Source: Bacteroidia bacterium (GTDB taxonomy: Bacteria > Bacteroidota > Bacteroidia > Flavobacteriales > Schleiferiaceae). From it: a stretch of DNA of 64,000 nucleotides. Under the pieces are notes generated by a model. The model had not been told where the DNA came from. It searched no databases and saw nothing but the letters and a program-made list of their open reading frames with translations. Positions 1 to 64,000 of this stretch are shown in pieces; the stretch's first letter is position 1; each line of letters starts with the position of its first letter. The position numbers were made by a program, and so were the translations under genes. The DNA is taken from contig JAUHWL010000009.1 in the NCBI GenBank assembly GCA_030424545.1, positions 1 through 64,000 of the forward strand, in the 5' to 3' direction.

Positions 1-332
1 AATAGTTTTTCGGAATACGATTTTTTGCCTTGCATTGCTACAAGTTAATAAGCTTAACTTTTTGTTGGTAAACTTTGATTGGCTAGTTACTAACGGGTAT
101 ATTTGAAAAGTTGTGCAACAGGCACACCGCATATACCAAATAAGGCTCAATTCGGTTTTTAGGAAAGGTCAGTAAAAATGACAATCATACGCCAAAGCGT
201 TATTTTCATTTTAAAAAAGTGTAATTTCAAAATCAAAACAACGCTTTGGTGGGAGGTGAAGTAATGGTTTTTTAAAATCGCCTTACTTGCCATATGCGAA
301 CACGTTGGCAGCAAGCTAAAAAACCGAACTAA
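1..332. repeat. Gene-free stretch with a nested imperfect palindrome
   Basis: I see no gene here. Two nested inverted repeats are visible. The inner one pairs 192-216 with 225-249 (22 of 25 positions, loop of about 8 bases; core CCAAAGCGTT / AACGCTTTGG). The outer one pairs 128-146 with 280-298 (16 of 19 positions; core CGCATAT / ATATGCG). Together they could fold into a structure of about 171 bases. It resembles a MITE or an integron attC-like recombination site, but the attC core GTTRRRY is not cleanly present, so I only call it an inverted-repeat structure. Confidence 0.6.
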
Positions 333-364
333 TTACCAAATTGGTAACTTTTTTATTACATTTG
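333..364 (+). promoter_or_regulatory. higBA promoter and probable autoregulatory operator
   Basis: A hyphenated palindrome TTACCAA-A-TTGGTAA covers 333-347. It is followed at 357-364 by TACATTTG, which matches the Bacteroidota -7 element TAnnTTTG. HigA-type antitoxins repress their own operon by binding such palindromes, so autoregulation is inferred. No well-spaced -33 box is evident. Confidence 0.6.
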
Positions 365-382
365 CGTCAAACACATTATAAT

Positions 383-676
383 GTGAGAGTAATCGCAAAA
401 CGAACTTTACGAGATTTTTGGGAAAAACACGCTGATTGTGAAGAACAATTAAAGTCGTGGTATAGAGAAACTGAAAAATCCGAATGGAAAAATATTAACG
501 AATTAAAAAGTGAATATCCGAGTGCTAGTATTTTAAAAGACAATCGAATTGTTTACAATATAAAAGGTAATAATTATCGTTTGATTGCAAAATTTAATTT
601 TGAATACGCAATATGCTGGATAAGGTTTATCGGAACTCACGCTGAATATGATAAAATTGACGCAAATAATATCTAA
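383..676 (+). CDS. higB: HigB-type toxin, RelE superfamily
   Basis: Toxin of a type II toxin-antitoxin pair. HigB proteins are ribosome-dependent mRNA interferases. The protein is about 97 residues and carries the family pattern: VIAKRTLRDFWEKH at the N terminus, ELKSEYPSAS in the middle and YRLIAKFNF ... IRFIGTHAEYDKI at the end. I place the start at GTG 383, because homologues begin at VRVIAKRTL and because the longer frame from TTG 341 begins inside the promoter-operator palindrome. The stop lies 2 bases before higA, so the two are co-transcribed and probably translationally coupled. Toxin-first order is normal for higBA. Confidence 0.85.
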   Translation: MRVIAKRTLRDFWEKHADCEEQLKSWYRETEKSEWKNINELKSEYPSASILKDNRIVYNIKGNNYRLIAKFNFEYAICWIRFIGTHAEYDKIDANNI

Positions 677-678
677 TT

Positions 679-1035
679 ATGAAAATTTTACCAATTAGAA
701 ACGAAAAAGACTATCAAAACGCACTCAACAGACTTGAGGAAATTTTTGATGCAAATAAAGGAACGGAAGATGGAGACGAATTGGAAATCCTGTCAATTTT
801 GATTGATAAATATGAAAATGAACAATTCCCAATCGGAATGCCTGACCCAATCGAAGCAATTAAATTCCGAATGGAACAAATGGGAATGAAACAAAAGGAT
901 TTAGCAGAAGTTGTTGGATTTAAAAGTAGAGTTAGTGAAATTTTGAATAAAAAAAGAAAACTGACTTTAGATATGATTAGAAAACTCAATACTACTCTAC
1001 ATATTCCTACTGAAGTTTTAATTCAAGATTATTAA
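679..1035 (+). CDS. higA: HigA-type antitoxin with XRE HTH
   Basis: Antitoxin partner of the preceding HigB, 118 aa. The N-terminal half (1-55) is acidic and helical. Residues about 57-112 form a helix-turn-helix of the Cro/C1 type (AIKFRMEQMGMKQKDLAEVV, then SRVSEILNKKRKLTLDMIRK). Such proteins bind and neutralise HigB and repress the operon through the DNA-binding domain. The palindrome at 333-347 is the obvious target. The gene follows higB after 2 bases. Its length and domain order are normal for the family and I see no damage, so the module is probably active. Confidence 0.9.
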   Translation: MKILPIRNEKDYQNALNRLEEIFDANKGTEDGDELEILSILIDKYENEQFPIGMPDPIEAIKFRMEQMGMKQKDLAEVVGFKSRVSEILNKKRKLTLDMIRKLNTTLHIPTEVLIQDY

Positions 1036-1103
1036 TAGAAAAAAGCCAGTTGGCAACAAAGGTAGCTGATGCACAATCCTCTTTTCCGTAAAAAATAAAC
1101 ACT

Positions 1104-1131
1104 AAAAAGGCCGTTTAACGCGGTTTTTTTT
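1104..1131 (+). terminator. Weak terminator-like hairpin after higBA
   Basis: A-run, CCG, TTTAACG, CGG, then eight T. The GC stem is only 3 bp, extended by A-T pairs. A factor-independent terminator is plausible but weak. Confidence 0.4.
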
Positions 1132-1258
1132 ATGGCAACCTGAAAAAGGCAATAAATCATAATGGTGTTTATTTGCAATTAATAAAGAGATAAATGCAAC
1201 CCATTTGTGCATTTAAGAACAACCTAGCCAATAACAATCCGATATGGAATATTTTCAT

Positions 1259-2089
1259 ATGAAAAAAATTATCCTTACCAACCTAATTTTATTTGTTTCC
1301 ATACTCTCTTACTGTCAAACAAATAGTAGTATAGATTCCAACCCGTGGAGAATTGAAGCAGGGTATCAGAATTTTAGACTATTTGACAAAAATGTTTCCC
1401 CACTAATCTATGTTTCCAACAATGGTATGATCTCGTTTGGATATCAGAAAAAGAAGGAAAAAAACATTTGGAATATTGGTCTGGATGCTTCTGCAGGCAG
1501 TATGCAATCTAAAAGGTTTGGAAGAAGAGAAGCGATTGCCTATGACCCCTACGATTTAGATGGTAACAAAGACTCTACCGTTTATGATATAAACCCAGGG
1601 TTATCCTTCATTAGTGCAAGTTTGTATTATTCCTATTACTGGCAACTCAACACACAGAAAAGAAAAATGCATGTTGGCGGCATTCTCCAAGATAATTTTT
1701 ATTACGGTGCATTGGGCGCAGATGTGTGGTTTTTTAATCAACTAAGCATTATGCCAGCATATCGCGTTGAGATTTTAAATACATCAAAATCTGCTGTTAA
1801 CGCAGCATTTTCAACCCCCATTTTCTCCTATTTAATAAGACAACCCTATTCGCTAGATCCAAGTCTTCCTGAAAACAGTTATTTTAAAGCGAACTTAAAA
1901 ACGGGTTCCTCTATAGCAACAATCAACACGTTTCAACAAATCAACTTCAAAGTAAAATATGCTTATACGCTAAGCACAGGAAATAAAATTGGGTTAAGTT
2001 ATACTTTCATGTGGATGAATTATGCGAATATTCAAGATAGAAACTTACGTGCTTACGCCAATTCAATTCTAATTTCATACAACTTTTAA
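1259..2089 (+). CDS. Predicted outer-membrane beta-barrel protein, unknown function
   Basis: A 276-aa secreted protein that I do not recognise. The N terminus from ATG 1259 is a clear signal peptide (MKKIILTNLILFVSILSYCQ), with cleavage expected just before Gln, as is common in Bacteroidota. An ATG five codons upstream (1244) is possible, but it would put extra residues in front of the signal. The rest has alternating polar and aromatic residues, many Tyr and Trp, and ends in SYNF. An aromatic last residue is typical of outer-membrane barrels. The next gene starts 4 bases downstream, so it is probably co-transcribed with the S41 protease lipoprotein. Confidence 0.75.
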   Translation: MKKIILTNLILFVSILSYCQTNSSIDSNPWRIEAGYQNFRLFDKNVSPLIYVSNNGMISFGYQKKKEKNIWNIGLDASAGSMQSKRFGRREAIAYDPYDLDGNKDSTVYDINPGLSFISASLYYSYYWQLNTQKRKMHVGGILQDNFYYGALGADVWFFNQLSIMPAYRVEILNTSKSAVNAAFSTPIFSYLIRQPYSLDPSLPENSYFKANLKTGSSIATINTFQQINFKVKYAYTLSTGNKIGLSYTFMWMNYANIQDRNLRAYANSILISYNF

Positions 2090-2093
2090 TACA

Positions 2094-3116
2094 ATGAAAG
2101 CCCCTTTTATAGTTATTCTTCTTGCTGTTCTTTTCTCATCATGTGATAAAATGTTGCTTGAAAAGGAAGTGCCAAACAACCCAGTAGAAAACTTCAATTC
2201 GCTTTGGAATGAATTTGATGCAAAATATGGTTTGTTTAAAGTAAAAAATATTGACTGGGATTCTGTTTACACCATTTATCGTCCTCAAGTAGATGCAAAT
2301 AGCAGCGATGAAAAATTGTACAAAGTGCTAACCAGCATGCTTACAGTATTAAATGATAATCATGTGGCGCTTGTGCCTACCGATCCTGATTTTCCATTTT
2401 TCCAGTCTGGCGTTTTAGGTACGATGGACACAATCAACGATTTTAATTTGGAGACGATTAAGTCAAATTATTTGATTAACCCGCAGTTTGAAGACCCCTT
2501 TTTTACTTATGGAAAACTGCCAAACAATGTGGGGTATATTCACATAGAAGGTTTTAGTGACGTGCCAAAATATTTAACGGAGCCCATGAATACCATTCTA
2601 AATAGCTTGAAAGAAACAACGGGCATTGTGATAGATGTTAGAGGGGGCTATGGCGGTGAAGATATTGCAGGCCAGTACATTGCGGGTTGTTTTACAACAC
2701 AAACGATTCCCTATATGAAAACCAGAGTGAAATCTGGGGCAGGAGCAAATGATTTTACCGCATTTGAAAACTGGAGCATTAAACCCGAGGGCGATTTTCA
2801 ATATTTAAAACCTATTGTAGTTCTAACGCACCGATTTACCATTAGCGCAGGAGAAACATTTTGTCTGGCGATGAACGTTTTACCTCAAGTTACCTTTGTT
2901 GGAGATACCACTTCTGGAGCCTTCTCAAATCAAATCAATAGGGAATTGCCAAATGGCTGGGGATATTCACTGAGTATCGGGCAATGGCTAGATGCCAATG
3001 GTGTGAGCTACGAAGGCATTGGACTTGCACCTGATATTCTTGTACAGAACAAAAAGCAAGACCTCTTAAACGGGAAAGATGAAGCTTTGGAAAAAGCCAT
3101 TGATATTCTAAAATAA
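2094..3116 (+). CDS. S41-family (tail-specific-like) protease, lipoprotein
   Basis: A 340-aa putative envelope serine protease. The signal peptide ends in a lipobox, FSSC with Cys17, followed by Asp. The S41 core is visible: the IDVRGGYGGE stretch near residue 180 and the nucleophile motif TISAGETF with Ser251, followed by VGDTTSGAFSN. The Lys that follows the nucleophile in C-terminal processing proteases is not obvious, so it may use the tricorn-like catalytic arrangement or be divergent. There is no clear PDZ domain. It follows the barrel gene by 4 bases. Substrate unknown. Confidence 0.8.
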   Translation: MKAPFIVILLAVLFSSCDKMLLEKEVPNNPVENFNSLWNEFDAKYGLFKVKNIDWDSVYTIYRPQVDANSSDEKLYKVLTSMLTVLNDNHVALVPTDPDFPFFQSGVLGTMDTINDFNLETIKSNYLINPQFEDPFFTYGKLPNNVGYIHIEGFSDVPKYLTEPMNTILNSLKETTGIVIDVRGGYGGEDIAGQYIAGCFTTQTIPYMKTRVKSGAGANDFTAFENWSIKPEGDFQYLKPIVVLTHRFTISAGETFCLAMNVLPQVTFVGDTTSGAFSNQINRELPNGWGYSLSIGQWLDANGVSYEGIGLAPDILVQNKKQDLLNGKDEALEKAIDILK

Positions 3117-3209
3117 AAAACCATTCTCTGGGTAAATCATCTAATGCAGTAAAAATCTCTTTTTAGCGTTGTATTGAGTATTATTGTCCGAAAGAAACCA
3201 AAAGCCCCG

Positions 3210-3959
3210 ATGAAAGTTAAACACGCCATTTACCTTTTTCTTCTTTCTGTAACACTCTTTGCCTGCACCATGGATCCTGCCCTAACCCTAGACATTCCGC
3301 CAGAAGGATTTCAGGTGGTACAACAACTGCCAAAAAACAATGAAGGCAGAAAAGAAAACCCCTTGTACCTTGCCCCGCGAAGCATTAAAGAAAACGAATT
3401 CAACTCGCCCGAACTCAATACATTTATTGATAGCATGTATGCCGTGATGCTGCGCACCGCTGGCGTGGGTATTGCTGCCAATCAACTGGGCAAACAACTG
3501 CAAATTTTTATCATAGAAGCCGAGGCCGATAACCCCCGGTATCAAGTTTTGGGCAATGTAAAAAAGCAGGTGTTCATCAACCCAAAAATTACCAATGCAT
3601 CTGCCCAACGCAAAAACTTTTGGCACGGATGCCTAAGCGCAAAAGATGAAAAACGTGGAAACGTAGCCACCTACGAATGGATTGAATACACATGCGTAAA
3701 CCCAAAAGGTGAAGTTCAAAAAGGCCGATTGGATGGATTTGCCGCAGTAATTTTTCAGCATGAATTTAGACATTTGCTCGGTGGTACGTATGTAGATCAT
3801 GCCCATCAGTTTTTAGGCAAAGCCGAATTAGACCAAAAAATTGAAGCCGGAGAACTCCCCTTTTTTGCGCCCGCAAACCACACGCTGCCGTTGCTTATTG
3901 AAGGGTATCAAATTGGAGAAACCTTAGAGGAATATCACGCACGTCAATCACAAATTTGA
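3210..3959 (+). CDS. Peptide deformylase-like lipoprotein
   Basis: A 249-aa protein of the polypeptide deformylase fold. It has the three family motifs: GVGIAANQ at 85-92, HGCLS at 139-143 (the usual EGCLS with Glu replaced by His) and QHEFRH with His184, Glu185 and His188. Cys141, His184 and His188 would bind the metal and Glu185 would be the general base. Unlike ordinary Def it begins with a lipoprotein signal ending LFAC (Cys19), so it is predicted to sit outside the cytoplasm. I chose ATG 3210; the longer frame from TTG 3174 places charged residues before the signal. It is probably not the housekeeping deformylase; it may act on secreted peptides or be repurposed. Confidence 0.8.
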   Translation: MKVKHAIYLFLLSVTLFACTMDPALTLDIPPEGFQVVQQLPKNNEGRKENPLYLAPRSIKENEFNSPELNTFIDSMYAVMLRTAGVGIAANQLGKQLQIFIIEAEADNPRYQVLGNVKKQVFINPKITNASAQRKNFWHGCLSAKDEKRGNVATYEWIEYTCVNPKGEVQKGRLDGFAAVIFQHEFRHLLGGTYVDHAHQFLGKAELDQKIEAGELPFFAPANHTLPLLIEGYQIGETLEEYHARQSQI

Positions 3960-4019
3960 TTATTCAAAATATCTTCTGTAGTGTATAAACTACTTTGATT
4001 AATCCCCAAAACAATCTGT

Positions 4020-6131
4020 ATGCATTCCCCACAAACGCTACTAAAAAATGTATTTGGTTACGATGCCTTTCGACCATTGCAACAAGAAATTATAGAACGC
4101 ACACTGGCCGGCAAAGACAGCTTTGTGTTGATGCCCACCGGTGGTGGAAAATCGATGTGTTTTCAGATTCCGGCTTTGTGTTTTCAGGGCATCACCATTG
4201 TGGTTTCTCCGCTTATTTCGTTAATGAAAGACCAAGTGCAAGCGCTGCAAGCCAACGGCATAAAAGCCGATTTCTTTAACAGCACTATTTCGCCCGAAGA
4301 AGAAAATGCAGTAATTAACCGTGCCATGAATGGCGAAATAAAGTTGTTGTATTTATCGCCCGAAAAACTAATTACCGTTAGCGATACCTGGCTAAAAACG
4401 TTAAACATAAAATTGGTGGCCATAGACGAAGCGCATTGTGTAAGTATGTGGGGCCACGATTTTAGACCCGAGTATACGCAGCTCAAATACTTTAGAAAAT
4501 CGCTGCCCAACGTGCCTTTTATGGCATTAACGGCCACAGCCGATAAATCGGCCCGAGCCGATATTGAGAACCAATTGGGATTGCAGAATGCCAAGTTGTT
4601 TATTTCTTCTTTCGACCGCAAAAACCTAAGCATAGATGTTCGCGGGCAAGTGCCGAAGAAGCAAAAGCTGGAAGAAATTGGGCGCTTCATCGACCGGAAA
4701 AAAAATGAAAGCGGCATCATTTATTGCCTCAGCAGAAAAAATACCGAAGAAGTTGCGAAGTTCTTAAAAGCTCACGGACACTCGGTGGCGTTTTACCACG
4801 CGGGCATGGATGCGGAATTGCGCGAGCGTGTGCAAACCGATTTTATAAATGATGACACCAAGATTATTGTGGCCACCATCGCCTTCGGAATGGGCATCGA
4901 TAAATCGAATGTGCGCTGGGTAATTCATTACAATTTGCCCAAAAACCTGGAAGGTTATTACCAAGAAATTGGCCGGGCTGGTCGAGACGGATTGCCCTCA
5001 GAAACCCGCTTGTATTACAACATGCGCGATTTTGTGTTGTACAGTCAGTTTGCCGATGACGGGGCAAATTCGGCCATGCAAAAAGACAAGCTGAACCGCA
5101 TGCTGCAATTTGCCGAAGCCAAATCGTGCCGCAGAAAAATACTCCTCTCCTACTTTGGCGAACACCTCACCCAAGATTGCGGCAATTGCGATGTGTGCGA
5201 CAATCCGCCCAAAGATTTTGACGGTACCATTTTGGCGCAAAAAGCCCTTTCGGGCATTGCCCGCATGCAAGAAAAAGAAGGCATAACCATGCTGATAAAT
5301 GTGCTGCGCGGATCCAATAATGCCGAAATTCACGAGGCCGGCTACACCCAACTCAAAACCTATGGCGTGGGCAAAGATGTTAGCTTTTACAATTGGCGCG
5401 ATTACATCATCCAGTTGGCCAACCAAGGGCTGATTGAGATTATGTACAGCGAAGGCTCGGCCTTAAAAATTTCGCCCCTGGGCTGGAAAGTGCTCAAAGG
5501 CGAACGGCACATAAAACTCACTTTCCCGGTAGCGCCCGAAGAGAAAAAAGACCGCAAACAAAAGGTGCTAAAATTGGCCACCGAAGGCGAAATAAACACC
5601 GATTTATTTACCGAACTAAAGAAATTGCGCTACACCATTTCGCGCGAAGAAAACATGCCGGCTTACATCATTTTTAACGATAAAACATTAAAAGCCATGG
5701 CCACCGAAATGCCCGTTACCGAAAATGAATTTTTAGCCATTTCGGGCGTGGGCATGAACAAAATGCAGCAGTATGGCGAAGATTTTATGGAAATGATTAG
5801 AAAGTTTAAGTCCGTTGCCAAACCCAAAAAAGTACCCACCACATTAGAGACTTTTGCGCTGTACCAAGAAGGCCTTTCGCCCCACGAAATTGCCGCCAAA
5901 AGAAACATTCAAGTTACCACGGTCTATTCGCATTTATCGCAATTGTACACCGAAGGCAAAGCCGTAGACCTAGAAAAAATGGTAGACGCAGCCACGCTCA
6001 ATAAAATCCGCGATGCCTTTAACGAATTGGGCAGAGACATCAAGCTAAAACCCATTTATGAAAAGCTCGAAGAAACCGTTTCGTATGGCGAAATCCGCAT
6101 GGGCCTGACCATTATTTTGAAGAATGAGTAA
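4020..6131 (+). CDS. recQ: ATP-dependent DNA helicase RecQ
   Basis: 3'-5' DNA helicase of recombination and fork repair, 703 aa. Domains in order: helicase core with Walker A MPTGGGKS (38-45, Lys44) and DEAH box (136-139); the second RecA-like domain with the motif VI sequence QEIGRAGRDG; a zinc site with Cys370, Cys387, Cys390 and Cys393; an RQC winged-helix region (about 400-510); an HRDC domain (about 525-605, with the AISGVGMNKMQQYG hairpin); and a C-terminal helix-turn-helix extension (about 610-703) seen in many Bacteroidota RecQ proteins. It starts 60 bases after the deformylase-like gene. Codon choice here is visibly richer in G and C than in the flanking accessory genes. Confidence 0.97.
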   Translation: MHSPQTLLKNVFGYDAFRPLQQEIIERTLAGKDSFVLMPTGGGKSMCFQIPALCFQGITIVVSPLISLMKDQVQALQANGIKADFFNSTISPEEENAVINRAMNGEIKLLYLSPEKLITVSDTWLKTLNIKLVAIDEAHCVSMWGHDFRPEYTQLKYFRKSLPNVPFMALTATADKSARADIENQLGLQNAKLFISSFDRKNLSIDVRGQVPKKQKLEEIGRFIDRKKNESGIIYCLSRKNTEEVAKFLKAHGHSVAFYHAGMDAELRERVQTDFINDDTKIIVATIAFGMGIDKSNVRWVIHYNLPKNLEGYYQEIGRAGRDGLPSETRLYYNMRDFVLYSQFADDGANSAMQKDKLNRMLQFAEAKSCRRKILLSYFGEHLTQDCGNCDVCDNPPKDFDGTILAQKALSGIARMQEKEGITMLINVLRGSNNAEIHEAGYTQLKTYGVGKDVSFYNWRDYIIQLANQGLIEIMYSEGSALKISPLGWKVLKGERHIKLTFPVAPEEKKDRKQKVLKLATEGEINTDLFTELKKLRYTISREENMPAYIIFNDKTLKAMATEMPVTENEFLAISGVGMNKMQQYGEDFMEMIRKFKSVAKPKKVPTTLETFALYQEGLSPHEIAAKRNIQVTTVYSHLSQLYTEGKAVDLEKMVDAATLNKIRDAFNELGRDIKLKPIYEKLEETVSYGEIRMGLTIILKNE

Positions 6132-6381
6132 AAATCCCACACCACAAATACTCCTTCTAGAAAGAAGGTTTACAACAAGGACCAAAACGTCAATGCGTGG
6201 TCGACCGCAGGGAGAGCGGGGTAATTGAAATTCCTAACAGGAGTTCACCACAATCTCACTTTTGCAATGCATTCCTTTCCAAACTTGGCAACAAAATATT
6301 TCACACCTAGTTAACCACTTCCAAGAAAATACTTGTTGCTTCAATTTAGAAGTCTTAACTAATGGTGGATTTTTTTGATAC
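6132..6381. other. Intergenic region between recQ and trkH
   Basis: Tail-to-tail intergenic space. A small hairpin CCTTCT/AGAAGG sits at 6153-6168 without a T-run, and a short GC-richer patch lies at 6200-6220. I see no gene or clear terminator. Confidence 0.4.
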
Positions 6382-7830
6382 CTACACCTTTTTCCAAAAG
6401 TAAGGCGTGAACATGATGAGAATGGTAAAAAGCTCTAACCTACCCAACAGCATTATAAATCCTAGAATCCATTTTGTAATATCGGGCAAAGCAGCAAAAT
6501 TATTTAACGGACCAACCACTCCAAAACCCGGACCAATGTTACCCAAACTGGTTGCCACCGCACCTAAAGTAGATTGCAAATCTAAACCGGTTAATCCTAC
6601 CAAAATGGCGCTAAGTACAAACACCGAAATGTACATCATGATAAAAGCCAGAACGTTGTAGGTAATGTTTTGCGAGATGGCTTTTCCATTTAAACGTACA
6701 GGAATAATGGCGTTTGGATGAAGCAAGCGTTTCATCTCTAAAAATGTGTTTTTAATAAGCACTACGTGCCGTACCATTTTTACGCCCCCTGCTGTAGATC
6801 CGGCCGAACCACCTAAGAACATAAAAAAGAAAAACAATACGGTTAGTAAAGGCGCCCAGCTTGTATAATCGGCAGAAACAAAACCGGTGGTTGTAATTAC
6901 AGATACCACCTGAAAAGCTCCGTCTCTAAAGGCTTTTTCAAATGGGGCATCTGTAAATGAGGCAATACCAACTGATGTAATGATGATGAAAATTAATGTG
7001 AGAGAAACATAGGTTTTAAACTCCTCATCTCTCCAAATCTTTTTAAGCTTGCCTTTTAGACCAAAATACGTAACGCTAAAGTTTACCCCGGCCAAAAACA
7101 TAAAACACAAAATAACATACTGTATATAAGGTGTTTGTTCTATCATAGAAGAATTATAGGTAGAAAATCCTCCGGTAGCCATGGTGGTTAACCCATGGTT
7201 TAAGGCATCAAAAAACGACATGTCGCCATACATAAGCAAAGCTGTTTCTGCAATGGTAAGCGACACATAAATAAGCCATAAACGAACGGCCGTATCTCTA
7301 ATTCTAGGTTTAATTTTATCGGCAGTAATTCCAGGTGCCTCGGCCAAAAACATTTGCATACCACCTACGCCAATCATGGGCAAAAGAGCTACGGTAAGCA
7401 CAATAATTCCCATACCGCCAATCCACTGCGTTAGGCTACGCCAGAATAAAATATTCTTCGGCACTGCTTCAATATCATTTAAGATAGATGCCCCCGTAGT
7501 GGTAAAACCACTCATGGTTTCAAAAAAAGCATCGGTAACAGTAAGGATAGACCCACTTAGCAAATATGGAAAGATGCCTACTGCAGCCATGGTAATCCAC
7601 CCTAAGCCCACCACAAGATATCCGTCTTTATTGCTTAGCTCTAATACTTTGGCTTTGCGCTTGTAATATTGCCAAATAAAAAAACCAATAAAAATGGCAC
7701 CAAACCCAGACACAGAAAGGGGCATTATGCTCTCTCCGTAGTAAAAAGCAAACGGCAAACCCAATAGCATGAAAATACCATTAAGTCCAATTAACAGGCC
7801 CAGAATACTTTTTATTAGTTTAAAATTCAT
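6382..7830 (-). CDS. trkH: Trk potassium uptake protein, TrkH family
   Basis: Potassium-translocating membrane subunit, 482 aa with about ten hydrophobic segments. The four selectivity-filter loops of the family are readable as FTTTGAS, TMATGGFST, TTTGFVSAD and LGNIGPGFG, each with the conserved Gly of the K+ pathway. The gene starts within the end of trkA (ATGA overlap at 7827-7830), so the two are translationally coupled. Potassium transport is driven by the membrane potential and gated by TrkA. High confidence in the family. Confidence 0.95.
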   Translation of the reverse strand: MNFKLIKSILGLLIGLNGIFMLLGLPFAFYYGESIMPLSVSGFGAIFIGFFIWQYYKRKAKVLELSNKDGYLVVGLGWITMAAVGIFPYLLSGSILTVTDAFFETMSGFTTTGASILNDIEAVPKNILFWRSLTQWIGGMGIIVLTVALLPMIGVGGMQMFLAEAPGITADKIKPRIRDTAVRLWLIYVSLTIAETALLMYGDMSFFDALNHGLTTMATGGFSTYNSSMIEQTPYIQYVILCFMFLAGVNFSVTYFGLKGKLKKIWRDEEFKTYVSLTLIFIIITSVGIASFTDAPFEKAFRDGAFQVVSVITTTGFVSADYTSWAPLLTVLFFFFMFLGGSAGSTAGGVKMVRHVVLIKNTFLEMKRLLHPNAIIPVRLNGKAISQNITYNVLAFIMMYISVFVLSAILVGLTGLDLQSTLGAVATSLGNIGPGFGVVGPLNNFAALPDITKWILGFIMLLGRLELFTILIMFTPYFWKKV

Positions 7831-9167
7831 TTAAAGAAATCTTCTACTTCGTGCACTTTGTTTTTGGCGCACAGCACCACTACTCTATCGTCTTTTCTAA
7901 TTCTAAACCCACCGTTGGGAATAATCGATTTTTCCTTGCGAACTACTCCACCAATAATGGCACCTTTTGGGAATTTTAAATGCTTTAAATATTGGGTTGT
8001 AATCTTCGATTTGTCGTTTACAAAGAACTCCAGCACCTCTGCATCAACACCATGAATACTGGCAATAGAAATAATATCTCCACGCCTTACGTACCTAAAA
8101 ATAAAATCTGCAGCTATAAGCTTTCTATTAATCATGGTATCTATACCAATGTTTTGAGAAAGGTGTACGTAATCTACATTTTCTACCAAGGCAACCGTTC
8201 TAGAAACACCCTGTTCCTTGGCCAAAAGGCTTGAGATAATATTGGTTTCTGAGTTTCCCGTAACGGCTATAAAAGCATCCATATGCTTAAGCCCTTCAGA
8301 CTCTAACAATTCTTTATTTCTTCCATCTCCATGCACTACTAATGCCTCAGGCAACCTATCGGCAAGATGAAAGCTCTTGTCTTTATCTAATTCAATTATC
8401 TTAACATTATAATTTGGGCATAGGTTGAGGGCTGTTTTATAGCCAATTTCGCTTCCCCCCAAAATCATTACGTTTTTAATTTTTACAGGCTCTTGTTTGC
8501 GAAACTGCAATACCTTTTTTACGCCAGATTCTGTCGCAATGAAATAGGCATGATCATCAATTTCAAATCGGGTATCTCCATGGGGAATAATTGTTTCATT
8601 ATTCCGCAAGATGGCCACTGTAATAAAATCATTGTCTAGATTTAAATAGGCGGTATCTTTTAACGTTTTATTCGCCAATTCACATTTATCGTCTATTAAA
8701 ATACCAAGCAGGGTTAGTTTACCATCTTCAAAATGAAAGATATCCGTAATCCCAATATTGCTTAACAACCTGCCAATTTCTTTAGACGCTAACATTTCTG
8801 TTGATATAATCTCATCAACACCTAATTCTCTTAATTGCTTGCGTTCTCTTTTTTGAAGGTGCGATATGGTTTTTACCCGTGCAATGGTTTTTTTGGCGCC
8901 TAAGTGCTTGGCAAAAATGGCCGATGTAATGTTTGTATCTTCAAAAGAAGTAACCGAAATAAAAAGGTCTGACTTGCTTACATTGGCCTCTTCTAGCGTT
9001 GCATACGAGGTTGAATTTCCTTTGATTGTAGCAACATCTAATTTTGAGGAAATGGTTTTTAGCTTTTCCTCGTCTAAATCTAAAACTACTATTTCATGTT
9101 TTTCGTAAGCAAGAAGTTTTGCTAAGTGAAAGCCAACGTCTCCGGCCCCTGCTAAAATTATTCTCAT
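7827..9167 (-). CDS. trkA: Trk system potassium uptake protein TrkA
   Basis: Cytosolic regulatory subunit, 446 aa, with the usual duplicated layout: an RCK/TrkA-N Rossmann domain starting at residue 1 (GAGDVGFHLAKLL, acidic end VLDLDEE), a TrkA-C domain, a second Rossmann domain near residue 227 (VMILGGSEIGYKTALNL) and a second TrkA-C at the end. It binds nucleotides and gates TrkH. It is the first gene of the trkA-trkH operon. Confidence 0.95.
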   Translation of the reverse strand: MRIILAGAGDVGFHLAKLLAYEKHEIVVLDLDEEKLKTISSKLDVATIKGNSTSYATLEEANVSKSDLFISVTSFEDTNITSAIFAKHLGAKKTIARVKTISHLQKRERKQLRELGVDEIISTEMLASKEIGRLLSNIGITDIFHFEDGKLTLLGILIDDKCELANKTLKDTAYLNLDNDFITVAILRNNETIIPHGDTRFEIDDHAYFIATESGVKKVLQFRKQEPVKIKNVMILGGSEIGYKTALNLCPNYNVKIIELDKDKSFHLADRLPEALVVHGDGRNKELLESEGLKHMDAFIAVTGNSETNIISSLLAKEQGVSRTVALVENVDYVHLSQNIGIDTMINRKLIAADFIFRYVRRGDIISIASIHGVDAEVLEFFVNDKSKITTQYLKHLKFPKGAIIGGVVRKEKSIIPNGGFRIRKDDRVVVLCAKNKVHEVEDFFK

Positions 9168-9338
9168 TCTATTCTGGGCAATATTTCCCTGATAATTAAA
9201 GGTGTAAAAGTAGTATTAATGTGCTTTGTTATAAACAACTTCTACTTTCTTTTAAACCGAAGAAAAGAAATCTTATTCATGTAGCTATACTGAAAAAAGA
9301 CGATTTTTCTTATCTTCAAATTACCAAAACCTAGAAAG

Positions 9339-11381
9339 TTGTTACACCGCTACCCCTTGCTTTTGCCACTGTTGGCCCTAGTTCTAGGCATTTTAATTGC
9401 CGGCTTTTTTGTTGCACCTTTTACTTTGGTAATTCTCATCCTATTTTTTACCCTCTTTTTTTTGTTGATGTGTGTTTTTGTAAAAAGGGCACAAAATCTA
9501 CTTTCATTTGGTTTTCTGTTTTTTTGCCTTGGTTGGATTTCTACAACGCTTTTAAATCAGCAATACAATCCATCGCATTTTACCCAATTACCGGTTGCTA
9601 AAAAGACCTATCTGGCCAAGGTTGAAGAAAGTGCCGTAGAAACTAAAAATGCCGTCCGGCTAGAAGTCTCCTTAATTCAGATACTAGATTCTACGAACCA
9701 GCGCGTTACTGGAAAAACTTTTCTGTACACTCCAAAAATTAAAGAAACCCTTCAACTTTTGCCTGGCGATTATTTTCTTTTTCATGCCGAATTAAAAGCG
9801 GCTTCGGCCCCTAAAAACCCGCACGAATTTGATTATAAAAACTATTTGTATTTGCACCAAATTTATGCACAAGGGTACACCAACAACATTTACGTGCTAG
9901 ACACGCATTTAAACTCTGCCAACCGCTTTTTTTCAACCTTACGGATTCGGCTTTTTGGCTACATAGAGGCCATGCAATTATCTGCCGAAGAAGAATCTGT
10001 AGCGGCAGCACTACTTTTAGGTTACCGGCATTTGCTATCCGACCAAACCCAGCAAGCCTTTGCAGGAGCGGGCGCAATGCATGTGCTAGCCGTATCTGGA
10101 TTACACGTAGGTATATTGTACATCATAACTGCATTCATCCTCAAGCTAGACAAACGGAAACCCTACAAAAACGGGTATCCAAAAGTTCTGCTTACTATAT
10201 TAATTATCTGGATATACGCTGCAACAACGGGGCTTTCGCCTTCTGTAAGTAGAGCTGCCATAATGTTTACCTTTATTGCTAGTGGCCATTTTTTTAAACG
10301 CAAACCAGCAACCTATCAAGCCATTATTGCTTCTGCAATTTTATTATTGGTGTACAATCCCAACAATTTATTTCAAGTAGGATTTCAGTTAAGCTATACG
10401 GCCGTGTTTGGCATTTTGTATTTGCAACCAAAAATTTACAACAGCATTCCTAAACCCAAAATGTTTATTGTTGATAGAATTTGGCAGATTACAGCCGTAT
10501 CTATTGCCGCTCAGGCCGCAACTTTTCCACTAAGTGTGTATTACTTCCATCAGTTTCCCGTTTTATTTTTCATTTCCAACTTGTTGGTGATTCCGCTAGC
10601 TTGGTTGTTGATGAATTACGGTATTTTTCTCTTGGTATTTTCATTGTTAATAACACCGCCTTACTGGTTGGTATTGCCTTTTCAATACTTATTAAAAACA
10701 ATGATTGTTACTGTAAACACAGTAGAAAAATGGCCTTTTTCGGTGTGGCATAAACTCAATGTTGGTCGTATTGAAATGTTTATCATTCTCATTCTTGTGT
10801 ATAGTTTAGCAACGGCTATTTGGCAGAAAAAGAAAATCGCTCTTTTCATATCCATGGTTTCAATTCTCATCATTGTGGGCATCCAAACATCTGATGCTAT
10901 TAAGCATAAGCAGCGTAAACAAATTACGTTCTACAGCATAAAAAATCAGGTTGCTATTGAGTATCAAAACCAAAAAAATGGATTTATTATTGGCACAAAA
11001 AAGCTACTTAACGATAAAGACGCCATGCTTTTTCACATGCTACATAATCAATGGGCAAATGGTTTAAAAAATCCTGACATATACTATATACATGAAAATA
11101 TTAATACCCAAAGGCTTATTGCAAACAGTGGATTTATTGAATTTGAAAACCAGCGTATTCTCTTGGTAGAAAATGCAACAGACAGCACCAAATTTGCTCT
11201 AAACCCAACGCATATCATTGTTGCCCCGCGCGTAAAACCATTTTATTCTATTCCCAAAAACTCAATCATTATTCTTACCAGTGGGCATCAAGAAAAAAAT
11301 ATTGCTGTTTGGCGAAATCGTTTTAAAGAGGCCATTGTCCTGCAAGAAACAGGTGCTTATGTAGTTGATTTATTGCGGTAA
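9339..11381 (+). CDS. comEC: ComEC/Rec2-family competence protein
   Basis: Inner-membrane DNA-uptake channel family, 680 aa. The N-terminal part has two or three membrane segments and a DUF4131-like soluble region (about 60-190). The ComEC core follows, with the signature around GAMHVLAVSGLHVGILY and many further membrane segments. The last 160 residues are soluble but lack the HxHxDH metallo-beta-lactamase motif, as in other Bacteroidota versions. The start is TTG 9339, giving MLHRYPLLLPLL, which fits the family; no ATG is close. It faces the next gene tail to tail with no spacer. Confidence 0.88.
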   Translation: MLHRYPLLLPLLALVLGILIAGFFVAPFTLVILILFFTLFFLLMCVFVKRAQNLLSFGFLFFCLGWISTTLLNQQYNPSHFTQLPVAKKTYLAKVEESAVETKNAVRLEVSLIQILDSTNQRVTGKTFLYTPKIKETLQLLPGDYFLFHAELKAASAPKNPHEFDYKNYLYLHQIYAQGYTNNIYVLDTHLNSANRFFSTLRIRLFGYIEAMQLSAEEESVAAALLLGYRHLLSDQTQQAFAGAGAMHVLAVSGLHVGILYIITAFILKLDKRKPYKNGYPKVLLTILIIWIYAATTGLSPSVSRAAIMFTFIASGHFFKRKPATYQAIIASAILLLVYNPNNLFQVGFQLSYTAVFGILYLQPKIYNSIPKPKMFIVDRIWQITAVSIAAQAATFPLSVYYFHQFPVLFFISNLLVIPLAWLLMNYGIFLLVFSLLITPPYWLVLPFQYLLKTMIVTVNTVEKWPFSVWHKLNVGRIEMFIILILVYSLATAIWQKKKIALFISMVSILIIVGIQTSDAIKHKQRKQITFYSIKNQVAIEYQNQKNGFIIGTKKLLNDKDAMLFHMLHNQWANGLKNPDIYYIHENINTQRLIANSGFIEFENQRILLVENATDSTKFALNPTHIIVAPRVKPFYSIPKNSIIILTSGHQEKNIAVWRNRFKEAIVLQETGAYVVDLLR

Positions 11382-12116
11382 TCATTGTTTAAAAATCGTA
11401 TAATATCCTTTTTCTGTCGGTATCGATTTTATAGCCAAACCATATTTTTCAAAATACACAGACGCTTTTTCAGGATCACAAATTATGGGGAAGTCAATAT
11501 TATAATAGCGGTTGTTTAATCCTTCAAATTCAAAATTATCAGTACATCTAATGTTTAAGAATTGTGCAATGTAAAACAGCGGCATCCCTTTAAACTTAAA
11601 TGTTTCGTCCTCATAACTACTGCCTACCATTTCTGGCGAATAAAATTTTTCTAACTGCAAAGAATCTTGAATGTATAGATAATGCATGGGCACTACACGC
11701 TTATTTTCTTCAATTTCTAAACGATAATAATCTACTATTTGCTGACCAATTAATGAGTCATAATCCATATCGAGAAAAAAGTCCTTCTCTACTTCAATAT
11801 CAAAAAACAAAGAATCTAATCCATGTAAATTATTTAATGTTATAAACTTTTCTGTCGTTTTTAAATGCGCAGCCATTACACCCGAAAAAGAAAAGCGGTA
11901 CCCCACATACCTTCTTGGGTCTCTTGTTGAGTAAAACCCATTTACCGTTGAATCTTCTTGTGGCTGGTAGGCATAAATTTTTAAGGAGTGGCCTTGAGTA
12001 GAATCTTTAATAATTAACTCAGCATTTTTATTAGGTGTAAATGGTTCTTTAGTACAGCTACTAATAACGGTGGACAACAATAAAACACCAAAAACTGATT
12101 TTAAAAAGGCACTCAT
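11382..12116 (-). CDS. Lipoprotein of unknown function
   Basis: A 244-aa predicted lipoprotein. Signal peptide with lipobox ISSC (Cys21) followed by TKEP. The remainder is soluble and rich in acidic and aromatic residues, with no motif I recognise. The start overlaps the end of the DciA-like gene by four bases, so it belongs to the recF operon. No catalytic residues can be proposed. Confidence 0.75.
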   Translation of the reverse strand: MSAFLKSVFGVLLLSTVISSCTKEPFTPNKNAELIIKDSTQGHSLKIYAYQPQEDSTVNGFYSTRDPRRYVGYRFSFSGVMAAHLKTTEKFITLNNLHGLDSLFFDIEVEKDFFLDMDYDSLIGQQIVDYYRLEIEENKRVVPMHYLYIQDSLQLEKFYSPEMVGSSYEDETFKFKGMPLFYIAQFLNIRCTDNFEFEGLNNRYYNIDFPIICDPEKASVYFEKYGLAIKSIPTEKGYYTIFKQ

Positions 12117-12412
12117 TTTAAGATGATTTCTTTAACCAATTCTCTTCCAATATGCTCGTTTAACGAAGCTATGAGTCTTGATTTGAGCATATTTAATTCT
12201 TGTTTTACTAACCCCGATTCTAAATAAACAGTTAATGTGCCTTTAAACAAATTTACTTTTCTAGTTTGTTTAGCAACGCTAGGCCCCAAGATATCATTCC
12301 AAACTTGGCCAATTTCTGCTTCTTGAAATTTTCTGTTTAGTTGATACTTCTTTAATATATCCTGCATTACTTCTTGCAGCGATTGTTCATTTTTCCGTTT
12401 CATTAATATCAC
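12113..12412 (-). CDS. DUF721 / DciA-like protein
   Basis: A 99-aa protein (or 96 aa from ATG 12403) of the DUF721 family, which includes the DnaB-loading factor DciA. Visible family pattern: an N-terminal helix with LQEVMQDILKKYQLNRK, the Trp in IGQVWNDILGPSVAKQT and a basic beta region KVNLFKGTLTVYLES. It overlaps the 3' end of recF and the 5' end of the lipoprotein gene. The recF-DUF721 neighbourhood is common. A role in replication initiation is inferred from the family. Confidence 0.82.
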   Translation of the reverse strand: MILMKRKNEQSLQEVMQDILKKYQLNRKFQEAEIGQVWNDILGPSVAKQTRKVNLFKGTLTVYLESGLVKQELNMLKSRLIASLNEHIGRELVKEIILK

Positions 12413-13508
12413 CTTGCGGATTAATTACAAATATTTTGGCTTCTTCGTTTATGCGTTTGGTAATGGCTTGTGTACGATCTTGGTGTGTATCTGAAATAAA
12501 TATTTGTCCAAAATGATGCTCATTCACCATTTTTATCAGGGCAGTAACGCGGCTCTCATCTAGTTTATCAAAAATATCGTCCAACAAAAGTAGCGGCAAA
12601 TATCCGTCTTGTTGTTTTAAAAAATCGAACTGCGCCAATTTTAACGCAATTAAAAATGTTTTCTGCTGCCCTTGGCTTCCTGCTTTTTTTAGTGGATAAT
12701 CTAACATGGTTAAGGCTAAATCATCTTTGTGTATGCCTTGCGATGTATATTGCAGCACCCTATCTTTAGCTTGCGCGTTTTTTAAGAGTTGTTTAAAATC
12801 GTTTTCATGTAGTGCACTTTCGTACTGCATGTTTATATGCTCCGCTCCGCCAGAAATAGCTTCGTAATACTTTAAAAGAATGGGTTTTAATTCCTCTATA
12901 AACTTTTTTCTTTTTTCATGTACCAACGCACCACGCTCTATAAGTTGCTCATCATATATGGCAAGTTGTTCAGCATCAAACGTGCGGTTAGCCGCAAAAT
13001 ACTTCAGCAGCGTGTTTCTTTGTTGCAATGCTCTATTATAGGCTAATAAATCATTTAAGTAGATTTTATCGCTTTGCGAAATAACACCATCAATAAATCT
13101 TCTGCGAATTTCGCTACCCTCTAAAACAATGTCTCTATCGCTAGGAGTAATAATGACCAACGGCAAGTGGCCAATGTGCTCAGACATTCTATCGTACATC
13201 TTGCCATTGCGCTTTACCGTTTTTTTCTGGCCACGTTTAAGCGCTACACTAATTTTATCGGGCTTACTTCCTTTTAAGAAGGCTCCTTCAACCAAAAAGT
13301 AATCTTCTCCATGTTTTATGTTCTGGCTATCTACTGCATTGTAATAACTCTTAGTTACACTCAGGTAATATATAGCATCTAAAATGTTTGTTTTGCCAAC
13401 ACCGTTGTTGCCTACCAAACAGTTTATCTTAGAAGAAAACTGGAGTTTTGCTTCTGAATAATTCTTAAAATTTAGGAGATGTAAATCCGATAAAGTAATC
13501 GCTTGCAT
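12387..13508 (-). CDS. recF: DNA replication and repair protein RecF
   Basis: SMC-like ATPase that helps load RecA at gaps, 373 aa from ATG 13508 (MQAITLSDLHLLNFKNY). The open frame continues 25 codons upstream, but RecF proteins begin at this motif. Walker A GNNGVGKT at 33-40, the signature-like GSQGQQKTFLIALKLAQ near 300 and Walker B LLLLDDIFDKLD are present. Its 3' end overlaps the DUF721 gene. Confidence 0.95.
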   Translation of the reverse strand: MQAITLSDLHLLNFKNYSEAKLQFSSKINCLVGNNGVGKTNILDAIYYLSVTKSYYNAVDSQNIKHGEDYFLVEGAFLKGSKPDKISVALKRGQKKTVKRNGKMYDRMSEHIGHLPLVIITPSDRDIVLEGSEIRRRFIDGVISQSDKIYLNDLLAYNRALQQRNTLLKYFAANRTFDAEQLAIYDEQLIERGALVHEKRKKFIEELKPILLKYYEAISGGAEHINMQYESALHENDFKQLLKNAQAKDRVLQYTSQGIHKDDLALTMLDYPLKKAGSQGQQKTFLIALKLAQFDFLKQQDGYLPLLLLDDIFDKLDESRVTALIKMVNEHHFGQIFISDTHQDRTQAITKRINEEAKIFVINPQGDINETEK

Positions 13509-13613
13509 GCGGTAAAAATAAGTATAGAAACTTGGAGAGCGCAAATAAAAAAGCCTCGAATAACAACAGTTTTTAACGACCAAAGCGAATAAAAAAATTA
13601 AAAAAACTCACGG

Positions 13614-13643
13614 TTTGTCAATATCATAAAAAAACTATTTTTG
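13614..13643 (+). promoter_or_regulatory. Promoter for the TPR-ribH pair
   Basis: TTTG at 13614-13617, 18 bases, then TATTTTTG at 13636-13643: a close match to the Bacteroidota sigma-A promoter. The first ATG follows at 13666. Confidence 0.7.
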
Positions 13644-13665
13644 CCCGTCAATAAAAAATTGAATA

Positions 13666-14367
13666 ATGGCCAAGAAGACCGTAAAAAAAGATCAGACAAC
13701 AGAAGTATTAGAAAACGTTGAACAAAGTCTGACTAAGGCAGAAATATTTTTTGAAAAGAATAAAAATCCACTTTTAGTAGGAACAGGAGTTGTAGTTGCT
13801 CTAGTTTTAGCATTTTACGGATATACAAAATATTTTGTAGAACCTTTAGAGGCCGAAGCGCAAAAAGAGGTTTTTATGGCACAAAAATATTTTGAACAAG
13901 ACTCATTAAAGCTTGCCCTAAACGGTAATGGAAATGATATGGGTTTTCTTGATATAGCTGAAGAATACAGCAGCACCAAAATTGGTAACCTTGCTAACTA
14001 TTACGCGGGTGTATGCTACTTAAACCTTGGTCAGTTTGAAAACGCTATAGAATATTTAGACAAGTTTGACGGCAATGATGAAGTACTAAGCGTTATTTCT
14101 GTTGGTGCTATAGGCGATGCCTTTTTAGAATTAAATCAGGCAGAAGAAGCTTTAGACTACTATACTAAGGCTACCAAAGTAAACAACAATGAGTTTGTAA
14201 TTCCTATCTATTTAATGAAGGCAGCGCAAACGGCAGAGATATTAAAAGATTATAAAGCCGCTCTAGGTTTTTATACACGATTGAAAAAAGATTTTTCTGA
14301 AAGTCCTGAAGCAAAAGACGTAGATAAAAACATTGCTTTTGCAGAAACCAAGTTGGCTAATTCCTAA
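13666..14367 (+). CDS. Membrane-anchored tetratricopeptide protein
   Basis: A 233-aa protein: a short Lys-rich cytosolic tail, one membrane segment at about 36-57 and a soluble C-terminal domain with TPR-like repeats (NYYAGVCYLNLGQFENAIEY, then AIGDAFLELNQAEEALDYYT, then a third near the end). The layout resembles YfgM, which works near the Sec translocon and chaperones, but the equivalence is uncertain. Its stop overlaps the ribH start by one base. Confidence 0.8.
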   Translation: MAKKTVKKDQTTEVLENVEQSLTKAEIFFEKNKNPLLVGTGVVVALVLAFYGYTKYFVEPLEAEAQKEVFMAQKYFEQDSLKLALNGNGNDMGFLDIAEEYSSTKIGNLANYYAGVCYLNLGQFENAIEYLDKFDGNDEVLSVISVGAIGDAFLELNQAEEALDYYTKATKVNNNEFVIPIYLMKAAQTAEILKDYKAALGFYTRLKKDFSESPEAKDVDKNIAFAETKLANS

Positions 14368-14858
14368 TGGCTACCGTAGGAAAAAATTTATCCGAATACA
14401 ACAAAGAAAAGATGCCCGATGCTTCTCAATGGAGTTTCGGGCTTATTGTTTCTGAGTGGAATGAAAATATTACCGAAAACTTGTTTTTAGGTGCCCAACA
14501 AGCACTTATAGAGAACAATGTTTTACCTGCCAACATCAAACGCGTAAACGTACCTGGTAGTTACGAGCTTATTGCTGCCAGCCATAAACTTTGCGCCACC
14601 AATAAATTTGACGCTATCGTTGCCATTGGATCTGTTATACAAGGAGAAACCAAACATTTTGATTTTGTTTGCCAAGGCGTAAGCAACGGCATAGCACAAA
14701 TTAATGCCAGCCAAAATACTCCCGTAATTTTTTGTGTGTTAACCGATAATACGATGCAACAATCCATAGATCGTAGTGGTGGTAAACACGGCAATAAAGG
14801 TACCGAAGCTGGGATTGCAGCCATAAAAATGGCCCAACTTAAAAACACCTCTTTCTAA
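14367..14858 (+). CDS. ribH: 6,7-dimethyl-8-ribityllumazine synthase
   Basis: Penultimate enzyme of riboflavin synthesis, 163 aa. It joins 5-amino-6-ribitylaminouracil with dihydroxybutanone phosphate. Family motifs: SEWNENITENL (substrate pocket), VPGSYELIAASHKL, AIGSVIQGETKHFD with the catalytic His, and DRSGGKHGNKG near the phosphate site. It is translationally coupled to the TPR gene (TAATG). The other rib genes are not in the window. Confidence 0.96.
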   Translation: MATVGKNLSEYNKEKMPDASQWSFGLIVSEWNENITENLFLGAQQALIENNVLPANIKRVNVPGSYELIAASHKLCATNKFDAIVAIGSVIQGETKHFDFVCQGVSNGIAQINASQNTPVIFCVLTDNTMQQSIDRSGGKHGNKGTEAGIAAIKMAQLKNTSF

Positions 14859-14916
14859 TAAAATTCATTTTTTAATTTGTTGTAATAAGCCCAAAACAAT
14901 GCGCGGCTTTGATGGT

Positions 14917-14924
14917 TATATTTG
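14917..14924 (+). promoter_or_regulatory. -7 promoter element upstream of the DUF2911 gene
   Basis: TATATTTG matches TAnnTTTG exactly, 24 bases before the ATG. No well-spaced -33 box is apparent. Confidence 0.55.
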
Positions 14925-14947
14925 CCTACTAACAAAAAATTAAATAA

Positions 14948-15778
14948 ATGAAAAAGCTTACTTCAATTGCACTTGGCCTATTTTTAAGTTTAGGCATGTT
15001 TGCACAAGAATTACCACAACCAAGCCCTAGCGCTAGCTTTACTCAACGCGTTGGACTTACAGACTTCACCGTAAATTATTCTCGCCCAAGCGTTAAAGGA
15101 CGTACTGTATTTGGGGATCTTGTTCCTTACGGAGAAATGTGGAGAACAGGAGCTAATAAAGCAACAAGTATTACAGTAAGTACAGATGTTATGCTTGGAG
15201 ATCAAACGTTAAAAGCAGGAACATATTCTATGTTTACCATTCCAAATGCTGATGAGTGGGTAATTATTTTTAATAAGGATACTGAACTTTGGGGCACTGG
15301 AGGATACTCTCAGCGCAATGATGCTTTACGTATGCGCGTAAACCCAAAAGCTGGTGAAATGACAGAAAGTTTTAGCATTAGTATGGAAAATCTTTCGGAT
15401 AGCGGTGCCGATTTAGTATTGGCTTGGGATAAAGTAAATGTGACCATTCCTGTTAAAGTTAATGCCAAAGCACAAAGCGATGCCAACGTACAAAAAGCAT
15501 TAGCAGATGTAGCTACAACATATAGAAATGCGGCTAACTACTACTCTAAAAACGGAGAATACGACAAAGCATTAACCTACGTAGATAAAAGCATAGAGCT
15601 TAATAACTACTGGTATACCAATTGGGTTAAAGCAACCATATTACAAGCCAAAGGAGATACTAAAGCAGCAAAAAAACAAGGAGAATTAGCCATTAAAATT
15701 GGCGAAGAAGCGGCAGCCGCCTCTGGAAAAGAGTTTAACAACAAAGCAAGTTTAGAAAAAACCATGAAGAGCTGGTAA
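14948..15778 (+). CDS. DUF2911 domain protein with TPR tail, secreted
   Basis: A 276-aa exported protein. Signal peptide MKKLTSIALGLFLSLGMFAQ with the cut likely before Gln or Glu. Residues about 25-170 form a DUF2911 domain with its usual hallmarks: YSRPSVKGR, YGEMWRTGANKAT and KAGTYSMFTIP. The C-terminal 100 residues carry a TPR-like helical pair (YYSKNGEYDKALTYVDKSIE). This is a common periplasmic family in Bacteroidota with no established function. Confidence 0.85.
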   Translation: MKKLTSIALGLFLSLGMFAQELPQPSPSASFTQRVGLTDFTVNYSRPSVKGRTVFGDLVPYGEMWRTGANKATSITVSTDVMLGDQTLKAGTYSMFTIPNADEWVIIFNKDTELWGTGGYSQRNDALRMRVNPKAGEMTESFSISMENLSDSGADLVLAWDKVNVTIPVKVNAKAQSDANVQKALADVATTYRNAANYYSKNGEYDKALTYVDKSIELNNYWYTNWVKATILQAKGDTKAAKKQGELAIKIGEEAAAASGKEFNNKASLEKTMKSW

Positions 15779-15800
15779 TTTCAGAATTCTTAAAAAAACA

Positions 15801-15835
15801 AAAAGGCCACAAAGAATAATCTCTGTGGCCTTTTT
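15801..15835. terminator. Bidirectional factor-independent terminator
   Basis: AAAAGGCCACA (15801-15811) pairs perfectly with TGTGGCCTTTT (15824-15834), with A- and T-runs on both sides. It lies between two convergent genes and can serve both. Confidence 0.88.
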
Positions 15836-15857
15836 CAATATTACTATTGCAGAAAAA

Positions 15858-16265
15858 TTATCTAAAACGATCTGCAGATTTAATTAAACTTTCATCTTTA
15901 GCAATGGCTTTATTTGCCATAACGGCCAAAACAATCACAAATAAAGGCATTGCCAAACCAACACCAGGACCTGTTACAACTCCTTTATTTAAAAGTGTTA
16001 CATATTCATAAATCATAAACCCGGCAAGAATCATACAGGTTAACATGCCTATTCTGTTTAAAACCACTTGCAATTTTCTTTTTTTAAAGTTGAAAATATT
16101 TGCTAGGAAAATTCCCGCAGCTACCCCGCTAACAAACATATAAACAGGATTATCTGGGCCTTTAAAAACCCCTTCTTGAGTATGCCAAATAGTTAAAAAA
16201 GTACTCAACAATAAACTTGCAATCCCTGCAATCAACATATATATAGATTGAATTCTTTGTATCAT
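15858..16265 (-). CDS. DUF4293 integral membrane protein
   Basis: A 135-aa protein with four predicted membrane segments, starting MIQRIQSIYMLIAGIASLLL, the N-terminal signature of DUF4293 in Bacteroidota. Function unknown. It is transcribed away from rho; the two genes share a divergent promoter region. The bidirectional hairpin at 15801-15835 ends it. Confidence 0.82.
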   Translation of the reverse strand: MIQRIQSIYMLIAGIASLLLSTFLTIWHTQEGVFKGPDNPVYMFVSGVAAGIFLANIFNFKKRKLQVVLNRIGMLTCMILAGFMIYEYVTLLNKGVVTGPGVGLAMPLFVIVLAVMANKAIAKDESLIKSADRFR

Positions 16266-16309
16266 TTTTCACTTGTTATATGTGGCAAAAGTGCAAAAAT
16301 TTGTATCCA

Positions 16310-16342
16310 TTTGCAGTACCAAACTAAAACTTTGTATTATTG
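16310..16342 (+). promoter_or_regulatory. Probable rho promoter
   Basis: TTTG at 16310-16313, 21 bases, then TATTATTG at 16335-16342, one mismatch from TAnnTTTG. It leaves a leader of about 90 bases before the rho ATG, which could carry attenuation-type control; I see no defined structure in it. Confidence 0.45.
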
Positions 16343-16440
16343 CAGTGTAAGAATTATCTATTCTACCCAATTCAACGCAATTCCCGTTCTCAAACGCACA
16401 CGTACAACATAAGATTATTTCAATTTATTAAGCTTGATTC

Positions 16441-18057
16441 ATGTATAACGAATCTGATTTACAGGCAAAAAAATTGCCCGATTTAAAGGAACTTGGAGAG
16501 TCTCTAAGTATTCCTAAAACGCGCTACATGCGCAAACCCGAATTAGTAGAGGCTATATTAGCTGCCTCAACGTCAAAGGAAGATAACCCTGAAGTTGCTC
16601 CTACACCTAGCCCAACAAAAGCGCCTGTTAAAAAAACAAAAGCCGCTGTAGCAAAAGAGGCTGCCAAGGAACAGACCAACGAAACAGAACAAACTTCTGC
16701 TAAACCCGAAAAAACAGAACCTAAGAAATATAATAGGCCAAGACCTCGTGCCGAAGTAATGGCTGAAAAGGCTGCTGCCGAAGCTGCAAGACTAGCCGCA
16801 AAAGGCCAATCGGCAACGGAAAAAACGGAAGGAGACAATGCTGTAAAAGATCGGTCTACTGACAATGCTCCTAGACAACCAAGGCAGAACAATCAAAGCA
16901 AAAACAGAAGGATAAACGATCCGCGCGATAAAGATTTTGAATTTGATGGGATTGTAGTGAACGAAGGTGTTTTAGAAATTATGCCCGATGGGTATGGGTT
17001 TTTAAGATCCTCAGATTACAATTATTTAAACTCGCCTGATGATGTGTACGTTTCTCTTTCTCAAATTAAACTATTTGGACTAAAAACAGGCGATAATGTG
17101 CAAGGAGAAGTGCGTCCGCCAAAAGAAGGTGAAAAATATTTTCCTCTTGTTAAAGTAAATAAAATCAATGGTAGAAACCCTGATTTTGTTAGAGATAGAG
17201 TTTCATTTGAACATTTAACACCGCTTTTTCCACAAGAAAAATTTGATATTACAACCAAATCTGGAACACTTTCTACCCGTGTTATCGATTTATTTTCGCC
17301 CATTGGTAAAGGACAAAGAGGATTAATTGTAGCACAACCAAAAACAGGTAAAACCACGTTGCTAAAAGAGGTTGCCAACGCTATTGCTGCCAACCACCCA
17401 GAAAGCTACATGATTATTTTACTTATTGATGAGCGCCCTGAAGAGGTTACCGACATGGCGCGCAGCGTTAAAGCAGAAGTAGTGGCATCTACTTTTGATG
17501 AACCTGCGGATAGACATGTACGCGTGGCTAATATTGTGTTAGAAAAAGCAAAACGCATGGTAGAATGTGGCCATGATGTTATAATTCTTTTAGACTCAAT
17601 TACGCGCTTAGCACGTGCTTACAATACAGTTGTGCCAGCTAGCGGAAAAGTACTTTCTGGTGGTGTTGATGCCAATGCATTGCACAAACCGAAACGCTTT
17701 TTTGGCGCTGCAAGAAATATAGAAAACGGAGGTTCATTAACCATACTTGCTACGGCTCTTATAGATACGGGTTCTAAAATGGACGAAGTGATTTTTGAAG
17801 AGTTTAAAGGTACCGGCAACATGGAAATGCAGCTGGATAGAAAAATAAGCAACAAGCGTATTTGGCCTGCTATTGATTTGGTTTCTTCGGGTACAAGAAG
17901 AGAAGACTTACTGATGCATAAAGAAGTACTAAACAGAATGTACATTTTACGCAGACACTTATCTGATATGAACCCAGTAGAAGCTATGGAGTTTTTACAC
18001 AGTAGAATAAGCCAGACAAGAAACAACGAAGAATTTTTAATTTCTATGAATAGCTAG
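16441..18057 (+). CDS. rho: Transcription termination factor Rho
   Basis: Hexameric RNA helicase and terminator, 538 aa. It has a Rho N-terminal helical domain (1-40), then an inserted low-complexity segment of about 110 residues (45-155) rich in Lys, Ala, Glu and Pro, as in other Bacteroidota. Next come a cold-shock-like RNA-binding domain (about 165-240, with GYGFLRS) and the ATPase core with Walker A QPKTGKTT near 300 and Walker [17 protein letters not shown]. Length exceeds the 420 aa of E. coli Rho because of the insertion. A strong terminator hairpin follows. Confidence 0.97.
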
Positions 18058-18077
18058 CAATTAAAAAATAAAATAGC

Positions 18078-18110
18078 AAAACGCCCGCCCTTTTGGTGCG
18101 GGCGTTTTTT
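18078..18110. terminator. Strong terminator hairpin between rho and the winged-helix gene
   Basis: AAAACGCCCGC (18078-18088) pairs with GCGGGCGTTTT (18098-18108), followed by further T. Convergent genes lie on both sides. Confidence 0.92.
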
Positions 18111-18117
18111 ATGCCCA

Positions 18118-18408
18118 TTATCGCGCTTTATTAATATATGCTTCTAGTGTTTCCACATATTTTTCAAACGCCAATTTTCCTTTTTCTGTAATCGCGTAGG
18201 TGGTTAGCGGGTAATTATCTCTAAAACTCTTTTTCACCTCAATATAGTTTGCGGCCTCAAGTTTTTTTATTTGTACGCTAATATTCCCTCTCGTTGCTTT
18301 TGTTTCTGCAAGTACAAAATTAAATTCTGCACTTTCTACGCTCATTAATAGTGTAATAATTTGCAATCGCAATTGTTGATGCAGCAGTGGATCTAATTCT
18401 TGAAACAT
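18118..18408 (-). CDS. Winged-helix transcriptional regulator
   Basis: A 96-aa stand-alone winged-helix DNA-binding protein (MFQELDPLLHQQLRLQIITL, then RGNISVQIKKLEAANYIEVKK as recognition helix and wing, ending in a helix likely to dimerise). It resembles small PadR/MarR-like regulators that control adjacent membrane proteins. It is the last gene of a minus-strand operon whose promoter overlaps a 24-bp perfect palindrome (19605-19628). I infer that it represses its own operon there. Ligand unknown. Confidence 0.8.
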   Translation of the reverse strand: MFQELDPLLHQQLRLQIITLLMSVESAEFNFVLAETKATRGNISVQIKKLEAANYIEVKKSFRDNYPLTTYAITEKGKLAFEKYVETLEAYINKAR

Positions 18409-18410
18409 GG

Positions 18411-18992
18411 TTAAGACCTTTTAAGCATGTATCCCGGAATTAAATAACTAACAATAATAGAACATGCCAACATGAATAAAGCCCCATTAAAATCTGCTAC
18501 CAATGTTGGAATTAATATTGATAAAACCACCAAGACAAAACTTGCAATTCCTCCTAAAATAAGAGGTTTAAACTTTAATAATCCTCCACTAATAAAAGTG
18601 CCCAAACCATAAAGCCCCATGATTAATATAAATGAGATATTCCACCCTTGCGGCCCAAATTTTCCGCTTGCCGATAAGAGTAATACGCAAAACAGATAAA
18701 GTATAAAGCCAACCCAAACAAACATCATGGCTCTGTCTATATGCGTGCTGTGTCCGGCTTGTTTTCCTTTTTTTCGGCCATAAATACCCGAAGTTACTCC
18801 ACCTGTTATTCCCATAACTGGCCATACTAGCCAATGGTATTCGCTTTGTTGATTAAATAAAATTGCTTGCACTATTACAGCACCTACCACCAACCAACCC
18901 CACATGAGGTAATAAAAACTCTGGTCTTTAAAGTTGGTTCTTGTTCTGTTGATCATTTCTTTAATCACCGTCAAACTTTCTTGCTCTGTCAT
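18411..18992 (-). CDS. Multi-pass membrane protein, unknown function
   Basis: A 193-aa protein with about five membrane segments after a short soluble start (MTEQESLTVIKEMINRTRTN). I do not recognise a named family. The gene ends 2 bases before the winged-helix regulator, so they form one unit. Membrane protein plus cognate small regulator pairs are common in Bacteroidota; a role in envelope sensing is only a guess. Confidence 0.72.
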   Translation of the reverse strand: MTEQESLTVIKEMINRTRTNFKDQSFYYLMWGWLVVGAVIVQAILFNQQSEYHWLVWPVMGITGGVTSGIYGRKKGKQAGHSTHIDRAMMFVWVGFILYLFCVLLLSASGKFGPQGWNISFILIMGLYGLGTFISGGLLKFKPLILGGIASFVLVVLSILIPTLVADFNGALFMLACSIIVSYLIPGYMLKRS

Positions 18993-19028
18993 CTCGTATG
19001 TTTTTAATAATTATTTCTTTTTTAACGC

Positions 19029-19574
19029 TTAGAGTTGAAACCTAAACCCTGCATTAATTAACAATCCATTTGAATAAATTGGACGAGTTGGTACTTTATC
19101 GGCCGTAGCGCCTGTTCCTACCCCACCTATTTCAATAAAATAGTTTCCTTTCGGAAAGAAGAAAAATTCAAAACCAAACAATCCGTAACCACCAATCTCT
19201 AATGATTCTGAAGAAAAGTCAGCATTTGGAAAAAGCAATAATAAACCACCTTCACCATAAAGACGTACAAAGTCAGCTATTTCGCCTGCCACACTTACAA
19301 CCCCCACCGATAAGTTTCCATAAGGTGTCCATGTCATTTCTTTATTTAAAAGATGTTCATTCCACATTACGTTTCCGCGTACGCGGATGGCTATTTTTTG
19401 TTTTAAAAAATACGGTGAGGTAGCATTAATACCCAAACCAAAATTATTTTGATACTGCCCAATCTGAAACCCAAATCCAAGGTTTTTACTAAGCACGCTC
19501 TCTTGCGCTGTACAAAACATTGAACTTAAAAAAAGCCCAATAACCGTTAGAAATTTTATGTTCATTCTTTTCAT
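19029..19574 (-). CDS. Predicted outer-membrane beta-barrel protein
   Basis: A 181-aa exported protein (178 aa if ATG 19565 is used), with signal peptide FLTVIGLFLSSMFCTAQ and Gly- and Phe-rich amphipathic strands ending in AGFRFQL, as in small outer-membrane barrels. The longer frame from 19604 is unlikely because it begins inside the -7 promoter element at 19602-19609. First gene of the operon with the membrane protein and regulator. Confidence 0.75.
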   Translation of the reverse strand: MKRMNIKFLTVIGLFLSSMFCTAQESVLSKNLGFGFQIGQYQNNFGLGINATSPYFLKQKIAIRVRGNVMWNEHLLNKEMTWTPYGNLSVGVVSVAGEIADFVRLYGEGGLLLLFPNADFSSESLEIGGYGLFGFEFFFFPKGNYFIEIGGVGTGATADKVPTRPIYSNGLLINAGFRFQL

Positions 19575-19601
19575 CTTGTTGTTCTTTATATAATTACTCA
19601 G

Positions 19602-19634
19602 CAAATATAATAAACTAGTTTATTATATAAACTA
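19602..19634 (-). promoter_or_regulatory. Promoter -7 box overlapped by a palindromic operator
   Basis: On the minus strand TATATTTG (19609-19602) matches the -7 consensus. A perfect 24-bp palindrome centred on CTAG covers 19605-19628 and contains TAAACTA/TAGTTTA half-sites, with a third TAAACTA at 19628-19634. The overlap implies repression by steric block, most likely by the winged-helix protein of the same operon. Confidence 0.68.
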
Positions 19635-19702
19635 TATTTTTTATAACATAAACGCACGATAGCATGATCAAACACCATAATTAAACTTTACTCTCAATAA
19701 AA

Positions 19703-19734
19703 TTGGGGTTTACATAAACTCAACGCTATATTTG
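19703..19734 (+). promoter_or_regulatory. Promoter of the TPMT-like methyltransferase gene
   Basis: TTG at 19703-19705, 21 bases, TATATTTG at 19727-19734, then the ATG at 19763. Confidence 0.68.
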
Positions 19735-19762
19735 GACAAACTAACCCATGATTTAAAGTACT

Positions 19763-20356
19763 ATGACGAATAGGTTTACCGCCAACTATTGGACAGAAAA
19801 ATACAAGAAAAAAGAAATTGGTTGGGATGTTGGCGAGGCAACAACACCATTTGTTGAACTCTTTAAATCACTACAAGATAAAGATGTAAAAATATTAATA
19901 CCCGGATGCGGAAGCGGATATGAAGGAGAGCTGCTTTTTAACCTCGGATTTAAAAATATTACTTTACTAGATGCGTCTGTAGAGGCAAAAACTCTTTTTT
20001 TACAAAGAGTTCCCAGTTTTCCGAAAGAACAATTTATTATAGGCGATTTTTTTACCGTTTCTGAACAGTTTGACTTAATTCTAGAACAAACTTTTTTTTG
20101 CGCTCTAGAACCCTCTTTACGTGAAGATTATGCCACGAAAATGCATGACCTTTTGGTACCCGGAGGTGAATTAATAGGCTTATTATTTACTTTTCCGCTT
20201 ACAGAAAAAGGGCCTCCTTTTGGCGGATCTAAACAAGAGTATCTAACACTATTTTCGAAGCATTTTACAATAGATACGATGGAACCTTGCTATAACAGTA
20301 TTTCGCCACGCATGGGCAATGAACTTTTTATTTGCCTTAAAAAGCCAATGAATTGA
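19763..20356 (+). CDS. TPMT-family SAM-dependent methyltransferase
   Basis: A 197-aa class I methyltransferase. The family start NYWTEKYKKKEIGWDVGEATTPF and the SAM loop ILIPGCGSGYEGELLF match thiopurine methyltransferase-like proteins; motif DLILEQTFFCALEPSLR follows. Bacterial members methylate small thiols, halides or metalloid compounds; the substrate cannot be read from sequence. The phosphoribosyltransferase gene follows after 31 bases on the same strand. Confidence 0.85.
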   Translation: MTNRFTANYWTEKYKKKEIGWDVGEATTPFVELFKSLQDKDVKILIPGCGSGYEGELLFNLGFKNITLLDASVEAKTLFLQRVPSFPKEQFIIGDFFTVSEQFDLILEQTFFCALEPSLREDYATKMHDLLVPGGELIGLLFTFPLTEKGPPFGGSKQEYLTLFSKHFTIDTMEPCYNSISPRMGNELFICLKKPMN

Positions 20357-20387
20357 TTCTTATTTTCGTTTTAAATTTTACTCTCTT

Positions 20388-20894
20388 ATGAATTCTACAA
20401 AAACGCTGGTTTTAACAGATCAAAAAGTAGCTTTAATAATACAGCGCATAGCGTGGCAAATTTTTGAAAAGCATGTGAATGAAAAAGAGGTCTATTTTGT
20501 AGGTATACAAAAAAGTGGTTATTGGTTAGCGCAAAGAATAATGGCCGTTTTAGGAGATATTTCATCGCTAGATTTATACTTGGTTGAGATGGAAATCAAC
20601 AAGAAAAAACCACATGACAATAGCATTAGGTTAAATCTAGAATTAGAGAATCTCAAAAACAAAAATGTGGTTTTGGTTGATGACGTACTCAATTCTGGAA
20701 AAGTTCTTATTTATGGTGTTCGTCATTTGTTAACTCAGCCGTTGAAACGTCTAACTACAACGGTATTGGTTGATAGAAATCATAAAAAATATCCTATAAA
20801 AGCAGATGTAAAAGGCCTCTCACTTTCCACATCTTTACAAGAACACGTATCTGTTGAAATAGACAAAAACTCAGCACAGGTGTTTCTTAGCTAA
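20388..20894 (+). CDS. Phosphoribosyltransferase-family protein, PyrR-like
   Basis: A 168-aa type I phosphoribosyltransferase fold with the PRPP loop NVVLVDDVLNSGKVL (about 93-107) and the closing sequence VDRNHKKYPIKADVKGLSLST, which resembles PyrR. PyrR proteins bind pyr mRNA or have weak uracil phosphoribosyltransferase activity. There is no pyr operon beside it, so the regulatory role is uncertain. It meets the nitroreductase gene tail to tail. Confidence 0.8.
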   Translation: MNSTKTLVLTDQKVALIIQRIAWQIFEKHVNEKEVYFVGIQKSGYWLAQRIMAVLGDISSLDLYLVEMEINKKKPHDNSIRLNLELENLKNKNVVLVDDVLNSGKVLIYGVRHLLTQPLKRLTTTVLVDRNHKKYPIKADVKGLSLSTSLQEHVSVEIDKNSAQVFLS

Positions 20895-21458
20895 TTATTT
20901 CCAGGTAACTTTTTCTTCAATTGGTGTAATACGTTTACCTTTTGGTAAATCTGCAATCGGCTTACCTATATAGAAAAACCCCAGCGATTTATCGTTTACA
21001 TCAAGCTTTAAATATCGTCTCATTTCATCGGTAAATGCCAACTGGCCTGTGCTCCAATAAGCGCCAAGACCCAAAGAATGTGCCATTAACCACATGTTTT
21101 GCACAGCCATGGCTACAGCCAACAACTCCTCTAATTCAGGTATTTTTTCATTCGTACCTCTTTTCATTCCTATAGAAATTATGTGAGAAGAAGCATCAAT
21201 CATCCGTTTTCTCTTTTCATTTCTTACTTCATTGCTGCCATTTAATTCTGCATCCAAATCATTTAAAAATTGTAGCAATTCTTTTTTTGCTTCTCCAGAA
21301 AAAACGGTAAATCGCCAAGGTTCGGTTAAACCATGAGTGGGCGCCCAGTTTGCGGCTTTCAATAGTTTCCAAATTAGTTCATCATCTATTGGTTCACCTG
21401 TATATCTATCAGGCTTTACTGTTCTTCTATTTTCAATAATTTGCTCTAGCATATACAT
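20895..21458 (-). CDS. Nitroreductase-family protein
   Basis: A 187-aa FMN-dependent oxidoreductase. Family features: N-terminal ENRRTVKPDRYTGEPID, ANWAPTHGLTEPWRFTVF (FMN site), NMWLMAHSLGLGAYWSTG and the C-terminal GFFYIGKP. Reactions could include NAD(P)H-dependent reduction of nitro or quinone compounds. It starts one base after the shikimate kinase stop, so it is co-transcribed with it. Either of two near-adjacent ATGs could be used. Confidence 0.88.
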   Translation of the reverse strand: MYMLEQIIENRRTVKPDRYTGEPIDDELIWKLLKAANWAPTHGLTEPWRFTVFSGEAKKELLQFLNDLDAELNGSNEVRNEKRKRMIDASSHIISIGMKRGTNEKIPELEELLAVAMAVQNMWLMAHSLGLGAYWSTGQLAFTDEMRRYLKLDVNDKSLGFFYIGKPIADLPKGKRITPIEEKVTWK

Positions 21459-21459
21459 T

Positions 21460-21966
21460 CTAGTTTTTTAAAACATTTTCAATATTCTGTAAATTAATGT
21501 CATCCTCATCAAGGATAAAATTGGCTTTTCTATAAAACACATTTCTTTCAAATAAGTGCTTTGCTATAAACTCTTGCAATTTATCATCAGGTATATGTTT
21601 AAGAATGGGTCTATTTTCTCTTTCTAAGGTCAATCTGTTTACCAACGTTTTTATAGACACATTTAAAAATATAGAAATTGCAGTTTTATTGATTGCGTCT
21701 ATGTTATTAAAATAGCAAGGTGCTCCTCCTCCAGTTGCCAAAATCATATCATTTTTTTTAGCTAATAAATCTAACAAAGCCAATTTTTCGAGTTTTCTAA
21801 AAGCTAATTCTCCTTTTTTTTCGATAAAATCAAAAATTTTTTCATTTAAATAATTGTCCTCCAAATAGGTGTCTAAATCAATAAAATCAACTCCAAGCTT
21901 AGCTGCTAAACGCTTAGCCCACAAACTTTTACCCGCGGCCATATAGCCAATAAAAACAACCTTCAT
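21460..21966 (-). CDS. aroK: Shikimate kinase
   Basis: Fifth enzyme of the chorismate pathway, ATP + shikimate to shikimate 3-phosphate; 168 aa, normal length. Walker A GYMAAGKS at 7-14, shikimate-site sequences DFIDLDTYLED and ATGGGAP, and lid motif ENRPIL. It is followed immediately by the nitroreductase gene. Confidence 0.93.
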   Translation of the reverse strand: MKVVFIGYMAAGKSLWAKRLAAKLGVDFIDLDTYLEDNYLNEKIFDFIEKKGELAFRKLEKLALLDLLAKKNDMILATGGGAPCYFNNIDAINKTAISIFLNVSIKTLVNRLTLERENRPILKHIPDDKLQEFIAKHLFERNVFYRKANFILDEDDINLQNIENVLKN

Positions 21967-22042
21967 CTTTCAATAATTTACCCTGCAAATATGGTAACAA
22001 CAACAAGGAATTAAATAAGTTTTTAAATATTTATAATTGCCT

Positions 22043-22072
22043 TTTGATGTTTTAAATAACCTTTTATATTTG
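22043..22072 (+). promoter_or_regulatory. Promoter of the tRNA-Lys/tRNA-Leu region
   Basis: TTTG at 22043-22046, 18 bases, TATATTTG at 22065-22072, with the tRNA starting 23 bases later. Confidence 0.7.
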
Positions 22073-22094
22073 CACCCGCTTTAAAAAAGCAATA

Positions 22095-22167
22095 GACTCG
22101 GTAGCTCAGTTGGTAGAGCAATACACTTTTAATGTATGGGTCCTGGGTTCGAGCCCCAGCCGGGTCA
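22095..22167 (+). tRNA. tRNA-Lys (UUU)
   Basis: A 73-nt cloverleaf: acceptor GACTCGG / CCGGGTC, D loop AGCTCAGTTGGTAGAGC, anticodon loop CTTTTAA, T loop GGTTCGAGCC, discriminator A; CCA not encoded. Confidence 0.97.
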
Positions 22168-22168
22168 C

Positions 22169-22199
22169 AAAAAGGAGGTATTTTTACCTCCTTTTTTTA
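22169..22199. terminator. Hairpin with T-run after tRNA-Lys
   Basis: AAAAAGGAGGTA pairs with TACCTCCTTTTT. It lies 2 bases after the tRNA and is a typical terminator. Confidence 0.88.
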
Positions 22200-22214
22200 T
22201 TCTTACCAATTGTA

Positions 22215-22298
22215 GTCCAGGTGGTGGAATTGGTAGACACGCCAGCTTGAGGGGCTGGTGAGCATTAGCTTGTGCAAGTTCGAGTCTTGTTCTGGACA
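22215..22298 (+). tRNA. tRNA-Leu (GAG)
   Basis: An 84-nt class II tRNA with long variable arm. Acceptor GTCCAGG / TCTGGAC, anticodon stem CCAGC/GCTGG with loop TTGAGGG (anticodon GAG), T loop AGTTCGAGTCT. It lies after the first terminator, so it may have its own promoter or depend on read-through. Confidence 0.95.
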
Positions 22299-22305
22299 CA
22301 AATTA

Positions 22306-22335
22306 AAAGCCAAATAGTAGCTGCTATTTGGCTTT
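22306..22335. terminator. Hairpin terminator after tRNA-Leu
   Basis: AAAGCCAAATAG (22306-22317) pairs with CTATTTGGCTTT (22324-22335), a 12-bp stem. Confidence 0.8.
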
Positions 22336-22502
22336 CTTATTCCTTCTCATAAGTAGAAATAATTTTCTTACGAACAAAATACCATGCCTCATGGTTATAT
22401 TCATACATTTTAAGACTTTTACCTTAATTTAATGTAAATCAGCATTTTATACTCTTTTTATACCAATAAAACCCGTTACATTTACAGTATTAAACAAGAA
22501 TT

Positions 22503-23357
22503 ATGTCGGTAAGAGAAAAGCAGAAATCAAGCATTCCAATTCCAAAAAGAGTTTCATTATTTATTAAAGGGGCACAAGCGCTTTCTACAAGTGCAGGCTT
22601 CGCTATTGCAAAAAAATTGTTTTTTACTCCGCAAAGATTTCCAACACCAGAAAGAGAAAGTGAATATAAAAACAGTGCAACAATTAGTAGAGAAACAGTA
22701 AACAATAAAAAAATTACTGTTTATCAAACCGGTAGTGGTAAGAAGAAAGTATTACTAACTCACGGCTGGTCAGGTAGAGCATCTCAATTTTACAAAATAG
22801 CACCCGCTCTTAACAATGCTGGATATCGGGTTTATTCATTTACGGCCCCTTCTCATGGATCCTCTACAGATAAGGAAACCCACATGTTAGAATTTGCTGA
22901 TAGTATTGTCTATTTAGACAAGAATTACGGTCCGTTTGAAGCACTAATTGGCCATTCCTTAGGGGCAGCTGCTAGTCTAAACGCAATAAACCTTGGTGTA
23001 AATACGAAGAAAGTAGTTTTGCTTGGCGCACCAAATTCTATAAAAAATATAATTTTTGATTTCTGTTCAAGTTTAGGTTTTAAGCCTGAAATCGCTAAAA
23101 AGCTAGAAGCATATATAAAAGAAGAGTATGGCCAAGATATAGAGAATTACAGCCCTTTAGGTTTGGCTCCACAAATGACAATTCCCGCATTAATTGTACA
23201 CGATGAAAAAGATAGAGATGTACCGATAGAATATGCTAGAAAAAATCATGAGGCTTGGAAGGATAGCAAACTCTTTGTCACAAAAAACTTGGGGCATACT
23301 AGAATCTTAGATAACAATGCTGTTATTGAAGAAATTGTAAGTTTTTTAAATAAGTAA
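22503..23357 (+). CDS. Alpha/beta hydrolase
   Basis: A 284-aa serine hydrolase fold. Oxyanion region LTHGWSGRASQF, nucleophile elbow LIGHSLGAAAS, acid in HDEKDRDVP and catalytic His in LGHTRIL. The N-terminal 60 residues form a mildly hydrophobic helix region that may touch the membrane. Substrate unknown. The msrB gene starts 35 bases downstream on the same strand. Confidence 0.85.
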   Translation: MSVREKQKSSIPIPKRVSLFIKGAQALSTSAGFAIAKKLFFTPQRFPTPERESEYKNSATISRETVNNKKITVYQTGSGKKKVLLTHGWSGRASQFYKIAPALNNAGYRVYSFTAPSHGSSTDKETHMLEFADSIVYLDKNYGPFEALIGHSLGAAASLNAINLGVNTKKVVLLGAPNSIKNIIFDFCSSLGFKPEIAKKLEAYIKEEYGQDIENYSPLGLAPQMTIPALIVHDEKDRDVPIEYARKNHEAWKDSKLFVTKNLGHTRILDNNAVIEEIVSFLNK

Positions 23358-23392
23358 CGTAAGCTATTACCCTATACTCCGACTAAAATGGC

Positions 23393-23893
23393 ATGATGAA
23401 GTATTTAATTATTACAACGTTTATGGCTGTAATGTATTCTTGTACAGCTCAAGAACAAAACAAAAATTCCGCTGAAGTGAAAATAAAAATAGAGAAAAGT
23501 GAAGCTGAATGGAAAAGCGCACTTACCCCAGAACAGTATTATGTATTAAGAGAAAAAGGAACAGAAAGGCCTCATACGGGAGAATATGATCTTTTCTTTG
23601 AAGACGGCATCTATCATTGTGCTGGCTGTGAAGCTCCATTATTTGAGTCGGATTCTAAATTTGATGCGCACTGTGGCTGGCCAAGTTTTGACCAGGCTAT
23701 ATCTGATTCTTCTATAATAGAACGTTTAGACAAATCTCATGGAATGATAAGAACAGAGATTGTTTGCGCCAATTGTGGTGGACACTTAGGACACGTTTTT
23801 AATGACGGACCTACTAATACAGGGTTGAGATATTGTGTTAATTCTATAAGTTTAGGCTTTGAAAAAGAGGATGAAAAAAGAGATGAAAAATAA
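23393..23893 (+). CDS. msrB: Peptide-methionine (R)-S-oxide reductase, lipoprotein
   Basis: Repairs oxidised methionine (R-sulfoxide), 166 aa. Zinc motifs CAGCEAP and [12 protein letters not shown], catalytic Cys in [10 protein letters not shown] and the substrate region [12 protein letters not shown] are all present. A signal peptide ending in a lipobox-like MYSC anchors it in the envelope, so it protects extracytoplasmic proteins. The first two codons are both ATG; either could initiate. Confidence 0.93.
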
Positions 23894-23904
23894 TTTTTTA
23901 TTTC

Positions 23905-23934
23905 TTGTGTAAAATACAAACAATTGTATATTTG
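23905..23934 (+). promoter_or_regulatory. Promoter of tRNA-Val
   Basis: TTG at 23905-23907, 19 bases, TATATTTG at 23927-23934. Confidence 0.7.
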
Positions 23935-23980
23935 CCACCGCTTTTAACGAATGAAATACTTCAAAAAAGCAACAATGTAA

Positions 23981-24055
23981 GGGCGATTAGCTCAGCTGGT
24001 TCAGAGCACCTGCCTTACAAGCAGGGGGTCACTGGTTCGAACCCAGTATTGCCCA
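23981..24055 (+). tRNA. tRNA-Val (UAC), integration target
   Basis: A 75-nt tRNA with acceptor GGGCGAT / ATTGCCC, anticodon loop CTTACAA, T loop GGTTCGAACC. Its last 45 bases plus the next base (24011-24056) are repeated exactly at 29438-29483. An integrative element entered here and restored the tRNA 3' half. Confidence 0.97.
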
Positions 24056-24056
24056 C
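24011..24056 (+). repeat. Left attachment-site copy (inside tRNA-Val)
   Basis: A 46-bp sequence from the anticodon arm to the tRNA 3' end, identical to 29438-29483. The flanks differ on both sides (C versus A before it, T versus A after it), which fixes the repeat boundaries. Confidence 0.95.
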
Positions 24057-24064
24057 TCAAAATC

Positions 24065-24101
24065 AAGGAGTTACAATGTAAAAATTGTAACTCCTTTTTT
24101 A
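24065..24101. terminator. Terminator supplied by the element next to tRNA-Val
   Basis: AAGGAGTTACAAT (24065-24077) pairs perfectly with ATTGTAACTCCTT (24084-24096), followed by T. It would end both the tRNA transcript and, on the other strand, the ATP-grasp transcript. The likely original tRNA terminator now lies at 29485-29516. Confidence 0.85.
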
Positions 24102-24121
24102 TTTGCACACAATTTGCACAC
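24101..24121 (+). promoter_or_regulatory. Left pair of putative integrase arm-type sites
   Basis: Two exact copies of ATTTGCACAC at 24101-24110 and 24112-24121 (11-base step). Three more copies in the same orientation lie at the right end of the element. Confidence 0.7.
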
Positions 24122-24124
24122 TTT

Positions 24125-25096
24125 TTAGGCAGTTACATAGCCAAAGTGTTTGGCAGCAGCTACGGCATAAGATGAAACACCGTTAACCTTTCCGGCAAAT
24201 TCGCGGGCGGCTTTTGCATATTCTTTGTAAATATCAACCTTCACAACATCGGCAATCTTAACGCCCCAGTTTGTATTGACTTCTAAAACCTTTGCGTTGC
24301 CGTTTTCATCTCTTATTAAATCTACTGCCGCATATTTTAACCCAATGGCCTCGGCTGCATTTATGCAAATTTCTTTTTCGGATTCGGTCAATTCTATTTC
24401 TACACCTTCAGCTCCCTGAGAAATATTGGTTTTCCAATTATCATCTTTTGCAATTCGTTTCATGCTTGCGGCAACTTGGTAGCCATCTGAATAATGAATT
24501 AACGCCCGTATGTCTGCCGCTTTGTCTTCTGAGGGCTTAAAGTATTCGTTTATTATTACTTTCTCATTGGTGCGCTCATAAGCCTCTAAACGCGCCTCCA
24601 GTACTTCACGGGTTCGGCAAATATGAACATCATCGCCCTGACTTCCACCGAAAGCGGTTTTTACTATAACGGGGTAATTAAATTTGTTTTCTATTATCGC
24701 TATTCGCTTACGTGGTTCTGCATCGTAGTACGTGCGTGCAACGGGTAAACCATTTAAACGCAAAACTCTAGAAGTTTCTAATTTACTTCGGGCAATAAGT
24801 ATTGCATCTGGATCCTGAACTAATGAAATGTGCGGGTACTTTTCGCGAATCAACCTTAACACCTCGCACCCGTGCAAAACATCTTGCCCCATTCGGGTAA
24901 CTACCAAATTAAAAGAACGCACACTTAACCGTTCGCCATTGTGATAAAAATGGTCATGCTCGTTTTCTTGCGCTAAATAGTAGCTTAATGATTGGTGATT
25001 AATAGTGGTTACTTCATCGCCCTGGCGTTTAAAAGCTTCAATATATTTTGGGTTTCCGTTTCCGTCTTTGTTATTAGTGATAAATAATACTTTCAT
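24125..25096 (-). CDS. RimK-like ATP-grasp ligase, element cargo
   Basis: A 323-aa ATP-grasp enzyme close to RimK, which adds glutamate to the C terminus of ribosomal protein S6. The N-terminal pre-ATP-grasp domain (1-115) is followed by the ATP-grasp fold: YPVIVKTAFGGSQGDDV (ATP lid), IINEYFKPSEDKAADIRALI, DNWKTNISQGAEG (RimK has a similar Arg/Asn-containing loop) and the metal site KVLEVNTNW. The stretch after EVN differs from RimK (NWGVKI where RimK has SPGLEG), suggesting another acceptor. It lies on the mobile element, divergent from a small peptide gene 360 bases away. Such enzymes also install ester or amide rings in graspetide RiPPs. Family sure; substrate inferred. Confidence 0.85.
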   Translation of the reverse strand: MKVLFITNNKDGNGNPKYIEAFKRQGDEVTTINHQSLSYYLAQENEHDHFYHNGERLSVRSFNLVVTRMGQDVLHGCEVLRLIREKYPHISLVQDPDAILIARSKLETSRVLRLNGLPVARTYYDAEPRKRIAIIENKFNYPVIVKTAFGGSQGDDVHICRTREVLEARLEAYERTNEKVIINEYFKPSEDKAADIRALIHYSDGYQVAASMKRIAKDDNWKTNISQGAEGVEIELTESEKEICINAAEAIGLKYAAVDLIRDENGNAKVLEVNTNWGVKIADVVKVDIYKEYAKAAREFAGKVNGVSSYAVAAAKHFGYVTA

Positions 25097-25455
25097 TTGG
25101 TTTATTTTTAATTATTTCTGTAAATCTGAAGCTTTACAACGAGCCATTAAAGGACAAAGAAAATTCGCTTTTAGACTCATATATCCGATTAAAAAATTTT
25201 GTGTAATTACAGGCTGTAAATAGGGCTTGCCGCGTGGCATTTAGAGTAAAAACCGCTTTTTATGAATTTAAAAAATTCTCAAAACTCTAACTATCAATGC
25301 ATTACCCAAAAAAGCGTGATTTTTTTATTTTTCGCACAACGAAAGAAATTTTCGTCTGAAACGAAAGAAATTGACGCAATAAACGAAAGTAATTGACGCG
25401 CTTTTTGTTGGTTGTTTATGGATTTGGTTTTAGCTTTCAGAAAAAATAAATTGAT
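25097..25455. other. Divergent control region between ligase and peptide genes
   Basis: 359 bases of very AT-rich DNA without a gene. It contains three iterons at 25339-25398 and a 13-base sequence ATTAAAGGACAAA (25146-25158) repeated at 27964-27976. Promoters for both divergent genes must lie here, but no clear TAnnTTTG box is visible. Confidence 0.6.
25339..25398 (+). repeat. Three direct repeats with 22-bp period (iterons)
   Basis: ACGAAAGAAATTTTCG (25339), ACGAAAGAAATTGACG (25361) and ACGAAAGTAATTGACG (25383) are spaced exactly 22 bp apart, two helical turns. This is typical of replication-initiator iterons or a cooperative operator. They end 58 bases upstream of the peptide gene start. 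Confidence 0.8.
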
Positions 25456-25623
25456 ATGAAAACACCAACAGAATTAGAGAATTTTTTAGCAACTGCAAGT
25501 GATGAAAGATTAAAAAGCTTTGTAGAATTTGCCAATAAAAAAGGCGGGTTAAATATTGATCAGATTAAACGGGCAAATAAAGGTGACGAAATTAACATTG
25601 TTATTACCGGCTGCGGTTTGTGA
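25456..25623 (+). CDS. 55-aa peptide, candidate substrate of the ATP-grasp ligase
   Basis: A small open frame of 55 codons, ATG 25456 to TGA 25621. The peptide starts MKTPTELENFLATASDERLK, an amphipathic helical region rich in Glu and Lys like a RiPP leader. It continues SFVEFANKKGGLNIDQIKRA and ends GDEINIVITGCGL, with Gly, Cys and Thr. It has no signal peptide and no membrane segment. It is unlike any family I know. Support for it being real: in-frame ATG, sensible protein-like composition, defined control region upstream and a very strong hairpin 20 bases after the stop. That it is modified by the divergent RimK-like enzyme is inference. It could instead be a small regulator. Confidence 0.55.
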   Translation: MKTPTELENFLATASDERLKSFVEFANKKGGLNIDQIKRANKGDEINIVITGCGL

Positions 25624-25643
25624 CTTCTATACTACTTTTCTTC

Positions 25644-25711
25644 GCCTCATCACTTTATCACTTTACTTTACCGCCTATATATAGGCGGGTAAAGTGATAA
25701 AGTGATGAGGC
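25644..25711. repeat. Large hairpin with 32-bp stem
   Basis: The arms 25644-25666 and 25689-25711 (23 bp) pair perfectly, and inside them 25671-25688 is a perfect 18-bp palindrome (CCGCCTATA / TATAGGCGG). A 4-base bulge (25667-25670) separates the two stems. The arms contain tandem AAAGTGAT repeats, and a related copy (TAAAGTGTTAAAGTGATA) occurs at 25735-25752. It lies between convergent genes and may act as terminator, but has no T-run; a replication or processing role is also possible. Confidence 0.85.
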
Positions 25712-25753
25712 TTTAACGTTTTACCCTATCGCTTTAAAGTGTTAAAGTGATAA

Positions 25754-27103
25754 TCAAAACGGTATTTCCGGACCCGAACTAAACGAATAAGGCCCGCGTT
25801 TTTCATTCTGAAATATTATATCTCGATCTTTTAGAATGGTGATAATTTCACCCGCTTTGTTAAGTCCAATATCTTGATAATTAGACGTGAAAACTGATTT
25901 AATTTTTTCTTGTAAATCCTTGTATTTCAGCTTTTCACTTCCAGTAAATACCGTTTCGGCAAATTTGATATAATCATTATCTTTAAAACTACTCAAAACA
26001 TCAATATTCTGCTTTTTTGCCTTTTGCGATATACTTGGCTGCCAATCAGCATCTAATTGGGGCAATCCATTATCATCAATATAAAATGCAAAATCTGGCG
26101 GAGTTTCCCCTCGGGTATCAGTAAATTTTACAATTGACGTATCACTTTCAGAACTTTGCCTTTCAACTGTAAAAACAGTTTCCGCTTTATTTACCAACTC
26201 TGTACCTAAATGACCGCGTGCATAATCATTCCCTTTATTTTGGTGCAAAACCACAATGATGTGTATTTTATAATCTTCTGACCATTGCATTAATTTAGAA
26301 GATAGTTTAGTGGCTTGCTCCTCATCATTTATAGAAGATACTAAATCACGCGCACCGTCAATAACAACAAATCTCAATTGGTTGGTTTCTGAATTAAAAC
26401 TGTTTATTGCGTGCTCAATGACATTTAACCTCTCTAAAAAGTGATATTTCCTTAATCCATAAACTCTAAAATCATTTGGCAATTTATGATCTTCACTATA
26501 CTCTGCTAATCGCTCAATTCGTTTTAAAACTTTTGAAACTGAATATTGACTTTGTTCTGTATCAAAATATAATACGCCCGTTTTGCCTTCGGGTCGCGTT
26601 GCCTCTATCTTGTCTAATATCTTTTTACGACATATTGACGCTGCAATTATAGAAGACAAATAAAATGTCTTTTTAGCTTTTGCCTTGCCGATTACAAGCG
26701 AAAAATCACCTTCATGGCCTATATCATAAATTTTATCTTCAAATGAAATAGTTAGAAAAACTGGCGGCTTCTCGATAGACATATTTGGCCATATCCGCGC
26801 CTCCTCAAGTATTGTATCATACTTATCTAATTCACATTGAAATATAGACTCATTCGACTCTATAAATAGATTTGAATTCGAATAATCAGTAAAATAATTG
26901 GCATTTATACGACTTCCTTCAAATAAAAAATTATCCTGAATATAAAATGCAATTTCTTTTAATTTGGCTCCGGAATATTTATATTTTTCAATCAATTTTA
27001 GTAATTCCTTTACTGCTCCTTCGGCTCCCGCCAAACTAGTCAAGCCACCTAAATAATTGTCGACTATTGAAAAAAAAGCATCGTTTTTGCTATATTTGTT
27101 CAT
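25754..27103 (-). CDS. AAA_25-type (RepA/KaiC-like) ATPase
   Basis: A 449-aa RecA-fold ATPase of the kind found on Bacteroidota mobile elements and related to RepA-type hexameric helicases. Walker A is unusual, GKAKAKKT at 139-146 (Lys instead of the last Gly before the catalytic Lys). Walker B is FVVIDG at 245-250, followed by the sensor stretch VVLHQNKGNDYARGHLG. The N-terminal 110 residues and C-terminal 80 residues (wHTH-like) are of unknown role. It is transcribed after the two HTH genes with a 51-base gap. Likely involved in element replication or maintenance; no primase gene accompanies it. Confidence 0.82.
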   Translation of the reverse strand: MNKYSKNDAFFSIVDNYLGGLTSLAGAEGAVKELLKLIEKYKYSGAKLKEIAFYIQDNFLFEGSRINANYFTDYSNSNLFIESNESIFQCELDKYDTILEEARIWPNMSIEKPPVFLTISFEDKIYDIGHEGDFSLVIGKAKAKKTFYLSSIIAASICRKKILDKIEATRPEGKTGVLYFDTEQSQYSVSKVLKRIERLAEYSEDHKLPNDFRVYGLRKYHFLERLNVIEHAINSFNSETNQLRFVVIDGARDLVSSINDEEQATKLSSKLMQWSEDYKIHIIVVLHQNKGNDYARGHLGTELVNKAETVFTVERQSSESDTSIVKFTDTRGETPPDFAFYIDDNGLPQLDADWQPSISQKAKKQNIDVLSSFKDNDYIKFAETVFTGSEKLKYKDLQEKIKSVFTSNYQDIGLNKAGEIITILKDRDIIFQNEKRGPYSFSSGPEIPF

Positions 27104-27154
27104 ACCATGTAATTTATAAAGGGGTGCGTAATTTGCTTAGATACGCGCCCCTTT

Positions 27155-27490
27155 TTATTTTCTTAATTTTCGTTTGCTTGTATATGTATGCTCCCCAGTT
27201 TGTATTTCCTCGGTTGTTTTATACGCACCTTCAGCCAAATATTTTAAAAGTGCCTTTTTAGAGAAATACAAATTCTTAGATCGTTTCATGAACGGGATTT
27301 GCCTTTTACTTACCTTCTGATAAATTGTTTGCTTTTCTAAGCTCAAAAATTTTGCAGCTTGCTCAACATTTAACAAATCAATTTCTTCATCTTCTGCCTT
27401 AGACTTTACCGGTTGCGATTCTCTTAAAGCTTCAATTTTTAAATCTATTGCTTCAAGTTTCTTAAAAAGTGTTTCAAACGGATTTATCAT
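27155..27490 (-). CDS. Excisionase-like HTH protein
   Basis: A 111-aa protein. The N terminus (1-35) looks like a coiled coil (FETLFKKLEAIDLKIEALRE). Residues 37-90 form a MerR/excisionase-type winged helix (LLNVEQAAKFLSLEKQTIYQ, then KRQIPFMKRSKNLYFSKKAL). Proteins of this type direct excision or regulate element genes. It starts inside the stop of the preceding HTH gene (ATGA overlap at 27487-27490). Confidence 0.82.
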   Translation of the reverse strand: MINPFETLFKKLEAIDLKIEALRESQPVKSKAEDEEIDLLNVEQAAKFLSLEKQTIYQKVSKRQIPFMKRSKNLYFSKKALLKYLAEGAYKTTEEIQTGEHTYTSKRKLRK

Positions 27491-27708
27491 GACAATGCTT
27501 TTTGTTTATTCAACTGATCTTTGAATTTTAAAACATCTTCATGCTTAAATAAAATACGCCCACCTTCAGATTTCACGGGCTTTAATAAATCAGCTAAACG
27601 ATAATGATAAACAGATTGACGGGTAACTTTTAGAATTTCTGTTACCTCTTTAATGGTTACCAATTCTTTTGGTAATTTCTGCTTTAGGTTTTGAATTGTT
27701 CTTTTCAT
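27487..27708 (-). CDS. Small HTH protein, excisionase family
   Basis: A 73-aa helix-turn-helix protein: VTIKEVTEILKVTRQSVYHY is the HTH and RILFKHEDVLKFKDQLNK the wing and last helix. First gene of the HTH-HTH-AAA operon of the element. A palindrome at 27726-27749, 18 bases upstream of its start, is a probable operator for it or its neighbour. Confidence 0.82.
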   Translation of the reverse strand: MKRTIQNLKQKLPKELVTIKEVTEILKVTRQSVYHYRLADLLKPVKSEGGRILFKHEDVLKFKDQLNKQKALS

Positions 27709-27725
27709 AGCTAAATGTATTTGCT

Positions 27726-27749
27726 TTTGTATATATTATTTTATACAAA
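27726..27749. promoter_or_regulatory. Inverted repeat upstream of the HTH operon
   Basis: TTTGTATA (27726-27733) and TATACAAA (27742-27749) form an 8-bp inverted repeat with 8-base spacer, at the expected promoter position of the minus-strand HTH-AAA operon. Likely operator. Confidence 0.55.
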
Positions 27750-28004
27750 TGTGCAAACCGCTTTAGCCGTAATAAGGGACATTTAAACCCTTGAATTAAT
27801 TGAGCTTACAAAAAACCTTAGGTTTTATCGGGTTTTCTGTATGTTCATAAAATTAGTAGCCTTTTTCTAGATATGGTAATTGATGAATTGTAATTCTTAT
27901 TAACCGCTTTTAAATTTAATCTATTGCCGTTTTACCTATGTAAATACAAATAATATTTTAAGTATTAAAGGACAAACGGGGTTTTGACTTTATTAACAAT
28001 GGTA
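27750..28004. other. Intergenic region between HTH operon and integrase
   Basis: AT-rich, no gene seen. It has a short palindrome AAAACC-TTA-GGTTTT at 27812-27826 and the second copy of ATTAAAGGACAAA at 27964-27976. Confidence 0.4.
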
Positions 28005-29261
28005 TTAATCAAAATCCATTAACTTATTGGCAAACGCCTTTTTTGTTTCGTCTTCAAATCCGGCAAAATAATTTTGAGTTGTTTTGATGTTTTTATGCCC
28101 TAAACTTTCTTGTACAAATTCCATTGATTCTCCTTTTCTCAATGCCTTTGTTGCAAAACTATGTCTTGCCCAGTAGGTTGAAATATCCTCGGTTATATTG
28201 TTTGCTTTGGCTAGTTTTTTAATGTGTTGATTAATAAAACGGGTAAAATTTTTGATTCGCTTTTTCTCCTCTTCCGGAGTTATTGAGTTTTCAATGATCT
28301 GAAATATATAATCAGTTTCTAAATTAGATTTTCTTTTATACTTTTCAATTATTCCGGCTGAAAATTCATTAAGATGTACCTCAATTGGGATTAGTTTTTC
28401 TTTTGATGTTAGACTAGTTTTTGCACGGTAAAAACTGAATTTATCATTCTTTATATCTCTAAATCTTAAACGTGCTAAATCTTTTACATTAATACCGCTA
28501 CAATTATAAATTAAGAACCAAAAATCTTTTGCCTTTTGTTGTTCCGGAGTAATTGGTTTACTGAAATACAAGGCTTTTAATTCAGCTTCACTCAATGCTT
28601 TCTTTTTATTAAGCTTTGACGGTACTTGGTATTTTCTTTTGCCAAATGGGTAAAATTCTTCTTGAATATCCTTTGCCGCTATTGCATTATTAAAAACCGT
28701 TCGCAAGGTTCTAACGTAAATACTTAAGGTGTTAACACTTCTATTTTTATCGGTAAGCATATAATATTCATAGTCTTTTAACCAGTCAACGGTAACATCA
28801 AAAAAAGTTAACTTTTCAAATGATCCTTTGCTATACTTTTTTAAAAAGGCTATAAAAGATTTTTCAGCAAGTGAATAAATTTCCATAGTAGAAACTTGAT
28901 CCCTTTTCTTTAATTCTGCAATTGCACATTTATAATGATATTTAACCGAGGTTCCGTCTGTGGCTTTACGGTACATTCTCTTTTCAAATTGTTCAAAAGT
29001 GAAGACCTCAATTTCATTTACAACTTTTACGGCTTTTGCTTTTATGGCCTCAACTTGTTCCTTTAGCTCTTTATTCTTACCTCTAGGATTTTCAGCTTTT
29101 ACAGACGCTTCAAATTCTTTAGAAGTTAGATCAAACATAGTTGGGAATAACTTGCGCTTTTTTGTTCTGGAGTGAAAAACACGGAGTTTTAATGGATACT
29201 TACCGCTTTCTTTTTGCCTTCTTTGATCTAAGTAAATAGATACTGAAACCTCGTTTGTCAT
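28005..29261 (-). CDS. int: Tyrosine recombinase (integrase)
   Basis: Site-specific integrase of the element, 418 aa from ATG 29261. An N-terminal arm-binding domain (EVSVSIYLDQRRQKESGKYP), a SAM-like core-binding domain (about 95-200) and the catalytic domain. Box II is WARHSFATKAL, then SLGHKNIKTT and the nucleophile Tyr398 in QNYFAG. The first catalytic Arg is not at its usual place: the motif reads SGINVKDL where many integrases have TGLRxSEL, as in a Bacteroidota subgroup. The open frame extends to 29318, but those codons only translate the ATTTGCACAC repeats and lie in the promoter, so I reject that start. Confidence 0.93.
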   Translation of the reverse strand: MTNEVSVSIYLDQRRQKESGKYPLKLRVFHSRTKKRKLFPTMFDLTSKEFEASVKAENPRGKNKELKEQVEAIKAKAVKVVNEIEVFTFEQFEKRMYRKATDGTSVKYHYKCAIAELKKRDQVSTMEIYSLAEKSFIAFLKKYSKGSFEKLTFFDVTVDWLKDYEYYMLTDKNRSVNTLSIYVRTLRTVFNNAIAAKDIQEEFYPFGKRKYQVPSKLNKKKALSEAELKALYFSKPITPEQQKAKDFWFLIYNCSGINVKDLARLRFRDIKNDKFSFYRAKTSLTSKEKLIPIEVHLNEFSAGIIEKYKRKSNLETDYIFQIIENSITPEEEKKRIKNFTRFINQHIKKLAKANNITEDISTYWARHSFATKALRKGESMEFVQESLGHKNIKTTQNYFAGFEDETKKAFANKLMDFD

Positions 29262-29270
29262 CTTGATTTT

Positions 29271-29311
29271 ATTTGCACACAAATATATCCATTTGCACAC
29301 GATTTGCACAC
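29271..29311. promoter_or_regulatory. Right triplet of arm-type sites and integrase promoter
   Basis: Three exact copies of ATTTGCACAC at 29271-29280, 29291-29300 and 29302-29311. On the minus strand TATATTTG (29287-29280), a consensus -7 box, touches the first copy, so integrase bound to its arm sites could repress its own gene. Confidence 0.68.
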
Positions 29312-29437
29312 AAAACACAGAATAAAGATAAATAAACGATAATTAAAAAATAATGAAAAACCCTTATAATCGGGCTTTAACGGTATTTAAATAAAGAAAT
29401 TGATAAGAAACGGACATTAAACAAGGGGCTATTTTTA

Positions 29438-29483
29438 TGCCTTACAAGCAGGGGGTCACTGGTTCGAACCCAGTATTGCCCAC
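29438..29483 (+). repeat. Right attachment-site copy (tRNA-Val 3' fragment)
   Basis: 46 bp identical to 24011-24056. No 5' half of the tRNA lies in front of it, so this is a remnant and not a second gene. Confidence 0.95.
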
Positions 29484-29484
29484 A

Positions 29485-29516
29485 AAAGGCTTCCAAGAAA
29501 TTGGGAGCCTTTTTTT
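29485..29516 (+). terminator. Original tRNA-Val terminator, displaced
   Basis: AAAGGCTTCC pairs with GGGAGCCTTT (one G-T pair), then a T-run, 2 bases after the att copy. Before insertion it would have followed the tRNA directly. Confidence 0.8.
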
Positions 29517-29590
29517 ATTCACAGATTATCGTAGCATGATGTGCACCACCTTTATTTCTTTCACTGATAATCTACATGGTGCTTGTAATT

Positions 29591-30892
29591 CTAGTTTTTA
29601 TAATACCAAAACGGAATTTTACGGATGCTCACAATTGTATCCGAATCTTTGTTCTTTAAACTTAAAAACTCTATTGTATGCTTACCTTCTGTAAGACCTT
29701 GTATTCCTATATAAGATTCAAAGCATAAATTTTTGTTTACAATACCAACTACAAAATCTGTTGCATAGGGTATATTGTCTATTTTAAAACGATACTTATT
29801 TTCAAAAGTGCGCAAATACTCCTCATTAAAATGTTCTATTTCACGATTACCCGTTTCCAATTTTACTTCGGCTTGAAATTGTAGCCCGCGCTTATCTTTC
29901 TCTGGTTTTAAATCCGCATTAAATTCAATCAGGCCATCCTCTATTGTTGCATTCAAAGGCACTATTAACCGCATAAAAGGCTCCTGAATTACCTTAGATT
30001 GAATGGCAAAATCACCAATAAACAGTTTATCGCTTTTTTCAACATCATCCTGGTAATAGCGACTATTTGCAATACCGCTATTTGAAAGGTTTATTATTTC
30101 TGGAGTGATAAAATTTGACTTTCTATAATTTAAATGGAACACAACATAAATGAGAAAATAAATAGGGATTAAGGAATAGCTAATACGTCTTCCTAACTTG
30201 TTGTCTAAAAGATTGTAAACCAGCGGCCTGTATAAGAAAGACAATGTTAAAAAACTAAATGCCCAATAAAAAGGGAAATATATCTTAGATGTCCATTTAT
30301 TCTTTTTTAATAGCCCTTGCGTTAGAAAATCGATAAAAGTGAATACAACCCCTGTGGCAAGCAGTACAAACAAAACTCGCATGATTCCGATGGTCCAATC
30401 TGGAACTTCGGATTGAAATGCTACTAAAATAAATGTGATTATGAAAAATGAAAAAACATAAAAAATCAATAAAAACGAGAGCGCAAAAATGACACTACAG
30501 GCATTTTCTAACTTACCAATGTAGGCATCAAAAGAGCCCACTTTCTTTGTTAAATAGTTTGTGAATTGTTCACTATAGTTAAGCTTTTTATAATCAATAT
30601 CGCCAAAAACATAGCGAAGCCCCAAGCTGCCAATCCATAAACCACGCAATAAAACATGTAGTAACAGATTAAAAATTAAAATCTGTAAGGAGAATCGAAC
30701 GATAATAAAGAAGTTTAAAAAAACGGTGTTATTGTCGTAATGAGCCACCAACAATTTTTGCTGTATTGGCTCTATTGCATAAAACAAACCGAAAATGGCA
30801 AACCCTGAAATCAGAAGTTCCAATTGCCATGAATCTTCTTGTAATCTATCAAGCAGTTTTTTAAAATCGATTGTTTTATGTTTTTCTTGCAT
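29591..30892 (-). CDS. Membrane protein of unknown function
   Basis: A 433-aa protein that I cannot assign. A short cytosolic start (MQEKHKTIDFKKLLDRLQED) is followed by about six membrane segments up to residue 255. The last 180 residues are soluble and beta-rich (IVPLNATIEDGLIEFNADLK, then GIQGLTEGKHTIEFLSLKNK), ending IPFWYYKN. The organisation suggests an inner-membrane protein with a periplasmic domain. It lies just outside the integrated element and is probably resident host DNA. Confidence 0.75.
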   Translation of the reverse strand: MQEKHKTIDFKKLLDRLQEDSWQLELLISGFAIFGLFYAIEPIQQKLLVAHYDNNTVFLNFFIIVRFSLQILIFNLLLHVLLRGLWIGSLGLRYVFGDIDYKKLNYSEQFTNYLTKKVGSFDAYIGKLENACSVIFALSFLLIFYVFSFFIITFILVAFQSEVPDWTIGIMRVLFVLLATGVVFTFIDFLTQGLLKKNKWTSKIYFPFYWAFSFLTLSFLYRPLVYNLLDNKLGRRISYSLIPIYFLIYVVFHLNYRKSNFITPEIINLSNSGIANSRYYQDDVEKSDKLFIGDFAIQSKVIQEPFMRLIVPLNATIEDGLIEFNADLKPEKDKRGLQFQAEVKLETGNREIEHFNEEYLRTFENKYRFKIDNIPYATDFVVGIVNKNLCFESYIGIQGLTEGKHTIEFLSLKNKDSDTIVSIRKIPFWYYKN

Positions 30893-31042
30893 GTAATTTT
30901 TTGTGTTACGTCTTTACATATTCGCACAGAAACATAGGGTTGTAAAAGCACATATCAACTACAAATAGTCTGTTTTTTATTTGAAGTGGCTGCCTTCCTT
31001 TTTAATGTCACCCTAATTATTTGTTGCTTCTGCTAGTCTCTG

Positions 31043-32146
31043 TTAATCTTTCGCCTCTATTTGTAATTGGCCTCGAATATATTCGTTAATCTCTGGCTTT
31101 TTAACTCCTAAATACTTTTCAATTGCATTGTAATAATCTTCATCCGTTTTTCCACTCGACATAAATTCTACCAGCATTTCCCATCCACCTTTTTCCTTTA
31201 CCTTTTTTGCTACAAATCCACCCAACACATAATGATAGGCTGTTTCGTTATCCAAATTTGCTAAGGAAAGCATATTGTTCAGGTTTATTTCTGGATGTTT
31301 TTGCAAATAGATGTTTGTACGTTTTATGTGCCAATCCAAGCTTTTCCCACGACTCCCTCCAAGCAATGTAGCTACACCTTCTGAAACCCAAAAATGTTTA
31401 TTCGGGAAGTGTTTGTCTATTTGAACATGAAAAACTTCATGTGGGTAATACTCTCCTAGGCCACCGCAATACACTTTTTTTTCGGCCGCTTTTCCACTTG
31501 GCATTGCATGTCCTCCCATCCCGAGGTAATAATCAAATCCCCTCAACTTTTGAACCTCATCAAAGTTATTTGCGAGATAATACTCAAATCGTTCTGGCTG
31601 CACGCCAAAATTTCTGCAGGATTCAATGATAAAGTCATTAAGTTTTTTGGCTTTTTCTACGTTAAACTTGTGGTAAGGCGGATAGTAAAAGTCTACCAAC
31701 CCAACGGTGGTGCAAGGCCAATTCTTTTTATTGTAGGTAAGCCAATTATACAGCTTAAATTTTCCGTTTTCTTTTATAGCGATATAATTTACAATTGCCA
31801 AAACGTATGGGCTCCCATCTTCTTTGCAAGAAGAAAATTGAACTTTGATTTGACAAGTATCATTTATGAACCGTATGCTTAATACATGGGCAGGAAATCC
31901 CATATAAAGAGAAGGTTGAAATTCGGTTTCTAAAAAGTCATAGTCTTTAAACTTCTCTTGTTCCTCTTTATTCCAAAACGCATTTTTTTCTTGGTTTTGA
32001 GGGTTTGAAGCCAAGTAATTTTCAAAAAGCTCCATTACTTCATTCGTCTCGGCATCTGAGGCATCAACAATGTGGTTGTAAGTTACTTTTTGAGAAAAAG
32101 CACTGATACTAAAGAAAAGAAGAAATATAGTTTGAAGATGTTTCAT
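31043..32146 (-). CDS. Secreted zinc metalloprotease-like protein
   Basis: A 367-aa exported protein. From ATG 32146 a signal peptide MKHLQTIFLLFFSISAFSQ is evident; the longer frame from 32161 only adds MANIC. The HEVFH motif (HExxH) is followed by WVSEGVATLLGG, giving the third zinc ligand Glu of gluzincins (peptidase MA-like). The first 170 residues are a separate domain that may bind substrate or inhibit. Probably a periplasmic or extracellular peptidase. Confidence 0.78.
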   Translation of the reverse strand: MKHLQTIFLLFFSISAFSQKVTYNHIVDASDAETNEVMELFENYLASNPQNQEKNAFWNKEEQEKFKDYDFLETEFQPSLYMGFPAHVLSIRFINDTCQIKVQFSSCKEDGSPYVLAIVNYIAIKENGKFKLYNWLTYNKKNWPCTTVGLVDFYYPPYHKFNVEKAKKLNDFIIESCRNFGVQPERFEYYLANNFDEVQKLRGFDYYLGMGGHAMPSGKAAEKKVYCGGLGEYYPHEVFHVQIDKHFPNKHFWVSEGVATLLGGSRGKSLDWHIKRTNIYLQKHPEINLNNMLSLANLDNETAYHYVLGGFVAKKVKEKGGWEMLVEFMSSGKTDEDYYNAIEKYLGVKKPEINEYIRGQLQIEAKD

Positions 32147-32313
32147 GCAAATATTTGCCAACGTTTAATTTGATGCATTTAGGGTAGGAGAAGACAATTC
32201 GCCTTTATGTTTTCTTTAAAAATGATTGTATTTGAATTTTAATCTCTCATGTGAACAAGTCTCCTTTTACATTATTTTCTGTGCAGGTAAATGCAATCAA
32301 TTGCGGTGATTTT

Positions 32314-32670
32314 TTATTCGCCTGCAAAATTCTTTTTAATCGCATTCTCCACTCGTATTACTAAAAGAACAGCGGCCAAAATCATCAACCCTAACCCTAT
32401 AAACATGCCTGTTATTCCGGGCGGGTTAAAGAAAAAGCCCAAGAGCCCGCTTAACGTTAAGAGTGCACCAAGCTTAATGGTTTCTTTGGCTGAATATTTT
32501 TGTGCAAAAGCCCACCTTTCATTGTTCTTCATTGAGCTTTTTGTCCGATAACCATATAAAGCGTTTATCTCTTTTGGCGGGAATTTTAACATGATGATTC
32601 CAACAATTATGAAGATTACTCCTGTCATTGCTGGAATTAAAAACAGAGGGTTTTCTAGGGGTAAATTCAT
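32314..32670 (-). CDS. SdpI-family membrane protein
   Basis: A 118-aa protein with three membrane segments. The conserved NALYGYRTKSSMKNNERWAF loop is the SdpI family signature; Bacillus SdpI gives immunity to a peptide toxin, but most relatives have no known role. It lies 2 bases after the TfoX-like gene in a minus-strand run of three small genes. Confidence 0.82.
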   Translation of the reverse strand: MNLPLENPLFLIPAMTGVIFIIVGIIMLKFPPKEINALYGYRTKSSMKNNERWAFAQKYSAKETIKLGALLTLSGLLGFFFNPPGITGMFIGLGLMILAAVLLVIRVENAIKKNFAGE

Positions 32671-32672
32671 CT

Positions 32673-33014
32673 TTATTTTTTCTTTTTCGTTGGCTTGGGT
32701 TTCAGTGATGAAACATAATCAAAACTATTTTGCAGAAGTTTTGAAAGCTGTTCGGTATTCTGAATTAAACCTTCTGGAACCTCAACGTATTCTTTCATAA
32801 TTCGTCCGTGTTGTTCCATGAGTTTGCTATTAAATTCTTTAATGAAGGCATCCCTGTCCGTTTGCGAAAGCCGCAATCCCATATCGCCTTCTTTAGATAA
32901 AAAAGAAAACATATGTCCGTTTACCGAAGTGTAAGGCGTTGTTTTTCCTTTAAGTTCAATCGTAGGATGCGCACTAATAAGTTTACGATACAACTCTATT
33001 TTAGACTCACTCAT
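32673..33014 (-). CDS. TfoX N-terminal domain-like protein
   Basis: A 113-aa protein resembling the TfoX/Sxy N-terminal domain. The core TTPYTSVNGHMFSFLSKEGD followed by MGLRLSQTDRDAF matches the usual pattern of a shape-complementary strand pair with an MxxRL step. These stand-alone domains are common and rarely linked to competence. Lys-rich C terminus. It sits between a DUF2200 gene (3 bases) and the SdpI gene (2 bases). Confidence 0.7.
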   Translation of the reverse strand: MSESKIELYRKLISAHPTIELKGKTTPYTSVNGHMFSFLSKEGDMGLRLSQTDRDAFIKEFNSKLMEQHGRIMKEYVEVPEGLIQNTEQLSKLLQNSFDYVSSLKPKPTKKKK

Positions 33015-33017
33015 GTT

Positions 33018-33395
33018 TTACAATTTTTCTTCACGTAAAATTTTCTCCATTTTTCTGCCTCGTGCCAATTCATCTATCAGCTTTTCCATTTGTCTGCATT
33101 GCTTATACAATTCAAATTCATCGGCTATTTCTTCAATTCTATATCCACAAACAACGCCTTTAATCATGTGTGCGTTTGGATGTAATGTCGCTTTTTGAAA
33201 AAATGTTTTAAAAGTTGCTTTTTCATCAATAAGTGCTTGCAAAGCATTCTGATCAAATCCTGTAAACCAATTTATTACTTGATCAAGCTCCTGTTTAGTT
33301 CTTCCGTTTTTCTCCAACCTATTTAGGTAAAGTGGATAAATGGATGCAAACACCATATTGGCAACCTGTTCGTTTTTTTCAGCTGTAATTTTCAT
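33018..33395 (-). CDS. DUF2200 family protein
   Basis: A 125-aa soluble protein of the DUF2200 family: VANMVFASIYPLYLNRLEKN, TKQELDQVINWFTGF and HPNAHMIKGVVCGYRIEEI are its hallmarks. Structure and role unknown; proteins of this group may bind nucleic acids or small ligands. First gene of the DUF2200-TfoX-SdpI run. Confidence 0.85.
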   Translation of the reverse strand: MKITAEKNEQVANMVFASIYPLYLNRLEKNGRTKQELDQVINWFTGFDQNALQALIDEKATFKTFFQKATLHPNAHMIKGVVCGYRIEEIADEFELYKQCRQMEKLIDELARGRKMEKILREEKL

Positions 33396-33862
33396 TTTAA
33401 TTAATTCTTATGCATTATATCTATTAAACAAAATCAACGATGTGAATTAGTATACCGTTAAGATTTAAGCATTTATTTGAATTTTTGGTTCACAAAACCG
33501 CTCTTATCTGGCAGTCACGTACTTGTATAGATTATGAATCGCGAAGAAACTTCACTTCAATTATTTGCCTTATACGCTATTAAACCTCATTCCAACTCTC
33601 AAATATACTTATTGCACCTCACCCATTTGCATACACATGGCCTATCCTTTTTGGTAATTTACCTTCAAGCGAAAAACACATTTACTACTAATTCTTATAA
33701 AAAATTTCAGCACTTATTGTTACTCATTTTTGAAAAACCTCATTTAAAATAGATGTCCGATGTTTTTTTGCAATCTTTTCATTTATTTAATACCAAAATA
33801 CGTCCCACTAAAACATTAAAATTCTAATTTCGTAGCCTATCTAACAATTAAATATTTCAAAA
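33396..33862. other. Gene-poor intergenic region
   Basis: 467 bases between divergent genes. A 72-codon frame (33534-33752) is present but its composition (runs of Leu, His, Phe, Lys) does not look like a protein. No terminator or strong promoter recognised; TAATTTCG at 33825-33832 is one mismatch from a -7 box for the sulfatase. Confidence 0.4.
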
Positions 33863-35491
33863 ATGAACCTAAAAAAATCTTGGTTCTTGTTTGCCCTTAT
33901 TATTGGGTTTGCAAGTTCAAGCGTGTACGCACAGAACAAATCAAAAAAACGTCCAAAAAAACCAAACATCATTATGCTTATATCAGACGATACGGGCTGG
34001 GGAGATATTGGTGTTTATGGAGGTGGAGTTGGTAGAGGAATGCCTACACCAAATTTAGACAAGCTTGGTAAAGAAGGCATGCAGTTTTGGTCGTTTTATG
34101 GGCAGCCAAGCTGTACACCAGGAAGAGCGGCTATGCAAACCGGACGTATTCCTAACCGTAGTGGTATGACTACTGTGGCTTTTCAAGGCCAAGGTGGTGG
34201 ATTGCCAGCTGCAGAATACACATTGGCTGACATTTTGAAAAATGCAGGTTACAAAACCTATTTCTCAGGAAAATGGCACTTGGGTGAAGCAGATTACGCC
34301 ATGCCTATTGCACACGGTTATGACAAAATGCAAAATGTAGTATTGTATCACTTAAATGCATACACCTACGCATTCCCATCTTGGAACCCTGATATGGGAC
34401 CTGAAATTTCTAAATTCTTCCAAAAAGTTACTACCGGAATTTTAGAAGGTGAAGCTGGCGGAAAAGCCCGCGAAATATCAAAAGTTACTGAAGAAAACAT
34501 TGCGGAGTTAGACATGATGATGACAGAGAATGTGCTAAAGCAAATGGATGAATATGCTGAAGGAAAAGACCCGTTTTTTATGAGTGTAAACTTTGCGAAA
34601 AACCACCAACCAAACTTACCAAGTAAGCAGTTTAAAGGTAAATCGCCAGCAAAAAGCGATTATGCAGATTGTGTGATGGAAATGGATTACAATGTTGGAC
34701 GTATCATGGATAAGATTCGTGAATTAGGCATTGAAGAAAACACCATTGTTGTTTATACAGTAGACAACGGTGCATGGCAAGATGTACATCCTGATGCTGG
34801 ATACACACCATTTAGAGGTTCTAAAGGAAATGACCGCGAAGGAGGAAGCCGCGTACCTGCATTTGCATGGTGGCCTGGCCAAATTGAAGCGGGTACCGAT
34901 TGCCACGACATTGTAGGTGGACTAGATTTAATGGCCACTTTTGCTAGCTTGGCAGGTGCAGATTTACCTAAAAAAGATAAAGATGGAGAGCCTATGATTT
35001 TTGATAGCTACGACATGAGCAATGTCTTGTTCAATGAAGGTAAACCTTTGCGTAACTCTTGGTTCTATTTTACAGAAAACGAATTAGCCCCTGGTGCTGT
35101 ACGTATTGATAAATGGAAAGCTGTTTTTAACCTTAGAGGAGACAATGGCGCCATGGCCGGTAGTGATATGCCAGGCCAACAACTTGGCTGGAGAGGTGCA
35201 GAAAGTTACGTAGCAACCGTTCCTGCTATTTATGATTTATGGCAAGATCCACAAGAGCGTTATGATTTATTCATGAATAGCTTTACAGAAAAAACCTGGA
35301 CACTAGTTATCTTTAACAAAGCCACACAAGATTTGATGAAGAGCTATGTAGAATACCCACCACGCCCATTACAAAGTGAAGTTTACACCGGACCTATGGG
35401 TATATCTAAATTTAGAACCATAGAAGAAGCTAAAAAAATGCTAAATGAAAAAGGCATTGTAATTCCGGAGCTTAACGGGAATTCTAAATAA
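33863..35491 (+). CDS. Arylsulfatase-type sulfatase, secreted
   Basis: A 542-aa type I sulfatase. Signal peptide MNLKKSWFLFALIIGFASSS. Metal-binding IMLISDDTGWGDIG and the activation motif SCTPGRAAMQTGR, with Cys84 to be converted to formylglycine by a maturase that is not in the window. Later conserved motifs: GKWHLGEADY, FFMSVNFAKNHQPN and VYTVDNGAW. Substrate could be an aryl or sugar sulfate; it is not within a polysaccharide-use locus. A HAD lipoprotein follows. Confidence 0.93.
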   Translation: MNLKKSWFLFALIIGFASSSVYAQNKSKKRPKKPNIIMLISDDTGWGDIGVYGGGVGRGMPTPNLDKLGKEGMQFWSFYGQPSCTPGRAAMQTGRIPNRSGMTTVAFQGQGGGLPAAEYTLADILKNAGYKTYFSGKWHLGEADYAMPIAHGYDKMQNVVLYHLNAYTYAFPSWNPDMGPEISKFFQKVTTGILEGEAGGKAREISKVTEENIAELDMMMTENVLKQMDEYAEGKDPFFMSVNFAKNHQPNLPSKQFKGKSPAKSDYADCVMEMDYNVGRIMDKIRELGIEENTIVVYTVDNGAWQDVHPDAGYTPFRGSKGNDREGGSRVPAFAWWPGQIEAGTDCHDIVGGLDLMATFASLAGADLPKKDKDGEPMIFDSYDMSNVLFNEGKPLRNSWFYFTENELAPGAVRIDKWKAVFNLRGDNGAMAGSDMPGQQLGWRGAESYVATVPAIYDLWQDPQERYDLFMNSFTEKTWTLVIFNKATQDLMKSYVEYPPRPLQSEVYTGPMGISKFRTIEEAKKMLNEKGIVIPELNGNSK

Positions 35492-35503
35492 ACCACTAGA
35501 ATT

Positions 35504-35536
35504 AGGGCAATGAGAAATTCATTGCCCTTTTTTTTG
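35504..35536 (+). terminator. Terminator after the sulfatase gene
   Basis: AGGGCAATGA pairs with TCATTGCCCT over a 5-base loop, followed by eight T. Confidence 0.9.
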
Positions 35537-35563
35537 CTTTACCCAATTATTTTTACATAAAAA

Positions 35564-36610
35564 ATGAAAATCAATTCAATACTTGGCATCGCCTTTTCGG
35601 GATTACTAATTTTTGGTGCTTGTACAAATCAAGCACAAGAAAAAACTGCAGATGTAGAGACAAATCCAGCAGAAAACGCGGTAATTGATCCTCTACCCTC
35701 TTGGAATGATACAGAAACAAAAAAAGCCATTATGGCTTATGTAGACGAGGTTACCACCCAAGGCAACGCCAACTTTATTCCTGTCTCTAACCGCATTGCA
35801 ACATTTGATAATGATGGAACATTATGGTCTGAGAAGCCTTTTTACTTTCAACTTTTCTTTGCCATTGACCGCGTAAAAGCGATGGCGCCAGAACATCCAG
35901 AATGGAAAACCACCGAGCCATTTAAATCTGTGCTTAATGATGATTTAGAAAGCTTAATGGCCCAAGGCACAAAAGCTATACTCACCATGGTTATTGCCAC
36001 CCATGCGGGCATGACAACCGATGAATTTGAAACCTCGGTTACAGATTGGCTTGTCACGGCAGAGCATCCAACAAAAAAGAAGCCGTTTACTGATTTGGTT
36101 TTTCAACCAATGATTGAACTTCTTGAATACCTCAGAGCCCATGATTTTAAAACCTTTATTGTTTCTGGTGGTGGTATAGAATTTATGCGCCCCTGGACAG
36201 AAGGTGTCTACGGCATTCCGAAAGATCAAGTTATTGGTAGCAGCATTAAAACAAAATATGACTACAACAACGGCAACCCCACCATTACACGCTTAGCAGA
36301 AATTGATTTGATTGATGACAAAGCTGGAAAACCCGTAGGAATAAACAGATACATTGGCCAAAAACCCGTTTTTGCTAGTGGTAATTCTGATGGTGATTTA
36401 GAAATGATGCGTTGGTCAGATTCTAATCCACACCTAAATTTCCAACTTTATGTGCATCATACAGATTCTGTGAGAGAATGGGCATACGACAGAAAAACGC
36501 ACATTGGCACTTTTGATAAAGCTCTAGATGAAGCTACCGAAAAAGGTTGGACAATTATAGACATGGCTAAAGATTGGAAAGTGATTTATCCGTTTGAGTT
36601 AAAAAATTAA
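35564..36610 (+). CDS. HAD-superfamily phosphatase, lipoprotein
   Basis: A 348-aa haloacid dehalogenase-fold protein. Lipobox FGAC with Cys20, then an acidic linker. Catalytic motif FDNDGTLW (Asp82 nucleophile, Asp84), motif II FIVSGGG and motif IV FASGNSDGDLEMM. It resembles phosphoserine phosphatase-like HADs found outside the cytoplasm. It follows the sulfatase after a terminator, so it may have its own promoter. Substrate unknown. Confidence 0.85.
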   Translation: MKINSILGIAFSGLLIFGACTNQAQEKTADVETNPAENAVIDPLPSWNDTETKKAIMAYVDEVTTQGNANFIPVSNRIATFDNDGTLWSEKPFYFQLFFAIDRVKAMAPEHPEWKTTEPFKSVLNDDLESLMAQGTKAILTMVIATHAGMTTDEFETSVTDWLVTAEHPTKKKPFTDLVFQPMIELLEYLRAHDFKTFIVSGGGIEFMRPWTEGVYGIPKDQVIGSSIKTKYDYNNGNPTITRLAEIDLIDDKAGKPVGINRYIGQKPVFASGNSDGDLEMMRWSDSNPHLNFQLYVHHTDSVREWAYDRKTHIGTFDKALDEATEKGWTIIDMAKDWKVIYPFELKN

Positions 36611-36620
36611 ATTGCTATAA

Positions 36621-37418
36621 ATGAATAGCCTTGAGAGAATAAAATCTATTCTAAATACCAAAAGTTTAGATACTTCTGTAACAGGCGTACCCACGTTTTC
36701 ACTATCAGCATTAAACCATTTGGCCTATCCAACCTTTAATTTACCAACAGATTTAAGGCTTGGCCATATGGTTGAAAAAGTAGTTGCTGAACTATTAAAA
36801 TCATCAACCAACTATAATGTACTGTACGAAAATGTGCAGATTATAAATGAGAAAAAAACCATAGGCGAAATTGACTTTATTATTGAAGAGGGAGCAACTA
36901 AAAAAGCCATCCATCTAGAATTGGCTTATAAATTTTATCTCTTAGATTTCAATAATTCTTCTGATGCACTTGGCCAATGGATAGGCCCAAACAGAAACGA
37001 TTCTCTTGTAAAAAAGCTAGAAAAATTAAAGCAAAAACAATTTCCATTACTCTATAACGAAAGCGCTATTACAGCGCTTTCTTCTTTAAATACCGCTCAT
37101 GTTTCTCAAGAACTTTGCTTGCTGGTTTCTCTATTTGTACCATACAACAGTAAACACAATCTAGATGATGCGTATAAAAAAGCCGTTGTGGGATATTATA
37201 TAAACTACAATGCATTTTTAGCTCAAAATCACAAGGGCAAAACCTACATCGTGGTACCTAAAAAATATTGGGGTTTAAATCCTAAGCTTGGTGAGACATG
37301 GCAAGAATTTACAGCAATAAAACAAATCGTGGAAACAAGCATTTTAGAAAGACAATCGGTATTGTGTTGGCAAAAGCAAAACAACAATTACACTGCGTTT
37401 TTCATCACCTTTTGGTGA
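36621..37418 (+). CDS. DUF1853 family protein
   Basis: A 265-aa soluble protein of DUF1853. It carries a PD-(D/E)XK-like trace: the long helix with GHMVEKVVAELL, then GEIDFIIEEG and AIHLELAYKFYL. The Asp and Glu are in plausible nuclease positions, but the family's function is not established. It follows the HAD gene by 10 bases. Confidence 0.82.
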   Translation: MNSLERIKSILNTKSLDTSVTGVPTFSLSALNHLAYPTFNLPTDLRLGHMVEKVVAELLKSSTNYNVLYENVQIINEKKTIGEIDFIIEEGATKKAIHLELAYKFYLLDFNNSSDALGQWIGPNRNDSLVKKLEKLKQKQFPLLYNESAITALSSLNTAHVSQELCLLVSLFVPYNSKHNLDDAYKKAVVGYYINYNAFLAQNHKGKTYIVVPKKYWGLNPKLGETWQEFTAIKQIVETSILERQSVLCWQKQNNNYTAFFITFW

Positions 37419-37447
37419 GTTATTACCTCAACACCAAAAAACCAGAG

Positions 37448-38164
37448 TTAAATTAAATTGGTTAAATCATCCACACCAATAACGCGCTCTACAATAAACC
37501 CTTCGCCATGGGTAGCGTAAATGGTGCGGCCGTATTCCCTGGCTCTAGATTCTATGCTTTCTAAAAAAGATTTTGAGGCAATCACGGTTTCGGGTTCCTC
37601 AGATTTTGGATTGTAAAACTGTGAGGCATGCGCCAAAATAGATTCCATTTTAACGTTCATAAAACCTGTGATGTCTACCACAAAATCTGGTTTTAAATCG
37701 TAAAACTGAATGTATTTGTAAAGTACTTTTGGGCGCCACGGTTCTTGCGTTTTGCCATCCAACTCGGTTTTAAATTTAGTAAATCCAGATTTAAAACTGG
37801 CTTGCACCAATAAATCTGAAGCCACACCATGATCTGGATGCCTATCATGCGGAGCGTTAATTAAAATAATTTCGGGTTTGTATTTTCTTATTGATTCTAT
37901 TATCGCAAGCTGACTGCGCTCATCATTGGTTAAAAAGCCATCGCGTAAACATAAATTCTCACGAACCGAGCAACCTAGAATTTCTGCGGCTTTGTGAGCT
38001 TCTTCAGCTCTAATTTCTGGTGTACCTCGTGTACCCATTTCGCCACGGGTTAAATCTATAATGCCAATTTTAGCACCATTATTTTGCTGCTTTGCCAATG
38101 TTCCGCCCGCGCCCAACTCAACATCATCTGGGTGCGCGCCAAAGGCCAATATATCTAATTTCAT
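37448..38164 (-). CDS. bshB1: Bacillithiol biosynthesis deacetylase BshB1
   Basis: Zn-dependent N-deacetylase that converts GlcNAc-malate to GlcN-malate in bacillithiol synthesis. 238 aa from ATG 38164; the upstream extension to 38242 is out of keeping with the family, which begins MKLDILAFGAHPDDVELGAGG. Metal site AHPDD and the conserved PHDRHPDH are present, with GEMGTRG as substrate loop. It is preceded 5 bases upstream by a glutathione-peroxidase-like gene, which makes a thiol-peroxide link likely. Confidence 0.92.
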   Translation of the reverse strand: MKLDILAFGAHPDDVELGAGGTLAKQQNNGAKIGIIDLTRGEMGTRGTPEIRAEEAHKAAEILGCSVRENLCLRDGFLTNDERSQLAIIESIRKYKPEIILINAPHDRHPDHGVASDLLVQASFKSGFTKFKTELDGKTQEPWRPKVLYKYIQFYDLKPDFVVDITGFMNVKMESILAHASQFYNPKSEEPETVIASKSFLESIESRAREYGRTIYATHGEGFIVERVIGVDDLTNLI

Positions 38165-38169
38165 TATTG

Positions 38170-38745
38170 CTATTTTCCTTTGGCAAAAGAAACAATTTTT
38201 TCGTCTAGCGGATTCACGTTCGAACCATACTTGGTTACCCAATTTCCATTTTCGTCAATCAAAAATTTATTGAAGTTCCAAGAAACACTTTCGTCTTCCA
38301 CCCCATTTAAATCTTTTTGTGTAAGCCAACTGTACAATTCATTTATGTCTTCGCCCTTCACACTGCTTTTTTCCATCATCGGGAAAGTTACACCATAATT
38401 TTTCTGGCAAAAGCTGGCAATTTCTTCATTGCTACCAGGTTCTTGTTTTCCAAAATTATTTGCAGGAAAACCTACAATAATAAATTTGTCTCCGCCATAA
38501 GTCTCATAAAGCTTTTGCAAATCTTCATACTGAGAAGTATAGCCACATTTAGATGCTGTGTTTACGATTAAAACGCGTTTGCCTTTTAATGCGGTAAAAT
38601 CAAATTGATCTCCGTTCAGGTCTTTACAACTGTAATCGTAAATACTGCTTAACTTTTTATTTTCAGAAAATTCGGTTTGGCTAGAAAAAGAAAAGGCCGT
38701 TAGTGCAAATGCAACTGCTGTGGTATAAAATACTTTTATCATCAT
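38170..38745 (-). CDS. Glutathione peroxidase-family thiol peroxidase, exported
   Basis: A 191-aa thiol peroxidase. Signal peptide at the N terminus (MMIKVFYTTAVAFALTAFSF), then VNTASKCGYTSQY with the peroxidatic Cys, VGFPANNFGKQEPG and SWNFNKFLID with the conserved Trp and Asn. Like most bacterial members it uses Cys, not selenocysteine. It probably works with thioredoxin or bacillithiol rather than glutathione. It shares a minus-strand operon with bshB1. Confidence 0.9.
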   Translation of the reverse strand: MMIKVFYTTAVAFALTAFSFSSQTEFSENKKLSSIYDYSCKDLNGDQFDFTALKGKRVLIVNTASKCGYTSQYEDLQKLYETYGGDKFIIVGFPANNFGKQEPGSNEEIASFCQKNYGVTFPMMEKSSVKGEDINELYSWLTQKDLNGVEDESVSWNFNKFLIDENGNWVTKYGSNVNPLDEKIVSFAKGK

Positions 38746-38770
38746 TTTACAATTTTAGTTTAAATAACCA

Positions 38771-38802
38771 TTGTTACAAGTAAATGTTTGCATCTATATT
38801 TG
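38771..38802 (+). promoter_or_regulatory. Promoter of the ccm operon
   Basis: TTG at 38771-38773, 21 bases, TATATTTG at 38795-38802. The ccmB ATG is only 4 bases beyond, so the transcript is probably leaderless. Confidence 0.7.
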
Positions 38803-38806
38803 GCCC

Positions 38807-39463
38807 ATGTTAAAAGAGATTGTAGCCTTAATAAAAAAAGATGCATTGTTAGAGTTTAGGCAGCGCTATTCGTTCTTTTCTATCCTCTTGTATGTTGTAG
38901 CTACAGTATATATCTCTTACCTCATTTTTATTAGCATTAATGATGCACGCACATGGAATGCCCTTTTTTGGGTCATCCTTGTTTTTGCTTCTATCAATAC
39001 GGCTGGGCAGAGTTTTGCCAACGAGAGCGGCAACCGATTTTGGTATTACTACCAATTGGCTCGCCCGCAATCTATTATGTTGGCAAAAGTTTTTTACAAC
39101 ACCTTACTTATTTGGACCATAAGCCTGATTACATTTATTATTTATAGTTGGTTTATTGGCAACCCTGTTCAATCACCCTGGCAGTTTTTGTTGGTGGTAT
39201 TGTTGGGATCTTCTAGCTTTTCTGGAATCCTAACAGTAGTGTCTGCCATTGCTGTGCGCACCAACAACAATGCTACGCTAATGGCGGTATTAAGCATACC
39301 GCTTTTGTTACCTGTTATAATAATTGTAGTAAACGCAAGTTTAAGTGCAATGTTCGGTCTTCCGCTAGAAGAAAATTTAACAAATCTTATGTATTTGGCT
39401 GCGTTAAATACTATGGTAATTATACTAGGTTACTTGTTATTTCCCTACATTTGGCGCGAGTAA
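38807..39463 (+). CDS. ccmB: Heme exporter protein CcmB
   Basis: Membrane subunit of the CcmAB transporter used in cytochrome c maturation, 218 aa from ATG 38807 with six membrane segments. The frame can be read from TTG 38771, but that lies on the -33 box. Typical N terminus MLKEIVALIKKDALLEFRQR and FANESGNRFWYYYQLARP, KVFYNTLL. No ccmA is in the window. It leads a ccmBCDEF operon. Confidence 0.92.
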   Translation: MLKEIVALIKKDALLEFRQRYSFFSILLYVVATVYISYLIFISINDARTWNALFWVILVFASINTAGQSFANESGNRFWYYYQLARPQSIMLAKVFYNTLLIWTISLITFIIYSWFIGNPVQSPWQFLLVVLLGSSSFSGILTVVSAIAVRTNNNATLMAVLSIPLLLPVIIIVVNASLSAMFGLPLEENLTNLMYLAALNTMVIILGYLLFPYIWRE

Positions 39464-39480
39464 TTTTGGAGTAAAATAGC

Positions 39481-40170
39481 ATGCAAAAACACTGGTGGAA
39501 AGCACTCTCCGTCCTTTTAATTTCATATAGCATTATTGTAGGTTTTTTGGGCGATGTACCCGCCAGAGACATTCTAAACGAATCAATCAGAAACCTTTAT
39601 TTTCATGTAAGCATGTGGTTTGCCATGATGGCCATGATGATTGTTTCTGTTATTTATAGCGTAAGATATTTGGCCGGATTTTCTAAAACATTTGATACCA
39701 AAGCAAACATCTTTGCAGAGATGGGTTTAATATTCTCATTTCTAGGTCTGGTAACGGGTTCAATTTGGGCCAAATTTACGTGGGGTGCCTTTTGGACAAA
39801 CGACCCTAAATTAAACGGAACGGCCATTACAATATTAATATATCTGGCCTATTTCATCCTTAGAGGCAGCATGGATGACCGCGATAAAAAAGCACGCATT
39901 GCCGCAGTTTATAACATTTTCGCCTTTGTATTAATGGTTGTGTTTATCGGGGTTTTACCGCGTATTACAGATAGCTTACATCCCGGAAACGGTGGCAACC
40001 CTGGTTTTAACCAATATGATATGGATAGTTCTATGCGCATGGTTTTTTATCCAGCAGTTTTAGGCTGGATATTATTTGGTGTTTGGATAAGCAGCATACG
40101 TTTTAAACTAAATACAGCAAACGAAAAAATTGAAGAATGGAAAAACAAAATATTAAATCAATTGCAATAA
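39481..40170 (+). CDS. ccmC: Cytochrome c maturation protein CcmC
   Basis: Loads heme onto CcmE, 229 aa with six membrane segments. The tryptophan-rich WWD-type motif is seen as AKFTWGAFWTNDPKLNGTA. Conserved His residues lie in LYFHVSMW and TDSLHPGN, which ligand heme. The next gene starts inside its 3' end. Confidence 0.93.
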   Translation: MQKHWWKALSVLLISYSIIVGFLGDVPARDILNESIRNLYFHVSMWFAMMAMMIVSVIYSVRYLAGFSKTFDTKANIFAEMGLIFSFLGLVTGSIWAKFTWGAFWTNDPKLNGTAITILIYLAYFILRGSMDDRDKKARIAAVYNIFAFVLMVVFIGVLPRITDSLHPGNGGNPGFNQYDMDSSMRMVFYPAVLGWILFGVWISSIRFKLNTANEKIEEWKNKILNQLQ

Positions 40171-40373
40171 CAATTTTTGCATTTCTTGGTTTATTAAATC
40201 AAACAATTGCACAAAATAGCTCCCCAGAAATGGCGGATGCGATGCGTGCAAATGGTAAGATATACGTTGTTGTTGCCGTGTTGGCCATAATTTTTGTAGG
40301 CATTGTTTTGTATTTGGTTAGCATAGACAGAAAAGCTACCAAACTTGAAAAAGAAATAGAAAAGCTTAAATAA
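40137..40373 (+). CDS. ccmD: CcmD-like small membrane protein
   Basis: A 78-aa protein with an N-terminal hydrophobic segment, a short loop (SPEMADAMRANGKIY), a second membrane segment and a charged tail with KATKLEKEIEKLK. It overlaps ccmC by 34 bases. Position and size match CcmD, which releases holo-CcmE; similarity in sequence is low, as usual. Confidence 0.78.
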   Translation: MEKQNIKSIAITIFAFLGLLNQTIAQNSSPEMADAMRANGKIYVVVAVLAIIFVGIVLYLVSIDRKATKLEKEIEKLK

Positions 40374-40380
40374 AAGCGAA

Positions 40381-40782
40381 ATGAAAAAAACTCACATAGT
40401 ACTAATCATCATCGTTGCTGTGCTAATTGGCGCCATTATGGTGATGTTTAAAGATGCAGGAACTTATGCAGGTTTTGCCCTAGCCGAAAACAACCAAGGC
40501 GAAGAATTTACCGTAATCGGCTATTTAGATAAAGATGCCGAAATGCACTTTAATCCAAAAAAAACACTTTTTAGCTTTACGGCAACAGACAAGCAAGGCA
40601 ACGTAAGTAAAGTATATTATAATCAACCCAAGCCACAAGATTTTGAGCGCAGCGAAGAAATAACCATGAAAGGTTTTGCTACAGATACAGCCTTTATAGC
40701 GCACGAAATACTTATGAAATGCCCAAGCAAATACAACGAGCAAAACGAAATGGCTGGCAATAGCGATTCTTACACAGAATAA
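40381..40782 (+). CDS. ccmE: Cytochrome c maturation protein CcmE, CXXXY type
   Basis: Periplasmic heme chaperone, 133 aa: one N-terminal membrane anchor and an OB-fold domain (VIGYLDKDAEMHF, FTATDKQGNVSKVYYN). The covalent heme site, HXXXY in E. coli, reads KCPSKYN here, Cys114 and Tyr118. Cys replaces the His, as in the archaeal and some sulfate-reducer CcmE proteins. So heme would be bound through a Cys. Confidence 0.9.
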   Translation: MKKTHIVLIIIVAVLIGAIMVMFKDAGTYAGFALAENNQGEEFTVIGYLDKDAEMHFNPKKTLFSFTATDKQGNVSKVYYNQPKPQDFERSEEITMKGFATDTAFIAHEILMKCPSKYNEQNEMAGNSDSYTE

Positions 40783-40800
40783 GCGAATCAACACACTTTT

Positions 40801-43239
40801 ATGGAATATATAGGCGAGCACATTTGGGCTGGAGAATTGGGTAGAATTGCTGTTGCTGCGGCATTAACATCAGCATTATTAAGCGTTTTTGCATTTTGGC
40901 AAGCAGAAAAAAAACCAGAATGGAAACCCCTAGGTAGAATAGCATTCGTTGTGCATGCCGTTTCTGTTTTTACCATAGTTGGCACATTGTTTTTTATGAT
41001 GGCCAATCATTATTTTGAGTACGATTATGTATGGAAACATACCAGCTTAGACTTACCTCCACGCTACTTATTCTCTGCTTTTTGGGAAGGGCAAGAGGGT
41101 AGCTTTTTGCTCTGGATGTTTTGGCATGCCGTACTTGGTTTAATCTTACTCTTTACAACAAAAAAATGGACGGGTCCTGTCATCGGCACCATTGCAGCCG
41201 TACAAGCATTTTTATCAAGCATGGTGCTAGGCGTTTATGTTTTTGGTGCAAAAATTGGTATGAGTCCGTTTATTTTGGTGCGCGAAATGCCCGAAAACAT
41301 TGGCCTACCCTGGACAGAATTTGCTGATTACCTCACAAAATTCCCGAGTTTTTTAGATGGCTCTGGGTTAAACCCATTGCTTCAAAACTATTGGATGACC
41401 ATACATCCGCCTACATTATTTTTAGGTTTTGCTAGTACCATTGTGCCTTTTGCATTTGCCATAGGTGCCTTGCTAAGAAAAGATTACAAAGGTTGGATAA
41501 AACCTGCCTTGCCTTGGGCATTCTTTTCTGTAATGATTTTAGGTACCGGAATTTTAATGGGCGGTGCCTGGGCTTACGAAGCGTTAAGCTTTGGTGGATT
41601 CTGGGCTTGGGATCCTGTAGAAAATTCGTCTTTGGTACCATGGTTAACCATGATTGCCGGAGCACATTTAATTCTTATTCAGAAAAACCGAGGGGGTGTA
41701 TTACCATCTTCTTTCTTCTTATCAATTCTTTCTTTTTTATTGGTACTCTACTCTACCTTCTTAACACGCAGTGGTGTTTTAGGAGATAGCAGCGTACATG
41801 CCTTTGTAGATTTAGGTTTAAGTGGACAATTGCTTATTTACCTTTTATTCTTTGTGATTTTTGCTTTTGGCCTACTTATTTTCAGATACAAAAAAATTCC
41901 AAAGCCCAAGAAAGAAGAAGCTATGAATAGCCGCGAGTTTTGGCTTTTTGTTGGTTCTATGGTTTTTCTTTTATCGTCTTTACAAATTACCATAAGCACC
42001 AGTATGCCGGTGTTTAATCAACTATTTGGTCCAGAAGGCGTATGGCCTTTGTATGAGGCTAATAAAAACATTGCCAACCCGATAGAGCATTTTAACTCTT
42101 TCCAAATTCCGTTTGCTATAATTATTACGGCCTTGGTTGCTATTGGGCAATATTTAACCTATCGTAGTACCAACACAAAAGCTTTCTATAAAAAGATTAT
42201 GGCAAGCTCAGCGCTATCGGTAGTAGTTTCCATAATTATTGCACTAGTCTTTGATTTTACAAACCCCATTTATATACTATTAATATTTACCAGCAGTTTT
42301 GCCATTATTGGTAATGCAGATTATTGGTTAAGAGTAGGTAAAGGCAATATAAAACTTGCTGGCTCATCTATAGCCCATATAGGTTTTGGCTTGGTCATTT
42401 TAGGAGCTTTAATCTCAAACGGAAGCAAAAACATCATCAGCCAAAACAGTTCTTTTATTCACGAAGAGTTTCCTGCAAATGAAAATCTTTTGATAGAAGA
42501 AAACGACACTGTGCAAATGGGCGAATACTGGGTTACCTATACCGGAGAGCGCTTTGGAACAGGACATGAAAGCCACTACAATTATTACGGATTAGAGTTT
42601 TACAAAGAGAATGAGCAGTTGGCCTTAGTACATGAGTTTACGCTTAACCCATCCATACAGAAAAATGAACGCATGGGTAATGTGCCAGAACCTGATACTC
42701 GTCATTTTTTATCGAGCGATATTTATACCCATGTAACGTATGCTGATATGCGTACGCCAGAAGAAATTAAAAGCGAATGGCAAGATGAAATCGAATTTGC
42801 GCTAGAAAAAGGAGAGCAAAAATTAATTTATGATAACATTATGGTTTCGCTTGATAGTGTGATGGCTGATGCACGCCAAAACGAAGACGGAACTTTTGCT
42901 TTTATAGCACTTGCTGCGCAATTAAGCATTACGGGCATAGCAGATTCTATTGTGCATGTTACACCTTTGTATGTAGTGCAGAATAATGAAGCCTCTACCA
43001 TGGATGCCGAATTATTGGAGTATGGACTTAAATTTCAATTAAGCGGAATAGACCAACAAAGCAATAAACCTTTGCTAAAAGCATGGAGGCAAAAAAAGGA
43101 AGAACAGCCATTTATTCTTATTCAAGCCATAATTTTCCCCATGATTAACCTGCTTTGGGCGGGATGTATTTTAATGGCCATTGGAACCGTAATAGCCATT
43201 TGGCAACGTGTAAAAGGAAAAAAGACTTCAAAAATTTAA
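40801..43239 (+). CDS. ccmF: Heme lyase subunit CcmF
   Basis: An 812-aa multi-pass protein (about 14 segments) that, with CcmH, attaches heme to apocytochrome c. WWD domain GFWAWDPVENSSLVPWL, conserved HPPTLFLGF and RSGVLGDSSVHAF with heme His residues; a large periplasmic loop near the C terminus. Longer than E. coli CcmF (about 650 aa), typical for Bacteroidota. Last ccm gene here; the next gene starts almost at once. Confidence 0.93.
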   Translation: MEYIGEHIWAGELGRIAVAAALTSALLSVFAFWQAEKKPEWKPLGRIAFVVHAVSVFTIVGTLFFMMANHYFEYDYVWKHTSLDLPPRYLFSAFWEGQEGSFLLWMFWHAVLGLILLFTTKKWTGPVIGTIAAVQAFLSSMVLGVYVFGAKIGMSPFILVREMPENIGLPWTEFADYLTKFPSFLDGSGLNPLLQNYWMTIHPPTLFLGFASTIVPFAFAIGALLRKDYKGWIKPALPWAFFSVMILGTGILMGGAWAYEALSFGGFWAWDPVENSSLVPWLTMIAGAHLILIQKNRGGVLPSSFFLSILSFLLVLYSTFLTRSGVLGDSSVHAFVDLGLSGQLLIYLLFFVIFAFGLLIFRYKKIPKPKKEEAMNSREFWLFVGSMVFLLSSLQITISTSMPVFNQLFGPEGVWPLYEANKNIANPIEHFNSFQIPFAIIITALVAIGQYLTYRSTNTKAFYKKIMASSALSVVVSIIIALVFDFTNPIYILLIFTSSFAIIGNADYWLRVGKGNIKLAGSSIAHIGFGLVILGALISNGSKNIISQNSSFIHEEFPANENLLIEENDTVQMGEYWVTYTGERFGTGHESHYNYYGLEFYKENEQLALVHEFTLNPSIQKNERMGNVPEPDTRHFLSSDIYTHVTYADMRTPEEIKSEWQDEIEFALEKGEQKLIYDNIMVSLDSVMADARQNEDGTFAFIALAAQLSITGIADSIVHVTPLYVVQNNEASTMDAELLEYGLKFQLSGIDQQSNKPLLKAWRQKKEEQPFILIQAIIFPMINLLWAGCILMAIGTVIAIWQRVKGKKTSKI

Positions 43240-43252
43240 AGCCCTGGCCGCC

Positions 43253-44023
43253 ATTAAATCAATAACAATCATAGGTGCAGGAAATGTTTCTTGGCACCTG
43301 AGTGATGTGTTGTATAAAAGCGGTTTTACCATTAAGCAAATTCTATCTAGGCATATTAATCATGCCGATCGTGTTGCGGAAAGAGTACAGGCACAGGCCA
43401 TTGTAGATTTTAAGGATTTAGATAATTCGGTAGATTTAATTTGTATTTGTGTAACAGATGCCAACATTATGCAAGTAGCTAACCAACTACAAGGGTATAA
43501 TGGCTTGGTTGTGCATACCAGTGGTACAGTGGCTCTTTCAGCATTGCAAACAGTAAACCGATTTGGCGTTTTTTATCCATTACAAACGTTTACAAAAACA
43601 GTAGCAGTAGATTTTAAAAGCACCCCCATTCTTGTAGAGGCCAATACCCCAGAAGATGAGGCGCTGCTAGAAAACCTAGCCCGCAGAGTATCTACAAACG
43701 TAGAAGTTCTTTCATCTGCAAAACGAGAAAAATTGCACGTTGCCGCTGTAATTGCAAATAATTTTACCAATCATCTTTTGGCTAAGGCTTACAATTATTG
43801 CCACGAAAATAATTTACCATTTCATGTGCTAAACGCGTTAATTACAGAAACCGCGCGCAAGGCAATCAGCGAAAATCCCAATCAAAATCAAACTGGACCC
43901 GCGGCTAGAAAAGATTTGCAAACCATACAAAGGCATTTAGAAATCATTACAGATCTTGAACTTAAAAAGCTTTATCAAACACTTTCTGAAAGTATAATCA
44001 AAAGCCATGAAACCAAACTATAA
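43253..44023 (+). CDS. Rossmann-like DUF2520 protein, non-standard start
   Basis: An oxidoreductase-like protein with an N-terminal NAD(P)-type Rossmann fold and a C-terminal DUF2520 helical domain (FGVFYPLQTFTK, AAVIANNFTNHLLAKAY, then NQNQTGPAARKD). The first ATG/GTG/TTG-type codon in frame is GTG 43307, but the dinucleotide motif (IIGAGNVSWHL) is encoded upstream of it, in frame back to 43214 without a stop. I therefore place the start at ATT 43253 (KSITIIGAGN); CTG 43244 is the alternative. The 3' end overlaps the KdsC-like gene by 17 bases. A reductase role is inferred. Confidence 0.75.
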   Translation: MKSITIIGAGNVSWHLSDVLYKSGFTIKQILSRHINHADRVAERVQAQAIVDFKDLDNSVDLICICVTDANIMQVANQLQGYNGLVVHTSGTVALSALQTVNRFGVFYPLQTFTKTVAVDFKSTPILVEANTPEDEALLENLARRVSTNVEVLSSAKREKLHVAAVIANNFTNHLLAKAYNYCHENNLPFHVLNALITETARKAISENPNQNQTGPAARKDLQTIQRHLEIITDLELKKLYQTLSESIIKSHETKL

Positions 44024-44531
44024 AGAACTGCTTAACCACGTTACAACATTTATTTTTGATGTTGATGGTGTACTTACAGACGGAAGTATTTTACTTATGC
44101 CAGGGCAAGAACCCATTCGGAAATTTAACTCGAAAGATGGCTATGCATTGCAATTGGCTTGTAAAAAAGGATATAAAGTTGCCATTATTTCGGGCGGAAA
44201 AAATGAAGCGGTAAGAGAGCGCATGAGTTTGCTTGGCATTAAAGATATTTACCTTGGCGCGGCAGATAAAATTGAAAAGCTTGAAGAACTTTTTTTAATG
44301 TACGATTTGAAAAAAGAAGAGGTGTTGTATATGGGGGATGACATTCCAGATTATCAGGTGATGATGGCATGTGGGGTTTCTTGCTCGCCTAGCGATGCCG
44401 CACCAGAAGTAAAAGCCATTTCCGATTACATTTCGCCTAAAGGTGGTGGTATGGGCTGCGTACGCGATGTAATTGAGCAAACCTTAAAAGTTCAAGGAAA
44501 ATGGAATGCTGATGGTGACCATGTTTGGTAA
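44007..44531 (+). CDS. KdsC-like HAD phosphatase
   Basis: A 174-aa C0-type HAD phosphatase. Nucleophile motif FIFDVDGVLTDG, substrate region KFNSKDGYALQLA, IISGGKNEAV and YMGDDIPDYQVM, as in 3-deoxy-D-manno-octulosonate-8-phosphate phosphatase. This removes phosphate in Kdo (lipopolysaccharide) synthesis. Related YrbI enzymes act on other sugar acids. In Bacteroidota it commonly follows the DUF2520 gene, as here, with a 17-base overlap. Confidence 0.88.
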   Translation: MKPNYKELLNHVTTFIFDVDGVLTDGSILLMPGQEPIRKFNSKDGYALQLACKKGYKVAIISGGKNEAVRERMSLLGIKDIYLGAADKIEKLEELFLMYDLKKEEVLYMGDDIPDYQVMMACGVSCSPSDAAPEVKAISDYISPKGGGMGCVRDVIEQTLKVQGKWNADGDHVW

Positions 44532-44603
44532 AATCATCAAATTGCAATAGCTAAAATTTAATTTCCTTTTTTCAGTTATAGATTCATGTAACTTATCTTG
44601 ATT

Positions 44604-45539
44604 ATGAATAAAACAGCCGCTTTGTTAAAGCTTTTGCGTTGGCCAAATTTGCTCATAATGGCCTTAATTTTATTGGTGCTGCGGTATGGGTTTATTTTAC
44701 CCTTGGGCTTCGAAGTAGTTTTATCACCCATCTGGCATACTGCATTAATTCTTGCAACTATTTTGATTGCCGCAGGAGGAAATGCCGTAAATGATGCTTT
44801 AGATGTGCATGCAGATCGCATCAATAAACCCGAAAAAATGATTGTTGATCGTGCGATAAGCCAAGAAACAGCTTTGTTTATTGGCCAAGCATTATTATTG
44901 GCTGGAGCTATTTTAGGATTAGTACTTGGGTATTTTAATAACATGCTCACTTTTAGCTACATTTTTCCTCTAGCTGCTTTTGCACTTTGGGGCTATGCGA
45001 AACACATTAAAAAAGTAGCCCTCTTGGGTAATTTAACCATTGCATTTTTGGCCGCATTAATGGTTTTTAACCAGGCCATATTCGATTTACTTTTTACTTT
45101 AAAATCAGACGAAGCCAATTATCAGCTTCAGGCAGTTTATGTTGTTATTGCCGTTTCGGCCTTTAGCTTCTTTTTAACATTGGCTAGAGAACTTGTAAAA
45201 GATTTTCAAGACATTGAAGGAGACCGCCAAGCGGGTTATAGAACGTTAGCTGTGACTTCTGGAGGTGCCTTTCCTAAAATTTTAATCATTGCCATACTCA
45301 TGTTTGTGGTAGCCGCATTAGGTTGGCTTTTACGCAAAACAATTATTTCAGAAGATTGGATTTCTAGTGCCTACCTTTTCTTTTTTGTTATTGCTCCACT
45401 ACTCTTTACCATCATTAAAGTGGCACCAGCCAAAACAGCGGCTCACTACAAAAAGTTAAGCTTACTCTTAAAAACTGTTATGGTTACCGGACTTTTTTCG
45501 GTATTGGTATTTACGTTTGTTTTAAAAAGCACTTTTTAA
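44604..45539 (+). CDS. UbiA-family prenyltransferase
   Basis: A 311-aa integral membrane prenyltransferase, about nine segments. Metal-binding aspartate motif 1 NDALDVHADRINKPEKMI and motif 2 KDFQDIEGDRQAGYRT are both present. Relatives in Bacteroidota are annotated as geranylgeranylglycerol-phosphate geranylgeranyltransferase-like or as menaquinone enzymes; the acceptor is not clear. TTG 44598 could also initiate, adding two residues. It follows the KdsC gene after 72 bases. Confidence 0.87.
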   Translation: MNKTAALLKLLRWPNLLIMALILLVLRYGFILPLGFEVVLSPIWHTALILATILIAAGGNAVNDALDVHADRINKPEKMIVDRAISQETALFIGQALLLAGAILGLVLGYFNNMLTFSYIFPLAAFALWGYAKHIKKVALLGNLTIAFLAALMVFNQAIFDLLFTLKSDEANYQLQAVYVVIAVSAFSFFLTLARELVKDFQDIEGDRQAGYRTLAVTSGGAFPKILIIAILMFVVAALGWLLRKTIISEDWISSAYLFFFVIAPLLFTIIKVAPAKTAAHYKKLSLLLKTVMVTGLFSVLVFTFVLKSTF

Positions 45540-45598
45540 AAACGGTAAAAAATATACGCAACTAAGAACAAGTAGCGTTATATAAAAAACGGAAGTCC

Positions 45599-46168
45599 AT
45601 GCGATATGTTCTCTTTGCAGTTGCCATTTTACTGATTACTTCTTCATTTTCAACCTCAACCAATCTTTGTTTAAAGCCACAAGAGCAAAAGTTGTATGAT
45701 TTGCTCATGAAATACCGTGAAGAAAAAGGATTGCCTCCTATACCACTTTCCTACTCACTTACTCTAGTTGCCAAAACGCATACATATGATTTGTATGTAA
45801 ATAACCCTGTAAATAGTCGCTGCAATTTGCACAGCTGGAGTGATAAAGGAAAAAATAAATGGACCGCGTGCTGCTACACCAGCGATCATAAAAAAGCGGA
45901 ATGTATGTGGAATAAACCACGAGAGCTTTCGAAATACAAAGGCCATGGTTTTGAAATTTCGGCCATGGTTACCCAAAAAGATGTGGCGCAAGCTGCTATA
46001 AACGGTTGGAAAAATTCTTATGGCCACAATGAGGTTATGATAAATGAAGGAAGCTGGAAAAACACGGAATGGCAAGCTGTTGGCATTGGAATTACCGGAA
46101 ATTATGCGGTAATTTGGTTTGGCACACTTAAAGATCCAGATATGCAAACCTTGCAACTTTGTCCTTAA
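45599..46168 (+). CDS. CAP-domain (SCP-like) secreted protein
   Basis: A 189-aa exported protein with a signal peptide (MRYVLFAVAILLITSSFSTS) and one CAP fold. Visible family hallmarks: N-terminal YREEKGLPPIPLSYSLTLVA, then GWKNSYGHNEVMINEG with the conserved His-Asn and GIGITGNYAVIWFG. Several Cys could form disulfides (TACCYTS, AECMW). Secreted CAP proteins have varied roles; none can be named. Confidence 0.85.
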   Translation: MRYVLFAVAILLITSSFSTSTNLCLKPQEQKLYDLLMKYREEKGLPPIPLSYSLTLVAKTHTYDLYVNNPVNSRCNLHSWSDKGKNKWTACCYTSDHKKAECMWNKPRELSKYKGHGFEISAMVTQKDVAQAAINGWKNSYGHNEVMINEGSWKNTEWQAVGIGITGNYAVIWFGTLKDPDMQTLQLCP

Positions 46169-46286
46169 ATAGCAGAAAAATTGTTCCTTTTTAACAATAA
46201 ATATTTAGCCTTTTAACAACTTACATCATCATCAAAGTAGTAATTTGCTACAATATTTATTGCTAAAAAAATACTATTAAAAGCGT

Positions 46287-46892
46287 ATGGACAAAAAAGC
46301 ACATTGGGAAAATGTATATGAAACAAAAAACCCTGATCAGGTAAGTTGGACACAAAAATCGCCACAAACATCAATTGATTTTATTGAAGCAACTGGATTA
46401 CCAAAAAGCGCCAAAATCATAGATATTGGTGGAGGTGATAGCACTTTGGTTGATCATTTACTAGCATTAGGGTACCAAAACATAACAGTTCTAGATATTT
46501 CTGAAAAAGCTTTAGAAAAAGCTAAAACACGCCTTGGCAAACAAGCCAAAAATGTGAATTGGATTGTTTCTGATATAAATAGTTTCACCCCAATTGAAAG
46601 CTATGACGTTTGGCATGATAGGGCTGCATTTCATTTTTTAACTTCGTTACAGCAGATAGAAAATTATGTAGCTTTAGTAAATAAATCTGTTTTAGGATTT
46701 ATTATTCTGGGTACGTTTTCTACTAGTGGCCCTTTAAAATGCAGTGGTTTAGATATTACGCAGTATTCAGAAAAAAGCATGAGTGACTTATTTTATTCAA
46801 GCTTCGAAAAACAAAACTGCAAAACAGAAAATCATACCACCCCTTTTAACACAGTACAAAACTTTTTATTCTGCAGCTATAAAAAACGATAA
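46287..46892 (+). CDS. SAM-dependent methyltransferase
   Basis: A 201-aa class I methyltransferase. N terminus HWENVYETKNPDQVSW is common in UbiE-like small methyltransferases; the SAM loop IIDIGGGDSTLVDHLL follows, with VLDISEKAL and the acidic WHDRAAFHFL. Substrate not evident. It is followed 11 bases later by a universal-stress gene. Confidence 0.85.
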   Translation: MDKKAHWENVYETKNPDQVSWTQKSPQTSIDFIEATGLPKSAKIIDIGGGDSTLVDHLLALGYQNITVLDISEKALEKAKTRLGKQAKNVNWIVSDINSFTPIESYDVWHDRAAFHFLTSLQQIENYVALVNKSVLGFIILGTFSTSGPLKCSGLDITQYSEKSMSDLFYSSFEKQNCKTENHTTPFNTVQNFLFCSYKKR

Positions 46893-46903
46893 TATACAGC
46901 GCC

Positions 46904-47338
46904 ATGAAAAACATCTTAGTAACCGTAGATTTTAATAAATCTGAAGAGATCTTATTAAACAAAGCCGTAGAATTTGCCAAAGCATTTAATGCTAAAATTT
47001 GGCTCATGCACATTGCTGCACCAGAACCCTTTTTTGTTGGTTATGAAGTAGGCCCACAATACATACGAGATGGTCGGGCTGAGGAGCTTAGAGAAGAGCA
47101 TAGAAAATTAGAAAAATACACATTGGAGATGCGTGAAAAAGGGATTGTTGCTGATGGGCTTTTGATACAAGGTGCAACCATTGAAATGGTTATTAAAGAA
47201 TCTGAAAAATTAGATATCGATTTAATAATAGCGGGGCACAATGACCATAGCTTTTTATACAAAGCAATTATTGGAAGCGTTTCTGCCAACATTATAAAAA
47301 AATCTAAAATTCCCGTACTAACCATTCCGCTAGATTAA
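46904..47338 (+). CDS. Universal stress protein (UspA family)
   Basis: A 144-aa single-domain UspA fold. N terminus NILVTVDFNKSEEILLNKAV, and the ATP-binding-type glycine motif GHNDHSFLYKAIIGSVSANI near the end. It probably binds nucleotide and responds to stress or starvation. It is followed 1 base later by the VOC protein and forms a run with the methyltransferase gene. Confidence 0.88.
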   Translation: MKNILVTVDFNKSEEILLNKAVEFAKAFNAKIWLMHIAAPEPFFVGYEVGPQYIRDGRAEELREEHRKLEKYTLEMREKGIVADGLLIQGATIEMVIKESEKLDIDLIIAGHNDHSFLYKAIIGSVSANIIKKSKIPVLTIPLD

Positions 47339-47339
47339 C

Positions 47340-47723
47340 ATGACATTTAGAATGGCTAGGCACACAATTGATCTACAAGCCCTAAAACAATTTTACACTA
47401 CTGTTTTAGGGTTTTCTGTTTTGGGTGAGTTTACCAATCACCATGGATACAATGGTGTTTTTTTAGGTAAAGAAAAAGCAGATTGGCATTTGGAGTTTAC
47501 AACTTCTGCTACTGCACCAAAACACAAAGCTGATGAAGATGATTTACTAGTTTTTTATACTAATACAAGGCAAGAATATGATGAAATTGTTTCAAACATA
47601 AAAAAGCAAAAACAAGTCATATTGCAAACTCAAAACCCCTATTGGAACAATCGAGCCACATGTATAAAAGATCCAGACGGGTACTTGGTTGTTATTTTGC
47701 CAAAACTTAAACATGAAGTTTAA
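47340..47723 (+). CDS. Glyoxalase/VOC-family protein
   Basis: A 127-aa vicinal-oxygen-chelate protein: MARHTIDLQALKQFYTTVLG, DWHLEFTTS and CIKDPDGYLVVILPK. The conserved His and Glu are plausible metal ligands. It may be a lactoylglutathione lyase-like or a resistance protein; substrate unknown. An in-frame ATG at 47352 is a possible alternative start. Confidence 0.83.
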   Translation: MTFRMARHTIDLQALKQFYTTVLGFSVLGEFTNHHGYNGVFLGKEKADWHLEFTTSATAPKHKADEDDLLVFYTNTRQEYDEIVSNIKKQKQVILQTQNPYWNNRATCIKDPDGYLVVILPKLKHEV

Positions 47724-47767
47724 TTGCTGAACCGTGTATATTTACCTTACTCCATAACATTGTTAAC

Positions 47768-48694
47768 ATGATTAGGTTCGGCATTTTTATTCTCATTATT
47801 ACCGGCATTTTTTCTTGTACAAATAGTCGTAACAATCAAATTACTTCGGCTAACAAAAAAGCCTCTATACGTGTAGATAGTACAGAGCATTATCGAATTT
47901 ACATTCCCGAAAAGCAAAATGCAATACTCATTCTTTTTCCTTGTTTTCCTTGCGATGCGCATAATACCGAGCAAGAATTTAACATTGTTGATGTTGCTAC
48001 ATTAAACAATATTGCCGTTTTAATGATGAATTTTAATGCGCATTTATGGCTATATGAAAAAGACAAGAAATCGCTTGAAAAACAAATCATTGATGCACTT
48101 ACAAGAAATAAAATTGAAACCAAAAACATTGTAATCGGTGGTTTTTCAAGTGGTGGTAATGTTACACTTTTACTTTCCGAGTATTTAAAAACGTCTTCTT
48201 CAGTACTTCAACCCAAAGGTATTTTTATTGTAGATTCTCCAATTGATTTGCTTGGGTTGTACAACGCATCTGTACTTAATGTGCAAAAAGATAAATTTAA
48301 AATTGCGCAAGAAGAAGCGCAATGGGTTGTTAAGACTTTTGATTTAGAATTTGGTATTGGTGATTCTAGTTTAGAAGGTTATGAAAACAATTCTCCCTAC
48401 CTGGCTAAAACGCATGCACTTAAAAATTTATCTCACCTAAATGATGTAAACATTAGGTTATACACAGAACCAGACACAGCTTGGTGGAATACAAACAGGT
48501 TAACAGACTATGCAAATACAAATGCATATTACATTGAACAATTGGCGCAAGATTTAAAAGATTTGTACGGAGAAAAATATGTAGAATTTATACAAACCAC
48601 CAACAGAGGTTACCGTGCTAATGGCACAAGGCATCCACATAGTTGGGCTATAGTAGATGAGAATGAATTAGTAAAATGGATATTAACCCTATAA
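47768..48694 (+). CDS. Lipoprotein with alpha/beta-hydrolase-like core
   Basis: A 308-aa predicted lipoprotein. Lipobox GIFSC at Cys17. ILILFPCFPCDAHNTEQEF may form the oxyanion region and VIGGFSSGGNVTLLL is a classic Gly-x-Ser-x-Gly nucleophile elbow; the C-terminal GTRHPHSW could supply the His. Similar to esterase-like lipoproteins in this phylum. It precedes a DinB-like gene that begins inside its 3' end. Confidence 0.72.
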   Translation: MIRFGIFILIITGIFSCTNSRNNQITSANKKASIRVDSTEHYRIYIPEKQNAILILFPCFPCDAHNTEQEFNIVDVATLNNIAVLMMNFNAHLWLYEKDKKSLEKQIIDALTRNKIETKNIVIGGFSSGGNVTLLLSEYLKTSSSVLQPKGIFIVDSPIDLLGLYNASVLNVQKDKFKIAQEEAQWVVKTFDLEFGIGDSSLEGYENNSPYLAKTHALKNLSHLNDVNIRLYTEPDTAWWNTNRLTDYANTNAYYIEQLAQDLKDLYGEKYVEFIQTTNRGYRANGTRHPHSWAIVDENELVKWILTL

Positions 48695-48699
48695 AAGAA

Positions 48700-49269
48700 A
48701 ACATGAAATCTATTGTAAAAACAATGCTTATTGTTGCTATAAGCATCATCGGTTTTTCAACATTAAAAGCACAAAATGTAATTAAAGCTCCCAGAGGTTA
48801 TTCTATGCAAATAGGCACAACGGTGGCAATGTTAGAAGATTTAAAACGAAGAGTAACCAATAGTGTTGCCAATTTATCTGTAGAAGAAACAGACTCTTTA
48901 TTAGACAACAAGGCCAACAGAATTGGTGCGCTTATTTTACACTTAGCGGCAACAGAAAAATATTATCAAGTTTATACATTTGAAGGACGCGGCTTTAACA
49001 AAAGCGAAAAAGCAAAATGGGAATCTGCCCTAAATTTAGGCGAAGACGCTCAAGAAAATATTAAGGGCAAGCCCATTTCTTACTATTTAGATATTTGGGA
49101 TGAGGTAAGAAAAGAAACTTTAAGCCTTTTAAAAACTAAAGATGATAAGTGGTTTGAATCTATGGTTAGTGAAAGCAACATGAATAACTACTGGGCTTGG
49201 TATCATGTAATGGAGCACCAAGCCAACCACATGGGACAAATAAGATTAATCATAAAGCGAATTGATTAG
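48700..49269 (+). CDS. Exported DinB-like protein
   Basis: A 189-aa protein. From ATG 48700 it has a signal peptide (MKSIVKTMLIVAISIIGFST) with the cut near KAQ. The DinB/YfiT four-helix fold is indicated by the metal-type His residues in LILHLAATEKY and in YHVMEHQANHMGQI. The frame can be read from 48676, which would put 8 residues in front of the signal. Exported DinB proteins are unusual; these may be thiol-dependent hydrolases, but role unknown. Confidence 0.78.
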   Translation, partial: NMKSIVKTMLIVAISIIGFSTLKAQNVIKAPRGYSMQIGTTVAMLEDLKRRVTNSVANLSVEETDSLLDNKANRIGALILHLAATEKYYQVYTFEGRGFNKSEKAKWESALNLGEDAQENIKGKPISYYLDIWDEVRKETLSLLKTKDDKWFESMVSESNMNNYWAWYHVMEHQANHMGQIRLIIKRID

Positions 49270-49397
49270 TCTATAGTATTAAATTCACAATTCTTTAGAG
49301 CATAAACCTCAACGGCTCTCATAGATTAGTTTCTTTCATTGCAATTTTAATTTATTAAAAATCATGCTATTAAGTGTGCTGTAAGTAGATGTAATTC

Positions 49398-49434
49398 TTT
49401 GCGCGCCATATTAATAGTAATACTATTATATTTG
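49398..49434 (+). promoter_or_regulatory. Promoter and TetR operator
   Basis: TTTG at 49398-49401 and TATATTTG at 49427-49434 (25-base spacing, a little long). A perfect hyphenated palindrome TAATAGTA-A-TACTATTA covers 49412-49428 and overlaps the -7 box: the expected arrangement for autorepression by the TetR protein encoded next. Confidence 0.68.
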
Positions 49435-49500
49435 CGCTTTTAAAACCCTAAAACAATATCACAGTTACTTGGTTAGTTAGTGTGAATTTCAATAATTGAG

Positions 49501-50184
49501 ATGAAAGATTTAATCGGACAGATAGAAATAAAGGTGAATGATAAAATTTACCTGAAAGACCCAAACTCATCTGAGCTAGGAAAAAGAATAATTACGCAAA
49601 GCATTATACTAATTGATGCTATAGGCCTAGAAGGCTTTACCTTTAGAAAACTTGCCAAGCAATTAGTAACTACAGAAAGTTCAATATATCGGTACTTTGA
49701 GAGTAAACACCAATTGTTGATTTACCTTACTTCTTGGTATTGGGGTTGGCTAGAATATCGGTTGGTATTCTCTGTGGTAAATCTGGCTTCACCAGAAGAA
49801 AAACTAAAATCATCCATTCAAGTTGTCGCAGAAGATATTTCAGAAAGAGAATCTCATGGCCATATAGATTTGGAAATTTTAAGTCGCATTGTTATTTCAG
49901 AATCATCAAAAGCTTATTTAACCAAAGAAGTTGATGAAGCAAACAAAGTAGGTTTCTACTCGGCATACAAGAGGCTTGTTGCGCGCATTAGCGATATTTT
50001 TTTAGAAATAAATCCCCATTTTTTATTTGCTCATACCCTAGCTTCTACCATTGTTGAAGGTATTCATCACCAAAAATATTTTGCAGATCACCTCCCGTCT
50101 TTAACAGATTTAAAGAATGACTATGAAGAACTTGCCACATTTTACACAGAAATGGCCATGGCGATAATAAATAAAACCAAATAG
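49501..50184 (+). CDS. TetR/AcrR-family regulator
   Basis: A 227-aa regulator. N-terminal HTH at about 35-78: IGLEGFTFRKLAKQLVTTES, then SIYRYFESKHQLLIYL. The C-terminal domain is a ligand-sensing helical bundle of unknown specificity. It is followed 2 bases later by an ABC transporter and belongs to the export operon, which it probably represses via the palindrome at 49412-49428. Confidence 0.88.
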   Translation: MKDLIGQIEIKVNDKIYLKDPNSSELGKRIITQSIILIDAIGLEGFTFRKLAKQLVTTESSIYRYFESKHQLLIYLTSWYWGWLEYRLVFSVVNLASPEEKLKSSIQVVAEDISERESHGHIDLEILSRIVISESSKAYLTKEVDEANKVGFYSAYKRLVARISDIFLEINPHFLFAHTLASTIVEGIHHQKYFADHLPSLTDLKNDYEELATFYTEMAMAIINKTK

Positions 50185-50186
50185 CC

Positions 50187-51908
50187 GTGGAAAACAAAAG
50201 CAATATAAGGTCCATGAAACGGTTTATAAACTTGCTAAAAGTTGAAAAACAAGATATTTTTAGCATTTATATCTATGCGATTTTTAATGGCGTGGTATCG
50301 CTATCTCTGCCGCTAGGTATACAAGCCATTATTAATTTAATAAGCGGTGGACAAGTATCTACCTCTTGGGTTATTCTGGTTATTTTGGTTATTGGTGGCA
50401 TTGCGTTGAGCGGATCTATGCAAATTATGCAGCTCACCATTACAGAAAATTTACAGCAAAAAATATTTACGCGTTCTGCATTCGAGTTTGCTTATCGCAT
50501 ACCTAAAATTAAGTTAGAAGCCGTAGATCAAATTTATTTACCAGAATTGGTCAATCGTTTTTTTGATACGCTTGCCGTACAAAAGGGGCTATCAAAAATT
50601 TTAATGGATTTTTCTAGTGCCACTTTACAGGTTATTTTCGGTCTTATTCTACTCTCACTTTATCACCCATTTTTTATACTCTTTAGTATGTTGTTGGTGG
50701 TAATTGTTTATCTAATTTTTAGGTTTACAGCACCCAGCGGATTAAGAACGAGTTTATTAGAATCAAAACATAAATACGAGGTAGCACATTGGTTAGAAGA
50801 ATTAGCCAGAGCTATGGAAACTTTTAAACTAGCAGGTAAATCTCCTTTGCCGTTAGAAAGAACAGATGATTTGGTAGAAGACTACTTAACTTCTAGAAAG
50901 GCTCATTTTAAATCCTTAATTGTACAATACATTTATTTGGTTGGGTTTAAAGTAATTATTGCCGCAGGTTTATTGGTTATTGGCGGATTATTAGTGCTTA
51001 ATCAGCAAATGAACATCGGGCAATTTGTTGCATCAGAAATTATAATCATCTTGGTTTTAGCTTCGGTAGAAAAGCTTATTTTAAGCATGGAAACCATATA
51101 TGATGTGCTTACAGCAGTAGAAAAAATAGGTGCCGTAACAGACCTTCCGTTAGAAAAAACTACAGGCACCCAAGTTTCAACTAAAGATAAAAAAGGGCTT
51201 TCGCTGCGCGTAAACAACTTATTTTATCGGTTTAGCGAAAATAAAACGGATACGCTAAAAAACATTGGGCTTAACATAGAAGCAGGAGAAAAAATCTGCT
51301 TGTCTGGATATAATGGCTCAAGTAAATCCTTTTTGTTGCAAGTACTGGCCGGCTTGTACGAAAATTTTTCAGGTTCCGTATCTTATGATTCTATTCCTTT
51401 TGGCAATTGGAGTAAAGAAGAATTACATTCTCAAATAGGTGACAGCTTAACCAAAGAAGATATTTTTAAGGGTACGTTGTTAGAAAATATTGCGCTGGGC
51501 AAACGTTTTATTTCTTTAGATGAAGTGCACAATATTACCGCCATTGTTGGACTTACAGAGTATTTAGAATCATTGCCACAAGGCTATAGCACAGAGCTAT
51601 TACCCGAAGGTAAAAACATACCTAAAAATGTAAGGTTAAAAATCATGATAGCCCGAAGTTTAATTTGCAACCCAAGGCTTGTACTGCTAGAAGACAACAT
51701 AAACCAACTTATAGAAGCTGATAAAAATCGGATCTTAGATTATTTACTAAGCAAAGATTGGACTGTTATTCTAATTTCCAACTATGTTGATGTTGCCACC
51801 CGATTTGATCGAGTTGCGGTAATGGACAACGGGAGCATTATTGCTTTTGATGAGCTTGAAAATTTAAAGAATGAGTCGTGGTATACTAACATTTTTCAAT
51901 CTAAGTAA
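50187..51908 (+). CDS. ABC transporter, type I secretion-like, degenerate ATPase
   Basis: A 573-aa fused membrane-plus-ATPase half transporter like HlyB but without the peptidase domain. Six membrane segments lie in residues 20-310. In the ATPase, Walker A reads GYNGSSKS (374-381) with Ser instead of the usual Gly, the LSGGQ signature is lost (LLPEGKNIPKNVRLKIMIAR), Walker B ends LLEDN (Glu502, Asp503 in place of Asp-Glu), and the switch His is Asn532 in LISNYVD. Lys380 is kept. The site may hydrolyse slowly or only bind nucleotide. A HlyD and a TolC protein follow, so it is part of a tripartite exporter. Confidence 0.85.
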   Translation: MENKSNIRSMKRFINLLKVEKQDIFSIYIYAIFNGVVSLSLPLGIQAIINLISGGQVSTSWVILVILVIGGIALSGSMQIMQLTITENLQQKIFTRSAFEFAYRIPKIKLEAVDQIYLPELVNRFFDTLAVQKGLSKILMDFSSATLQVIFGLILLSLYHPFFILFSMLLVVIVYLIFRFTAPSGLRTSLLESKHKYEVAHWLEELARAMETFKLAGKSPLPLERTDDLVEDYLTSRKAHFKSLIVQYIYLVGFKVIIAAGLLVIGGLLVLNQQMNIGQFVASEIIIILVLASVEKLILSMETIYDVLTAVEKIGAVTDLPLEKTTGTQVSTKDKKGLSLRVNNLFYRFSENKTDTLKNIGLNIEAGEKICLSGYNGSSKSFLLQVLAGLYENFSGSVSYDSIPFGNWSKEELHSQIGDSLTKEDIFKGTLLENIALGKRFISLDEVHNITAIVGLTEYLESLPQGYSTELLPEGKNIPKNVRLKIMIARSLICNPRLVLLEDNINQLIEADKNRILDYLLSKDWTVILISNYVDVATRFDRVAVMDNGSIIAFDELENLKNESWYTNIFQSK

Positions 51909-51911
51909 CAT

Positions 51912-53267
51912 ATGCTAAACATTAGTAAAAACAGAATAGAAGGAAAAATAAACAAAAGTGAATACCGCTCTTTTGCTATGGTAAAAGATTACCGTGCTGT
52001 AAAGCTATTTGCCATTCTTTTGGGTATTGCTTTTGTGTTAATGATTATTGTTTTGCAATTGCCTTGGACACAAAATATTCGCTCTAATGGATATGTTACT
52101 ACTCTACATCCAAACCAGCGGCCGCAAACCATAAACTCTGTAATTGCCGGACGCATAGAAAAATGGCATGTGCGCGAAGGCGATTATGTTGAAACTGGCG
52201 ACACAATTCTGTTTATCTCAGAGATTAAAGATGAATATTTTGACCCTCAACTATTGGCAAGAACCGAAGAACAAATTTTTGCCAAAGAGTTAACCGTTAA
52301 TTCTTATATGGAAAAGGTAAAAGCCTTAGACGGCCAAATTGACGCATTGATAAAAACAAAAAGATTAAAGCTAGAACAAGCAAACAACTACTTTAAACAG
52401 GCGGAGTTAAAAATTCTATCAGATAGCATTGATTTACAAGCAGCCATTACCAACTTAGAAATTGCTGAAAAGCAATTAGAACGGATGGAACAGCTATACA
52501 AAGAAGGGTTAAAATCATTAACCGACTATGAAACCCGAAAGCTTAAGCTACAGGAAACATTGGCAAAGAAAATTAGTGCAGAAAACAAACTATTGAGCAG
52601 CAAAAACGAATTGATTAATGCTAAGGTTGAACTCAGTTCAATAGAAAACCAGTACAAAGAAAAACTGGCCAAAGCAGAATCTGAAAAATACACAGCACTT
52701 TCAAGCATGTATGATGCCGAAGCGATTGTTACAAAAATGCAAAATCAGTATATGAATTATTCTGTGCGTACCGGTTTCTATTATATAACAGCCCCACAAA
52801 ATGGCTATATCACAAAAACCATTCGTTCTGGTATTGGAGAAACGGTAAAAGAAGGCGAGGAATTGATGAGCATTATGCCTGCACAATACGATTTGGCCGT
52901 CTCCATGTACATTCAACCGATGGATTTACCTCTTATTTCTAAGGGGCAGCATATTAGGTTTATGTTTGATGGGTGGCCAACTGTAGTTTTTTCTGGGTGG
53001 CCAAATCTTTCTTATGGCACCTTTGGTGGCGAAGTGGTTGCGATAGATAATTTCATAAGCCCCAATGGTCAATACCGTATCCTAGTTGCACCAGACCCGA
53101 ATGATGCTGAATGGCCAGAGGGACTCCGAGTTGGCTCAGGTGCTAGCGGTATGGCACTCCTAAAAGATGTACAAATTTGGTATGAATTATGGCGAAAGCT
53201 AAACGGTTTTCCGCCTGATTATTATCAATCGGAAAATGGTAATACAAATAATAAAGAGAAAATGTAA
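51912..53267 (+). CDS. HlyD-family membrane-fusion protein
   Basis: A 451-aa periplasmic adaptor. A short cytosolic start, one membrane segment (about 31-50), a lipoyl/biotinyl half near residue 75-100 (GRIEKWHVREGDYVETGD), a long coiled coil (about 110-265), the second lipoyl half (APQNGYITKTIRSGIGETVK) and a beta-barrel domain. It links the ABC protein to the TolC protein; its stop overlaps the TolC start by one base. Confidence 0.9.
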   Translation: MLNISKNRIEGKINKSEYRSFAMVKDYRAVKLFAILLGIAFVLMIIVLQLPWTQNIRSNGYVTTLHPNQRPQTINSVIAGRIEKWHVREGDYVETGDTILFISEIKDEYFDPQLLARTEEQIFAKELTVNSYMEKVKALDGQIDALIKTKRLKLEQANNYFKQAELKILSDSIDLQAAITNLEIAEKQLERMEQLYKEGLKSLTDYETRKLKLQETLAKKISAENKLLSSKNELINAKVELSSIENQYKEKLAKAESEKYTALSSMYDAEAIVTKMQNQYMNYSVRTGFYYITAPQNGYITKTIRSGIGETVKEGEELMSIMPAQYDLAVSMYIQPMDLPLISKGQHIRFMFDGWPTVVFSGWPNLSYGTFGGEVVAIDNFISPNGQYRILVAPDPNDAEWPEGLRVGSGASGMALLKDVQIWYELWRKLNGFPPDYYQSENGNTNNKEKM

Positions 53268-54673
53268 TGCAAATGCGATACCTCTTATTTTTAATTGCTT
53301 TTGTGCCTACGTTGCTCCAAGCACAGGATAATCCTAAAATTCTAACCCAAGAGCAACTCATTTGGTTTATAGAAAACTATCATCCAGTGGCCGCACAAGG
53401 CAAGTTAATTTTAAACCAAGGAGAAAGTACTGTGAGAAAGGCTCAAGGTAATTTTGACCCGTATGTGCAATCAAGCTTAGATCAAAAATATTTTGATCAA
53501 AAAGACTATTACAGCATATTAAATGCTGGACTAAAAATCCCGACTTGGTACGGTATTGAGCTAAAAACCGGCTATAATCAAAACAATGGAGATTATTTAA
53601 ATCCAGAAAACACAGTTCCTCAAAACGGTTTATGGTACGCGGGTGTTTCTGTTACTTTAGGCCAAGGTTTATTTATAGACAAACGAAGAGCTACATTAAA
53701 ACAAGCTCAGATTTTTGCAGAATCCACATTAGCCGAACGTCAAAAATTAATGAATGATTTATACTTTGATGCAATTAAACAATACTGGAAATGGATTGAA
53801 GCCTGGAATCAATATTTGGTTTACGAAGAATCTGTTGAGCTTGCTAAAACAAGGTTGAATGCAATTAAACGGAGTTTTGTATTTGGCGATAAACCCGCCA
53901 TTGATACCTTAGAAGCATTTATTCAAGTTCAGAACAGACAATTCAATAGAAACCAATCGTTACTTAATTACCAAAACACAACCTTAGAATTATCTAATTT
54001 CTTGTGGTACGAAAACAACACTCCTCTAGAAATATCTGATAGTTTACGTCCACCAACATTTAATGAGCTAAACAATAATCTAGAAAGTTTAAATGCAGAT
54101 GAATTGCAAAATTTAGTAGGCGAATTGGCAGAAACTCATCCCGATATGCAATTATATAATTACAAATTAGGATCAATGGAAATTGAAAGACGCCTAAAAG
54201 CCGAAGGACTTAAACCAACATTAAACCTAAACTATAACGCACTAAATGAGCCTACTGGTTCTGATTTTTTTAACAACTATTCAATTGAAAATTACAAATG
54301 GGGCGTTGAATTTAGCATTCCACTTTTTCTAAGAAAAGAACGTGGTGATTTACAACTCACAAAATTTAAAATACAAGAAACCGAATACGGGCAACAACAA
54401 AAACTAGTAGAATTACAAAACAAAGTTAGAAGCTATTATAATGAACAAAAAAACTTACAAGACCAAGTAAAGCTGTTTACAGATGCCGTTAACAATTACA
54501 ATCTCTTATTAAAAGGAGAAATTCAGAAGTTCAATTCTGGAGAAAGTTCACTCTTTTTAATAAACTCCAGAGAAATAAATCTGATAAATGCGCGCATAAA
54601 ACTTATCGAAATTACCACCAATTATAATATTGCCAGCACAGGACTTACTTGGGCAACAGGTAAATTATTCTAA
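53267..54673 (+). CDS. TolC-family outer-membrane efflux protein
   Basis: A 468-aa TolC-like protein with a signal peptide (MRYLLFLIAFVPTLLQAQ) and two helical-repeat halves. The regions with ANLK-type TolC repeats are seen in RRATLKQAQIFAESTL and near EIQKFNSGESSLFLINSREI, as typical for OEP domains. It completes the TetR-ABC-HlyD-TolC operon. Exported cargo unknown. Confidence 0.9.
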   Translation: MQMRYLLFLIAFVPTLLQAQDNPKILTQEQLIWFIENYHPVAAQGKLILNQGESTVRKAQGNFDPYVQSSLDQKYFDQKDYYSILNAGLKIPTWYGIELKTGYNQNNGDYLNPENTVPQNGLWYAGVSVTLGQGLFIDKRRATLKQAQIFAESTLAERQKLMNDLYFDAIKQYWKWIEAWNQYLVYEESVELAKTRLNAIKRSFVFGDKPAIDTLEAFIQVQNRQFNRNQSLLNYQNTTLELSNFLWYENNTPLEISDSLRPPTFNELNNNLESLNADELQNLVGELAETHPDMQLYNYKLGSMEIERRLKAEGLKPTLNLNYNALNEPTGSDFFNNYSIENYKWGVEFSIPLFLRKERGDLQLTKFKIQETEYGQQQKLVELQNKVRSYYNEQKNLQDQVKLFTDAVNNYNLLLKGEIQKFNSGESSLFLINSREINLINARIKLIEITTNYNIASTGLTWATGKLF

Positions 54674-54739
54674 TTGTAGCGCTTTTTGCAAGTTGTTTTT
54701 TGGTTCTTTTATTTCGATGTCTATTTCTAAGAAATACGC

Positions 54740-54776
54740 TAGTTTTGTTTATCTAATTGTTAATTATGATAAACAA
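54740..54776 (+). promoter_or_regulatory. Promoter/operator of the CarH-like regulator gene
   Basis: A -7 box TAGTTTTG at 54740-54747. The perfect 9-bp inverted repeat TTGTTTATC (54745-54753) and GATAAACAA (54768-54776) has a 14-base spacer. It overlaps the -7 box and the ATG, and the same layout recurs at crtI. Confidence 0.72.
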
Positions 54777-55653
54777 CATTCAGAGCACTTTTAATATTCA
54801 GGATTTAGAAAACTTAAGTGGAATAAAGGCCCATACCATTAGAATTTGGGAAAAGAGATATAAGCTATTAAACCCAACAAGACTAAACAGGAACATTAGA
54901 GTTTATAATATTCTTGATTTAAAGAAAATATTAAACATTAGTTTACTACAAAAGCATAACTATAAAATATCAGAGCTTGCAAAATATGCTGATATTGAGC
55001 TATCAGAACTTGCGAAATCCATTTCTCAAAAAAGTTTTTCTAATAACTATCATATCAATTCTTTATTGATAAGCATGTACTCTTTTGATGAAGAACTCTT
55101 TGAAGAAGTTTATCAAAATCAAATAAAAGCAATATCGTTCTCAGAAATCTTTGAAAAAACCTACCTCCCCCTACTTCATCATATTGGTCTTTTATGGCAA
55201 ACCAGCGGTATAAATCCAGCCCAAGAGCATTTTATTTCCAACCTCATTTATCAAAAAATTGCATTGCACATTGCACAACTGCCAGTTGTTGAAAATAAAG
55301 AACCTACAATGAATATTTTGTTTTTACCTGAAGGTGAAATGCATGAGATAGCCCTGTATTACCATACGTATGTGCTTAAACAAAGAGGGCAAAAAGCCAT
55401 TTACTTAGGCAGAAGCATTCCGTTTTCAGACTTATTTAACATCAATTCAAAATTTAAATACATCAACTGGATTACCTATTTTTTAATCGACATTACAAAT
55501 GATGAGAAAAAACAATTCATAGAGAATATAGAAGAACTGCTCTTACACACAAAAAATAGATGCACCATAGTTGGATCTGTGTGGAATGATTTTACACAAA
55601 AGAACCTGAGTAGTAATATTTTCTTTTATGAAGGATTTGATCAAATTGAATAA
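54766..55653 (+). CDS. MerR/B12-binding-domain regulator, CarH-like
   Basis: A 295-aa regulator from ATG 54766 (TTG 54757 would lie in the promoter). The MerR HTH covers residues about 6-70 (HTIRIWEKRYKLL). The helical part has the CarH Wx9EH signature: Trp144, Glu154, His155. The B12-binding Rossmann part carries E191-M-H193, where His193 is the cobalt ligand position. In Thermus CarH the residue after the Trp is a second His (His132); here it is Gln. CarH proteins bind adenosylcobalamin, repress carotenoid genes in the dark and release DNA in light. It is placed just upstream of crtI and shares an operator type with it. Confidence 0.85.
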   Translation: MINNIQSTFNIQDLENLSGIKAHTIRIWEKRYKLLNPTRLNRNIRVYNILDLKKILNISLLQKHNYKISELAKYADIELSELAKSISQKSFSNNYHINSLLISMYSFDEELFEEVYQNQIKAISFSEIFEKTYLPLLHHIGLLWQTSGINPAQEHFISNLIYQKIALHIAQLPVVENKEPTMNILFLPEGEMHEIALYYHTYVLKQRGQKAIYLGRSIPFSDLFNINSKFKYINWITYFLIDITNDEKKQFIENIEELLLHTKNRCTIVGSVWNDFTQKNLSSNIFFYEGFDQIE

Positions 55654-55667
55654 ACATTTATAATCTA

Positions 55668-55706
55668 TTTGCGTTTGTTTAACTAATTACTATATTTGTT
55701 AAACAA
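55668..55706 (+). promoter_or_regulatory. crtI promoter with CarH-type operator
   Basis: TTTG at 55668-55671, 19 bases, TATATTTG at 55691-55698: an almost ideal promoter, with ATG at 55706, so the mRNA is probably leaderless. The inverted repeat TTGTTTAAC (55675-55683), 14 bases, GTTAAACAA (55698-55706) spans the promoter spacer and reaches the start codon. The spacing equals that upstream of the regulator gene. Confidence 0.75.
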
Positions 55707-57187
55707 TGAGCAAAACAATTTCTATAATAGGTTCCGGCTTTTCTTCTTTATCAGCCGCATGTTATTTGGCACGAGACGGCCATAACGTTACCATATTTGA
55801 AAAAAATAATACCATTGGTGGAAGAGCCCGAAGGTATAATAAAGACGGTTTTACATTTGACATTGGCCCAACATGGTATTGGATGCCCGATGTTTTTGAT
55901 AGATTCTTTAATGATTTTGATAAAAAAACATCGCAGTTTTACACCTTAGAAAAACTTAATCCGGGCTATCAAGTATATTTTGGCGTAGAAGATTCTGTAC
56001 ATATATCGGCCAACCTCAATGAAATTTATGCGCTTTTTGAAAAAGAAGAAAAAGGGAGTTCTTTAGAATTAAAAAAGTTCTTAAACAGTGCAAAAGCTAA
56101 TTACGAAGTAGCCGTACAAGATTTGGTGTACAAGCCAGGAGTATCGCCTTTAGAGCTAATAAGTTCTAAATCGTTAACCAAACTAAATCAGTTGTTTTCA
56201 AACATTAGAAAACAAGTTCAAAGTAAATTCACAAACCCTAGATTAAAAAAAATACTAGAATTCCCAGTGCTATTTTTAGGTGCCAAACCAGAAGATACAC
56301 CGGCCATGTACAATTTTATGAATTGGGCAGATTTTGGTCTAGGAACATGGCATCCTAAAGGTGGGATGTATGAGGTTGCGCAAGGAATGGAAGCCCTGGC
56401 GTTGGAGCTTGGAGTTACGTTTCACCTCAATGCAGATGTTGAGAAAATTGAAGTAGACTACAACGGAAATGCTACAGGCTTAGTTATCAACAATACATTT
56501 ATACCTTCTGATATTGTTTTAAGCGGTGCAGACTATTGCCATACCGAAAAGTTATTGCCGAAAAAGTTTAGACAATACACCGATAACTATTGGAATAACA
56601 GAAAGTTTGCACCATCTGCATTACTGTTTTATGTTGGGTTTTCTAAAAAATTAAAAAATGTAGAACACCATACCTTGTTTTTTGATGAGGAATTTGACTC
56701 ACATGCGGAATATATATATGACAATCCATCTTGGCCAAAAGACCCACTATTTTACGCTAGTTTTCCTAGTATAACCGATGATTTTTTTGCGCCAACCGGA
56801 AAAGAAGCGGCCACCTTTTTAATACCCATTGCAATAGGCTTAGAAGACAACGAGGAAATTCGGAAAAAGTACTTTGATATTGTGATAGACCGTTTGGAAA
56901 AAGTGACAAATCAGAAAGTAAAAGAAGACATACTTTTTGTTAAATCTTATTGCGTTAATGATTTTGTGAAAGACTATAATAGTTATAAAGGTAACGCATA
57001 CGGACTGGCCAATACGTTAACTCAAACTGCATTTTTAAGGCCTAAAATAAAAAGTAAAAAAGTTAATAACCTTTACTTTACGGGGCAACTTACTGTACCT
57101 GGCCCGGGTGTACCACCTGCACTAATCTCTGGTAAAATCGCTGCAGCACTAATCAATAAAAATATTCATCATGAAATCCTTGTTTGA
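55706..57187 (+). CDS. crtI: Phytoene desaturase CrtI
   Basis: FAD-dependent desaturase that converts phytoene to lycopene, 493 aa. N-terminal dinucleotide fold ISIIGSGFSSLSAACYLARD with the acidic FEKNNTIGGRARR, conserved DIGPTWYWMPDVFDRFF, and C-terminal signature TGQLTVPGPGVPPALISGK. First gene of the crt operon. It overlaps crtB by 17 bases. Full length, undamaged. Confidence 0.96.
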   Translation: MSKTISIIGSGFSSLSAACYLARDGHNVTIFEKNNTIGGRARRYNKDGFTFDIGPTWYWMPDVFDRFFNDFDKKTSQFYTLEKLNPGYQVYFGVEDSVHISANLNEIYALFEKEEKGSSLELKKFLNSAKANYEVAVQDLVYKPGVSPLELISSKSLTKLNQLFSNIRKQVQSKFTNPRLKKILEFPVLFLGAKPEDTPAMYNFMNWADFGLGTWHPKGGMYEVAQGMEALALELGVTFHLNADVEKIEVDYNGNATGLVINNTFIPSDIVLSGADYCHTEKLLPKKFRQYTDNYWNNRKFAPSALLFYVGFSKKLKNVEHHTLFFDEEFDSHAEYIYDNPSWPKDPLFYASFPSITDDFFAPTGKEAATFLIPIAIGLEDNEEIRKKYFDIVIDRLEKVTNQKVKEDILFVKSYCVNDFVKDYNSYKGNAYGLANTLTQTAFLRPKIKSKKVNNLYFTGQLTVPGPGVPPALISGKIAAALINKNIHHEILV

Positions 57188-58013
57188 TAAAATATCAAAT
57201 GAAAGTGCTACGATCATTACAAGATCATACAGCACTTCATTTTCAATAGCAGTGCGATTGCTTGATGAAAGCATCAGACAAGATGTTTATAACATCTACG
57301 GCTTTGTTCGCGTAGCTGATGAAATAGTAGATAGCTTTAACGATTATCCGCAAAAAGAACTTTTTGATAAGTTTGAAGAGGATTACTTTTTTTCTTTAGA
57401 GCACGGCATCAGTACTAATCCGGTTATTAATGCCTTTCAGAATACCCTTAAAAAATACAACATAGATCTTGCTTTAGTAGATGCATTCTTAAAAAGCATG
57501 AGAGCAGATTTAGAAAAAACAAACTATAATTCTAAAGAAGAAATAGACGAATACATTTATGGCTCTGCAGATGTTGTTGGCTTAATGTGTTTAAAAATTT
57601 TTGTGAAAGGTGATGAAAACGAATATGAACGACTAAAAGAATCTGCAATTAAACTTGGATCGGCTTTTCAAAAAGTAAATTTTCTGAGAGACTTAAAACA
57701 AGACTACGAAGATTTAAACAGGGTTTATTTTCCTGAGTATAATCCTAACAATTTTTCTGATATAGAAAAGAAACGTATTGTAGAAGAAATAGAGCAAGAC
57801 TTTGCATTGGCCTTTCAAGGTTTAAAACAATTGCCCAAAGAGGCAAGGCTCGGTGTATTTGTTGCATATAAATATTACTCACAGTTATTAAAGAAGATAG
57901 TTAAAACACCAGCGAAAAAACTAATTTCGAAAAGAATAAGAGTATCTAACTCCTCTAAAGCTTATTTGCTATTTGAAACATATATGTTAGATAAATTAAG
58001 CGTTGCATCTTAA
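57171..58013 (+). CDS. crtB: Phytoene synthase CrtB
   Basis: Head-to-head condensation of two geranylgeranyl diphosphates, 280 aa. First aspartate-rich motif VADEIVDSFNDY, second motif FLRDLKQDYEDLNRVYFP, and the conserved YGFVRVADE. It overlaps crtI by 17 bases. The geranylgeranyl diphosphate source is not in the window. Confidence 0.96.
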   Translation: MKSLFDKISNESATIITRSYSTSFSIAVRLLDESIRQDVYNIYGFVRVADEIVDSFNDYPQKELFDKFEEDYFFSLEHGISTNPVINAFQNTLKKYNIDLALVDAFLKSMRADLEKTNYNSKEEIDEYIYGSADVVGLMCLKIFVKGDENEYERLKESAIKLGSAFQKVNFLRDLKQDYEDLNRVYFPEYNPNNFSDIEKKRIVEEIEQDFALAFQGLKQLPKEARLGVFVAYKYYSQLLKKIVKTPAKKLISKRIRVSNSSKAYLLFETYMLDKLSVAS

Positions 58014-58057
58014 CGTAAACCCTTTAGAAATCAGAATTGTAAAAGATTTAAAATAAA

Positions 58058-58516
58058 ATGATTGTTTTTTATATCGCAATTACCCTAATAACATTTGGCC
58101 TTATGGAGGCTTTAACATGGTTTACCCATAAATATATCATGCACGGTTTTTTATGGGTCTTACATGAAGATCATCACCAACCAAAGTATCAAAACGTATT
58201 TGAGAAAAATGATGCTTTTTTTGTTTTTGGTGCCATACCAAGCATCATTCTGTTTTATTATGGTGTAAATCCTGAAATTAACTACAAGTTTTTTATTGCA
58301 CTAGGTATTCTGTTTTACGGAATTGCTTATTTCTTAGTTCATGATGTTTTAATACATCAACGTTTTAAGTGGTTTAATAAAACCAAGAATAAATACTTAA
58401 TTGGGTTAAGAAAAGCACACAAAATTCATCACAAACATTTAGGCAAAGAAGATGGCGAGTGTTTCGGAATGCTTAATGTTCCAAAAAAATACTTTAACAG
58501 GGGGATAATGAAATGA
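58058..58516 (+). CDS. crtZ: Beta-carotene hydroxylase CrtZ
   Basis: Non-heme di-iron hydroxylase of the fatty-acid hydroxylase superfamily, 152 aa. Histidine motifs HKYIMHG, HEDHHQP, HDVLIHQR and HKIHHKHLG are all present. Converts beta-carotene to zeaxanthin. Four membrane segments. The stop codon overlaps the crtY start (ATGA). Confidence 0.94.
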   Translation: MIVFYIAITLITFGLMEALTWFTHKYIMHGFLWVLHEDHHQPKYQNVFEKNDAFFVFGAIPSIILFYYGVNPEINYKFFIALGILFYGIAYFLVHDVLIHQRFKWFNKTKNKYLIGLRKAHKIHHKHLGKEDGECFGMLNVPKKYFNRGIMK

Positions 58517-59202
58517 TGCCAATCTATTTTTATCTCTTAGTGGGATCTGTTTTCATACCCTTGTTATTCTCCGTAATCTTTATTGATTTTATAAAAGATT
58601 GGAAACTTTTTTCGATTTCTACAATTTTGGTTTCAGCATTATTTTTGGCTTGGGATGCACTTTTTACCAGCTGGGGCGTATGGGGGTTTAATCATGCTTA
58701 TTGTGTTGGTTTATATATTTTAAAAATGCCGATAGAAGAGTGGTTGTTTTTCTTTATCATCCCTTTTTGTAGCATTTTTATTCATTATGCTTTACAGTTT
58801 GCCGCGACCTCTTTAAAGGTTAGAAAAACCGCAACCAAAGCCATTGCGTACTCCATTATGCTCTTGTGCATTGTACTCATTGGTTGGCACCACACAAAAC
58901 TTTATACCGTAGTTAATTTTAGTCTTCTTTTAATCACAATTATGATTGCGCTTAAAAGGCACCTGATATTGCTGCAAAAATTTTTGCCTTCGTTTTTAAT
59001 TATTCTAATACCGTTTGTTCTTGTAAACGGAGTTTTAACAGGAATGGCTACGCCAGAACCAGTTGTTTGGTATAATCCAAATGAATTTATGGGCGTGCGC
59101 TTTATAACCATCCCTTTAGAAGATATTGGGTATGCATTTAGCATGTTGTTTTGCAATTTGATGATTTTTGAGTGGCTAAAAAGCAAGCAGAAATCCGCGT
59201 AG
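58513..59202 (+). CDS. crtY: Lycopene beta-cyclase, CrtYcd type
   Basis: A 229-aa membrane protein with seven segments, the fused CrtYc-CrtYd form typical of Bacteroidota. The two catalytic PxE(E/D) motifs are in MPIEEWLFFFIIP and TIPLEDIGYAFSML. It cyclises lycopene to beta-carotene. Last gene of the crt operon. No blh or rhodopsin gene is next to it, so zeaxanthin is the expected end product. Confidence 0.93.
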   Translation: MMPIYFYLLVGSVFIPLLFSVIFIDFIKDWKLFSISTILVSALFLAWDALFTSWGVWGFNHAYCVGLYILKMPIEEWLFFFIIPFCSIFIHYALQFAATSLKVRKTATKAIAYSIMLLCIVLIGWHHTKLYTVVNFSLLLITIMIALKRHLILLQKFLPSFLIILIPFVLVNGVLTGMATPEPVVWYNPNEFMGVRFITIPLEDIGYAFSMLFCNLMIFEWLKSKQKSA

Positions 59203-59406
59203 GTAACTTTATCACTCAAGTCTACATCACTATGTAAAAACTGCGTGGAGGTAAATCAACTCAAAAAGTATAGGCTTTATAATTATTACATCAGCTTCTT
59301 ATAAAAATAAAAATCGTTAAAAATGAAGCTTTGCCATGAATAAGTAAGTAAAATAGTTTTATCGGGTGAGTTTCCATAGTTTTATCAATAGCAAACCATC
59401 AAGCCT

Positions 59407-60996
59407 ATGAAACGATTTTTGTTCTTTTCACTGCTCATATTATCGCTCTTTTTTCAAAGCTGTAAAGAGCAATACTATTTTAGAGAAAACTATACACATA
59501 CAAACGCCCTCATACATGATTCTATAGAGCTAAACAAAAGCCTATTTTTAAAAGCGCATATGAAAAATGGAGATTTATATGTGTTGCACAACTCCTGGGA
59601 AATAGATACAGTTAGGAATTCTGTAGTTGGCGAAGGCGAAATGTATAACTACAACCGTAGATTATTGCATTCAAAAAAGTTTGCCATTCCCATAGATAGC
59701 GTTGCAATTTTTGAAACCAATAAGAAACTAATTGGAACAGAAAAAAATAGAATTGCGGCACTTACCGTATTGGCCGCTCTAGATGTGACATTCGGTATTA
59801 TCTGTGTTACGGTTCCAAAAGCTTGTTTTGGCTCTTGCCCTACTTTTTATACAGATCCCAACGATAATTTTCATGATGCAAATGCCGAAGGGTTTTCTAA
59901 CGCGGTTGTTCCAGCTTTTGAATATACCGACATAGACGATATTAAAGCAGTGCGAAAATCAAACAGCAAATTTTCACTCTGGATGAAAAATGAAGCTTTA
60001 GAAACGCACTGTGTGAAAGACCTTAAACTTAAAGCCATACCTACCCAGAAAAACGAAACGGCTTTACAAGGAGTAAACGATAACTTTTATATCTGTGGCA
60101 AAAATATCTCGCCCACTAAAGCCATGGTTGATGGAGAAGATATTACTGATTTTATTAAAATGGATGACCGAATAGAATGGCGTGGTGAATCTGATAGCAC
60201 CGATTTAAGTGCAAAACAAGAAGTCATCCTAGATTTCGACCTCAATGCTGACATAGAAAATGTTGGGTTAAGCGCCACCTTTAGGCAGTCGCTACTTGTT
60301 ACGCATTTGTTTTATAGCGCAATGGGTTATGCTGGTAATCAAATTAGCGATTTGTTTGCCGAATTAGAAACGAACCCGAAAGCCATAGAAAGAATAAACA
60401 ACGGTGTAAAAAAAGAGCTTGGCAACATTGAGGTATTTTATTTAAAACGAGAAACTGGTAAATGGATAAACAGCGGTTTCTTTTATGAAGAAGGACCCAT
60501 TGCCAGAAATAAGCTTGTATTGGCGTTGGGTAAACTCCCCAAAGGGCCTACAAAAATAAAACTTGTAGTAAGCAAAGGGTTTTGGCGTATAGACCAATGT
60601 GAATTGATTGAGTTAAAATCTGTCGTTGAGCCAGTTACCGTATCACCATCTGTTGTTCATAAAAACAATACAAAATCTAACACTTCGCTGAACGAATTAT
60701 TAAACCCAAAAGAATATTTAATTTCTATGCCCGGAGATGAATATGAACTGGATTTTGAATTGCCCCAACATGAAGCCGAAAATTATACGCTTTTTTTAGC
60801 ATCTACTGGATATTACTTAGAATGGATGCGGCAAGATTGGCTTAAAGACCAAGATTGGTCTCAATTCTTTGATATTTTTTATCGACCAAAACACTTTTTA
60901 AAACAACAAGCACCGTTGTATAAAAAGAATGAAGCTCAAATAGAATTAGACTTTTGGAATTCTAAAATTGATACGAAAACCTTTAGCTATGATTAG
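59407..60996 (+). CDS. Lipoprotein of unknown function
   Basis: A 529-aa predicted lipoprotein with lipobox QSC (Cys19) after MKRFLFFSLLILSLFF. The N-terminal 200 residues hold a membrane-active-looking GIICVTVPKACFGSCPTF patch; the rest is soluble. I do not recognise a family. Its 3' end overlaps the following lipoprotein gene by 8 bases, so the two are likely partners. Confidence 0.75.
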   Translation: MKRFLFFSLLILSLFFQSCKEQYYFRENYTHTNALIHDSIELNKSLFLKAHMKNGDLYVLHNSWEIDTVRNSVVGEGEMYNYNRRLLHSKKFAIPIDSVAIFETNKKLIGTEKNRIAALTVLAALDVTFGIICVTVPKACFGSCPTFYTDPNDNFHDANAEGFSNAVVPAFEYTDIDDIKAVRKSNSKFSLWMKNEALETHCVKDLKLKAIPTQKNETALQGVNDNFYICGKNISPTKAMVDGEDITDFIKMDDRIEWRGESDSTDLSAKQEVILDFDLNADIENVGLSATFRQSLLVTHLFYSAMGYAGNQISDLFAELETNPKAIERINNGVKKELGNIEVFYLKRETGKWINSGFFYEEGPIARNKLVLALGKLPKGPTKIKLVVSKGFWRIDQCELIELKSVVEPVTVSPSVVHKNNTKSNTSLNELLNPKEYLISMPGDEYELDFELPQHEAENYTLFLASTGYYLEWMRQDWLKDQDWSQFFDIFYRPKHFLKQQAPLYKKNEAQIELDFWNSKIDTKTFSYD

Positions 60997-61996
60997 ATTT
61001 TCAAAATTAATATCGCTTGCACTTATTGCATTCATGTTTGCACAATGTGCAAGTGCTCCTAAATATGTTCCTGCCAAAGAGATGATTACTTCTTCTGTTT
61101 ATGGCAGCTATGTTGTTATAAAAAACATTAAGAATGAAACTTTTAAAGGAGAACTACTTGCTGTTGACGATGAAAAAGTGATTATGTTAACGCACGACAA
61201 TGACCAATTTGAAGTAATAGAAGAAAAAATCATAGCAATTAAAGATTTTACTTTACGCTTTGCCCAACCTACAGATTACAGTTGGAGTATTCCTACATCT
61301 TTTCTATTAAGCTTTTCTCATGGTTGGTTTGCGATTTTATCTGCACCCGTAAACATTTTTATTACGTCTTCTGTAGCTGCTTCCGGCTCTTCTTCTTTTA
61401 CGTATGACAAAAAGCAAGTTTCGGTTGAAGATTTGGCAAAATTTGCTCGGTTTCCCCAAGGGTTTCCTCCAAACTTAAGTTACGAACGAATAGAAGAAGA
61501 CAACTACAAAGAGTTTGGAACCTTGGTTTCTATAAAAGATGCTGGGTTAAATGGCGATTTTGAAACCACTGTTGACAATGAGCCTGTTAATTGGTTTTTA
61601 AGAAGTGGTAGCGACAGAAACACTATTAAAGTTATTTCTACAAAACCTAAAAGTGGTGATAAATGCCTCGTTTTTAAGCATCATGAATTCAAAAACCTTA
61701 AGGCATCACAGCCTGCCATAACACAAATTGTTGCCGTTCATCCTAATCATAATTACAGGGTTAAGTTTTATGCAAAAAGCAAAAACATGACGTTAGAATT
61801 GCGTTTAGGAAATCCTTCAAGCCCTAATGATAAACCTTTGCAAATGTTACAGACTAAAGGCAACAAAGACGGATGGACTTTATACGAAACAGTTTTTAAA
61901 ACTATAGAGCAACAGGAAGCTTTGCGCATAGAAATTGCAGGAATAACCAATGGTGAGGCTTTTTTAGACCTGCTAAGCTTAACCGAATTAAAATAG
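60989..61996 (+). CDS. Lipoprotein with carbohydrate-binding-like C-terminal domain
   Basis: A 335-aa lipoprotein from ATG 60989 (lipobox MFAQC, Cys20). The longer frame from 60968 adds 7 residues before the signal. Residues 30-95 form a small barrel-like region with YVVIKNIKNETFKGELLAVD and the last 150 residues have a jelly-roll look (AGLNGDFETTVDNEPVNWFL, then RVKFYAKSKNMTLELRLG). Function unknown. It overlaps the preceding lipoprotein gene. Confidence 0.72.
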   Translation: MIRFSKLISLALIAFMFAQCASAPKYVPAKEMITSSVYGSYVVIKNIKNETFKGELLAVDDEKVIMLTHDNDQFEVIEEKIIAIKDFTLRFAQPTDYSWSIPTSFLLSFSHGWFAILSAPVNIFITSSVAASGSSSFTYDKKQVSVEDLAKFARFPQGFPPNLSYERIEEDNYKEFGTLVSIKDAGLNGDFETTVDNEPVNWFLRSGSDRNTIKVISTKPKSGDKCLVFKHHEFKNLKASQPAITQIVAVHPNHNYRVKFYAKSKNMTLELRLGNPSSPNDKPLQMLQTKGNKDGWTLYETVFKTIEQQEALRIEIAGITNGEAFLDLLSLTELK

Positions 61997-62061
61997 ACTA
62001 AACATTTTTTAAAACTTGTAAACTGCCTTTTTGTAAATTGTAGCTACTATTTACTGCACTT

Positions 62062-62514
62062 ATGCCATTCCATAAACCCCTACTTCTTATTTCGACTTTT
62101 ATAATAATTGGTTTGTTTTCGTGTAAAAAAGAAACCACCCCCGTAATGCCCAGTTCTTATTTAGATGCTTGGTGCGGCACATATTCGGGTACTTCTCACT
62201 TCTGGACAACTTACCCGAAAAACGGCCAAATGAGCACTTCACGTTGGGAAAAAGCTGTAACCGTAGATGTACAAAGAGGTAGTAAAGATTCTACTTTAAA
62301 CTTTTTATTTACCTATAACGATACCGTTTTTGTTGCCCGAAACGACCTCCCTATTTCTAATGATTATACGTATTTCGATGCTTGGGGAGGTGGAAGCAGT
62401 TATGGAAGTTTGCACATACAGTTTAAATCAGACTCCATATTGAGTTACAATCTTTTTCAAAAATGTGGAATTCCGTGTTCTTCGGGAGAAGATTTTGAGA
62501 TTTCCAGAAAATAG
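62062..62514 (+). CDS. Small lipoprotein, unknown function
   Basis: A 150-aa predicted lipoprotein with lipobox FSC (Cys21). The mature part is beta-rich, with repeated Trp, Gly and Ser, for example AWCGTYSGTSHFW and FDAWGGGSSYGSLHIQF. Family not recognised. It converges with pyrF, with 4 bases between them. Confidence 0.72.
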   Translation: MPFHKPLLLISTFIIIGLFSCKKETTPVMPSSYLDAWCGTYSGTSHFWTTYPKNGQMSTSRWEKAVTVDVQRGSKDSTLNFLFTYNDTVFVARNDLPISNDYTYFDAWGGGSSYGSLHIQFKSDSILSYNLFQKCGIPCSSGEDFEISRK

Positions 62515-62518
62515 AAAT

Positions 62519-63331
62519 CTAAAAATAGTTTGCCATTTCATCGGCAAGAGTTTTTGCTTCGTTTGCAGCAACTTCGGCAAAATCTAATCCATTGCTTTTG
62601 TAAATGATTCCGCGCGAAGAATTAATGAGCAATCCACCATCTGCATTCAGTCCATTTTTCATTACATCGGCCAAACTTCCGCCTTGCGCGCCAACACCTG
62701 GCACCAACAAAAAGTGGTTAGGCACAATGCTGCGTATGTGTTTTAAGTGGTCGGCTTTGGTGGCACCAATTACATACATTAAATTTTCTGGCGTTCCCCA
62801 TTCTTGCGATTTACGCAACACTTGCTCAAACAATTTTTCGCCATCAGCTGCTGCGGTAAACTGAAAATCTTGCGCTCCGGTATTAGAGGTTAGCCCCAAA
62901 AGAATGGTCCACTTGTTTGGAATATCTAGGAATGGTTTTACGCTGTCTACGCCCATGTACGGGGCAACGGTTACCGAATCGAATGCCAAATTGTTTAAAA
63001 ATGCTTCGGCATACATTTTAGATGTGTTGCCAATATCGCCACGTTTGGCATCGGCAATGGTAAATATTTCGGGGTGCTTTTGGTTGATGTAAGCAATGGT
63101 TTTTTCTAAGCTCTTCCATCCTTTCAATCCGCGACTTTCATAAAACGCGGTGTTAGGTTTAAATGCTACGGCAAAATCGGCTGTGGCATCAATAATGGCT
63201 TTATTAAAGCTAAAAATCGGGTCTTCTTCGCCCAACAAATGCTGCGGTATTTTGGTGATATCTGTATCTAAACCTACGCATAAAACAGATTTTTTTCGCT
63301 TTATTTCTGAGGTGAGTTGTTGTCTGTTCAT
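62519..63331 (-). CDS. pyrF: Orotidine 5'-phosphate decarboxylase
   Basis: Last step of UMP synthesis, 270 aa, type 2 subfamily as in Bacteroidota. N terminus [15 protein letters not shown], catalytic core [17 protein letters not shown] (Asp-x-Lys-x-x-Asp), [22 protein letters not shown] and [11 protein letters not shown]. It follows prfA in the same direction with about 109 bases between, a common neighbourhood in this phylum. Confidence 0.96.
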
Positions 63332-63440
63332 ATTTCAAGTTGAAGGTTAAACGTTAAAGGTTGAAAGTTGAAAGTCTTAATGTGCATGGATTGCCTTTAA
63401 ATTGTGCAATCATCAATCGTTAGTTATCCCTCAAAAATCA

Positions 63441-64000
63441 TCAATCCTCCGAGCCTTCTTTCATTTTCTCTGCATTTTCTGCTAGGTGCAATTCGTCTAT
63501 AAATTTCTGAATGTCTCCATTCATTACGTCTGGTAAATTGTACACCGTTAAACCAATGCGGTGATCGGTTACACGACCTTGCGGATAGTTGTATGTTCTA
63601 ATTTTTGCAGAACGATCGCCTGTAGAAACCAATGTTTTTCTGCGGCTAGAAATGGCAGCATTATGCTTTTCTAACTCAATATCATAAATTTTAGAACGTA
63701 ACATTTTCATGGCCAGCTCTCTGTTTTTAAGCTGACTACGTTCTACTTGACAAACCACCACAATGCCTGTTGGCTTATGCGTAAGCTGCACTTTGGTTTC
63801 TACCTTGTTTACGTTTTGTCCTCCAGCACCACCACTTCGCGAAGTGTGAAATTCAATATCGGCAGGGTTTAACTCAACATCTACATCTTCTGCTTCGGGC
63901 AAAATGGCCACGGTTGCAGCAGAAGTATGCACACGTCCTTGCGATTCTGTTTCGGGCACACGCTGCACGCGATGCACTCCCGACTCATATTTTAATGTTC
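63441..64000 (-). CDS. prfA: Peptide chain release factor 1 (partial, N terminus off the window)
   Basis: C-terminal part of RF1, which releases proteins at UAA and UAG. The frame is open to the right edge: [16 protein letters not shown] precedes the GGQ catalytic loop, [17 protein letters not shown], and the C-terminal domain [16 protein letters not shown] is complete. The start lies beyond 64000. The C-terminal end is acidic ([14 protein letters not shown]). Confidence 0.96.

Follow-up and report, generated by a model that had tools for sequence, protein, structure and literature searches.

A RimK-like ligase gene beside the attachment site of a small element integrated in tRNA-Val

Ligases of the RimK type are known both for housekeeping roles and from the genomes of large phages. 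In a stretch of 64,000 nucleotides from a bacterium of the class Bacteroidia (the window, taken at its full length), a gene for such a ligase lies next to a 55-codon gene on a small mobile element. This raised the question of what the ligase modifies: the 55-amino-acid (55-aa) protein encoded beside it, as the original prediction had proposed, or another protein. Our analysis supported the complete ligase gene, a probably real small gene and the mobile element, while the proposal of the 55-aa protein as substrate was weakened. We favor instead the other alternative of the original prediction, in which the ligase acts on a host or phage protein to the advantage of the element.

The element, its ends and its origin-like block

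The mobile nature of the locus, claimed in the original prediction, was borne out by an integrase gene and by exact ends in tRNA-Val. Two identical 46-bp repeats bound an element of 5,427 bp (Table 1). From the integrase end inward, the order is the integrase gene, two genes for HTH_17 proteins, the AAA_25 ATPase gene, a palindrome, the 55-codon gene, iterons, and the ligase gene. Family searches recognized no transfer or packaging genes among the six listed genes of the element. Therefore, the element would need a helper phage or a conjugative element to move, and by analogy it looks like a helper-dependent element of the hitcher or satellite type.

The motif TTTGCACAC was found at 24102 and 24113 at the ligase end and at 29272, 29292, and 29303 at the integrase end. 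The ATTTGCACAC-type 11-bp repeat pairs close to both ends of the element are probably integrase arm sites. The integrase was 32% identical to that of a second element (locus L056, described below), with the alignment beginning at residue 20, and the 111-aa HTH_17 protein was 27% identical to an HTH_17 protein of the same locus. The GTG listed as the integrase start is probably too early, since an ATG at 29261 agrees with the relative in L056. The part specific to the GTG-start version (29261 to 29318) overlaps the arm-site repeats.

Table 1. Features of the element and its integration site (positions in the window)
Feature	Position	Strand	Basis
tRNA-Val (TAC), intact; integration target	23981..24056	+	ARAGORN
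attL, 46-bp repeat spanning the tRNA-Val from anticodon loop to 3' end	24011..24056		Identical to 29438-29483
Two 11-bp ATTTGCACACA repeats on the ligase side; putative integrase arm sites	24101..24121		TRF
RimK-like ATP-grasp ligase, 323 aa	24125..25096	-	Pfam RimK, E 4.9e-31
Three 22-bp iterons; probable replication origin	25338..25403		TRF 25338-25399, period 22, 2.8 copies; exact motif three times
55-aa protein gene; probable replication-block accessory, judged by position	25456..25623	+	Codon score
68-nt palindrome with 8-bp AAAGTGAT repeats; putative two-way terminator and/or origin hairpin	25644..25711		Repeat and folding analysis
AAA_25 ATPase, possible replicative helicase, 449 aa	25754..27103	-	Pfam AAA_25, E 5.4e-9
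HTH_17 (PF12728) protein, excisionase/AlpA-like, 111 aa	27155..27490	-	Pfam HTH_17, E 2e-10
Second HTH_17 protein, 73 aa	27487..27708	-	Pfam HTH_17, E 1.7e-10
Tyrosine integrase	28005..29318	-	Pfam Phage_integrase (PF00589), E 2.3e-15
Two 11-bp repeats resembling the 24101-24121 pair, integrase side; putative arm sites	29291..29311		TRF
attR, 46-bp repeat	29438..29483		Repeat comparison

Iterons between the ligase and peptide genes, and a large hairpin past the peptide gene, had been noted before, and both are present in the sequence. The iteron motif AACGAAAGWAATT occurs exactly at 25338, 25360, and 25382, with a spacing of 22 bp; by chance, exact matches to it had a mean of 0.01 per simulated 64 kb. 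The palindrome has perfect 23-bp arms and is single copy in the genome assembly, the other match being its own reverse strand. The 161-nt stretch holding the hairpin (25600 to 25760) folded at a z score of -11.4 relative to shuffled versions. Sigma-70-type sites in the region were not above chance (20 found, 21.4 expected). Together, the iterons, the palindrome, and the AAA_25 ATPase look like a replication module. The exact element ends, and the union of the iterons, the peptide gene, the palindrome, and the ATPase gene in one block, go beyond the original prediction.

The IncQ replicon of RSF1010 likewise has iterons, hairpins, and a RecA-fold helicase. Sequence search did not bear out this likeness: the AAA_25 protein had no match by sequence among solved helicases, and neither an iteron-binding RepC nor a primase was recognized on the element. 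We also examined three relatives of the AAA_25 gene (L035, L057, and L058). Those in L057 (region 3550 to 12771) and L058 (region 5945 to 13739) lie near a Type ISP-like restriction-methylase gene and near type I restriction genes, respectively. A perfect palindrome or iteron array like that of the window was absent from all three; L057 had only a 76% palindrome rich in AT, and L058 a single 22-nt repeat in two copies. No homologue of the 55-aa peptide was found in them either. In L058, a zinc-ribbon/DUF6371 protein is encoded between the AAA_25 gene and tRNA-Arg, and two adjoining open reading frames (ORFs) at 8858 to 9574, the second with an HExxH motif, are possibly one broken metallopeptidase-like gene.

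The ligase and its relative in a second element

The ligase gene had been described as a complete RimK-family gene on the minus strand, divergent from the peptide gene, and Pfam confirmed the family (108.2 bits for RimK, with a cut-off of 21). For TIGR00768, the window ligase scored 140.8 bits, just below the cut-off of 143.4, and its relative in L056 scored 151.1, above it. The best solved relatives were RimK-type alpha-L-glutamate ligases (E 5.5e-25), with which the window ligase shares the RimK ATP-grasp domain and the conserved ATP-grasp residues. RimK adds glutamate to the C terminus of ribosomal protein S6. The window ligase could modify S6 in the same way and retune host translation, and 13 of the 16 cyanophage records with a similar protein are indeed annotated as S6 glutaminyl transferase. 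We nevertheless consider this role unlikely, because the S6-ligase equivalog PRK10446 (cut-off, 331 bits) was missed widely by both the window ligase (91.9 bits) and the L056 relative (86.0 bits), whereas the chromosomal RimK of the host, a positive control, passed at 394.6 bits. Moreover, NLHRGG and EVNSSPG of the host RimK are replaced by SQGA and EVNTN[WY]G in the element ligases. The window ligase further differs from the S6 ligase in its substrate-side motifs and in that it is mobile, in a host that has its own RimK. The gene of that chromosomal RimK has a Zn_protease (PF05618) gene on one side and an AstE/AspA-like gene on the other. No RimB-like protease gene lies beside the window ligase, unlike in rimABK of Pseudomonas, the RimK system used for comparison (PMC7343187).

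The ligase might also make or modify a small molecule, as do MptN, CofF, and other RimK-superfamily ligases. MptN was the second-best NCBIfam model (123.9 bits), but its cut-off of 350 was missed, as were those of LysX (74.5 of 275.6 bits) and CofF (53.4 of 300 bits), and no pathway genes were recognized on the element. The chance that the ligase has such a role is therefore small.

Among 296 genomes of the order, searched at an E value of 1e-25, the ligase had matches in 35. Beyond the window's own, a single match exceeded 31% identity, namely, that in G009:C47 (CAJXNI010000047.1, locus L056), with 41 to 42% identity and an E value of 1.5e-62. A second search of genome contigs returned the same G009 contig, and another found no relative. 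Profiles were also searched against 395 genomes at the class level (E 1e-40) and 395 at the phylum level (E 1e-37), two sets sharing some of their genomes with that of the order; this added L065 and two matches with an internal TAG codon. L065 was rejected as an element-type ligase since it carries IPRIG and EVNGN instead. The other two, L070 and L071, are RimK-like matches from different genomes of the same genus, and each contains one internal TAG codon. In the viral collection, neither the peptide nor the ligase alone as a query found a relative, and one motif pattern had no match; a match of another pattern, L069, was spurious and out of frame. Two further searches gave 4 and 5 viral loci, which were set aside as phage RimK-like genes (29 to 35% identity). 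Such ligases thus number two among the matches listed (G000 and G009), and any statement on co-occurrence with the peptide rests on one comparison. Among the papers listed in literature searches, no title or abstract opening described such a ligase on a satellite or another small integrating element.

L056 is an incomplete contig of 9,187 bp from a metagenome-assembled genome (MAG) of the same family as the host and of a different genus, and it carries a different element. The ligase gene there lies 18 bp behind a terminase small-subunit gene (PF05119, E 1.8e-8; phrog_83, E 2.2e-23). On the opposite side, the ligase gene is followed by arm-like repeats of 11 bp, a 3' fragment of tRNA-Arg or att core, and then the integrase gene. 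The contig also encodes a 747-aa protein, whose virion match was weak, and a replication-initiation-like protein. An identical 54-bp block is common to L056 (7369 to 7422) and an intact chromosomal tRNA-Arg of the same MAG (L079, 5161 to 5235); L056 therefore carries a joined att site. The junction would represent an excised or circular form, or else mixed strains in the MAG; the element probably excises. The contig showed no terminal overlap, and neither an integrase nor a ligase was seen by eye in 11 kb around the chromosomal tRNA-Arg. A single TTTGCACAC at 5290 to 5310 of L079, about 60 bp past the tRNA-Arg, is possibly due to chance or a relic.

The ligase gene is next to the att site in both elements, its 3' end pointing toward the 3' end of the tRNA; in the integrated form, it occupies the end opposite the integrase. 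The two elements have the integration genes and the ligase in common; their replication genes differ, and the peptide is not shared.

Conserved residues were compared in an alignment of 32 rows, comprising 30 genome rows and the two element ligases, with the two viral rows left out; since L065 was aligned and uncounted, 29 chromosomal RimK rows remained. Both element ligases keep 31 and both change 57 of the 110 columns conserved in these rows. Residues kept in both include K105, K146, G151, Q153, G154, D195, R197, D259, E272, and N274, and the residues around ATP/Mg that are conserved in chromosomal RimK are retained. The motifs VTRxG, KTAxGGSQGxDV, and EVNTN[WY]GVKI are common to both, at places where conserved RimK columns differ. 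In a tree of 23 of 34 rows (the 11 with stops, due to wrong-strand reading, were left out), which shows the grouping of the element ligases only, these two grouped together with support of 100/99, and their end branches were long (5.81 and 3.85). A structure model of the ligase built from the two sequences was poor (pLDDT 52.7). As judged from sequence, this looks like a distinct ligase clade with intact ATP-grasp residues, beside the att sites of two different tRNA-integrating elements.

The ligase gene could instead be passive cargo, captured by the element without a function for it. There are two carriers only among the matches listed, and no partner gene is known. However, the ATP-grasp residues are intact in two elements of different genera, the att-bordering position is the same in both, and the coding score of the window ligase is normal (0.232). 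We consider passive cargo very unlikely.

Viruses, namely cyanophages and those of further phage contigs, also carry RimK-like ligases (phrog_2599). They differ from the window ligase in their distance (25 to 35% identity) and in the length of the phage records (169 to 194 kb). The IMG/VR proteins L060 and L080 to L084 have EVNSSPG, EVNGTPG, or ECNGSPG, not EVNTN[WY]G. In L060 (29 to 1480) and L080 (902 to 3073), the RimK-like domain is followed by a stretch with AKFDTGNGT, which we take to resemble a RimB-type protease, and L080 has an N-terminal extension; Pfam gave no protease match on L060. In L084 (116 to 3593), the RimK-like gene lies beside further phage-type genes, presumably resembling those for a sliding clamp, clamp loader, and RegA of a T4-like phage.

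The 55-codon gene as a candidate substrate gene

The length of the 55-codon ORF alone was unremarkable. When the 657-nt gap was simulated 20,000 times with a first-order Markov model, 3,696 versions contained an ATG-initiated ORF of at least 55 aa, and 844 of 5,000 plain shuffles also contained an ORF of that length. Its codon score, at 0.303 bits per codon, was reached by none of 4,082 chance ORFs. As controls, 270 55-codon pieces of genes from the window had a mean of 0.20 (SD, 0.12), and 40 spurious ORFs within genes scored at most 0.17. Because its score was above those of all chance ORFs, the 55-codon ORF is probably a real gene; it is present as first described and scores as coding.

Neither 98 relatives (own genome excluded) at an E value of 0.001 nor the remaining 295 genomes of the order yielded a homologue of the peptide; weak hits in 12 of the latter (E 0.006 to 0.045) were taken as chance, since they lie in other, mostly much longer frames. 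Viral contigs and plasmids gave none. Thirteen phage records matching at E values of 2 to 5 (9 helicases, 2 unannotated proteins, and 2 hypothetical proteins) were also attributed to chance, as were PHROG matches at 0.026 and 0.11. Among protein families, including PADLOC, none matched at a useful E value. A single-sequence structure model of the peptide showed a helix-helix-strand-strand arrangement (pLDDT 72.8). Of the 201 Foldseek matches to this model (E values up to 10), the best had an E value of 0.47, so that none came to 0.001 or below. The top sequence match in the PDB, Outer Surface Protein A (E 0.029), was rejected as a fold relative.

The 55-aa protein could be the substrate of the ligase, either as the precursor of a ribosomally synthesized and modified peptide (RiPP) or as an extendable or conjugable tag, with its C terminus extended or rings closed in its tail. 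The two genes are adjacent and divergent on a small element, and the N-terminal half of the peptide is helical in the model. A GG pair at residues 30 and 31, together with a C39 peptidase domain encoded by the host (C11:90616-90972, within a 747-aa frame), could permit leader removal and export. An ATP-grasp enzyme near a small peptide gene is also what graspetide ligases of the MvdC and SAV_5884 group present. However, the window ligase was far under the cut-offs for these maturases (MvdC, 21.6 of 425 bits; SAV_5884, 29.3 of 350 bits), and there is no transporter on the element. Both the leader motif Phhx(1,2)h and the one core motif tested, TxxxTx(6-10)Dx(1-4)D, were absent from the peptide, and it was rejected as a graspetide precursor; the leader motif occurs in only about half of graspetide precursors, according to PMC8939145, from which the core motif was also taken. 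A LysW-like carrier was likewise rejected on account of the C terminus, GCGL, and the LysX score of the ligase given above. The C terminus of LysW-like proteins is EDWGE.

The second element also bears on the question. The original prediction paired the peptide with the ligase, and the search for their co-occurrence turned up, on one incomplete contig, a ligase relative of 41% identity without a similar peptide in the available 9.2 kb. A tblastn search of L056 with the peptide gave a best E value of 0.89, and no similar small ORF lies between the ligase and integrase genes. This result, which the original prediction had named as evidence against its reading, weakened the claim of the peptide as substrate, and the lack of peptide homologues in the genomes, viral contigs, plasmids, and phages searched, the absent graspetide motifs, and the low maturase scores weakened it further. 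We regard a substrate role of the 55-aa protein as improbable. Since its gene had no homologue in these searches and lies inside the block of iterons, palindrome, and ATPase gene, a role in replication is suggested rather than that of a substrate. A replication or copy-control accessory, a role based on position, is thus more likely. A single intergenic region separates the divergent peptide and ligase genes, which could be coregulated.

A possible role of the ligase in conflicts with phages

Taken as a whole, our best explanation, which we put forward tentatively and with not quite even confidence, is that the ligase gene travels as accessory cargo on a satellite- or hitcher-like element and that its product acts on a protein of the host or of a phage. 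The integrase, the two HTH_17 proteins, the arm-like repeats, and the att repeats would form an integration module; the three iterons, the palindrome, and the ATPase would provide the element with its own origin block, and the 55-aa protein encoded there would serve as a replication or copy-control accessory. With its gene placed as cargo between the att site and the origin block, the ligase would activate a carboxylate at the expense of ATP, probably a C terminus or an acidic side chain in a protein of the host or of a phage, and would attach an amino acid to this group within the cell. The benefit, to the element or to the host, would most plausibly arise in competition with phages.

The proposed satellite lifestyle draws on an analogy with PICMI. 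According to PMC10803314, PICMI satellites share with the window element an integrase (PF00589), an HTH_17/AlpA-like protein (PF12728), a replication gene, and accessory genes at the att end, and their defense genes occupy a slot between the primase and the att side. The window element differs in having AAA_25 in place of a DUF3987/DUF5906 primase and tRNA-Val in place of the fis site; packaging by a helper phage is at most predicted for it. The restriction genes beside the AAA_25 relatives, together with the defense slot of PICMI, suggest by analogy that the element may gain from an alteration of a phage or host protein by the ligase. A similar role in phages was proposed for a different ATP-grasp clade, R2K, by the authors of PMC4431377 and PMC7824862.

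PADLOC, run on the ligase, the peptide, and the AAA_25 protein, gave no match for the first two and a weak one to mad8 for the third (E 1.5e-4). The HTH proteins scored 31.6 and 18.4 bits with the NCBIfam model MADS1, under its cut-off of 80. In a bolder version, which we rate as rather unlikely, the ligase would found a new clade of satellite-borne protein ligases, outside the defense models used, whose target for amino-acid addition is a phage or host protein (such as a terminase small subunit or a translation factor) and which thereby interfere with helper or competing phages.

With one enzyme gene of about 1 kb, the system is small, so proteomics could reveal the substrate. If true, a distinct ligase clade beside att sites would suggest that amino-acid ligation is a means of conflict among elements, phages, and hosts.
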